A DNA stretch of 33,599 bases from Nitrospirota bacterium (GTDB lineage: Bacteria; Nitrospirota; Thermodesulfovibrionia; UBA6902). The notes below the pieces were generated by a model. It ran no database searches and was not told the origin of the DNA. It saw nothing but the letters and a program-made list of their open reading frames with translations. The stretch covers positions 1 through 33,599 of the forward strand of contig JACRPZ010000006.1 of the NCBI GenBank assembly GCA_016222905.1. The letters run 5' to 3'. The translations under genes and the position numbers were made by a program. Of the stretch, positions 1-33,599 are shown in pieces (positions within the stretch are counted from its first letter, which is position 1; every line of letters starts with the position of its first letter).

Positions 1-35
1 GCCTCAAGATACTCCCTCTTGGATCGTGAACTCAT
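1..35 (-). CDS. Transposase/integrase-type protein, N-terminal 11 codons only (runs off the left edge)
   Basis: Reading the minus strand from base 35 gives ATG and then MSSRSKREYLE before the window ends. A strong ribosome site (AAAAGGAGA, six bases before the ATG) makes the start convincing. The string RSKREYLEA resembles, from memory, the start of a family of integrase-core transposases (M..RSKREYLEAI.., followed in full-length members by K..ILDEFC). The two degenerate repeats just upstream fit an insertion-sequence end. Only 11 residues are visible, so the family is an inference; another DNA-binding protein is possible. Confidence 0.45.
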   Translation of the reverse strand, partial: MSSRSKREYLE

Positions 36-64
36 AATGCTCTCCTTTTATCTGCATGTTTTTT

Positions 65-137
65 CGGTAACATGCATTATGAGTCAACGATAGGTCTTTA
101 CTTCTGCCTACGGTAACATTTATTGTGAGTCAATTCG
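65..137. repeat. Two imperfect direct repeats, probable insertion-sequence terminal region
   Basis: CGGTAACATGCATTATGAGT (65-84, continuing CAAC) recurs as CGGTAACATTTATTGTGAGT (111-130, continuing CAAT). The 24-base units start 46 bp apart and differ at four positions. They sit between the transposase start at base 35 and the rpsB leader. Repeated binding sites of this kind are common inside the ends of transposons, so I read this as the IS end facing rpsB. The exact outer boundary cannot be fixed because the other end is outside the window. Confidence 0.45.
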
Positions 138-319
138 TCAGGACTTGTAACTATTGAAATAAAGGCAGCGCTTATGATAGGCTATGTCATCTGCAACCCG
201 GAAAAATCTTATTTTTCTTTAGCAGAAAAACACACGCCCATCCAATCTTCTCTCTGTCAGTGTCCCGAAGTCAGGGAATTCAGGGAAAAAGGGCGGAGGA
301 AAAAACTGAGGAGGCACAT

Positions 320-1105
320 ATGGTAATCACAATGAAGGAACTTCTGGAGGCCGGTGTCCATTTTGGACATCAGGTCAAGCGCTGGAATCCAAAGATGAAG
401 AAGTACATCTTTGGGGAGCGTAACGGCATCTACATCATTGATCTTCAGAAAACTGTGAAGATGTTTGAAGAGGCCTATAACTTTATCAAGGACATATCCA
501 GCAGAGGAGAGTCCGTGCTGTTTGTAGGCACAAAAAAACAGGCGCAGGATGTAATAATCGAAGAAGCCCAGAGGGGGCAATCTTATTTTGTAAATCAGCG
601 CTGGCTCGGCGGCATACTCACAAACTTCAAGACAATAAGGCAGAGCATACAGAAATTGAAAAATATCGAGAAGATGCAGGAGGACGGCACCTACGAACTT
701 CTTACCAAGAAAGAGGTTGCAAAACTTGAAACTGAAAGACTGAAGCTCGTGAAGAATCTGGGCGGAGTGAAAGATATGACCTCTTATCCGGGTGCCATCT
801 TTATAATCGATCCGAAAAAAGAGAGGCTGGCTATTGCAGAGGCAAAAAGGCTCTCGATCCCTATTGTAGCTGTTGTTGACACCAACTGTAATCCTGATGA
901 GATAGATTATGTCATCCCGGGCAATGATGATGCGATAAGGACCATAAGGCTCTTAACCTCAAAAATAGCTGATGCGGTGCTTGAAGGCAAAGGCATCCTG
1001 AACAAGACAGCCGGAGAGACTTCCGAGCAGAAAGGGATTGAGGAGAAGAAGGCAGCGGACAACATAGAAATCGGGGAAGAGATCGGGGAGGAGACAGCAG
1101 TATGA
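320..1105 (+). CDS. rpsB: 30S ribosomal protein S2
   Basis: 261 aa. S2 sits between the head and body of the small ribosomal subunit and is needed to recruit S1. The N-terminus carries the S2 signature ([12 protein letters not shown], then [11 protein letters not shown]), and later blocks include [10 protein letters not shown] and IFIIDPKKE, with the P-[IV]-[IV]-A-[VL]-VDTN-C-[DN]-P pattern. The ATG at 320 was chosen because a GAGGAGG ribosome site lies just before it and the S2 homology starts there; the frame is open upstream to 260 but that part has no S2 character. The last ~40 residues are a Glu/Lys-rich tail typical of variable S2 C-termini. It overlaps tsf by four bases (ATGA), so the two are translationally coupled. 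The IS end lies only about 180 bp upstream, where I found no convincing promoter. Confidence 0.97.
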
Positions 1106-1965
1106 TAACAGCAGACGCGGTAAAAAAACTCAGGGAGCAGACAGGCACCGGCATGATGGAGTGCAAAAAGGCCCTCACCGAGAGTAACGGTGATTTTGAA
1201 AAGGCCGTTGACCTGTTGCGTCAGAAGGGACTCGCGGCTGCTGCAAAGAAGGCCGGCCGTATCGCCGCCGAAGGCATTATTGCCCTGCATCTCGCCGGAA
1301 CAACAGGGGTGCTTGTAGAAGTCAACAGTGAGACCGATTTTGTCGCAAAAAATGAGGATTTCCAGAAATTTGCAGGAGACCTTGCTGAACTTGTCTCGAC
1401 ACAGAACCCTGCTGATATTGAGACCCTTTTAAATCTGCCGCTTGGAAGCGCCACTGTCGAGGCAAAGAGGCAGGAACTTATACAAAAGATCGGCGAGAAC
1501 CTGTCTGTCCGCCGGTTTGTCCGGTATGGGACCGACGGAAACATAGCCTCGTATCTGCACGGTACGCGCATTGGAGTCATAGTTGATTATGAGGGAGGAG
1601 ACGAGCAGTTAGGCAAGGATATCGCAATGCAGATCGCAGCCACCAACCCGCTTTATCTGAGCCGTGAGACTGTGCCTGCCGAAGACCTTGATCGGGAGCG
1701 CGCTATTTTCGAGGCGCAAGTGAAGGAGTCCGGCAAGCCGGCCAATGTTGTCGGCAAGATAGTGGAAGGCAAGCTGGAGAAATTTTTTGGAGAGACCTGC
1801 CTTCTTGAGCAGCTCTTCATCAAAGACCCTGACGGCAGAAAAAAGGTCAAGGATGTTCTCAAGGGCGCTGTTATCCGCAGGTTTACCAGATTTCAGGTCG
1901 GCGAGGGCATTGAGAAGAAGAAGGAAAATTTCGCCGAAGAGGTTGCCTCTCAGCTATGTAAATAA
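1102..1965 (+). CDS. tsf: Elongation factor Ts
   Basis: 287 aa. EF-Ts is the guanine-nucleotide exchange factor that recycles EF-Tu. The N-terminal UBA-like module is present ([19 protein letters not shown]), followed by the exchange signature [12 protein letters not shown] at about residues 75-86, which contains the Asp-Phe pair inserted into EF-Tu. A second core subdomain (ATNPLYL, then [11 protein letters not shown]) ends with [10 protein letters not shown], the usual dimer region. The length is normal for the family. Its start overlaps the rpsB stop (ATGA) and pyrH begins four bases after its stop, so it is the second gene of the rpsB-tsf-pyrH-frr operon. Confidence 0.97.
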
Positions 1966-1969
1966 CATA

Positions 1970-2728
1970 ATGGCACGAGCACGGTTTAAACGCATACTAC
2001 TCAAGTTAAGCGGTGAAGTCCTCATGGGGGACAGAAACTTTGGAATTGATCCAAAGATAGTTCATTTTATGGCAAATGAGCTTAAAGGCATCTCCGGTTC
2101 AGGAGTTGAGGTCGCTATCGTCATCGGAGGGGGTAACATATTCCGGGGGCTTGAGGCGAGCGCTGAAGGTATGGAGAGAACATCCGCAGATTATATGGGA
2201 ATGCTTGCAACAGTTATCAACGCCCTTGCCTTGCAAAACTCTCTTGAACTGGCTGGGATACCGACAAGAGTACAATCCGCAATAGAGATGCATCAGCTTG
2301 CCGAACCGTATATCAGGAGAAAGGCAGTCAGACATCTTGAAAAAGGGAGAGTTGTTATCTTTGCCGGAGGCACCGGCAATCCCTATTTCACTACCGATAC
2401 AGCAGCTGCGTTAAGGGCTGTGGAGATCGGGGCGGATGTTATACTTAAGGCAACAAAGGTTGACGGAGTCTACAGCAGCGATCCCGTCAAAAACTCCGCA
2501 GCAAAAAAATTTTCTGAGATCACATATATTGATATTCTTAAAAAAGGTCTTAAGGTGATGGATTCCACTGCCATTTCTCTCTGCATGGACAATAACCTTC
2601 CCATAGTTGTATTTAATATGATGGGAAGCGGAAATATAAAAAAGGTCTTAAAAGGGGAAAAGATAGGAACACTGGTGAAAGGGGGGAATTCAAATGCAGG
2701 CAGAGGTAAAGAAAAGACTGGCAGATAA
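1970..2728 (+). CDS. pyrH: Uridylate kinase (UMP kinase)
   Basis: 252 aa. It phosphorylates UMP to UDP with ATP and is a hexamer of the amino-acid-kinase fold. Visible motifs are KLSGE (12-16), IGGGNIFRG, the UMP/ATP loop [22 protein letters not shown] and the MDSTAISLC region. The ATG at 1970 is chosen because the homology ([12 protein letters not shown]) begins at once; longer readings of the same frame overlap tsf and look unrelated. No strong ribosome site precedes it, so it probably depends on coupling to tsf four bases upstream. The C-terminus runs about 12 residues further than usual ([15 protein letters not shown]) because the frame reads 35 bases into frr. That overlap may couple frr translation. 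Confidence 0.96.
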
Positions 2729-3251
2729 AATGGATAAAGCCCTTCAGTCCCTGAAGAAGGATCTCACGGGGATAAGAACAGGACGGGCGTCTTTATCCAT
2801 CTTTGAAGGCATACACATTGATTATTACGGAACCCCTACCCTGATTGAGCATGTTGCAACAATGGCAGTCCCTGAGAGCAGACTGATAACCATACAGCCG
2901 TGGGAGCCTAAGCTGATATCCGAGATCGAAAAGGCTATCCAGAAGTCTGATCTCGGCCTGAACCCTACCAATGACGGAAAGATTATAAGGGTTGCTATCC
3001 CTCCACTTACCGAGGAGCGCAGAAAAGAGTTTGTTAAGCATGTTCATAAGAGGGGAGAAGAGGCAAAGGTCGCCATAAGGAATCTAAGACGCGACGGCAA
3101 CGAAGAAGTGAAAGATCTTGAAAAGGAAAAACATATAAGCGAAGATGAGACAAAGCGTTCAATTGAAGAAATTCAGAAGATGACCGATTCACACATAAAG
3201 AAGGTAGATGAGATCGTCTCTCATAAAGAAGCCGAGATAATGGAAGTTTGA
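2694..3251 (+). CDS. frr: Ribosome recycling factor
   Basis: 185 aa, the normal length. RRF works with EF-G to split post-termination ribosomes. The family pattern is clear: [22 protein letters not shown] near the N-terminus, [20 protein letters not shown], then the helical C-terminal half with RRDGNEEVK and a Lys/Glu-rich helix. An AAGGGGGG tract stands about seven bases before the ATG. The first 35 bases overlap the end of pyrH in another frame. It closes the translation operon; the next 116 bases contain an inverted repeat and then the ribosome site of gap. uppS and cdsA, which follow frr in many bacteria, are absent here. Confidence 0.97.
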
Positions 3252-3254
3252 AAA

Positions 3255-3327
3255 AATCAGGTAACTACTAAGGTGGATAGTCTGTAGGTAGTTAGTCCTA
3301 ACAGACTACGGTCTAAACAACCTGATT
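3255..3327. other. Nested inverted repeat between frr and gap
   Basis: The outer arms AATCAGGT (3255-3262) and ACCTGATT (3320-3327) are complementary. Inside them, AGTCTGTAGG (3280-3289) can pair with CCTAACAGACT (about 3298-3308) with one bulged base. The RNA could fold into a long stem-loop ending ~40 bases before the gap ATG. There is no run of T after it, so it may be an attenuating or stabilising structure instead of a simple terminator. It is the only structural feature between the translation operon and gap-pgk. Confidence 0.4.
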
Positions 3328-3358
3328 AGTTACAAAATCAGATACTATTTTCATATAG

Positions 3359-4369
<1,011 letters not shown>

Positions 4370-4377
4370 GAAAAATC

Positions 4378-5601
4378 ATGAGAAAGAATGACCATGCAGA
4401 GCCGATAAAAGGCGTCATTAATAAACTCTGCCTCAAAGATATTGAAATTAAAGGGAAGCGGGTATTTCTGCGTGTAGATTTCAATGTCCCTTTAGATGAG
4501 AATCTTAATATAACCGACGACGGTAGGATACGCTCCACACTACCGACCATTAATTATGCGATAGACGAGGGCGCAAAGATAATCATCGCATCACATCTTG
4601 GCAGACCAAAAGGCAGAGTTGACATGCACTACTCTCTTGCGCCGGTGGCGAAAAGACTCCAGCGCCTCCTCAAAAAAGAGGTGACTTTCCTTCCAGACTG
4701 CATTGGACCTAAGGTGGAAGAAGCTGTAAGCAAAATGTCTAACGGCGATATAATCCTTCTTGAAAACCTCAGATTTAATCCCGGAGAAGAAGCGAATGAT
4801 GAAAAATTCAGCAAGGCGCTGGCAGATCTCGCCGATTATTTCATATGCGATGCCTTTGGAGCCGTTCATAGAAGCCACGCCTCAATAGTAGGGATTACAA
4901 AGTTTCTTCCATCTGCGTGCGGCTTCCTGCTCCAGAAGGAGATAGAGTATCTTCAGGGTGTTGTGAACAACCCGGTAAGGCCGTTTGTCGCTATACTTGG
5001 CGGAGCAAAGGTATCTGGCAAGATAGATGTGCTTCTGAACCTTACAAATAATGTTGACAAAGTCATCGTTGGCGGAGGCATGGCCTTCACTTTCCTTAAG
5101 GCTATGAAGTATAACGTCGGGGATTCTCTTGTTGAAAATAATATGCTTGACCTTGCCCTCACAATACAGGAAAAACTTGCCTCAAAGGGGATAAAATTCT
5201 ATCTGCCTGTGGACTGTGTTATTGCACAGAGCATTGAGCCCGGGGCTGAAACAAAGCTTGTCACAACACAGGAGATACCCAATGGCTGGAGGGCGCTTGA
5301 TATAGGCCCTGCTTCGGTGAAACTCTTCTCGGAAGCGCTGGAGAGTGCCAAGACCATACTATGGAACGGGCCCATGGGAGTTTTTGAAATTGACGCGCTA
5401 TCAAGGGGGACCTTTGCGATCGCGCATGCTGTTGCAGATGCGTACGCGCTTACAATTGTAGGCGGCGGCGATACAGATCTGGCCGTAAGCAGGGCAGGCG
5501 TAGCAGAGAGCATATCATTCATCTCAAGCGGCGGCGGGGCGGCGTTGCAATTACTCGAAGGAAAAGAACTGCCGGGACTATCCGCGTTGACGGATAGATA
5601 G
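4378..5601 (+). CDS. pgk: Phosphoglycerate kinase
   Basis: 407 aa. It transfers phosphate between 1,3-bisphosphoglycerate and ADP. The PGK signature RVDFNVPLD is at 32-40, followed by SHLGRPKG and NLRFNPGEEANDE. GGAKVSGKIDVL comes next, then the nucleotide-side motif WNGPMGVFE and the glycine loop GGGDTDLAVSRAG. The first ~18 residues are an extension before the usual KLCLKDIEIKGKRVFLRVD start. The ATG at 4378 is the only ATG available, but the ribosome site is weak and it may be coupled to gap. The next gene is convergent, and the 116 bases in between show no strong terminator. Confidence 0.96.
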   Translation: MRKNDHAEPIKGVINKLCLKDIEIKGKRVFLRVDFNVPLDENLNITDDGRIRSTLPTINYAIDEGAKIIIASHLGRPKGRVDMHYSLAPVAKRLQRLLKKEVTFLPDCIGPKVEEAVSKMSNGDIILLENLRFNPGEEANDEKFSKALADLADYFICDAFGAVHRSHASIVGITKFLPSACGFLLQKEIEYLQGVVNNPVRPFVAILGGAKVSGKIDVLLNLTNNVDKVIVGGGMAFTFLKAMKYNVGDSLVENNMLDLALTIQEKLASKGIKFYLPVDCVIAQSIEPGAETKLVTTQEIPNGWRALDIGPASVKLFSEALESAKTILWNGPMGVFEIDALSRGTFAIAHAVADAYALTIVGGGDTDLAVSRAGVAESISFISSGGGAALQLLEGKELPGLSALTDR

Positions 5602-5717
5602 TAATTATCCATAATTTTAAGTTTGATGTCTGTTTATGTATTCTTATTTATGAATTCCTTAGTAACTGTCAGAATTGGCCTTTAGCACTATCTTGTTAGC
5701 CATCCGATTTCATCAAT

Positions 5718-7478
5718 TTAGTTCCCGGATATGGCTGCGGCGCGTTTTTCAAGGACCTCCGCGGTGGTATCCCGCCCCGTTTTTCTATAGAGAAGCGCCA
5801 TATTTCTAAGGCAACTGGCCACATTGGGATGATTCGGGCCGAGGGCCTTCTCATTGATCTCCAGCGAGCGCTTGTAGAGCGGCTCTGCCTGTGCGTAATG
5901 ACCTTGGGTGTGATGCAACGCCGCAAGGTTGTTCAGACTCGTGGCCACATCGGGATGATCCCGGCCGAGGAACTTTTCCCTGATCGCCAGCGAGCGCTTG
6001 TAGAGCGGCTCTGCCTGTGTGAACTTGCCTTCAGCGCTGTACAGCTCCCCAAGGTTGTTCAGGCTTATGGCCACATCGGGATGATCCGGGCCGAGTGCCT
6101 TCTCTCTTATCGCCAGCGAGCGTTTGCAGAGCGGCTCTGCTTGTATGTACTTGCCTTGGAAGTCGTATAGCAACGCAAGGTTGCTCAGGCTCGTGGCTAC
6201 ATCAGGATGATCCGGGCCGAGCGCCTTCTCCCTGATCGCCAGTGCGCGTTTGTATAGCGGCTCGGCCTGCGTGTACTGGCTTTTGGTTCTGAACAGGTCT
6301 GCGAGGTTGTTCAGGCTCGCGGCTACATCGGGATGATCCGGGCCGAGAACCTTCTCCCTGATCATCAGTGAGCGCCTGTATAGCGGCTCGGCCTGTATGT
6401 ACCTGCCTTGGTTTTTGTAAAGCAAAGCAAAGTTGTTCAGGCTCGCGGCCACATCGGGATGATCCGGGCCGAGAACCTTCTCCCTGATCATCAGTGAGCG
6501 CCTGTAGAGAGGCTTGGCCTCTTCGTACTTGCCTTGAATTTTGTACAGTTCCGCAAGATTGTTCAGGCTCGTGGCCACATCAGGATGATCCGGGCCGAAG
6601 GCCTTCTCCATGATCTCCAGTGAACGCTTGTAGAGCAGCTTGGCCTGTGCGTATATGCCTTGGGTTCTGAACAGTTCCGCGAAGTTGCTCAGGCTCATGG
6701 CCACATCAGGATGATCCGGGCCGTGGACCTTCTCCATAATCGCCAGTGAACGTTCGCAGAGCAGCTTGGCCTGTGCGTACTTGCCTTGGGTTTTGTACAG
6801 CAACGCAAGATTATTCAGGCTCATGGCCACATCAGGATGATCCGGGCCGAAGGCCTTCTTTAAAATCGTCAGAGAGCGCTCATAGAACGGCTCTGCCTGC
6901 GCGTACTCGCCCTGAGTTCTGTACAACTCCGCGAGGTTGTTCAGGCTCGCGGCCACATCAGGATGATCAGGGCCGAGGACATTCTCTCTGATCAATAGCG
7001 AGCCTTTGTAGAGCGGCTCGGCCTGTGCGTACTTGCCCTGGTCGTTATACAGCCCCGCGAGGTTGTTCAGGCTCGTGACCACATCGGGATGATCCGGGCC
7101 GAGTGCCTTCTCCCTGATAGCCAGCGAGCGTTTGTAGAGCGGCTCGGCCTGTGCGTACTTGCCTTGGTTTCTGTATAGCAACGCAAGATTGCTCAGGCTT
7201 ATGGCCACACCAGGATGATCCGGGCCGAGTGCCTTCTCCCTGATCTTGAGCGAGCGCTCGCAGACCGGCTCGGCCTGTGCGTACTTGCCTTGGTTTTTGT
7301 AAAGCAACGCGAGTTTGTTCAGGCTAAAGGCCACATCGGGATGATCCGGGCCGACGTTCTGCTCGGCCGCCTCCAGAGCCTTATTCGCCGCAGAAACGGC
7401 ATGGTCATAGTTCCCCGCGCGATAAAGGTTCTTGACCGCGTGAGTAAGGATTTTCCATTCGCTGATATGTTTTGTCAT
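5718..7478 (-). CDS. Tetratricopeptide-repeat protein, kinesin-light-chain type, 13 repeats
   Basis: 586 aa. A 40-residue lead (MTKHISEWKILTHAVKNLY...) is followed by exactly 13 units of 42 residues. The unit is [AV][LF]GPDHPDVA.SLNNLA.LY..QGKY.QAEPLYKRSL.I.EK. The 42-residue period is that of kinesin-light-chain TPRs (TPR_10/TPR_12), which form a superhelical groove for binding peptides. There is no signal peptide, membrane span or effector domain, so it is probably a cytoplasmic scaffold or adaptor; the partner is unknown. The start has an AAGGAGA site ten bases upstream. The last unit is degenerate (GPNHPNVASCLRNMALLYRK) and acts as a cap. Neighbours (pgk, smpB) give no clue to its role. 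Confidence 0.9.
   Translation of the reverse strand: MTKHISEWKILTHAVKNLYRAGNYDHAVSAANKALEAAEQNVGPDHPDVAFSLNKLALLYKNQGKYAQAEPVCERSLKIREKALGPDHPGVAISLSNLALLYRNQGKYAQAEPLYKRSLAIREKALGPDHPDVVTSLNNLAGLYNDQGKYAQAEPLYKGSLLIRENVLGPDHPDVAASLNNLAELYRTQGEYAQAEPFYERSLTILKKAFGPDHPDVAMSLNNLALLYKTQGKYAQAKLLCERSLAIMEKVHGPDHPDVAMSLSNFAELFRTQGIYAQAKLLYKRSLEIMEKAFGPDHPDVATSLNNLAELYKIQGKYEEAKPLYRRSLMIREKVLGPDHPDVAASLNNFALLYKNQGRYIQAEPLYRRSLMIREKVLGPDHPDVAASLNNLADLFRTKSQYTQAEPLYKRALAIREKALGPDHPDVATSLSNLALLYDFQGKYIQAEPLCKRSLAIREKALGPDHPDVAISLNNLGELYSAEGKFTQAEPLYKRSLAIREKFLGRDHPDVATSLNNLAALHHTQGHYAQAEPLYKRSLEINEKALGPNHPNVASCLRNMALLYRKTGRDTTAEVLEKRAAAISGN
5721..7358. repeat. 126-bp tandem repeat tract (13 units) inside the TPR gene
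   Basis: Thirteen in-frame 126-bp units, each encoding one 42-residue TPR, fill 1,638 bp. Nucleotide identity between units is high: the string for GPDHPDVA (cggccacatcnggatgatccgggccgag, read on the plus strand) recurs almost unchanged. This suggests recent duplication or gene conversion, and the copy number may vary between strains or be misassembled from short reads. Confidence 0.9.
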
Positions 7479-7682
7479 GTATTTGTCTCCTTCTTGCTTT
7501 GGCTAACATTTACTTTTATGCTTATTTTATTTTTGTAAAATTATATCTTTGCTGCAGATCATAAAGCAGGCCGTACAACAAAAAGAAAATCTCTGCTTAA
7601 AATCACATAGAAGGCATGACAGAGATATACATAACAATCAAATTTATGATTACAATATTAGTTGAGAATTAGAATCGTTTAC

Positions 7683-8126
7683 CTATCTCTTTAAATACCG
7701 CTGCATCTCCCTGTCTGCTTCTTTTGCTTTTATCGTCTCTCTCTTCTCATACTGTCTTTTGCCTTTGGCAAGCCCTATCTCAACCTTTGCTTTTCCTTTC
7801 TTAAAGTATATCTTAAGAGGAATTAGCGTAAGACCTTGCTGGCTTAAAGCGCCCCACAGTTTATTTATTTCCCGCTTGTGAAGAAGCAGCTTCCTTGTCC
7901 TCAGAGGGTCATGATTCTGGAGATTGCCGTGAGTATAGTGGCTGATATGACAATTAAGGAGAAAGGCTTCATCCCCTTTTATGACTACATGGCTGTCTTT
8001 AAGGTTTGCCTTGCCCTCTCTTAAAGACTTTACTTCTGTGCCAAGCAGGGAGATTCCAGCCTCATAGGTCTCCTGAATGAAATAATCATGGTAGGCCTTT
8101 CTGTTTGAGCTGACGATATTTTCCAT
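7683..8126 (-). CDS. smpB: SsrA-binding protein SmpB
   Basis: 147 aa. SmpB binds tmRNA and brings it to stalled ribosomes for trans-translation. Motifs include NRKAYHDYFI, the family block E[AT]GI.L.GTEVKSLREGKANL.DS, HI..Y..GN..NHDP.R.RKLLLHK.EI..L, and a C-terminal GLAKGKRQYEKRETIK tail that enters the decoding site. ATG at 8126 is preferred; a GTG one codon earlier is possible. No tmRNA gene is visible nearby. It lies 51 bp downstream of the CheX-like gene and may be read through from it. Confidence 0.96.
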   Translation of the reverse strand: MENIVSSNRKAYHDYFIQETYEAGISLLGTEVKSLREGKANLKDSHVVIKGDEAFLLNCHISHYTHGNLQNHDPLRTRKLLLHKREINKLWGALSQQGLTLIPLKIYFKKGKAKVEIGLAKGKRQYEKRETIKAKEADREMQRYLKR

Positions 8127-8177
8127 CACTAAGAGAGGATACCCTGATGCTCTGCAGGATTTTAAAGGATATTCCTC

Positions 8178-9041
8178 TTATCCCTCTATCAGGATTAAAG
8201 CGGCGCTGTCGCCCTTAAAGGATACTAAAGGATAATATATGGCTTTTCTTCCCCTTAGGAGGTTATAAACGTTGCCTGAAGAAACCGCCTCCTGAGGAGG
8301 GGAAAGATCCATCTCTATGCCGCTTATGGATAGTTTGGAGATGATATTACCGCATACAATATTACAGAACTCTTTTACGCCGTCTTTAATCATCTCGGTT
8401 GCCGAGTCATCAATAGATTCTCCTATTATCGCAGAAGCGATCATTGCAGACATCTCACGCGAGAGCGAAAGGGCATATTCATATTTAAGGCTTCCATGCA
8501 GAGATATTGATGCCAGCAAAAAACTCATCAAGGGTTCGCTGTCGGTTACAAAGCCGTCATCAACCTTTACCTGTAAACGCGCAATGCGCTGAAACATTTT
8601 TTGTGTTATATCAACTATGCTCTTAACCGCATCAGGGTTCTTGATTCCAGCCGGAATTATTATATTGCCTGTAATGTACTTGCTTTGATCCTGCTTAAAC
8701 AAAGACAGCTCGCTCTCTAAAATATCAGATGTTATAATACCTTTTTCTACCAAGGCTTCTCCAAAAAAGATATGATTATTTTTCTGCATAGTGAGGACAT
8801 CTTCAACCTGCTCAGGGGTCATAATATTCAGTTTTATCGCAACCTCTCCAAACTTCATATCAACCTGTTTCTGGGCGCTTTTGAGATTGGCAAGATCCTT
8901 GTCCGTAATGTAGCCCTTTTCAAGCGCGCATTCACCGAAATCCATATTTTTCGATTTCTGGAACTCTAAAGTCTCCAAAAGATCTTCCCGCGTAATAATA
9001 TTTTTTTCCAGAAGAAATTGACCGAAGAATTTTACAGCCAT
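8178..9041 (-). CDS. Four 29-residue FGE repeats fused to a CheX-like domain
   Basis: 287 aa. Residues 5-118 contain four units with an exact 29-residue period, starting FFGQFLLEKNIITREDL, FGECALEKGYITDKDL, FGEVAIKLNIMTPEQV and FGEALVEKGIITSDIL. They resemble the helical half-repeats at the N-terminus of type II secretion/type IV pilus ATPases (MshEN-like). Residues ~125-287 look like the CheX/CheC fold: an N-terminal strand, a long helix pair (MIKDGVKEFCNIVCGNIISKL) and a late glycine-containing strand. CheX proteins dephosphorylate CheY-P. The catalytic E-x2-N pattern can be read as KEFCNIVCGN, but I am not certain. A CheY-like receiver lies 19 bp upstream in the same direction, so the pair is probably a stand-alone phospho-signalling module. 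A good AAAGGAG site precedes the ATG. Confidence 0.7.
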   Translation of the reverse strand: MAVKFFGQFLLEKNIITREDLLETLEFQKSKNMDFGECALEKGYITDKDLANLKSAQKQVDMKFGEVAIKLNIMTPEQVEDVLTMQKNNHIFFGEALVEKGIITSDILESELSLFKQDQSKYITGNIIIPAGIKNPDAVKSIVDITQKMFQRIARLQVKVDDGFVTDSEPLMSFLLASISLHGSLKYEYALSLSREMSAMIASAIIGESIDDSATEMIKDGVKEFCNIVCGNIISKLSISGIEMDLSPPQEAVSSGNVYNLLRGRKAIYYPLVSFKGDSAALILIEG

Positions 9042-9060
9042 TCCAACTCCTTTAAAATCT

Positions 9061-9426
9061 CTATAAGTTGTTCAGTATCTCAATAACTTTTTCTGGGTCC
9101 AAAGGTTTTGAGATTGCGTTTCTGGCTCCGAACTTCATCGCTTCCGCCACCTTGCTCTCAACGCCGGCAGCCGAAGAGACAACAACTATTTTCGCATTTT
9201 TATCAAGGCTTATTATTGTCCTGATAGCCTGAAGCCCGTCCATTTCCGGCATGATTAGGTCCATGCATACAATGTCAGGTTTCAGAGTTGTATATAGCTT
9301 TATCCCCTCTATCCCATTTACAGCGTGACCGATAATTTCAAACAAACCGGAATCTTCAAGGATCTTCTGAAGCAGACGCGCAAAGACAATGCTGTCATCA
9401 ACTAAAAGAACCTTCTTTTTATCCAT
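9061..9426 (-). CDS. CheY-like single-domain response regulator
   Basis: 121 aa, a receiver domain with no output domain. The acidic pocket is D10-D11 (LLVDDS), the phosphoacceptor is D56 (DIVCMDLIMPEMDG), the switch Ser is S84/S85 (VVVSSAAG), and the conserved Lys is K107 (ISKPLD). It must act by binding a partner protein. The gene is followed after 19 bp by the FGE-repeat/CheX-like protein, which may be its phosphatase or target. No histidine kinase or methyl-accepting receptor is nearby, so its kinase is elsewhere. An AGGAGA site stands before the ATG. Confidence 0.93.
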   Translation of the reverse strand: MDKKKVLLVDDSIVFARLLQKILEDSGLFEIIGHAVNGIEGIKLYTTLKPDIVCMDLIMPEMDGLQAIRTIISLDKNAKIVVVSSAAGVESKVAEAMKFGARNAISKPLDPEKVIEILNNL

Positions 9427-9570
9427 TTGATTTCTCCTGACACATTTTGATTTTATTTATAAAATCAGCCATTCTGCTGCCTGTACAGGCTGACAGGTAA
9501 CATCTATTTAAGCATATTTTTACAAATGCTACAAGTTGTATTTTAAAGCATATTTTAAAGCAGCGGTCTC

Positions 9571-9777
9571 TTACCAGACCAGCGATAAAACAGCATCGAT
9601 ATCTGTCTGAAGACGGTTGAATTTACACTGGATTATCCTGCACTGCTCGGAGCGGTAGCAGTAACCGCCTTTTATAACTACATGTACATTTACGCCCGTT
9701 TTCTCGCGATAGGGGCAGGGCATATGCAGTTTGCCCGTCTCAACAGAGAAGGACTTTTGCAAGGGAAGTTTTCTCAT
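9571..9777 (-). CDS. Small four-cysteine protein of unknown function
   Basis: 68 aa. I do not recognise it. Four cysteines (C21, C40, C46, C51) are arranged C-x18-C-x5-C-x4-C (CPYREKTG ... GYCYRSEQCRIIQCKF), which could bind zinc or a metal cluster. No signal peptide or membrane segment is seen. The ribosome site is weak. It fills the space between the receiver gene and the DUF502 gene, which is read in the opposite direction. The clustered Cys and reasonable composition favour a real gene. Confidence 0.45.
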   Translation of the reverse strand: MRKLPLQKSFSVETGKLHMPCPYREKTGVNVHVVIKGGYCYRSEQCRIIQCKFNRLQTDIDAVLSLVW

Positions 9778-9830
9778 GCTTTATTTTATGCTTAAACCAA
9801 GGTTTTTTGAAAGCTAAAACTCAGCATTTC

Positions 9831-9859
9831 TTGACACCCATTTCTCAATCATGTAGTCT
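9831..9859 (+). promoter_or_regulatory. Possible sigma-70 promoter for the DUF502 gene
   Basis: TTGACA (9831-9836) is followed after 17 bases by TAGTCT (9854-9859), about 50 bases before the DUF502 ATG. The -35 is perfect and the -10 is weak, so this is a candidate only. Confidence 0.35.
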
Positions 9860-9909
9860 CTCTGTATCAAGTTATATATCCAAAAACCAATAATATAGAG
9901 GAGGAGTTC

Positions 9910-10464
9910 ATGAGAAAACTGACGACATACTTTTTAAAGGGACTTGCATTGCTGGTGCCCATGATGGTAACAATCTATGTAGTCTATATTGTTTTTGCAA
10001 AGATAGACAAGCTCTTTAAATTTCCGATCCCCGGCGTCGGCTTTATAATCACTATTATTGCCATAACCGCCATAGGTTTTATAGGTTCAAACTTTTTGCC
10101 TAAAAAGTTGGCGAATATTCCCGACATCATTTTAAGCCGTCTCCCATTTTTAAAGATGATTTATTCTTCGGTAAAAGATATTACGGGAGCATTTGTAGGA
10201 GACCATAAGAAGGGTTTTAAACCTGTAGCGGTTACGCTGTCGCCCGGCAGCGGTATCCAGGTTGTAGGGTTTGCAACAAGAGATAATCTCGATGAATTTG
10301 GACTTTTGGACAGCGTCGCTGTTTATCTCCCCCAATCGTACAACTTTGCCGGCAATCTCATAATAGTGCCAAAAGAACAGGTGAGACCGCTCAGCGCAGA
10401 CAGCGCAGACATAATGAAATTTATAGTCTTCGGCGGCATCGCACAGACCCATCATGACAGTTAA
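9910..10464 (+). CDS. DUF502 family inner-membrane protein
   Basis: 184 aa. The N-terminus (TTYFLKGLALLVPMMVTIYVVYIVF) and a second hydrophobic stretch (~residues 42-62, GVGFIITIIAITAIGFIG) form two membrane spans. Conserved DUF502 features follow: P..LANIPD.ILSRLPF.K.IYSSVKD, then a soluble domain with GIQVVGFATRD and VYLPQSYNFAGNLIIVPKEQV, and the end IMKFIVFGGI. The function of the family is not established. It stands alone between divergent and convergent neighbours with its own candidate promoter. A GGAGGAG site precedes the ATG. Confidence 0.88.
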   Translation: MRKLTTYFLKGLALLVPMMVTIYVVYIVFAKIDKLFKFPIPGVGFIITIIAITAIGFIGSNFLPKKLANIPDIILSRLPFLKMIYSSVKDITGAFVGDHKKGFKPVAVTLSPGSGIQVVGFATRDNLDEFGLLDSVAVYLPQSYNFAGNLIIVPKEQVRPLSADSADIMKFIVFGGIAQTHHDS

Positions 10465-10484
10465 AAGATAAAGTCATAAAGCCC

Positions 10485-10512
10485 TTACATTAAGATTGAG
10501 TTATGATACAAT
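10485..10512 (+). promoter_or_regulatory. Possible promoter for the 37-aa Cys protein
   Basis: TTACAT (10485-10490) and TACAAT (10507-10512) are separated by 16 bases and lie about 40 bases before the small gene's ATG and its AAGGAGGG site. The boxes match the sigma-70 consensus only partly. Confidence 0.35.
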
Positions 10513-10552
10513 AGTGAAAATATTTCATTTTTAACCTTAATAAGGAGGGAAA

Positions 10553-10666
10553 ATGGCACAAGCAAAGAAAGCTTCACAATGTTCTGCAAAGACCAAAGAA
10601 GGAAAGAGGTGCAAAAACACTGCGTCAGGGAAATCCAAAAACTGCGCAACTCACAAGTGTAAATAA
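10553..10666 (+). CDS. 37-aa zinc-ribbon-like small basic protein
   Basis: The sequence begins MAQAKKASQCSAKTKEGKRC and ends in C-x2-H-x-C. Cysteines at 10, 20, 31 and 36 and His34 give C-x9-C-x10-C-x2-H. The pattern C.[AG].T[KR].G..C[KR]N......C..H is a recurring short metal-binding motif in phage and bacterial small proteins (DUF5763-like, from memory), so zinc binding is likely. It is Lys-rich and could bind nucleic acid. An excellent AAGGAGGG ribosome site precedes the ATG, a candidate promoter lies upstream, and a strong hairpin follows 25 bases after the stop. Together these make a self-contained, probably well expressed gene. Confidence 0.7.
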   Translation: MAQAKKASQCSAKTKEGKRCKNTASGKSKNCATHKCK

Positions 10667-10690
10667 AAGATACGCTGGATTTAGATAATA

Positions 10691-10728
10691 CAAAGACCCT
10701 CAAGGATAAGCCCTTGAGGGTCTTTGTG
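10691..10728. terminator. Bidirectional hairpin terminator between the 37-aa gene and hcp
   Basis: ACAAAGACCCTCAAGG (10691-10706) and CCTTGAGGGTCTTTGT (10713-10728) are perfectly complementary: a 16-bp stem with a six-base loop. It lies between two convergent genes and can serve both. The stem end itself supplies the short T run (TCTTTGT); there is no long U tail. Confidence 0.75.
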
Positions 10729-10792
10729 TGCCATGTGGCAGCTCTTTTGTTTGACCAATATTTTCAGATCCGCTTTCCAACTATGCTTCTGT

Positions 10793-12079
10793 TTACACAG
10801 TTACAGCCTGCCTGAAATCCCTCTTAGCATCGCCTGTCAGCTTCAGATTAAAATTTTTCTGCAGAACACTTAGCACGCCCGGCGATACAAACTCAGGCGG
10901 CTTTGGCCCAAGATAGATATTCTTCACGCCAAGGTTTAAGAGTCCCAGCAATATAGCCACAGCCTTCTGCTCAAACCATGAGAGAAATATGCTTAGCGGC
11001 AGGTCATTTACAGAACAGTTAAACGCCTCTGCAAGCGCGGAAGCGATCTTTACCGCTGAAATGGAGTTGTTGCACTGCCCCAGATCTATCAGCCTCGGGA
11101 TCCCGTCTATATCACCAAAATCAATATCATTAAACCTGAACTTCCCGCATGATGTTGTCAGGATAACGCCGTCTTTCGGCACAAGCTCGGCTATCTCCCT
11201 GAAATATTCTCCTCCGTCACCCGGCGCATCACACCCCGCTATTACAAAGAACCTCTTGATCTTCCCGGCCTTTACAGCCGCAATTATTTCAGGCGCAAGC
11301 TTCAGGACGTTCTCATGATGAAATCCGGTTGTAAATGTTTTGTCTGATTTTATATCAGCGGCAGGAAGGGAGAGCGCCTTTTCAATAAGCGGTGAAAAGT
11401 CATTCCCTTCAATCTTCCGGACGTCCTCCAGCCCTGTTATGTCATAAGAGAACATCTTTTCACCATATAGGCCCCTGACAGGCATAACGCAGTTGGTTGT
11501 AACAAGGATAGCGCCAGGGAAATCGTCAAAGACCCTCCTCTGGTCATACCATGCTTTTCCGACATTGCCTTTTAAGTGGCTGTATTTCTTCAACTGCGGA
11601 TAGCCGTGCGCGGGCAGCATTTCAGAGTGAGTATAAACATTAATTCCCTTGCCCTCAGTCTGTTTCAGCAGCTCTTCAAGAGCAAAGAGGTTATGTCCTG
11701 TAACAAGAATGCCCTTGCCCTCTACCTTATCCTCGGAAACTTTTACGGGCACAGGTATGCCGAATCTGCCGGTATGGGCTTTATCAAGCATATCCATCAC
11801 CTTGTTAGTCGCGCTGCCGACCTTCAATGCCATCCCCACAGTATCCTCAAGGCTGAAATTGACATTTGTAAGTGTGGAATAAAGCGCCTCCTGAGTAATC
11901 GCATCAACTTCAGGGTCCGTATACCCGAGCTGCCGGGCATGGTGCGCATAGGCCGAAACCCCCTTTAACGCAAAAATAATTATGTCCTGAAGACTCGCGA
12001 TGTCCTCGTTCTTGCCGCAGACACCGATCCTCTTGTCGCAGCCGCCTTCCATAGTCTGTTCACATTGATTACAAAACAT
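10793..12079 (-). CDS. hcp: Hybrid cluster protein (hydroxylamine/NO reductase family), short form
   Basis: 428 aa. Hcp carries an Fe-S cluster plus a 4Fe-2S-2O hybrid cluster and handles NO or hydroxylamine in anaerobes. The N-terminal cysteines are C3, C6, C14 and C21 (C-x2-C-x7-C-x6-C), the spacing of the [4Fe-4S] forms rather than the [2Fe-2S] enterobacterial form. Hybrid-cluster ligand regions are visible as GHNLFALEE, NCVMPVRG, IAGCDAPGDGGEY, TTSCGKFRFND and LGQCNN. The protein is ~120 residues shorter than standard Hcp, which fits the class III type lacking one helical bundle. A perfect AGGAGGT ribosome site precedes the ATG. No hcr reductase gene is adjacent. Confidence 0.95.
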   Translation of the reverse strand: MFCNQCEQTMEGGCDKRIGVCGKNEDIASLQDIIIFALKGVSAYAHHARQLGYTDPEVDAITQEALYSTLTNVNFSLEDTVGMALKVGSATNKVMDMLDKAHTGRFGIPVPVKVSEDKVEGKGILVTGHNLFALEELLKQTEGKGINVYTHSEMLPAHGYPQLKKYSHLKGNVGKAWYDQRRVFDDFPGAILVTTNCVMPVRGLYGEKMFSYDITGLEDVRKIEGNDFSPLIEKALSLPAADIKSDKTFTTGFHHENVLKLAPEIIAAVKAGKIKRFFVIAGCDAPGDGGEYFREIAELVPKDGVILTTSCGKFRFNDIDFGDIDGIPRLIDLGQCNNSISAVKIASALAEAFNCSVNDLPLSIFLSWFEQKAVAILLGLLNLGVKNIYLGPKPPEFVSPGVLSVLQKNFNLKLTGDAKRDFRQAVTV

Positions 12080-12106
12080 TCACTACCTCCTTTATGAAAT
12101 TAAGAT

Positions 12107-12274
12107 GTGTTTATTAAAACGCATTTGGATACGGATTACTATGATTTATGTCATACATTCAAACAAAGAAACGAAGAGCTAAATTTGGCATGTCTGGCGG
12201 GACTGAGGCATGATGAAAGGAAGGCACTTCAAAATGTCTTGGAAAAAGGAGTCTTGAGGAGTAAAATACGTTGA
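12107..12274 (+). pseudogene. Possible short ORF or gene remnant in front of the Bro-N gene
   Basis: From a GTG at 12107 the frame is open for 55 residues and ends in LEKGVLRSKIR. The stretch YDLCHTFKQRNEELNLACLA looks like genuine amphipathic helix rather than random translation. No ribosome site precedes the GTG, and the region doubles as the promoter region of hcp on the other strand. It may be the C-terminal scrap of a gene lost when the accessory block arrived. I do not recognise the family. Confidence 0.3.
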
Positions 12275-12289
12275 ATCAGGAGGGAACTA

Positions 12290-13135
12290 ATGGAAACAAG
12301 TATTGCTATTTTTAAAGGTAAGGAAATCAGAAAAACGATTCACAAGAATGAATGGTGGTTTGTAATCAATGATGTTATTGAATCATTGACTGATTCCAAT
12401 GATCCGGCACAATACTTTAAGCGATTAAAACAGAGGGATGAGGAGCTTGCAAAACTTACTGATAAAGGGGGGGTACAATTTGTACCACCCCTTATGCTGG
12501 AGGTAGAAACTACTGGCGGGCAACAAAAAATGTATTGCTGGAATACGGAAGGGATATTTAGACTTATTCAATCCATACCTTCCCCGAAGGCTGAGCCTTT
12601 CAAACGCTGGCTGGCTAAAGTGGGATATGAGCGTGTGCAGGAGATAGAAGACCCGGAATTGGGGACAAAGAGGACAAGGGCTTTATACAAGGCAAAGGGT
12701 TATTCTGATGACTGGATAGAAAAGCGGATGCGCGGCATTGCCATCAGGGAAGAACTGACAGACGAATGGAAAAAGAGGGAAGTGAAAGAGAAAAAGGAAT
12801 ATGAGATACTTACCGCAGAGATTGCAAAAGCAGCATTTGGCGTAAACCCAAGTCAGCATAAGAAATTAAAAGGGTTGAAACGTGAAAATCTGAGAGACCA
12901 TATGAACGACCTTGAACTTATTTTCTCTATGTTAGGTGAAGCTGCAACAACTGAGATAACGCGGGTTGATGATGCAAAGGGTTTTCATGAGAGCAAACGT
13001 TCAGCACGCAAGGGCGGGGAAGTTGCAGGTAAGGCGCGAAAAGACCTTGAGAAAAAGACGGGTAAGAGGGTTGTCTCAAAAGAGAATTATCTGATTGAAC
13101 CTGAGAGCCGGAAGAGGTTGGAGAGAAAAAAGTAA
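12290..13135 (+). CDS. Bro-N domain protein (phage antirepressor type)
   Basis: 281 aa. Residues ~5-115 form a Bro-N domain: IAIFKGKEIRKTIHKNEWWF, INDVIESLTDSNDPAQYFKRLK, then YCWNTEGIFRLIQSIPSPKAEPFKRWLA. The Bro-N fold is a DNA-binding module of baculovirus and phage antirepressors. The C-terminal half is Lys/Glu-rich and ends with a conserved-looking RKGGEVAGKARKDLEKKTGK followed by RVVSKENYL. A CAGGAGGG site is seven bases before the ATG. It is the first gene of a ten-gene plus-strand run: the 52-aa gene starts 18 bp after its stop and cas3 eight bp after that. It could be a regulator, a mobile-element passenger, or a defence accessory; the sequence does not decide. Confidence 0.85.
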   Translation: METSIAIFKGKEIRKTIHKNEWWFVINDVIESLTDSNDPAQYFKRLKQRDEELAKLTDKGGVQFVPPLMLEVETTGGQQKMYCWNTEGIFRLIQSIPSPKAEPFKRWLAKVGYERVQEIEDPELGTKRTRALYKAKGYSDDWIEKRMRGIAIREELTDEWKKREVKEKKEYEILTAEIAKAAFGVNPSQHKKLKGLKRENLRDHMNDLELIFSMLGEAATTEITRVDDAKGFHESKRSARKGGEVAGKARKDLEKKTGKRVVSKENYLIEPESRKRLERKK

Positions 13136-13153
13136 AAGACATAAGGAGCATCT

Positions 13154-13312
13154 ATGGCTTACGAAGCAAAGAAGACCGAACATGCAGGCGCAAAGAAAGG
13201 CTCCGGCGCTTACTGGGGCAGGAAGGTTGAGGCCAAGAAGGAGTCGAACAGGAAAAGACGGGAGAATGATAAAGGAAGTGTAAAAGAACAACTGAAGTTT
13301 AAAGAAACATAG
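13154..13312 (+). CDS. 52-aa highly basic protein between the Bro-N gene and cas3
   Basis: The protein reads MAYEAKKTEHAGAKKGSGAY, then WGRKVEAKKESNRKRREND and a short tail. About a third of the residues are Lys or Arg. AAGGAGCATCT precedes the ATG, giving a good ribosome site. The pattern KKTEHAGAKKG...WGR..EAKKESN..RR.ND resembles small uncharacterised proteins I have seen scattered in environmental genomes (from memory, not verified). There is no hydrophobic segment. It might bind nucleic acid or partner with the Bro-N protein 18 bp upstream. The stop is eight bases before the cas3 ATG, which has no ribosome site of its own, so its translation may drive cas3. Confidence 0.65.
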   Translation: MAYEAKKTEHAGAKKGSGAYWGRKVEAKKESNRKRRENDKGSVKEQLKFKET

Positions 13313-13320
13313 AAATAAAC

Positions 13321-15642
13321 ATGACCACATATCTTGCACATAGCGCAAATAAACAGGGAATAACTCATTCGGCAAAAGATCATTTGTCCGATGTAGCCTT
13401 ACTTGCAAAAGGCTTTGCCGGGAAAAGTCCTTGGAGCGATGAAGCCGTCCTTGCCGGAATTCTCCATGATCTCGGCAAGTATGCTGATCTTTTTCAGGCT
13501 CGTTTGCGAGGTGAAGTAAGCGGACTTGACCATTGGTCGCCGGGGGCATGGGTGGCTCTTGCAGAATGTCATTCGATAGCGGGTGCATTAGCGATTCAGG
13601 GGCATCACATAGGCTTACAGCAGGGGAGCAAAGATGCTCTGCGTGGACTGAACCCGGTGGACCTTGCCCTGCGCCATCCACTCAACCTGAAACTGAGTGA
13701 CAACGGTCTTCAGCGACTCAAACAACGGTTCGCAGATGACGGTCTTTCTGCTGTCAAAACAAACAAAACAGTGATCAACGTCAACAAAGGTATTGAAAAC
13801 CCTCTTGCGACCATGCTCGATATTAGGATGCTCTTCTCGTGTTTAACAGATGCTGACTTTCTGAACACCGAAGCCCACTTCGAAGGTGACGAACATGGCA
13901 AGAGATATCGCGTGTTTGGGCCATCGCTGAATCCAAAGGAGGCACTTCGAGCATTGGAGAAACACATGACCAGCCAAGTACGCAGCACGAGCAAGGCGGA
14001 CATAGTAGTGAATGATGCCAGAAACGCGCTTTGGGATATGGTCATTACGTCAGCTGCCGCAAAACCGTGCCTCTTTACTTTGACCGCACCGACCGGTAGC
14101 GGCAAGACACTGGCCATGCTCAAATTCGCCTTGGAGCACGCGAACCGCAACGGGCTGAAACGGGTCGTACTTGCAGTGCCATACCTCTCTATTATTGAAC
14201 AAACTGCGGCGATCTATCGGGCCGTTTTTCAGGAGTTTCCAGACAACTTTGTGCTTGAGCATCACAGTCTTGCAGGCTTGGGGAGCGAAGAAGCGAAAGA
14301 CGACGCTGAGGCCGGCAATGAACGTGCCCGAAGGCTACTTTCGGAGAATTGGGATGCCCCGATTATCATTACTACCAATGTGCAACTGCTGGAGTCGTTG
14401 TTTTCAAATCGGCCTTCGGCCTGTCGCAAACTGCACAATCTGATGGAGTCGGTTATCATGTTCGATGAGGCTCAGACTTTGCCACAGATGCTCGCCGTGC
14501 CAACGCTGGCGGCACTTTCCCATCTTTCTCAAGCATACAGTGCTACGGTAGTTTTTGGCACAGCTACACAACCTGCATTCGACGCACTGGATAACGCGGT
14601 AACGAAACTCGTTCCTGTAGGATGGCATCCCGTCGAGGCAGCGCCCAATCATGCTCGTCTTTATGATGCACTGCGCCGTTACGACATGCGATGGCCAAAA
14701 AAAGGGGAAACGAAGGAGTGGTCGGCCCTTGCGGATGAGATTCGGAATGAGAAGCAAGTGCTCTGTGTAGTGAACCTTAAGAACCATGCAATGGCACTGC
14801 TTGAAGAGATCAAAAGCAATGATGCTGTCTTTCATCTTTCCACCAATCTCTGTGCATACCACCGCCGCTTTGTTTTGGATGAGGTTCGCGCCAGATTGAA
14901 AGGGGGCGAACCGTGCAAGCTGATCTCGACTCAGTGCGTAGAGGCTGGCGTGGATGTCGATTTCCCCATAGTATACCGTGCGCTATCACCGCTTGACGCC
15001 ATTGCCCAAGCCGCAGGACGCTGCAACCGTGAAGGGCGGCTTAAGGACAATATTGGAAACCGGAAGATGGGCGAGGTGCGAGTCTTCGAACCTACCGTTG
15101 AAGGCAACTATCGGAAGTGCTATCCAACTCATGCTTATTTTCAAGCGGCTGAGGTAACGCGAACTATGCTCATCACAGCGGGAGAGACAGGTCTCGATTT
15201 GAATGATCCAGCGGCATTCCGTGACTATTATCATCGGCTCTATGACCTGAGCAATCCAGAGACCCAGAGCAAGGAACTTGCAGAGGCATTTGCATCCGTA
15301 GATTTTGTCCGTGTAGCACAGGAGTATAGATTGATTGATAAGGCAGCCATCCAGGTGCTGGTTCCTTATCATCCATACCTTGATCTGTTCTTTGAGTTGC
15401 AGCGCGAGCAGTACGAGCAAGGAATAAACGCCAAATGGATGCGCCGCGCTCAAGGGCTCGCGGTTAGCATTTTTCGCCCTAACTTGGATCATCCCGCAAG
15501 GGAAGTATTGATTCCGGCGAAACTCCGTTACGGAAATGGCGTATCGGATGAATGGTTTATACTTGAAGATCGTAACCAAGAGCTTTACGACAATGTTATG
15601 GGACTACGGCTACCGCAGTCCCAGCAAATTCTGATTGGTTGA
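13321..15642 (+). CDS. cas3: CRISPR-associated helicase-nuclease Cas3 (type I-C, HD fused)
   Basis: 773 aa. Cas3 is recruited by Cascade bound to target DNA, and unwinds and degrades it. The N-terminal HD nuclease has H21, the H49-D50 pair (GILHDLGKY), the LDHWSPGA block and GHHIG at 94-98. The SF2 helicase follows: Walker A APTGSGKT (256-263), AVPYLSIIEQT, motif II DEAQ (382-385), then STQCVEAGVDVDF and motif VI QAAGRCNREG. All catalytic residues look intact. The start has no clear ribosome site and may be coupled to the 52-aa gene ending eight bases before. cas5 follows after 16 bp. Arginine is often CGN here, unlike the AGA/AGG-rich core genes, which hints at transfer. Confidence 0.96.
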   Translation: MTTYLAHSANKQGITHSAKDHLSDVALLAKGFAGKSPWSDEAVLAGILHDLGKYADLFQARLRGEVSGLDHWSPGAWVALAECHSIAGALAIQGHHIGLQQGSKDALRGLNPVDLALRHPLNLKLSDNGLQRLKQRFADDGLSAVKTNKTVINVNKGIENPLATMLDIRMLFSCLTDADFLNTEAHFEGDEHGKRYRVFGPSLNPKEALRALEKHMTSQVRSTSKADIVVNDARNALWDMVITSAAAKPCLFTLTAPTGSGKTLAMLKFALEHANRNGLKRVVLAVPYLSIIEQTAAIYRAVFQEFPDNFVLEHHSLAGLGSEEAKDDAEAGNERARRLLSENWDAPIIITTNVQLLESLFSNRPSACRKLHNLMESVIMFDEAQTLPQMLAVPTLAALSHLSQAYSATVVFGTATQPAFDALDNAVTKLVPVGWHPVEAAPNHARLYDALRRYDMRWPKKGETKEWSALADEIRNEKQVLCVVNLKNHAMALLEEIKSNDAVFHLSTNLCAYHRRFVLDEVRARLKGGEPCKLISTQCVEAGVDVDFPIVYRALSPLDAIAQAAGRCNREGRLKDNIGNRKMGEVRVFEPTVEGNYRKCYPTHAYFQAAEVTRTMLITAGETGLDLNDPAAFRDYYHRLYDLSNPETQSKELAEAFASVDFVRVAQEYRLIDKAAIQVLVPYHPYLDLFFELQREQYEQGINAKWMRRAQGLAVSIFRPNLDHPAREVLIPAKLRYGNGVSDEWFILEDRNQELYDNVMGLRLPQSQQILIG

Positions 15643-15658
15643 AGAAAGGAGGAACAAT

Positions 15659-16402
15659 GTGAGCAGACGAACACACACACTTGAAGTCTGGGGCGATTTT
15701 GCCTGTTTCACCCGCCCAGAAATGAAGGTCGAGAGGTTCAGCTATCCAGTTATTACTCCATCTGCGGCGAGGGGGATATTCGACGCTATCTATTGGGAAG
15801 GGTTACGCGATGGTCAGACCATGCAGCCATATTTCCATTGGCAGATCGAACGGATTGAGGTGCTGGAAATGCCTCGCTATATTGCCCTGCGGAGGAATGA
15901 GGTCAAAGGTATTGTTCCAGGCAAAACTATTCTTAATAAGTGGATAAAAGGCACAGAAAAGCCCGAGCCGCTCTGGGCTGACAGCGATGACGCTACGACT
16001 GGTCGAACGCAACGCCAGACTATGGCACTCAAGAACGTTCGTTACCGGCTTACTGCCCATATAATTCCCAAGCCTAAATTCGGAGGACAGATTATAAAGT
16101 TTGATGAGATGTTCGAGCGCCGGGCAAAACATGGTAAGTGTTTCCAGCAGCCCTTCTTTGGATGCAGCGAGTTCCCGGCCTTTTTCGAGTATGTTCAGTT
16201 AAACGATGCTCACAAGCAACCAGCACCATTCGATCAGCATATTGGCTGGATGCTCTATGACGTTTTTGACCTACGACGGGAAGTCGTTCGGGACGACCGG
16301 CCATTTATCTCACTGTTTGACGCTACGGTGGTGAATGGTGTGGTAGAAGTTCCTGCCTTCGAGAGTGAGAAGGTACGTAAGCCGAAAGAGGGAGGTGACT
16401 AA
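15659..16402 (+). CDS. cas5c: Cas5c (Cas5d), type I-C Cascade subunit and crRNA endonuclease
   Basis: 247 aa from a GTG start. In type I-C there is no Cas6, and Cas5c both cuts the repeat RNA and caps the crRNA 5' handle. The sequence opens with the RAMP-like strand THTLEVWGDFACFTRPEMKVE and continues with SYPVITPSAARGIFDAIYW, the typical Cas5c block. The GTG at 15659 is chosen because AAAGGAGG (15645-15652) stands six bases before it. A TTG at 15635 in the same frame would overlap the cas3 stop and lies upstream of that ribosome site. An ATG at 15657 in another frame meets a stop at once. The cas8c ATG follows its stop codon directly. Confidence 0.95.
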   Translation: MSRRTHTLEVWGDFACFTRPEMKVERFSYPVITPSAARGIFDAIYWEGLRDGQTMQPYFHWQIERIEVLEMPRYIALRRNEVKGIVPGKTILNKWIKGTEKPEPLWADSDDATTGRTQRQTMALKNVRYRLTAHIIPKPKFGGQIIKFDEMFERRAKHGKCFQQPFFGCSEFPAFFEYVQLNDAHKQPAPFDQHIGWMLYDVFDLRREVVRDDRPFISLFDATVVNGVVEVPAFESEKVRKPKEGGD

Positions 16403-18115
16403 ATGCTCCAGCGTGTTATTGAGTTTGCAAAGAAGAATATACCCTATTTGCAGCCCGGTTTTGGGCCGAAGCGGGTGAAGTGGCGTATTTCTATAAACAT
16501 AAACAGTACTGCTGTTGTAGAACCATATGGTGATGGTGACTATGGGAGCGAGTTGGAGAGGTGTCCCGAATATCCTGCTAATCTTCTTCAAGGCGGGGGG
16601 CGTTGTCACTTTCTGGTCGATACTCTTCAGGTAATGCTTCTGTTATTGGATAAGAAGGATGACCCTGAAAAGTATCAAGAGAAGCACACCTATTTTACTG
16701 AATTGCTCAAGATGGCCTCGAATACAATCCCCGAGTTGATCGTAGCGGCAGATTTATTTGCTGACAGTGAAAAACTTCAACTGTTACGGGAACACCTTAA
16801 CACGTCAGGGGCTAAACCAACTGATAAAGCATTTTTCATTGTCGGTGGGTTCGATCCGCTCAAGAACGAACCATGTCTTGCATGGTGGACAGATTTTAGA
16901 GAGTCATTATCTAGTAGCGGTAATACGTCATCACAGATGTTGTGTTTTTTGAGCGGAGATAATGTCGTTCCAGAAACAACACACCCCAAGATTTCTGGGC
17001 TCAAGTCGGTTGGTGGGCGAGGTCAAGACATCCTTATTGGTTTTGACAAAAAGGCTTTTGCGTCATTTAGCCTGGAGCAGTCCACAAATTGTGCCATGTC
17101 AGAAAATGCTGTGAACTGCTATTCAAAAGGCCTTGATTTTCTTATTTCTAAACACTCAAGAACGTTGGCTGGAACTAAGGTAGTCCACTGGTTTAAAGAG
17201 GCTATTCCGCAGGAAAATGACCCTCTATGGTTTCTCTCTGAACCGCCGGAACTGACTGAAGGTGCAGCCCAGCAATCTGCCCGTGAAATTCTTGAATCGC
17301 TAAGAAAAGGGCAACGACCGGTACCAGCCAATAACCGTTTTTATGCGATGACGGTTTCCGGTGCATCAGGCCGGGTTATGGTGCGCGACTGGATGGAAGG
17401 GAGTTTTGAGGATCTGGTTTCCAGAATCGAGCAATGGTTTGCTGACTTGGAGATAGTAGCCAGGAATGGTGAAAAATCAGCACCTGAACCTAAATTCATG
17501 GCAGTATGTGGTGCAATGGTGCGGGATCTGAAAGATCTTCCCGCACCAACTGCATCTACTCTCTGGCGTGTCGCCCTTGCCGGGTTGCCGATCCCCCAAC
17601 CGTTCATCGCCCAAGCGTTGGCCCGTTTTCGGGCCGACATCATTGAAGATAAACCGTTCAATCATGCCCGTATGGGGTTAATTAAAGCATACTTTATCCG
17701 AAAAGGAGGAAATCACAACATGTGTACCTATCTGAACAAAGAACATCCAGATCCGGCGTACCAATGTGGGCGTTTGCTGGCAGTTCTGGCAAGTCTACAA
17801 TATTCCGCTCTTGGAGATGTCGGAGCAAGTGTAGTGCAGCGTTACTACGTTGCAGCAAGTCAGACTCCTGGCCTAACTATCGGGCGGCTCATCTCTAACG
17901 CCAAGAACCACCTAAACAAACTGGATGGTGGTCTTGCATTCTGGTACGAAGATCAGATCGCTGAGATTATGAGTTGTATTCAAGACCGTATCCCGGCAAC
18001 ACTTGATCTTGAACGGCAGAGTCTCTTTGCCCTCGGTTACTACCAACAAATCGCTGCCAATCGTGCGGGATCAAAGAATAACATCACTAACGAATCCAAA
18101 GAAGGAGGCAACTAA
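16403..18115 (+). CDS. cas8c: Cas8c (Csd1), large subunit of type I-C Cascade
   Basis: 570 aa. Cas8c recognises the PAM and starts target unwinding; in I-C an internal start can also supply the small subunit Cas11c. The N-terminal part reads VKWRISINI and later [12 protein letters not shown]. Further on are [37 protein letters not shown] and the [15 protein letters not shown] block, all familiar from Csd1 proteins. A GGAGGTGA site overlaps the end of cas5. In the C-terminal third, AAAAGGAGG at 17701-17709 precedes ATG 17720, an in-frame candidate for a Cas11c start that would give ~131 residues. The cas7 ATG overlaps the last base of its stop. Confidence 0.95.
17720..18115 (+). CDS. cas11c: Candidate internal translation product of cas8c: Cas11c small subunit
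   Basis: Inside cas8c an AAAAGGAGG motif (17701-17709) stands ten bases before an in-frame ATG at 17720. The predicted product of 131 residues starts [20 protein letters not shown] and is mainly helical. Published work on type I-C shows that a small subunit is made from such an internal start near the cas8c 3' end, and the position and size here fit. Translation is inferred from the sequence only. Confidence 0.6.
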
Positions 18116-19122
18116 TGAGTATCCAAAATCGCTATGAATTTCTTTACCTGTTTGACTGTGAAAACGGCAATCCCAACGGTGACCCGGACGCCGGCAATGC
18201 CCCCCGTATTGATCCAGAGGATATGCACGGCCTTGTTTCCGATGTTGCGCTCAAGCGTCGCGTTCGGAACTATGTTCAGACGAAATATGAAAATGTAGCA
18301 CCGAATGCAATCTATGTTGAGCACTCGACCAACCTCAACAAGCCAATAGCCCTGGCGCATGAAAAAGCCAATGGAGCGGTTCCCAAAGACGGAAAGACAA
18401 CAAAGGGGCAGTCTCTGAACGCACGGACGTGGCTGTGTGGAAATTTCTTCGATATACGGACATTTGGCGCAGTTCTCAGCACTGGTGCGAATGCGGGACA
18501 AGTTCGAGGACCTGTGCAGTTTGCATTCGCCCGTTCAGTTGACCCAATCATGCCTTTGGATCTCTCTATAACGAGAATGGCCAAGACCCCAACTGGAAAA
18601 GACATCAAAAGCGATGCGACTTATCAGCAGCACGTAGAGTGGGAAGAAAATGCCCCTGAAGATTCTCTACGCACTATGGGGCGCAAGGCGCTCATTCCTT
18701 ACGGCTTCTATGTGGCCAAGGGTTTTATCAGCGCCAATCTCGCCAATGGGACTGGATTTTCTGATACAGATCTTGCAAATCTCTGGGAAGCTTTGGCCAA
18801 CATGTATGATCACGACCGCTCCGCCAGCAAAGGGATGATGTCATGTCGTGGTCTCTACGTTTTTAAACATGTTGGCACCGATAACGGCAATTCGGATCAG
18901 AGGGCGAGGCAGGCAAAACTCGGCTGCGCTCCTGCTCAAGCTTTGCTTGATCTTGGCAAAGTGATTGACATCTGCAAGGATGAAGCTGCGATGAGCATAG
19001 ACAAGGTGACGAGCCCACGCAAATTTGTTCATTACTCGGTTAAGGTAAACGAAAAGAAAATTCCTACAGGAGTTGAGCTTTGGAAGTGGGATGACAACAA
19101 CAGCGGATTAACGCAGGTTTAA
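18115..19122 (+). CDS. cas7c: Cas7c (Csd2), crRNA-binding backbone of type I-C Cascade
   Basis: 335 aa. Multiple Cas7 copies coat the spacer part of the crRNA. The diagnostic start is [29 protein letters not shown], with G-[NS]-P-N-G-D-P-D, followed by [11 protein letters not shown]. Later blocks are [34 protein letters not shown] and [18 protein letters not shown]. It is somewhat longer than the ~290 residues I recall for typical Csd2; the extra length appears to lie around 65-110 and at the C-terminus. GAAGGAGG precedes the ATG, which overlaps the cas8c stop by one base. cas4 starts four bases after the stop. Confidence 0.95.
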
Positions 19123-19126
19123 TAGA

Positions 19127-19768
19127 ATGTCAGATAATAATTTCATTGGTGACGCAGAGCGGGAACTTATTCCAGTTTCCGCTCTGAACCAATATATTTA
19201 CTGCCCACGTCGCTGTGCTCTTATTTTTATCGAGCAAGCGTGGAGCGAGAATCTTTTCACTGCCGAAGGCAGGGTCATGCATGAGAAGGCAGATAGTAAT
19301 AAGTTTGAATCACGCGGGAATGTCCGTATCGACTACAGCGTTCCCCTGCGGTCGCTGAGGCTTGGATTAATCGGCAAAGCGGATGTAGTGGAGTTTCATA
19401 AAATGGGTGATAAATGGATTCCATTTCCTATTGAATACAAGCGTGGCAAGCCGAAGCTTGATGATTGCGATAAGGTTCAGCTTTGCGCTCAGGCAATATG
19501 CCTTGAAGAAATGCTCAATGTCGAGATACCGGAGGGCGCGCTTTTTTACGGACAAACACGGCACAGGGAGGATGTAGTTTTCGATAATGTTTTAAGAATG
19601 GAGACAGAGAATACGGCAAGAAAAGTTCACGAGCTTATTGAATCTGGCATTACTCCGAAGGCTGAGTATTCAGCAAAGTGCAAGAAGTGTTCCTTGCTTG
19701 AATTGTGTCTGCCGAAGGTTAGCAGGAAGGCAAGTAAATATTTACTGACTGCGATTGAGGAGGAATGA
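19127..19768 (+). CDS. cas4: Cas4 PAM-processing exonuclease
   Basis: 213 aa. Cas4 works with Cas1-Cas2 to trim prespacers and select the PAM. The iron-sulphur ligands are C26 (YIYCPRRC) and C185, C188 and C194 (CKKCSLLELC). The RecB-type nuclease centre is H52, D86 (IGKADVV), E103 and K105 (IEYKRGK). All are present, so it should be active. The gene ends GAGGAGGAATGA: this gives a ribosome site and an ATG overlapping the stop, the usual coupling to a next gene, but here that ATG opens only a 19-codon frame. It looks like a junction left by the RhuM insertion. Confidence 0.96.
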   Translation: MSDNNFIGDAERELIPVSALNQYIYCPRRCALIFIEQAWSENLFTAEGRVMHEKADSNKFESRGNVRIDYSVPLRSLRLGLIGKADVVEFHKMGDKWIPFPIEYKRGKPKLDDCDKVQLCAQAICLEEMLNVEIPEGALFYGQTRHREDVVFDNVLRMETENTARKVHELIESGITPKAEYSAKCKKCSLLELCLPKVSRKASKYLLTAIEEE

Positions 19769-19780
19769 CTGTACTGAAAG

Positions 19781-19799
19781 ATTCCGGACAAGCCGGAAT
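19781..19799. repeat. REP-like palindrome between cas4 and the RhuM gene
   Basis: ATTCCGG (19781-19787) and CCGGAAT (19793-19799) form a 7-bp stem with loop ACAAG, in the context GATTCCGGACAAGCCGGAAT followed by GACA. The form gattcc...ggaatgac is typical of short dispersed palindromes (REP/MITE-like) in many bacterial genomes, usually intergenic. It stands exactly where the foreign-looking RhuM gene separates cas4 from cas1. Confidence 0.6.
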
Positions 19800-19843
19800 G
19801 ACAAGATTGGTAAAGCTCAAGTGAAGTAGGGGAAAGGAAGCCT

Positions 19844-20896
19844 ATGAAGAAAAAGAAAGAGCCTGCTTCTGAGAAAGGCGAACTTGTTTTATATCAGGCA
19901 GAAGACGGCAAAACTAATATAGAAGTGAGATTGCAGAATGAAACTGTCTGGATGAGCCAACTGGCGATGGCGGAACTGTTCCAAACGACTGTACCTAATA
20001 TCAACATGCATCTGACAAATGTATACGCTGAGAGCGAACTTTTAGAGATGGCAACTATTAAGGATTACTTAATAGTTCGACAGGAGGGCACCCGACAGGT
20101 TAAGCGCTCTGTAAGGCATTACAATCTTGAAGCGATAATAGCAATCGGCTACCGGGTGAAATCCTCCCATGGCACACAATTCCGTAAATGGGCGACAGAG
20201 CGGTTAAATGAGTATCTTGTCAAGGGCTTCACCATGGACGATGAACGTCTGAAAGAAGTCAATAATATCGGCTCAGATTACTTTGATGAGATGCTTGAAA
20301 GGATACGTGATATCCGTTCAAGCGAAAAACGCTTTTACCAGAAAATCCGCGACATCTATAAACTTGCGGCAGATTACGACCCGACTGCTGAGGAGACGCT
20401 GGAATTTTTCAGCATTGTCCAGAACAAGCTGCATTTTGCTGTTTCGGGTAAAACCGCAGCAGAGATAATTTCTGAACGGGCGGATGCTTCAAAGCCCAAT
20501 ATGGGATTGACTTCGTGGAAGGGCACCAAAGTCCGCAAGGGAGATATTACCATTGCCAAGAATTACCTGAACCATAATGAAATCGAGCATCTCAACCGCA
20601 TTGTTGAAATGTACCTGAATTATGCAGAAGACCAGGCCAAACGCCGCAGGCAGGTTTTCATGCGTGACTGGCGGGAAAAGCTGGACGCATTTCTACAGTT
20701 TAACGAGAGGGACATTCTTACTAATGCCGGCAAGGTGACAAAAGAGATTGCTGACAGGCTGGCGGTTGAGCAGTATGAAACTTTTCACAGTAACCGGCTC
20801 TCAACCGAGGCGCGAAATGAAGCCCTTGCCGACGATGAAGAACTGAAAAAGATAGAATATGCTATCGAAAGAAAGAAGAAACAGAAACGTAAATAA
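19844..20896 (+). CDS. rhuM: RhuM family protein inserted between cas4 and cas1
   Basis: 350 aa, full length for the RhuM family (virulence protein RhuM, named from Salmonella SPI-3). Diagnostic blocks are LYQAEDGKTNIEVRLQNETVW, MSQLAMAELFQTTVPNINMHL and EGTRQVKRSVRHYNLEAIIAIGYRV, then GTQFRKWATERLNEYLVKGF. The C-terminal half has EEYKRRRQ-like text here read as QAKRRRQVFMRDWREKLD and ends with KKIEYAIERKKKQKRK. The N-terminal part resembles phage KilA/antirepressor-type DNA-binding modules; no biochemical activity is established. It starts 75 bp after cas4, with GGGGAAAGGAAG as ribosome site, and ends one base before the cas1 ATG. Its reading frame is intact. It may be a passenger, a regulator of the adaptation genes, or an accessory factor. 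Confidence 0.88.
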   Translation: MKKKKEPASEKGELVLYQAEDGKTNIEVRLQNETVWMSQLAMAELFQTTVPNINMHLTNVYAESELLEMATIKDYLIVRQEGTRQVKRSVRHYNLEAIIAIGYRVKSSHGTQFRKWATERLNEYLVKGFTMDDERLKEVNNIGSDYFDEMLERIRDIRSSEKRFYQKIRDIYKLAADYDPTAEETLEFFSIVQNKLHFAVSGKTAAEIISERADASKPNMGLTSWKGTKVRKGDITIAKNYLNHNEIEHLNRIVEMYLNYAEDQAKRRRQVFMRDWREKLDAFLQFNERDILTNAGKVTKEIADRLAVEQYETFHSNRLSTEARNEALADDEELKKIEYAIERKKKQKRK

Positions 20897-20897
20897 A

Positions 20898-21929
20898 ATG
20901 AAGAGACATCTCAACACATTATTTGTCACAACACAGGGCGCATATCTCTCTAAAGAAGGCGAGACGGTTGCTGTCAAGGTTGACGGTGCAATCTGCTTGC
21001 GTATCCCGATTCATACGCTTGGCGGGATTGTCTGTTTTGGACAGGTATCATGCAGTCCATTTCTCATGGGATTCTGCTCGGAGCACGGAGTGGCTATAAG
21101 CTTTCTCACAGAGAACGGCAGATTCCTTGCAAAGGTTCAGGGGCCGGTATCAGGCAATGTCCTTCTCAGGCGTGAGCAATACAGAAAAGCTGATGATCTT
21201 GCGATATCTGCCGATATTGCAAAGTCTTTTGTCAGCGGAAAGCTGTTGAATAACAGAGCTGTGTTACAGCGTTTTGTGAGAGATCATCAGGACAAGCCAA
21301 ACGCTGACAAGGTAGATTTTGCATCAAAACTTATTGATTCATCATTGAGGCGATTACAAAATGAAAAATCTTTAGACGGAATAAGAGGGATAGAAGGGGA
21401 TTCCGCTCATACTTATTTCAGCGTCTTCGATCATCTCATTACAAGCCAGAAAAATGAATTTAATTTTAGCGAGAGAAACAGAAGACCGCCGCTTGATAAT
21501 GTGAACTGTTTGTTGTCATTTATTTATACGCTGGTAATGCATGATGTGCGGTCGGCTCTCGAAACTGTCGGGCTTGATCCGGCAGTTGGATTTTTGCACA
21601 GAGACCGTCCGGGCAGATATGGGCTGGCTCTTGATATGATGGAGGAATTCAGGCCGTTCCTTGCAGACCGCCTCACTCTTTCATTGATAAACCTTTGCCA
21701 AGTGCAGAACAAGGGATTTAAAAGCAAAGAGTCGGGAGCTGTGTTGATGGATGACGATACAAGAAAGACGGTGCTGGTTACATACCAGACCCGCAAGCAG
21801 GAGGAGATAATGCATCCGTTTCTGAAAGAGAAGGTCACAATCGGCTTGCTGTTTCACACGCAGGCATTGCTCATGGCACGGTATCTGCGCGGCGATATGG
21901 ATTCATATCCGCCGTTTGTATGGAAGTGA
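20898..21929 (+). CDS. cas1: Cas1 integrase (type I-C)
   Basis: 343 aa. Cas1 with Cas2 inserts new spacers at the leader end of the array. The metal ligands are E166 (GIEGDSA), H234 (VGFLHRDRPGR) and D246/E249 (LALDMMEEFRP), all conserved. The start MKRHLNTLFVTTQGAYLSKEG is typical of the I-C branch, so ATG 20898 is used; the frame extends 13 codons further into rhuM without homology. The RhuM stop ends one base before this ATG, and only a purine-rich AAAGAAAGAAG tract can serve as ribosome site, so translation may be coupled to rhuM. cas2 follows after six bases. Confidence 0.96.
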   Translation: MKRHLNTLFVTTQGAYLSKEGETVAVKVDGAICLRIPIHTLGGIVCFGQVSCSPFLMGFCSEHGVAISFLTENGRFLAKVQGPVSGNVLLRREQYRKADDLAISADIAKSFVSGKLLNNRAVLQRFVRDHQDKPNADKVDFASKLIDSSLRRLQNEKSLDGIRGIEGDSAHTYFSVFDHLITSQKNEFNFSERNRRPPLDNVNCLLSFIYTLVMHDVRSALETVGLDPAVGFLHRDRPGRYGLALDMMEEFRPFLADRLTLSLINLCQVQNKGFKSKESGAVLMDDDTRKTVLVTYQTRKQEEIMHPFLKEKVTIGLLFHTQALLMARYLRGDMDSYPPFVWK

Positions 21930-21935
21930 GGTTCT

Positions 21936-22226
21936 ATGTTTGTACTTGTAAGTTATGATGTTTCAACAGTCGAAAAAGGAGGCCAGCGCCGCCTGAGAAG
22001 AGTGGCACGTGCGTGTCTGGACTACGGGCAGAGGGTTCAGAACTCTGTCTTTGAATGTATTGTTGATCCTGCTCAGTGGACGATGCTTAAAGAAAGATTG
22101 ATTTCAGAGATTGATACTGAGAAAGACAGCCTGAGATTTTATTATCTTGGCTCTAACTGGAAGCATCGTGTAGAGCATGTCGGCGCGAAGCCTGGGATAG
22201 TGCAGGATGGCCCATTGATTGTATAA
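21936..22226 (+). CDS. cas2: Cas2 adaptation protein
   Basis: 96 aa. Cas2 forms the dimer at the centre of the Cas1-Cas2 integration complex. It shows the ferredoxin-like start MFVLVSYDVST with the conserved Asp8, RRLRRVARACLDYGQRVQNSVFEC and the C-terminal strand LRFYYLGSNW. The length is normal. GTGAGGTTCT precedes the ATG as a modest ribosome site. The leader and array begin after its stop, so spacers are added 188 bp downstream of this gene. Confidence 0.96.
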   Translation: MFVLVSYDVSTVEKGGQRRLRRVARACLDYGQRVQNSVFECIVDPAQWTMLKERLISEIDTEKDSLRFYYLGSNWKHRVEHVGAKPGIVQDGPLIV

Positions 22227-22414
22227 GATGACTTTGCGCGAACCTCATGCATACACACATTCCCGCATGGATTCGCAGGACATAAAATTGGATTATAAAA
22301 CATGACCGTATGTAACCTGATCTTTGACAACTTTACAATTCGCTGGCGCAAAAAAATGATGTTCGCAAAAAGTGGCGGATTTGTCTTTTAATATTCTTTA
22401 TTTGCAAAGTAACA
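22227..22414 (+). promoter_or_regulatory. CRISPR leader between cas2 and the first repeat
   Basis: 188 bp without a gene, on the cas2 side of the array, where all repeats are identical, as expected of the leader end. GCGAACCTCATGC (22238-22250) and GCATGGATTCGC (22265-22276) form an imperfect inverted repeat, and similar GCGAACC/GGTTCGC elements follow cas2 in other I-C loci (from memory). TTGACA occurs at 22324-22329 but no matching -10 is found 17 bases on. The last 40 bases are AT-rich. Confidence 0.7.
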
Positions 22415-23044
22415 GTCGCGCCCCGTACGGGGCGCGTGGATTGAAACTTTTTGTATCATACATAAGAAAATTGCCTTTACGTCGCGCCCCGTACGGGGCG
22501 CGTGGATTGAAACCGTATCTCTGCCCTGTGGTTGTTCTGTGGTCTCTAGTCGCGCCCCGTACGGGGCGCGTGGATTGAAACAGGATAAAAACGGGAAAGA
22601 TATTTGTGAAGGGGTCGCGCCCCGTACGGGGCGCGTGGATTGAAACTTATCTGTTCTTGTGGTCAGTTGTAGTCCAAAGTCGCGCCCCGTACGGGGCGCG
22701 TGGATTGAAACTTCAAGACTATGTTTTCCACATCGCCAACAATTTGTCGCGCCCCGTACGGGGCGCGTGGATTGAAACCGCTATCGTATCAACCTGCTCC
22801 TGCACCGCCTGTCGCGCCCCGTACGGGGCGCGTGGATTGAAACGCTTCAAACGCCGCCTCGCAGATCAGCCGCTGCGTCGCGCCCCGTACGGGGCGCGTG
22901 GATTGAAACCTATTGGTGAGGAACGCTCTTGGGAGGATCAAGCTGTCGCGCCCCGCACGGGGCGCGTGGATTGAAACATTTAACTTTTAAAGATTATCCG
23001 CATTCCGAGCAGGTCGCGCCCCGCACGGGCGCGTGGATTGAAAC
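22415..23044 (+). CRISPR. Type I-C CRISPR array: 10 repeats, 9 spacers
   Basis: Repeat starts: 22415, 22481, 22549, 22614, 22679, 22746, 22811, 22877, 22945 and 23013. Repeats 1-8 are identical 33-mers: GTCGCGCCCCGTACGGGGCG plus CGTGGATTGAAAC. Repeat 9 differs by one base (GCACGGGG core, 33 nt) and repeat 10 has the GCACGGG core and is 32 nt. Spacers are 33, 35, 32, 32, 34, 32, 33, 35 and 35 nt. The GTGGATTGAAAC 3' end is the I-C signature and sets transcription left to right, away from cas2. CGCGCCCCGTACGGGGCGCG in repeats 1-8 is a perfect palindrome that would fold into the hairpin cut by Cas5c. The array ends one base before the stop codon of the opposite-strand phosphodiesterase gene. Confidence 0.99.
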
Positions 23045-23045
23045 C

Positions 23046-23531
23046 TTACAGACTGATAAATTCGGTCTTCCTTGTCACTGTGTCAAAAATCATGACTGTT
23101 GCTTTCCCCATGAAACCGTGCGATGTTCCGGGGTTCAGAACAAGCGTATTGCCGGACTTTTTGCTTACACACTCATGCGTGTGCCCGCACATGACAACAT
23201 CATATTTTCCGCATTCAATAAGCGAATTCTTCAGTTGCCACTCTGTACCGTGATAGCAGGCAAATTTTAAACCATCCTCTTCGAACTCGTAGAAATCACC
23301 CTTTATCTCGCCCCCGATATCTTTAAACGCGTTTATCAGCCTGAACTTGTCGCCGTCGTTATTGCCGAATATTCCTGTCAGTTTCAGCCCTTTAAACGCC
23401 AATACGGAGTTTGGGTTAACATAATCGCCAAGGTGAATTACGAGATCAACCTTATTATCTTTAAAGACCTTCACGCTTTTTTTTATATTCTCAAGATGGT
23501 CATGTGAGTCTGAGATCAATCCTATCTTCAT
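23046..23531 (-). CDS. YfcE/MJ0936-type metallophosphodiesterase
   Basis: 161 aa. This small calcineurin-fold phosphoesterase family hydrolyses phosphodiesters such as bis-p-nitrophenyl phosphate; the natural substrate is usually unknown. Metal and catalytic motifs are complete: D8-x-H10 (SDSHD), GD at 35-36 (HLGDYVN), GNND (56-59), H94 (CYHG) and GHTH (116-119). AAAGGAG lies ten bases before the ATG. It is the last gene of a minus-strand set with the methyltransferase and DUF1015 genes (gaps 24 and 17 bp). Its stop codon is one base from the last CRISPR repeat, so its transcript probably runs antisense into the array unless stopped. Confidence 0.92.
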   Translation of the reverse strand: MKIGLISDSHDHLENIKKSVKVFKDNKVDLVIHLGDYVNPNSVLAFKGLKLTGIFGNNDGDKFRLINAFKDIGGEIKGDFYEFEEDGLKFACYHGTEWQLKNSLIECGKYDVVMCGHTHECVSKKSGNTLVLNPGTSHGFMGKATVMIFDTVTRKTEFISL

Positions 23532-23555
23532 AACGCAGTCTGCTCCTTTATCAGA

Positions 23556-24209
23556 TTACCTTGTCAGCTTGTAGATTATAAACTCTTCAAATACCTTTTT
23601 CTTGCGGGCTATGACCGTATGCCTCCAGCCAAGCCCGTCAGAGATATTTAATATCATTTCAGGATCTGCGATTGATGAATAGATCATCTGCACGTATCCG
23701 TTCTCTTTAAGATATTTTTTCGCGTCCGTAAAAAATCTCAGAGCAAGCGTTTTGTTTTGGTCAAAGAGCGCATGATCGAAATGCGTCTTTACAAAACCTT
23801 TAAGATACGGCGGGGTAAAGAGGATTATATCAAACCTCTCATCTTTGCTCAGAGGAGAGAAGAGGTCACCCTGCAAGACCGCAACCCTGTTCTCTACGCC
23901 GTTGATCTCCGCGTTTCTTCTCGCACATCTCACAGCCTCGGGATTAATATCCACGGCAACAACCCTGCATCCTCTTTGAGCTGCTGTAATTGCCTGAATC
24001 CCTGAGCCTGTCCCCATATCCAGCACTTTATCTTCAGGCGAGGCATTTATGTGTCTTGCCATAAATTCGCTTGTAATATAATATTTCGGGTTGAAGACCT
24101 CTTCGGAGATCTCAAAGGCCTTCCCATGAACGCTGACACTGTGAGGGCCGTGTTTCTGGATCTTCCTGATGCACCATACTCCAAATCGTTGTTTCAGGTT
24201 ATTAAACAT
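23556..24209 (-). CDS. HemK/PrmC-like SAM-dependent methyltransferase
   Basis: 217 aa. The SAM motif I is VLDMGTGSGIQAI (62-74), the acidic post-I residue is in VVAVDINPEAV, and motif IV is ILFTPPYLKG (129-138). The NPPY of N5-glutamine and N6-adenine methyltransferases is here TPPY, so the target is probably an amide or amine but may differ from PrmC's. It lacks the N-terminal helical domain of true PrmC release-factor methyltransferases. It is the middle gene of the DUF1015 -> methyltransferase -> phosphodiesterase set. Confidence 0.85.
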   Translation of the reverse strand: MFNNLKQRFGVWCIRKIQKHGPHSVSVHGKAFEISEEVFNPKYYITSEFMARHINASPEDKVLDMGTGSGIQAITAAQRGCRVVAVDINPEAVRCARRNAEINGVENRVAVLQGDLFSPLSKDERFDIILFTPPYLKGFVKTHFDHALFDQNKTLALRFFTDAKKYLKENGYVQMIYSSIADPEMILNISDGLGWRHTVIARKKKVFEEFIIYKLTR

Positions 24210-24226
24210 CCTTATTACTCAGCAGG

Positions 24227-25495
24227 CTAAAACTTGTATATAACCATTCCGGTAAGGAGCTTGGGATAAAAGTAGGTTGATTTAGGCGGCATTCTTTCGC
24301 CTGCGAGAGCGACTTCTTTGACGTCATGAATATTAGTTGGATTCAGAAAGAAGACCGCCTCGAAAGAGCCCTTCCTGGCCCTTTCAACAGCAATATTGGC
24401 GTCCATCTCATATTCATAATGCTCTACCTTTAACAGCTTCTCAAATATCAGCTTGTGAAGAACCGTAACATCAAGACTTCTCAGACACTTCGGCATATCC
24501 AAATCTATTTTCAATCCGTTTACAGAAAGAGCGTAATAATTATTTGAGTTGGTAAGAAACATACCGAATGAATGCGTCCTCTTCTGCATCGCCTCAAACA
24601 TCTGATGCCGCGTCTCTTCTTCGGATACGCCGGGTGCGCTTATCTTCTGTATGTCAAAATATTTCTTGAGAGTCTCTTTTATGTTGATGTTTGAGTCCAC
24701 TTCAACGATCCTGTGCGTTGGAAGTAGCGTCAATCCGTCGTCTTCCATGTTTGCAAGAAACATAAGCGTGTAATTAAAAGGCTCGCTTCCTGTCTTTGCA
24801 AGTCCTTGCTCTTCCATCTCTTTCTTGAACTTAAGCGAGGTCTCATACCGGTGATGGCCGTCAGCAATAAAGATATCTTTATCCGACATCTCTTTTTTTA
24901 TTGTCTCGCTCTCTGCTCTGCCGCTTATCTTCCAGAGGCGGTGCGAAAAACCGTCTCCGTTCTTTGCCTCAATAAACGGTTTTTCTCTGGTAATATTCTC
25001 AAGGATGGAAGAAGTGCGTTTCTCAACACTGCTATAGAGGGAAAATATAGGGCTGGTATTTGCCTGACAATATCTGAGTATATTAAGCCTGTCCGACTTC
25101 GGCTTTGAGTATGTCATTTCGTGCGGATGAATCCTGCCTCTTCCCAGCTCTTCAATCTTTACCGCGCCTAAAAAACCCCTCGTCTTTTTTGTCTGCCCGT
25201 TTATCACATAACTTATCTCGTAACAGTAAAATGAGGGTTCCTGATCATGCATTAAAGCGCCTTCTTCAAGCCAGCCGGAGAGATGTTTTGAAGCCCTTGT
25301 ATACCGGTTTTCATGATCGTTATCATCGTCGCTGTCTTTGCCGAAATCAATGCGGATAATATTGCGGGGGTCTTTTTTATACAATGCTTCTTTATGCTCA
25401 GGCGTGATTACATCGTAAGGCGGCGCCATTACAAGATCGGCATTTACCTTCGCAGGATTGTACAGTATGCCTTTAAATGGGATTACGTCAGCCAT
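24227..25495 (-). CDS. DUF1015 family protein
   Basis: 422 aa. Typical blocks are PFKGILYNPAKV near the start, APPYDVITPEHKEALYKKDPRNIIRI, YSKPKSDRL, the central IADGHHRYETSLKF and a C-terminal ARKGSFEAVFFLNPT. The IADGHHR block suggests a ParB/sulfiredoxin-like nucleotide-binding fold, but the function is not established. First gene of a three-gene minus-strand set; 150 bp separate its start from the divergent ArsM-like gene. Confidence 0.92.
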   Translation of the reverse strand: MADVIPFKGILYNPAKVNADLVMAPPYDVITPEHKEALYKKDPRNIIRIDFGKDSDDDNDHENRYTRASKHLSGWLEEGALMHDQEPSFYCYEISYVINGQTKKTRGFLGAVKIEELGRGRIHPHEMTYSKPKSDRLNILRYCQANTSPIFSLYSSVEKRTSSILENITREKPFIEAKNGDGFSHRLWKISGRAESETIKKEMSDKDIFIADGHHRYETSLKFKKEMEEQGLAKTGSEPFNYTLMFLANMEDDGLTLLPTHRIVEVDSNINIKETLKKYFDIQKISAPGVSEEETRHQMFEAMQKRTHSFGMFLTNSNNYYALSVNGLKIDLDMPKCLRSLDVTVLHKLIFEKLLKVEHYEYEMDANIAVERARKGSFEAVFFLNPTNIHDVKEVALAGERMPPKSTYFYPKLLTGMVIYKF

Positions 25496-25645
25496 ATTAA
25501 AATTATGAACTCGTTGGTTATTAACAGATTTCAGCGGGAAACGCTAAGTATGTTAACATTGGGTATCCGCAAATTTCAAACTGCTGATACGGCAGAGCTA
25601 TCTATATATGAAGGCGTAATTAAAGGCGCCGGGAGGTATTCAAAA

Positions 25646-26446
25646 ATGAAAAAGATTGAAATCAAGAAAGTTGTGAGAGAATCATATGGAAAGATTGCAA
25701 AAGAGCAGAAAGGCTGCGGATGCGGCACTTGCGGCCCTGACGCCAGAGAATTCGCAAAAGGCATAGGCTATTCGGAGAGAGAATTAAGTGTTATCCCCGT
25801 GGATGCTAATCTCGGCCTTAGCTGCGGAAACCCGACAGCATTGGCGAGCCTTAAAAAAGGCGAGACTGTTCTTGATCTCGGCTCAGGCGCAGGCTTTGAC
25901 TCTTTCCTGGCTGCTAAAAAGGTCGGCAGAACCGGAAAGGTGATTGGCGTGGATATGACGCCTGAGATGATCGAAAAAGCAAGAGAGAATGCCCGCAAAG
26001 GCAAACGCCTCAATGTTGATTTCAGGCTCGGGGAGATAGAAAATATTCCTGCACGAGACAGAACAGCGGATGTTGTTATCTCCAATTGCGTCATCAATCT
26101 CTCATATGATAAAGAAAGAGTCTTCCGCGAGATCAAGAGGGTTTTAAAACCCGGCGGCAGGATTGCAATCTCGGATATCGCCCTCAAGAAAAGTCTTCCT
26201 CGAAAAATTCAGAAGAGCATGGAGGCTTACATCGGCTGCGTAGGCGGAGCAGTGCTTGTTGAGGATTATAGAGAAATAGTTAAGGCTGCTGGATTTAAAG
26301 ATGTTAAAGTAACCGTCAAAGGAACTTCTGCATGCATTGACCCGGACACAAAAGACCCAATAGGCAGGGCTATTTTAGACAGCCTGAAGAAAGATGAATC
26401 CCTTGATGATTACGTGGTTAGTGTTTATGTTGAAGGACATAAATGA
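25646..26446 (+). CDS. arsM: ArsM-type arsenite methyltransferase
   Basis: 266 aa. ArsM methylates As(III) with SAM to volatile or less bound forms. The SAM motif is VLDLGSGAGFDSFLAA (75-90) with GVDMTPEMIEKA. The three arsenic-binding cysteines are at C60 (GLSCGNPTALAS), C148 (ISNCVINLS) and C198 (YIGCVGGA), in the expected places. An extra N-terminal Cys cluster (GCGCGTCG, C24/C26/C29) is also present. ATG 25646 is preferred because GGGAGG stands nine bases upstream; the frame is open further up across the DUF1015 start but without homology. No arsR or arsenic pump gene is adjacent. Confidence 0.88.
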   Translation: MKKIEIKKVVRESYGKIAKEQKGCGCGTCGPDAREFAKGIGYSERELSVIPVDANLGLSCGNPTALASLKKGETVLDLGSGAGFDSFLAAKKVGRTGKVIGVDMTPEMIEKARENARKGKRLNVDFRLGEIENIPARDRTADVVISNCVINLSYDKERVFREIKRVLKPGGRIAISDIALKKSLPRKIQKSMEAYIGCVGGAVLVEDYREIVKAAGFKDVKVTVKGTSACIDPDTKDPIGRAILDSLKKDESLDDYVVSVYVEGHK

Positions 26447-26484
26447 GGATTGCATGGCATTTCCAACTTTCAAGCCATACTTTT

Positions 26485-26625
26485 TTATATATAACGCCCT
26501 GATGACTGACGAGTGCCTGTGAATAAAAGCGTTCTCTCATTGGCCAGCAAAGTCCGATCGATAGCTAATTTATCTCGCAGAATAAGTTTATTTTTATCGA
26601 ACTCTGAATACGGTGATTCATTCAT
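26485..26625 (-). pseudogene. Truncated DUF202 (YidH-like) gene remnant
   Basis: Read on the minus strand from ATG 26625, the 46 residues include LRDKLAIDRTLLANERTLL, which matches the N-terminal hallmark of DUF202 membrane proteins (LR..LA..RT.LANERTLLAY.RTAL). Homology stops after ERTLL and the frame ends 13 residues later; the three membrane spans that should follow are missing in every frame. This is a broken gene. It fills the ~200-bp space between the ArsM-like gene and the ABC ATPase. Confidence 0.65.
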
Positions 26626-26648
26626 ATAGTTTTTATGCTTCTTCCTGA

Positions 26649-27410
26649 TTATTTCTTGGGTTCAGTATAGCAAAAGGCGGAGGTGTGGAGGATATTGCTC
26701 ATGAACTCTCTTGTTCTCGGGTGTTTGGGGTCTACAAATATATCTGCGGGCTTTCCTATCTCAATGATTTCGCCGTCACTCATAAATGCGACCTTGCTGG
26801 CAACACGCTGAGCAAAGGCCATCTCATGGGTGACAACGACCATAGTCATTCCTTCTTCCGCAAGTGAGATCATGACATCAAGCACCTCATTGATCAGCTC
26901 AGGGTCAAGCGCGGATGTAGGTTCATCAAAGAGCATTATCTTGGGCTCCATGGCGAGGCTCCTTGCTATTGCAACCCTCTGCTGCTCCCCGCCCGATAAC
27001 TCGGATGGATAGGAATTGTGCTTACTGGCCAATCCGACCTTTTTAAGGAGGATAATCGCTTTTTCCTGTGCCTCTTTTTTGCTGAGCTTCCTCACTTTCA
27101 TAGGCGCAAGCATTATGTTTTGCAGGGCTGTTTTATGGGGATAGAGATTAAAATGCTGAAATACTATGCCGACTTCCGCCCTGAGGGCTGTCAGGTTTGT
27201 CTTTGGGTCGGAGAGGTGCATGCCGTCAACAACTATCTCGCCGCTGTCTATGGTCTCAAGCTTGTTTATGGTCCTTATCAGAGTGCTTTTTCCGGCTCCG
27301 CTCGGGCCGCATATAATAACAACCTCGCCTTTGGAGATCGTCAGATTGACATTTTTAAGGGGCGTGCACTTGTCGCAGAATGTTTTATTGACGTTTATAA
27401 ATTTGATCAT
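26649..27410 (-). CDS. glnQ: Polar amino-acid ABC transporter ATPase (GlnQ type), orphan
   Basis: 253 aa. The ATPase of a polar amino-acid importer: Walker [10 protein letters not shown] (35-43), Q-loop [14 protein letters not shown] signature LSGGEQQ (138-144), Walker [13 protein letters not shown] (158-169) and the switch H in VVVTHEM. The [29 protein letters not shown] region and [14 protein letters not shown] tail are GlnQ/PAAT-like. No permease or binding protein is next to it, so its partners must be encoded elsewhere, or the rest of the operon has been lost. A DUF202 remnant lies just downstream. Confidence 0.9.
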
Positions 27411-27588
27411 TTATTAACGACCTGAGAGTTTAGTATTCAAAACTGTTGCTGACAATAAGCTATTTGCGTTTTACAGCAACGTTTTATTGTATAAGAATAG
27501 ACTCTCTTTTTCAAGGACAGTTGGTTTGATAGTTGGTTTGTATTTTGCAGCCTTTACACTGTTAAGCCTTTTAGTTAAACTACCTTCA

Positions 27589-28272
27589 GTGAAGGTACTT
27601 GCAATTGAAACAGCAACTATGGCAGGCAGCATAGCGGTTATTGAAGATGACACTCTTATAGGAGAAGTCAGGATAAATGTTAAGATCGCCCATTCGGAAA
27701 GGGTGATGACTTCTGTTGAATGGCTCTTAACAGCTTCCACTCTCTCAATAAATGATATTGACGCCTTTGCCGTATCAATAGGCCCCGGTTCTTTTACAGG
27801 ACTGAGGATCGGTCTCAGCACTGTAAAAGGGCTCTCTTATGCGGCAAAGAAGCCGATTGTGTCTGTGCCGACGCTTGATGCCTTTGCAAGGAGGCTTCGG
27901 TTCTCTTCATTGCCTATATGTCCTATGCTTGATGCAAGAAAGAATGAGGTGTATGCCGCGCTATACAAATGGGAGAATGATCAATGCACAAAGATTATCC
28001 CTGAAACCGCAATCGCACCCTCTGATTTTCTTAAAGAGATCAAAGGGCATACGATATTTATGGGTGAAGGCGCTAAGATTTACAGGGAGCTTATAAAGGA
28101 GAAGCTTAATGGCAACGCGCTTTTTGCTTCTCCGTCTGAGATGACTCCTTCAGCCTCAAGTGTGGCTGAGATAGCAATTGAGAAATTGAAAGAAGGCATA
28201 ACTGCCGACCCCGTAAGTCTTGTACCGTTCTATTTAAGAAGACCCGAGGCAGAGATTCTTTGGAAGGGATAA
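27589..28272 (+). CDS. tsaB: tRNA threonylcarbamoyladenosine protein TsaB
   Basis: 227 aa from a GTG start. TsaB supports TsaD in making t6A37 on ANN-decoding tRNAs. The start KVLAIETATMAGSIAV and the block SIGPGSFTGLRIGLSTVKGLSYA are typical. GTG 27589 gives the usual length, but its ribosome site is poor. The frame is open to a TTG at 27487, which would add 34 residues with a hydrophobic run (VGLIVGLYFAAFTLLSLLV) foreign to TsaB. rimI overlaps its end by 13 bases. Confidence 0.93.
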   Translation: MKVLAIETATMAGSIAVIEDDTLIGEVRINVKIAHSERVMTSVEWLLTASTLSINDIDAFAVSIGPGSFTGLRIGLSTVKGLSYAAKKPIVSVPTLDAFARRLRFSSLPICPMLDARKNEVYAALYKWENDQCTKIIPETAIAPSDFLKEIKGHTIFMGEGAKIYRELIKEKLNGNALFASPSEMTPSASSVAEIAIEKLKEGITADPVSLVPFYLRRPEAEILWKG

Positions 28273-28712
28273 AGCTCAGAAGGATGACCCCGGCAGACCT
28301 TCCCCAGGTTCTTGCCATAGAAACGGAGTGCTTCAGCTCACCGTGGTCAATAAGGTCATTCAAATTCGAAATAGAGCAGAGCGAGTCTATTTTTAAAACG
28401 GCTGTTTTGGATGAGCAGGTTGTCGGTTATGTCTGCCTGCGCACCATGCTCGATATAACGCATGTCATGAATCTCGCCGTCCTTCCCCAATATAGACGCA
28501 AGGGCATAGGAATAATGCTTCTTAAGGATGCCCTTCTGGAGTTGAGGCGTTTAAGGCCGGATATAAAGTTCGTAACGCTTGAGGTCAGGGAGTCAAGCGG
28601 AGCCTTGAAGCTTTACGAAAAGGCCGGTTTTGCGGCTATCGGAAAGAGAAAAGGTTATTATCATTCGCCGGATGAGGATGCAATAATAATGGGAATGGAG
28701 ATAGTGGAATAA
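28260..28712 (+). CDS. rimI: Ribosomal protein S18 alanine N-acetyltransferase (RimI-like GNAT)
   Basis: 150 aa from TTG 28260; an ATG at 28284 is an alternative start. A GNAT fold with R[RK]MTPADLPQVLAIE, SPWSIRSFKFEIE, NLAVLPQYRRKGIGIMLL (acetyl-CoA pyrophosphate loop R/Q-x2-G-x-G/A) and LEVRESSGALKLYEKAGF followed by RKGYY, all typical of RimI. It overlaps tsaB by 13 bases; tsaB-rimI pairs are common. Confidence 0.92.
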   Translation: MEGIKLRRMTPADLPQVLAIETECFSSPWSIRSFKFEIEQSESIFKTAVLDEQVVGYVCLRTMLDITHVMNLAVLPQYRRKGIGIMLLKDALLELRRLRPDIKFVTLEVRESSGALKLYEKAGFAAIGKRKGYYHSPDEDAIIMGMEIVE

Positions 28713-28795
28713 TCCTGTTGTCTTTGCCCTGTGATATACTTGAAACAAGTGAAGATTTTGAGAATCTATAGAAAATAATTTTCTAATTAAACGAT

Positions 28796-30802
28796 ATGCC
28801 TGATAAAAATAAGAGAACAAAACAAATCATAATGGACTGGGTAAGTGAGGGAGTTTTCGATGCCTTCGAAGATGTCATCAGCATTCATGATACTGATTTT
28901 AAAGTTTTATATCAAAACCAGGGACATAAAAATATGGTTAGCAGGCATATCGGAGAATATTGTTATAAGGTATATCAGAGTAGAGATAACGTCTGTGAAA
29001 ATTGTCAGCTTGCCATCGCTTTTAAAGACGGTAAAGTTCATACCAGGGAACAAGTTAGAACTACTGATGATGGAACATTTTTCTTTAAAATCACGTCATC
29101 GCCGCTTAAAGATTCTACCGGAAAGATCATAGCGGGGTTGGAGGTTGTAAAGGACATTACTAAACGCAAGAGAGCTGAAAAAGCACTCGCAACAAGCAGC
29201 GAAAAATATCGCCTGCTTGTTGACTCTCTTCAGGAAGGCATCTGGGCGCTTGACGCAGAAGAAAAGACAACTTTTGTCAACAATCGCATGGCAGAGATGC
29301 TTGGATATACTGTAGAGGAGATGCTTGGAAAGAAAGTCTTTGATTTTATGGATGAACGAGGGGTAAAACTCTGCAAAGAGAAGGTGGAGGCGCGTAAAGC
29401 AGGAGTAAAAGAGCAGCATGATTTTGAGCTTATCAAGAAAGACGGGAGCGTCCTGTATGTACTTATGGAGGCTTCTCCGATTAAGGATGAAGACGGAAAT
29501 TACATCGGGGGCATGGCTGCCGTTATTGACATCACCGAGCGTAAAAGGGCGGATAATGAAGTATGGGAAAGCCGCTCGACGCTCAAACAAATATTGGATA
29601 CGGTGCCACAGTCCATATTTTGGAAAGACCGTGACAGTGTCTATCTCGGCTGCAACAAGGTCTTCGCTATCGCGACAGGGATCAATGACCCGGAAAAAAT
29701 AATAGGCAAGACCGATTTCGACCTTCCTTGGCCACGAGAAGAGGCCGAAGCATACCGGATGGATGACCGGGAAGTCATCACTACCGGCCGGGCGAAAAGG
29801 CATATTGTCGAGCCGCTTCAGCAGGCGGACGGATCGCGTCTCTGGATCGATACCACCAAAGTGCCGCTGGAGGACAAGCAGGGTAGAGTGTACGGTGTTT
29901 TAGGCGTCTACGATGATATCACCGAGCGCAAGAAGACAGAGCAGAAACTCAGTGCTTCTGAAGAACAATACCGCATACTTTTCAATAAAAACCCCATGCC
30001 AATGTGGATTTACGACGCTGAAACCTTTTATTTTCTTGATGTCAATGAAGCGGCGATCATCCACTATAGGTACTCTCGAGACGATTTTTTGTCCATGACA
30101 ATTAAAGACATCCGACCTGTCGCAGACGTGCCGGATCTTCTTCGCGCGCTTTCAAATATCACAAGCGGACCGTCAATGTCCGGCATTTGGAGGCACAAGA
30201 AAAAAAACGGCTCGATCATCACGGTGGAGATATTCTCACATGGGATCACTTATCTAAATCGTCCCGCCAGGCTTGTATTGAGCAATGACGTAACCGAGCT
30301 AAAGAAGGCAGAATACGATTTAAAAAAATATCGTGACTACCTTGAAAAGTTGGTGAAAGAACGCACCAATGAGCTTGAGTTGCAAAAAATTACTTTAGAA
30401 CAAAAGAACATAGCGCTCAGGGAAATAATAGGGCAGATTGAGCTTGAAAAAAACAAAATAAAAGAGAACATTTTGGGCAATATTGAAGAGCTTGTAATTC
30501 CTATCTTAAGGCAAGCCAAGGTAAAAGGCTCCGGAGATAAACTTATAGAGTTGATCGAGCAAAATCTGAGAAAAGTAACATCATCATTCGGCGTCAGATT
30601 GTCGAGTAAAAAACTTAAATTAACACCAAGAGAGGTTGATGTCTGCAATATGGTAGAAAAAGGCATTACAAATAAGGAAATGTCTGATTTATTAAGCATA
30701 TCTATTCAGTCAATAGAGGGGTATCGCAAAAATATCAGGAAGAAGTTGGGATTAGCCAATAAAAAAGTTAATTTAATCAGCTACTTAAGAAATTTGCGTT
30801 AA
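28796..30802 (+). CDS. Four-PAS LuxR-family transcription regulator
   Basis: 668 aa, with no membrane span and no kinase domain. Four PAS/PAC units run from about 20 to 125, 135 to 255, 260 to 380 and 385 to 505, each ending in a D[IV]T[EK].K..E linker. A coiled coil (~505-560) leads to a LuxR-type helix-turn-helix that starts LTPREVDVCNMVEKGITNKE (609-628). The first PAS has a Cys trio C56, C67 and C70 (EYCYKVY...NVCENCQL), which could bind iron or sense redox. A one-component sensor or a partner-controlled regulator is likely. The two small genes downstream are natural candidate targets. The ATG lacks a strong ribosome site. Confidence 0.9.
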   Translation: MPDKNKRTKQIIMDWVSEGVFDAFEDVISIHDTDFKVLYQNQGHKNMVSRHIGEYCYKVYQSRDNVCENCQLAIAFKDGKVHTREQVRTTDDGTFFFKITSSPLKDSTGKIIAGLEVVKDITKRKRAEKALATSSEKYRLLVDSLQEGIWALDAEEKTTFVNNRMAEMLGYTVEEMLGKKVFDFMDERGVKLCKEKVEARKAGVKEQHDFELIKKDGSVLYVLMEASPIKDEDGNYIGGMAAVIDITERKRADNEVWESRSTLKQILDTVPQSIFWKDRDSVYLGCNKVFAIATGINDPEKIIGKTDFDLPWPREEAEAYRMDDREVITTGRAKRHIVEPLQQADGSRLWIDTTKVPLEDKQGRVYGVLGVYDDITERKKTEQKLSASEEQYRILFNKNPMPMWIYDAETFYFLDVNEAAIIHYRYSRDDFLSMTIKDIRPVADVPDLLRALSNITSGPSMSGIWRHKKKNGSIITVEIFSHGITYLNRPARLVLSNDVTELKKAEYDLKKYRDYLEKLVKERTNELELQKITLEQKNIALREIIGQIELEKNKIKENILGNIEELVIPILRQAKVKGSGDKLIELIEQNLRKVTSSFGVRLSSKKLKLTPREVDVCNMVEKGITNKEMSDLLSISIQSIEGYRKNIRKKLGLANKKVNLISYLRNLR

Positions 30803-30819
30803 TTTCTCATGGCATAAAT

Positions 30820-30835
30820 GGGGTATTTTTACCCC
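30820..30835. terminator. Short hairpin after the PAS-LuxR gene
   Basis: GGGGTA (30820-30825), loop TTTT, TACCCC (30830-30835). A six-bp stem 18 bases after the regulator stop, 24 bases before a candidate -35. It could be a weak terminator or an operator for the next gene. Confidence 0.35.
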
Positions 30836-30859
30836 TATTCCTACCCGTTTTATTCATTG

Positions 30860-30888
30860 TTGACAATGATGCCTGCATATCGTACTTT
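30860..30888 (+). promoter_or_regulatory. Possible promoter for the 80-aa Cys protein
   Basis: TTGACA (30860-30865) is separated by 17 bases from TACTTT (30883-30888); TATACT overlaps at 30889-30894 at a worse spacing. The start would fall just before the GGAGG site (30897-30901), giving a very short leader. Confidence 0.4.
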
Positions 30889-30908
30889 TATACTATGGAG
30901 GTATTAAG

Positions 30909-31151
30909 ATGGATATTGAGATTTCTGAAGATTTAACTGTTCAAGCTGTAAAGTGTGCAACATCTTTAGGGTGCATAAAAGATAAAGACTATGAACTATG
31001 CCGGGTTGTTCGCTCAGCAAACGGAGGCGGCGTAATCTTTATTGAATGTAAGGAAACAAAACATTGTAATTACAAAAATCCTTTTGGTTACTCCTTATCT
31101 TTTTGCAGTTGTCCTGTGAGGAAGGAAATATATAAAAAGTATAAAATATAG
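30909..31151 (+). CDS. 80-aa six-cysteine protein of unknown function
   Basis: The protein starts MDIEISEDLTVQAVKCATSL and has six cysteines in the arrangement CATSLGC, YELC, FIEC, HC and FCSC. The end reads PVRKEIYKKYKI. I do not know its function, although its composed pattern (VKC.TSL.C...DY.LC...ECK....C.Y....Y...CSCPVR) looks like a conserved family rather than random translation. No signal peptide is seen. GGAGG lies seven bases before the ATG. It follows the PAS-LuxR regulator and precedes a tiny Trp/Cys peptide gene by 40 bp. Confidence 0.75.
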   Translation: MDIEISEDLTVQAVKCATSLGCIKDKDYELCRVVRSANGGGVIFIECKETKHCNYKNPFGYSLSFCSCPVRKEIYKKYKI

Positions 31152-31191
31152 AATTTCTATTACCCTTAATAGAATGAGGAGGTGCTAACAA

Positions 31192-31305
31192 ATGACTTCG
31201 AGACTCTTTGTGTTTGGGGCGATTCTATCTTCAGCAGTATTGTCAGGATGGTGCTGGTACAAGGCTACATGTATTTGTTGGAATTGGATTAGCGCTTTGT
31301 TGTAA
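31192..31305 (+). CDS. 37-aa hydrophobic Trp/Cys-rich peptide
   Basis: The product starts MTSRLFVFGAILSSAVLSGW and goes on CWYKATCICWNWISALL. One basic residue, then a hydrophobic run of ~18, gives a signal-anchor-like start; the second half has C21, C27 and C29 and four Trp in 14 residues. GAGGAGG stands five bases before the ATG, one of the best ribosome sites in the window. It probably sits in the membrane or is exported. The open frame is short, so chance is possible, but the ribosome site and composition argue for a real gene. Confidence 0.5.
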   Translation: MTSRLFVFGAILSSAVLSGWCWYKATCICWNWISALL

Positions 31306-31355
31306 AAGAAAGATTTTAATGCGGCTGATTACCGTCAGGAATTAAATTTAACTGA

Positions 31356-31799
31356 CTATACTGTTAAAACGAAACCCTCTGTCCCCTTGTCCCATTTAAA
31401 ACATTTCATACCTAAAATTTTTCTTTTCACAACTGAAACCACTAAATGAAGCGCATTTGGGAATTCAGGCTCTCCAAAAACTGTCTGCGCAGCTATGTCA
31501 GTATCTGAAAAGTAGGCATCACAGTCAATATGAGAGTGATAGAAAGCTAAAACCTCTGCCCCTCTTTTCCCGGCGTCAGCATAAATCTTATCCGCCTTTT
31601 TCCTGTCAATAGCATATGCTGTGCGCGCATCTCTCGGATGTCTTTCAGGGTCTTCCGCATGAAGTTCGTTCTGGATATTACCGCACTTATGAAGGGTCTG
31701 CTTCTCTGCGCTGCCCGTTACAATTCCGCAGCACTCATTCGGGTACTCTTCAACAGCATGCTGATATATTCCTTTGATGATATCTTCGTTTATAATCAC
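31356..31799 (-). CDS. JAMM/MPN metallopeptidase (M67 family)
   Basis: 147 aa from a GTG. The zinc site is complete: E22 (YPNECCG), H88 and H90 in FYHSHIDCDAYFSDTD, S98 and D101, the HSH-x7-S-x2-D JAMM signature. Bacterial members of this size usually cleave a small sulphur-carrier protein from its C-terminal extension in cysteine or thiolated-compound synthesis, but no ThiS/MoaD-like or ThiF-like gene is adjacent. It lies 18 bp downstream of the diguanylate cyclase gene on the same strand. AAAAGG is a weak ribosome site. Confidence 0.9.
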   Translation of the reverse strand: MIINEDIIKGIYQHAVEEYPNECCGIVTGSAEKQTLHKCGNIQNELHAEDPERHPRDARTAYAIDRKKADKIYADAGKRGAEVLAFYHSHIDCDAYFSDTDIAAQTVFGEPEFPNALHLVVSVVKRKILGMKCFKWDKGTEGFVLTV

Positions 31800-31817
31800 T
31801 TCAAAAACCTTTTACTC

Positions 31818-33269
31818 TTAATCTTCCCCGGTCTTTTTATTCGTCTGCCCTGCTAAACGCTTATTTTCCCGCGTGACACGGCTCATCTGTTCTTTTAATT
31901 GCAGAATCTCCTGGCGGAGTTTTGCGGCATCAGAAGAGAGACGGTCTTTCACATCATTATAATACGTACACCTGTTCCTGCCGTCTTCCTTACTTGCATA
32001 CAGGGCCTGATCAGCCCTGTCAATGGCATCCATAACAGAACTCATATGTGTTTCAAATTTGGATATGCCTGCGGAGATCGTTATGCGGTACTCCTGCCCT
32101 TTTATGGAATATACGGTCTTTTCTATTCTCTTGCGCAGACGCTCCATAATCTCAAGTGTTCTTTCCTTGTCAAATCCGTAAAATACCCCGGCAAATTCCT
32201 CGCCCCCGTACCTGTAGGCGAACGGCAGCTCTTCCTTAAATATGACCGCTGTCTGTTTTAATATCTCGTCACCCACCGGATGGCCGTAAGTGTCATTTAG
32301 GAGTTTAAACTTATCAATATCTATCATCGCAATATAAAGCTCCTTATCGCCCCGCTTGAATTGCTTGAATAGTTTCCCCATCTGCTCATTCAGCTTCCTC
32401 TTGTTATACATCTGCGTCAGGTCATCAATGTAAACCTTGCGCGCCAGGATCAGGTTTCTGTTTGACTCAATAACACGGGCAAGCACAGAAGTTATCCACT
32501 CAACATCTCTCTTCCATTTTACTTTATCAAAGTCACCCGAAGCCTGCCGTTCAAGACGAAAATGCCCGATCTGTTTTCCCTCCACAACGAGCGGGACATC
32601 AAGCGTAGTCTCCTTCTTTTCCTGAAGTTTCACTTCACTCACTATTTCAGGAATCTCAGGTTTTTCTTCTTGCTGGTTATAAGTAAATGTCTCGCCGTCA
32701 GTCTTTAGCTCCGTTGCAAGAAACCTGTCATCATCAAAGAGAAAGACCTCAATCTGTTTCGCATCAAGAAATGACATGATCTTCTTCATCGCATCTTCAA
32801 AAGGTTCAAGAGCAATTTTCATAAGCATCTTGTATCCCTGCAATTGAGTCTCAAGCATCTCCACCTCATGTATATGCGAAACCTGTGATTCGATCAGCTC
32901 GTCCTTTATCTTATTAAGGCGCTCCACCTCAAGGGTTTTTGCCCGGGCCTCTTTTTCGTAATGCAGATATAGCGCAAGAAGCGACGCAAGCCTCTGATAT
33001 ATTCTCTCAAGCCGCTCTTTCCCTTTCCATACAAGCGGGCCTATCTTACCCTGATCTAAGATGTCTATAAATTCGTTCCCTAATATCTGCCTTATTCTTG
33101 CGACATGTTTCCTCGGCACGCCGCCGGAAAAATCCTGCAAGACCGCATCTTCAATCTCTTTCTGCTTATCTTGAAATTCTTTAAGGAGGGCTTCGTCAGA
33201 GTGCGGTGAAGAGACTCTCTCTTCAATCTCTTTTACAATATCGTTGACAATGGATCGGGCTTTTTTCAT
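31818..33269 (-). CDS. Diguanylate cyclase (GGDEF) with long N-terminal sensor and coiled-coil ends
   Basis: 483 aa from ATG 33269; a TTG three codons earlier is less likely. The GGDEF domain (~residues 275-440) has DIDKFKLLNDTYGH and the active site GGEEF (355-359), so it should make c-di-GMP. The residues five before GGEEF read ELPF rather than RxxD, so the product-inhibition I-site is absent. The N-terminal ~270 residues are helical with a putative GAF-like stretch (VFLFDDDRFLATEL ... LDVPLVVEGKQIGHFRLER) and no membrane span. The last ~45 residues are a coiled coil (KLRQEILQLKEQMSRVTREN). It heads a two-gene set with the JAMM peptidase. Confidence 0.92.
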   Translation of the reverse strand: MKKARSIVNDIVKEIEERVSSPHSDEALLKEFQDKQKEIEDAVLQDFSGGVPRKHVARIRQILGNEFIDILDQGKIGPLVWKGKERLERIYQRLASLLALYLHYEKEARAKTLEVERLNKIKDELIESQVSHIHEVEMLETQLQGYKMLMKIALEPFEDAMKKIMSFLDAKQIEVFLFDDDRFLATELKTDGETFTYNQQEEKPEIPEIVSEVKLQEKKETTLDVPLVVEGKQIGHFRLERQASGDFDKVKWKRDVEWITSVLARVIESNRNLILARKVYIDDLTQMYNKRKLNEQMGKLFKQFKRGDKELYIAMIDIDKFKLLNDTYGHPVGDEILKQTAVIFKEELPFAYRYGGEEFAGVFYGFDKERTLEIMERLRKRIEKTVYSIKGQEYRITISAGISKFETHMSSVMDAIDRADQALYASKEDGRNRCTYYNDVKDRLSSDAAKLRQEILQLKEQMSRVTRENKRLAGQTNKKTGED

Positions 33270-33427
33270 ATTTTTCAACCAAAAAGTTATCTAAAGTATA
33301 TCAAAACAGGTAGGATTATAGATTGGATATCAAAATTTAGCCACAAAATTTACCAAGGGGAAACATACTAGTAGTGGGTAATGATAAAATACGAAAAATC
33401 TCGTTACAATGTCGTGGGATAATTTTT

Positions 33428-33599
33428 TCACAACAAACCATAATCACACTCCGAGCCCGCAGGATAAGGCGAAATGACATATATCAACCCTCCACCCCAC
33501 CACATATCATTACCCCTTAAAGGATAAAATCCCCAATAATACTCATCATATCCGGGATATACCCTGCACGGGAAATTTCCTCCGCAGAATTCGCTGTCC
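33428..33599 (-). CDS. C-terminal end of an aromatic- and Gly-rich protein (runs in from the right edge)
   Basis: The minus strand is open from base 33598 to a TGA at 33428-33430, 56 residues. Parts read DSEFCGGNFPC, GYDEYYWGFYPLRGND and MWWGGGLIYVISPYPAGSEC. The Gly/Tyr/Trp/Pro richness and two spaced Cys suggest an exported or cell-surface protein. The family is not recognisable from this tail. The 158 bp between it and the GGDEF start show no clear terminator. Confidence 0.5.
   Translation of the reverse strand, partial: DSEFCGGNFPCRVYPGYDEYYWGFYPLRGNDMWWGGGLIYVISPYPAGSECDYGLL

Follow-up and report, generated by a model that had tools for sequence, protein, structure and literature searches.

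A ten-repeat CRISPR array in a Nitrospirota genome probably holds an ordered record of two successive changes in its own repeat: the repeat at the leader end would have changed twice, each changed copy being inherited by the repeats added after it. The array lies at 22415-23044 (+ strand) of the window, by which we mean the whole stretch of 33,599 nucleotides analysed, and its variants form a nested series from the leader end to the trailer. The first eight repeats, R1-R8, share one 33-nt sequence with loop GTAC (8/8, GTCGCGCCCCGTACGGGGCGCGTGGATTGAAAC; 33T below), R9 is also 33 nt with C replacing T and hence loop GCAC (33C), and R10 is a 32-mer with loop GCAC that lacks one G of the 3' arm (32C). 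In CRISPR systems in general, a new repeat is a duplicate of the leader-end repeat. R10 would thus keep the oldest form, R9 the next and R1-R8 the present one. The first-pass annotation of 22877-23044 (R8-R10) had described these three forms and the perfect palindrome of R1-R8, and both sequence and coordinates bear it out.

Three repeat forms in a type I-C locus

The array closes a complete type I-C operon consisting of cas3, cas5c, cas8c, cas7, cas4, a RhuM-family gene, cas1 and cas2, after which come the leader and the repeats. The features are listed below; G024:C5 and G024:C2 are the two I-C systems of one genome, G024, and G034 is a family relative.

13321..15642, + strand: cas3 (helicase/HD nuclease); TIGR01587 116 bits, TIGR01596 61 bits
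15635..16402, + strand: cas5c (Cas5d), presumed repeat-processing nuclease (role from the accessible part of PMC8616872); TIGR01876 4.6e-36
16403..18115, + strand: cas8c/csd1; TIGR01863 2.9e-79
18115..19122, + strand: cas7/csd2; TIGR02589 1e-88
19127..19768, + strand: cas4; TIGR00372 3.4e-47
20901..21929, + strand: cas1 (I-C type); TIGR03640 3.8e-156; longest ORF from 20859, conserved part from about 20901
21936..22226, + strand: cas2; PADLOC Cas2c 3.6e-43
22227..22414, + strand: leader; last 64 nt closest to G034 (81%), upstream part closest to G024:C2 (78%)
22415..22909, + strand: repeats R1-R8, 33T; starts 22415, 22481, 22549, 22614, 22679, 22746, 22811 and 22877
22945..22977, + strand: repeat R9, 33C; identical to the repeat of G024:C5
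23013..23044, + strand: repeat R10, 32C; oldest by position
Within 22448..23012, + strand: nine spacers of 32-35 nt, between the repeats

The effector genes score over the cut-offs of TIGR01863, TIGR01876, TIGR02589 and cas3_core within one operon, cas4-cas1-cas2 are recognised by TIGR00372, TIGR03640 and Cas2c, and the repeats are stem-loops with the GTGGATTGAAAC end. These genes, together with a cas1-cas2 pair adjoining the R1 end of the array across the leader, support the earlier reading of a type I-C array whose leader adjoins R1. No cas6 was found among the eight ORFs of the window scanned with NCBIfam or the ten scanned with Pfam; Cas5d stands in for Cas6 in type I-C, according to the portion of PMC8616872 available. 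An Rfam search of the repeats returned no family at threshold.

Two further genes accompany the operon. The RhuM-family gene (PF13310; PADLOC candidate PDC-S05; 19844-20896) sits between cas4 and cas1, and the same arrangement was seen in 10 of 36 distinct I-C cas1 loci of the phylum, a count that covers the loci returned by the family cas1 model and the phylum Cas1 searches rather than all matches (the window, L068, L092, L094, L098, L104, L107, L113, L116 and L127), with RhuM fragments in two more (L090 and L091). The gene may be an accessory that recurs in adaptation operons; in a literature search for RhuM with CRISPR, no title or visible start of an abstract among the matches listed names such a link. 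Just upstream of cas3 lies a Bro-N gene (PF02498; PADLOC PDC-S13; 12290-13135), relatives of which stand beside cas genes in L067, L091, L095, L096, L105, L115 and L124, directly before cas1 in L105 and L115.

Within the repeats, the 20-nt core of R1-R8, CGCGCCCCGTACGGGGCGCG, is its own reverse complement, and the initial GT and the final 11 nt, TGGATTGAAAC, are constant across 10/10 repeats. The host genome (2.84 Mb in 90 contigs) contains these ten repeats and no others of the same form. The first-pass annotation had given R10 the length and core of common I-C repeats. Its length of 32 nt is indeed usual in relatives, while its exact sequence belongs to no other system among 233 loci, all 20 loci that contain it being overlapping stretches of this same array. 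Megablast found no copies of R10 in plasmids and phages and none of R8 in plasmids; a looser search with R10 gave a best plasmid match of 93.8%, in Nitratidesulfovibrio vulgaris.

Relatives, leader and the origin of the variants

The order of the forms can be compared with repeats outside the array. Of 101 genomes searched with a pattern covering both repeat lengths (32 and 33 nt), three matched: the array's own genome, G024 and G034. The repeat of G024:C5 is 33C in 5/5 copies, equal to R9 letter for letter; that of G034 is a 32-mer with T (loop GTAC) and no insertion in 38/38. For a wider comparison, a cas1 model matched 14 of 37 genomes in the family, 12 of them above the cut-off, and a search of the phylum with the window Cas1 gave matches in 71 of 395. 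Regions around or downstream of cas1 were taken for part of both sets (11, 20 and 14), phylum matches below about 60% identity being left out. The resulting quick Cas1 tree has 47 rows, with SH-aLRT as its only support measure, and 34 relatives in it have a parsed array. Repeats of 32 nt were read in 33 of these 34, one of the 33 (L149) ambiguously, as its first two bases vary between copies. The sole 33-nt relative is G024:C5, which is also the nearest by Cas1 (93% identity); it groups with the window at a support of 93, and both group with the 32-nt system G024:C2 at 96. Since the outgroups have 32 nt and the nearest relative carries the form of R9, the series 32C to 33C to 33T fits both the array order and the phylogeny; the exact 32C form is found in no relative.

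We infer two events, in the following order. First, one G would have been gained in the 3' arm, through slippage in the G run or copying from the other arm, before the adaptation module split from that of G024:C5. Later, in the window's lineage, the loop C would have become T, either through mutation of that single base or through a crossover importing a leader end together with the left half of a repeat from a G034-like 32-nt GTAC array. Neither change would have touched the final 11 nt, the expected crRNA handle. Stretches of conserved repeat variants have been taken to suggest that a new repeat copies the adjacent one (PMC2886076, in the text accessible). Against this record, each older state is represented by a single repeat, and the array of G024:C5 lacks 32-nt repeats and has itself undergone rearrangement. 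In that array (L067:10340-10800), one spacer reaches about 110 nt, and a second copy of its first 80 nt or so follows immediately on the last repeat, which points to rearrangement or misassembly.

Alternatively, R9 and R10 started out as 33T and decayed once in place, which we consider unlikely. Chance is no concern for the array itself, so the question bears on the variants. Distal variants are common, 6 of the 56 array pieces described below varying in the last repeat only and 21 more varying inside, and altered trailer repeats are often reported (PMC8047081, PMC2886076 and PMC4466440, as far as their available text goes). Decay would nevertheless need three changes, two of them to the same base at the same site, compared with two changes for the stepwise record, and it would have to recreate the exact repeat of the closest relative. 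The base that R9 and R10 share at one loop site and the identity of R9 with that relative's repeat therefore make independent decay improbable. Moreover, published alterations of terminal repeats lie mostly at the 3' end (accessible parts of PMC8047081, PMC4466440 and PMC7056967), and degenerate terminal repeats are recognised by loss of that end on the trailer side, but here the final 11 nt are the same in every repeat.

The leader complicates the second step. By nucleotide comparison the window's cas1 and cas2 (87% each) are both closest to G024:C5. The leader part adjoining cas2 is closest to G024:C2 (78% vs 63%; 26 to 7 informative sites), and the last 64 nt are closer to G034 (81%) than to G024:C5 (62%; the informative sites split 15 to 3, sign test 0.0075, not corrected for the eight comparisons made). 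Because the leader end resembles that of a 32-nt GTAC relative, the T may have arrived with it from a G034-like array, by a crossover inside the first repeat. It follows from this mosaic that the cas1 tree need not equal the repeat tree. The rest of the operon is discordant as well: the window and its closest relative by Cas1 (L067, G024:C5) are 93% identical in Cas1, 94% in Cas2 and 82% in Cas4, and 34% in Cas3, 37% in Cas5 and 43% in Cas7, so that, judging from these identities, an exchange of effector and adaptation modules seems to have taken place.

On another account, recombination between I-C arrays, and not successive mutation, united all the forms, 33T being a hybrid in which the leader-end half of a 32-nt GTAC repeat joins half of a 33-nt GCAC repeat. 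The mixed affinities of leader and cas1-cas2, the discordant effector genes and the presence of two I-C systems in G024 speak for this account. The segments compared are short, however, the comparisons several, and one crossover inside a repeat together with retention of R9-R10 would be required; for a single base, a point change is simpler. We rate recombination as the origin of the whole series as improbable, and note that an import limited to the T step is also compatible with the stepwise record. The claim that the insertion came first and the substitution second is consistent, in its order, with the array and the Cas1 tree, whereas the G034-like leader end makes it uncertain that the T is a simple substitution. 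An assembly artefact that attached R9-R10 from another strain is very hard to credit: the genome is a draft of 90 contigs, but the region is inside a 33.6-kb contig, R10 (end 23044) abuts the neighbouring metallophosphoesterase gene (opposite strand, end 23046), and the repeats are far shorter than usual reads and split by unique spacers.

Repeat variants in other arrays

Arrays elsewhere show variants running in several directions. A contig scan for the two 33-nt forms yielded 28 stretches, which were parsed; searches covered 12 of the source genomes, and the family that includes Selenomonas massiliensis gave matches in 12 of 189 genomes. The I-C array of Selenomonas massiliensis L229, with cas2 upstream, is like that of the window in having 33-nt repeats with GTAC on the leader side (35 repeats) and GCAC forms beyond, hence the same direction; unlike the window, it has no length step, and its Cas1 is about 50% identical. 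In Olsenella (L039) the direction is reversed: the last two repeats have GTAC, and those toward the leader GCAC. Here the leader side was read from repeat orientation, no cas gene being seen in the stretch. Selenomonas felix L230 reads GCAC, GCAT, ACAC, GCAT from distal to leader end. The reversed Olsenella order and the back-and-forth in L230 imply that position is not always time. In a gammaproteobacterial array (L046, 1657-5961, cas2 upstream), 63 GTGC repeats are followed by one distal GCAC; this loop is the exact reverse complement of GTGC, as a hairpin flip would give.

We parsed 56 array pieces (1349 repeats; at least five repeats each). Twenty-nine are uniform, 6 vary in the last repeat only, 14, with the window among them, have internal variants without two types in runs, and 7 have at least two repeat types in runs. 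Together with the mixed directions, these counts indicate that repeat variants are common and their direction is not fixed. Some pieces were split from one array (for example L040/L048, L045/L051 and L060/L065, each pair sharing a contig), and the set includes arrays truncated at the end of a contig or stretch. Left out were L047, L049 and L059 (no array parsed), the duplicates L041 and L066, and 35 viral stretches; L149 was also omitted because of its variable first two bases, its four repeats being below the minimum anyway.

Comparison with relatives had been proposed as a check on the order of variants, and the outcome is divided. The length order agrees with the Cas1 tree and with the identity of R9 and the G024:C5 repeat; as a general rule the order fails, G034 having T in 32-nt repeats (38/38) and the Olsenella array, though of a distant lineage, carrying the palindromic form at its distal end, an observation that the first-pass annotation had named in advance as a refutation.

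Among the 35 viral contig stretches matching the I-C repeat pattern, 27 have a single exact match, mostly an isolated repeat, and no array (L196, L197, L200-L204, L206, L207, L210, L211 and L213-L228). Such isolated repeats resemble the solitary repeat units described as RNA anti-CRISPRs. Another viral contig (L195:4600-5630, minus strand) bears a row of strongly diverged I-C-like repeats, most of which share the GTGGATTGAAAC end only.

Runs of repeat variants have been reported before. In the accessible text of Touchon and Rocha 2010 (PMC2886076), such runs in Escherichia/Salmonella arrays are read, as here, as adjacent-repeat copying at each spacer addition; the window differs from those arrays in that one I-C array combines nested changes of length and loop, which are set against relatives outside it. 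Legionella pneumophila (PMC7056967, part available) is similar in that the last repeat departs from the consensus and repeat identity follows the repeat copied, and two of its I-F consensus repeats likewise have GCAC in one loop and GTAC in the other. The change in its last repeat is at the 3' end, and array collapse and refilling are proposed there; in the window the 3' end is unaltered, and the variants can be explained without collapse. A literature search of partial coverage turned up no title about a length step and a loop step nested within a single I-C array. The direction of change read by the first-pass annotation is plausible, and the phenomenon is already known in general.

Hairpin, palindrome and repeat length

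The first-pass annotation had credited the substitution with an additional stem pair, which the predicted folds contradict. As RNA, 32C forms a 7-pair stem (-14.3 kcal/mol), and 33C and 33T form 8-pair stems (-18.1 kcal/mol each); the DNA values for 32C, 33C and 33T are -10.3, -11.7 and -11.7. The new pair therefore comes from the inserted G. The change from C to T adds none: a pair between the G and the C of GUAC would enclose a loop of two bases. This change only completes the 20-nt palindrome. In the models, the completed palindrome is expected to strengthen pairing between two strands: the predicted stability gain of an RNA homodimer over two hairpins is 14.6 kcal/mol for 33T, 7.9 for 33C and 6.3 for 32C.

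Both changes make the arms exact reverse complements, by the added G and by the completed palindrome, as a quasipalindrome template switch would, but slippage in the G run or a point change yields identical products. Arm homogenization and spacer inversion through template switching are described in yeast (PMC8604942, accessible part). We rejected a general drive toward completed palindromes, since a perfect palindromic core is the main repeat in only 2 of the 56 array pieces, one of them the window, in a sample biased by a scan that selected the two 33-nt forms, and since loops of all kinds occur (GCAC, GCAT, ACAC, GTGC, GTAC). In arrays with runs, stem changes toward the leader go both ways, L156 breaking a pair and L155 and L052 restoring one, too few to test. 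At L156:1538-2222, five leader-side repeats have the pair-breaking stem change and six older repeats are intact. Co-adaptation of the 33-nt repeat with the window's Cas5c is likewise not supported: the 33-nt form accompanies two Cas5c proteins that are about 37% identical and is therefore not tied to one of them.

The length step may bear on how repeat length is set. A ruler in the 3' part of the repeat is described for type II-A, with I-E and I-B rulers cited; an insertion upstream of it moves the second cut along, and a downstream insertion trims the end (PMC6895254, available text). In the 33-nt repeats the end is retained, as would be expected if the insertion lay upstream of a ruler. Nine repeats (R1-R9) carry the added base in the 3' arm with the last 15 nt intact; on a tentative reading, put forward with low confidence, the element that sets the second integration site in type I-C would lie downstream of the inserted G. 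By analogy, the 31-nt copies inside the 32-nt array of L091 would show a like tolerance of length. On the same low-confidence reading, repeat length can evolve through the stem, and hairpin-driven copying errors may push repeats toward perfect palindromes or flip their loops. These errors may act when single-stranded repeats are filled in; the idea draws on both steps moving toward a palindrome and on the GTGC/GCAC loop flip of L046.

If the stepwise reading is true, the two oldest repeats are an ordered record of a change in repeat length and loop while the repeat was still usable, and the comparison with relatives shows that outside evidence can test a record of this kind. The array also carries a warning: leaders recombine, so a change of repeat need not be a mutation. 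Finally, if the record is true, the array would offer a test of the position of the repeat-length ruler in type I-C systems.
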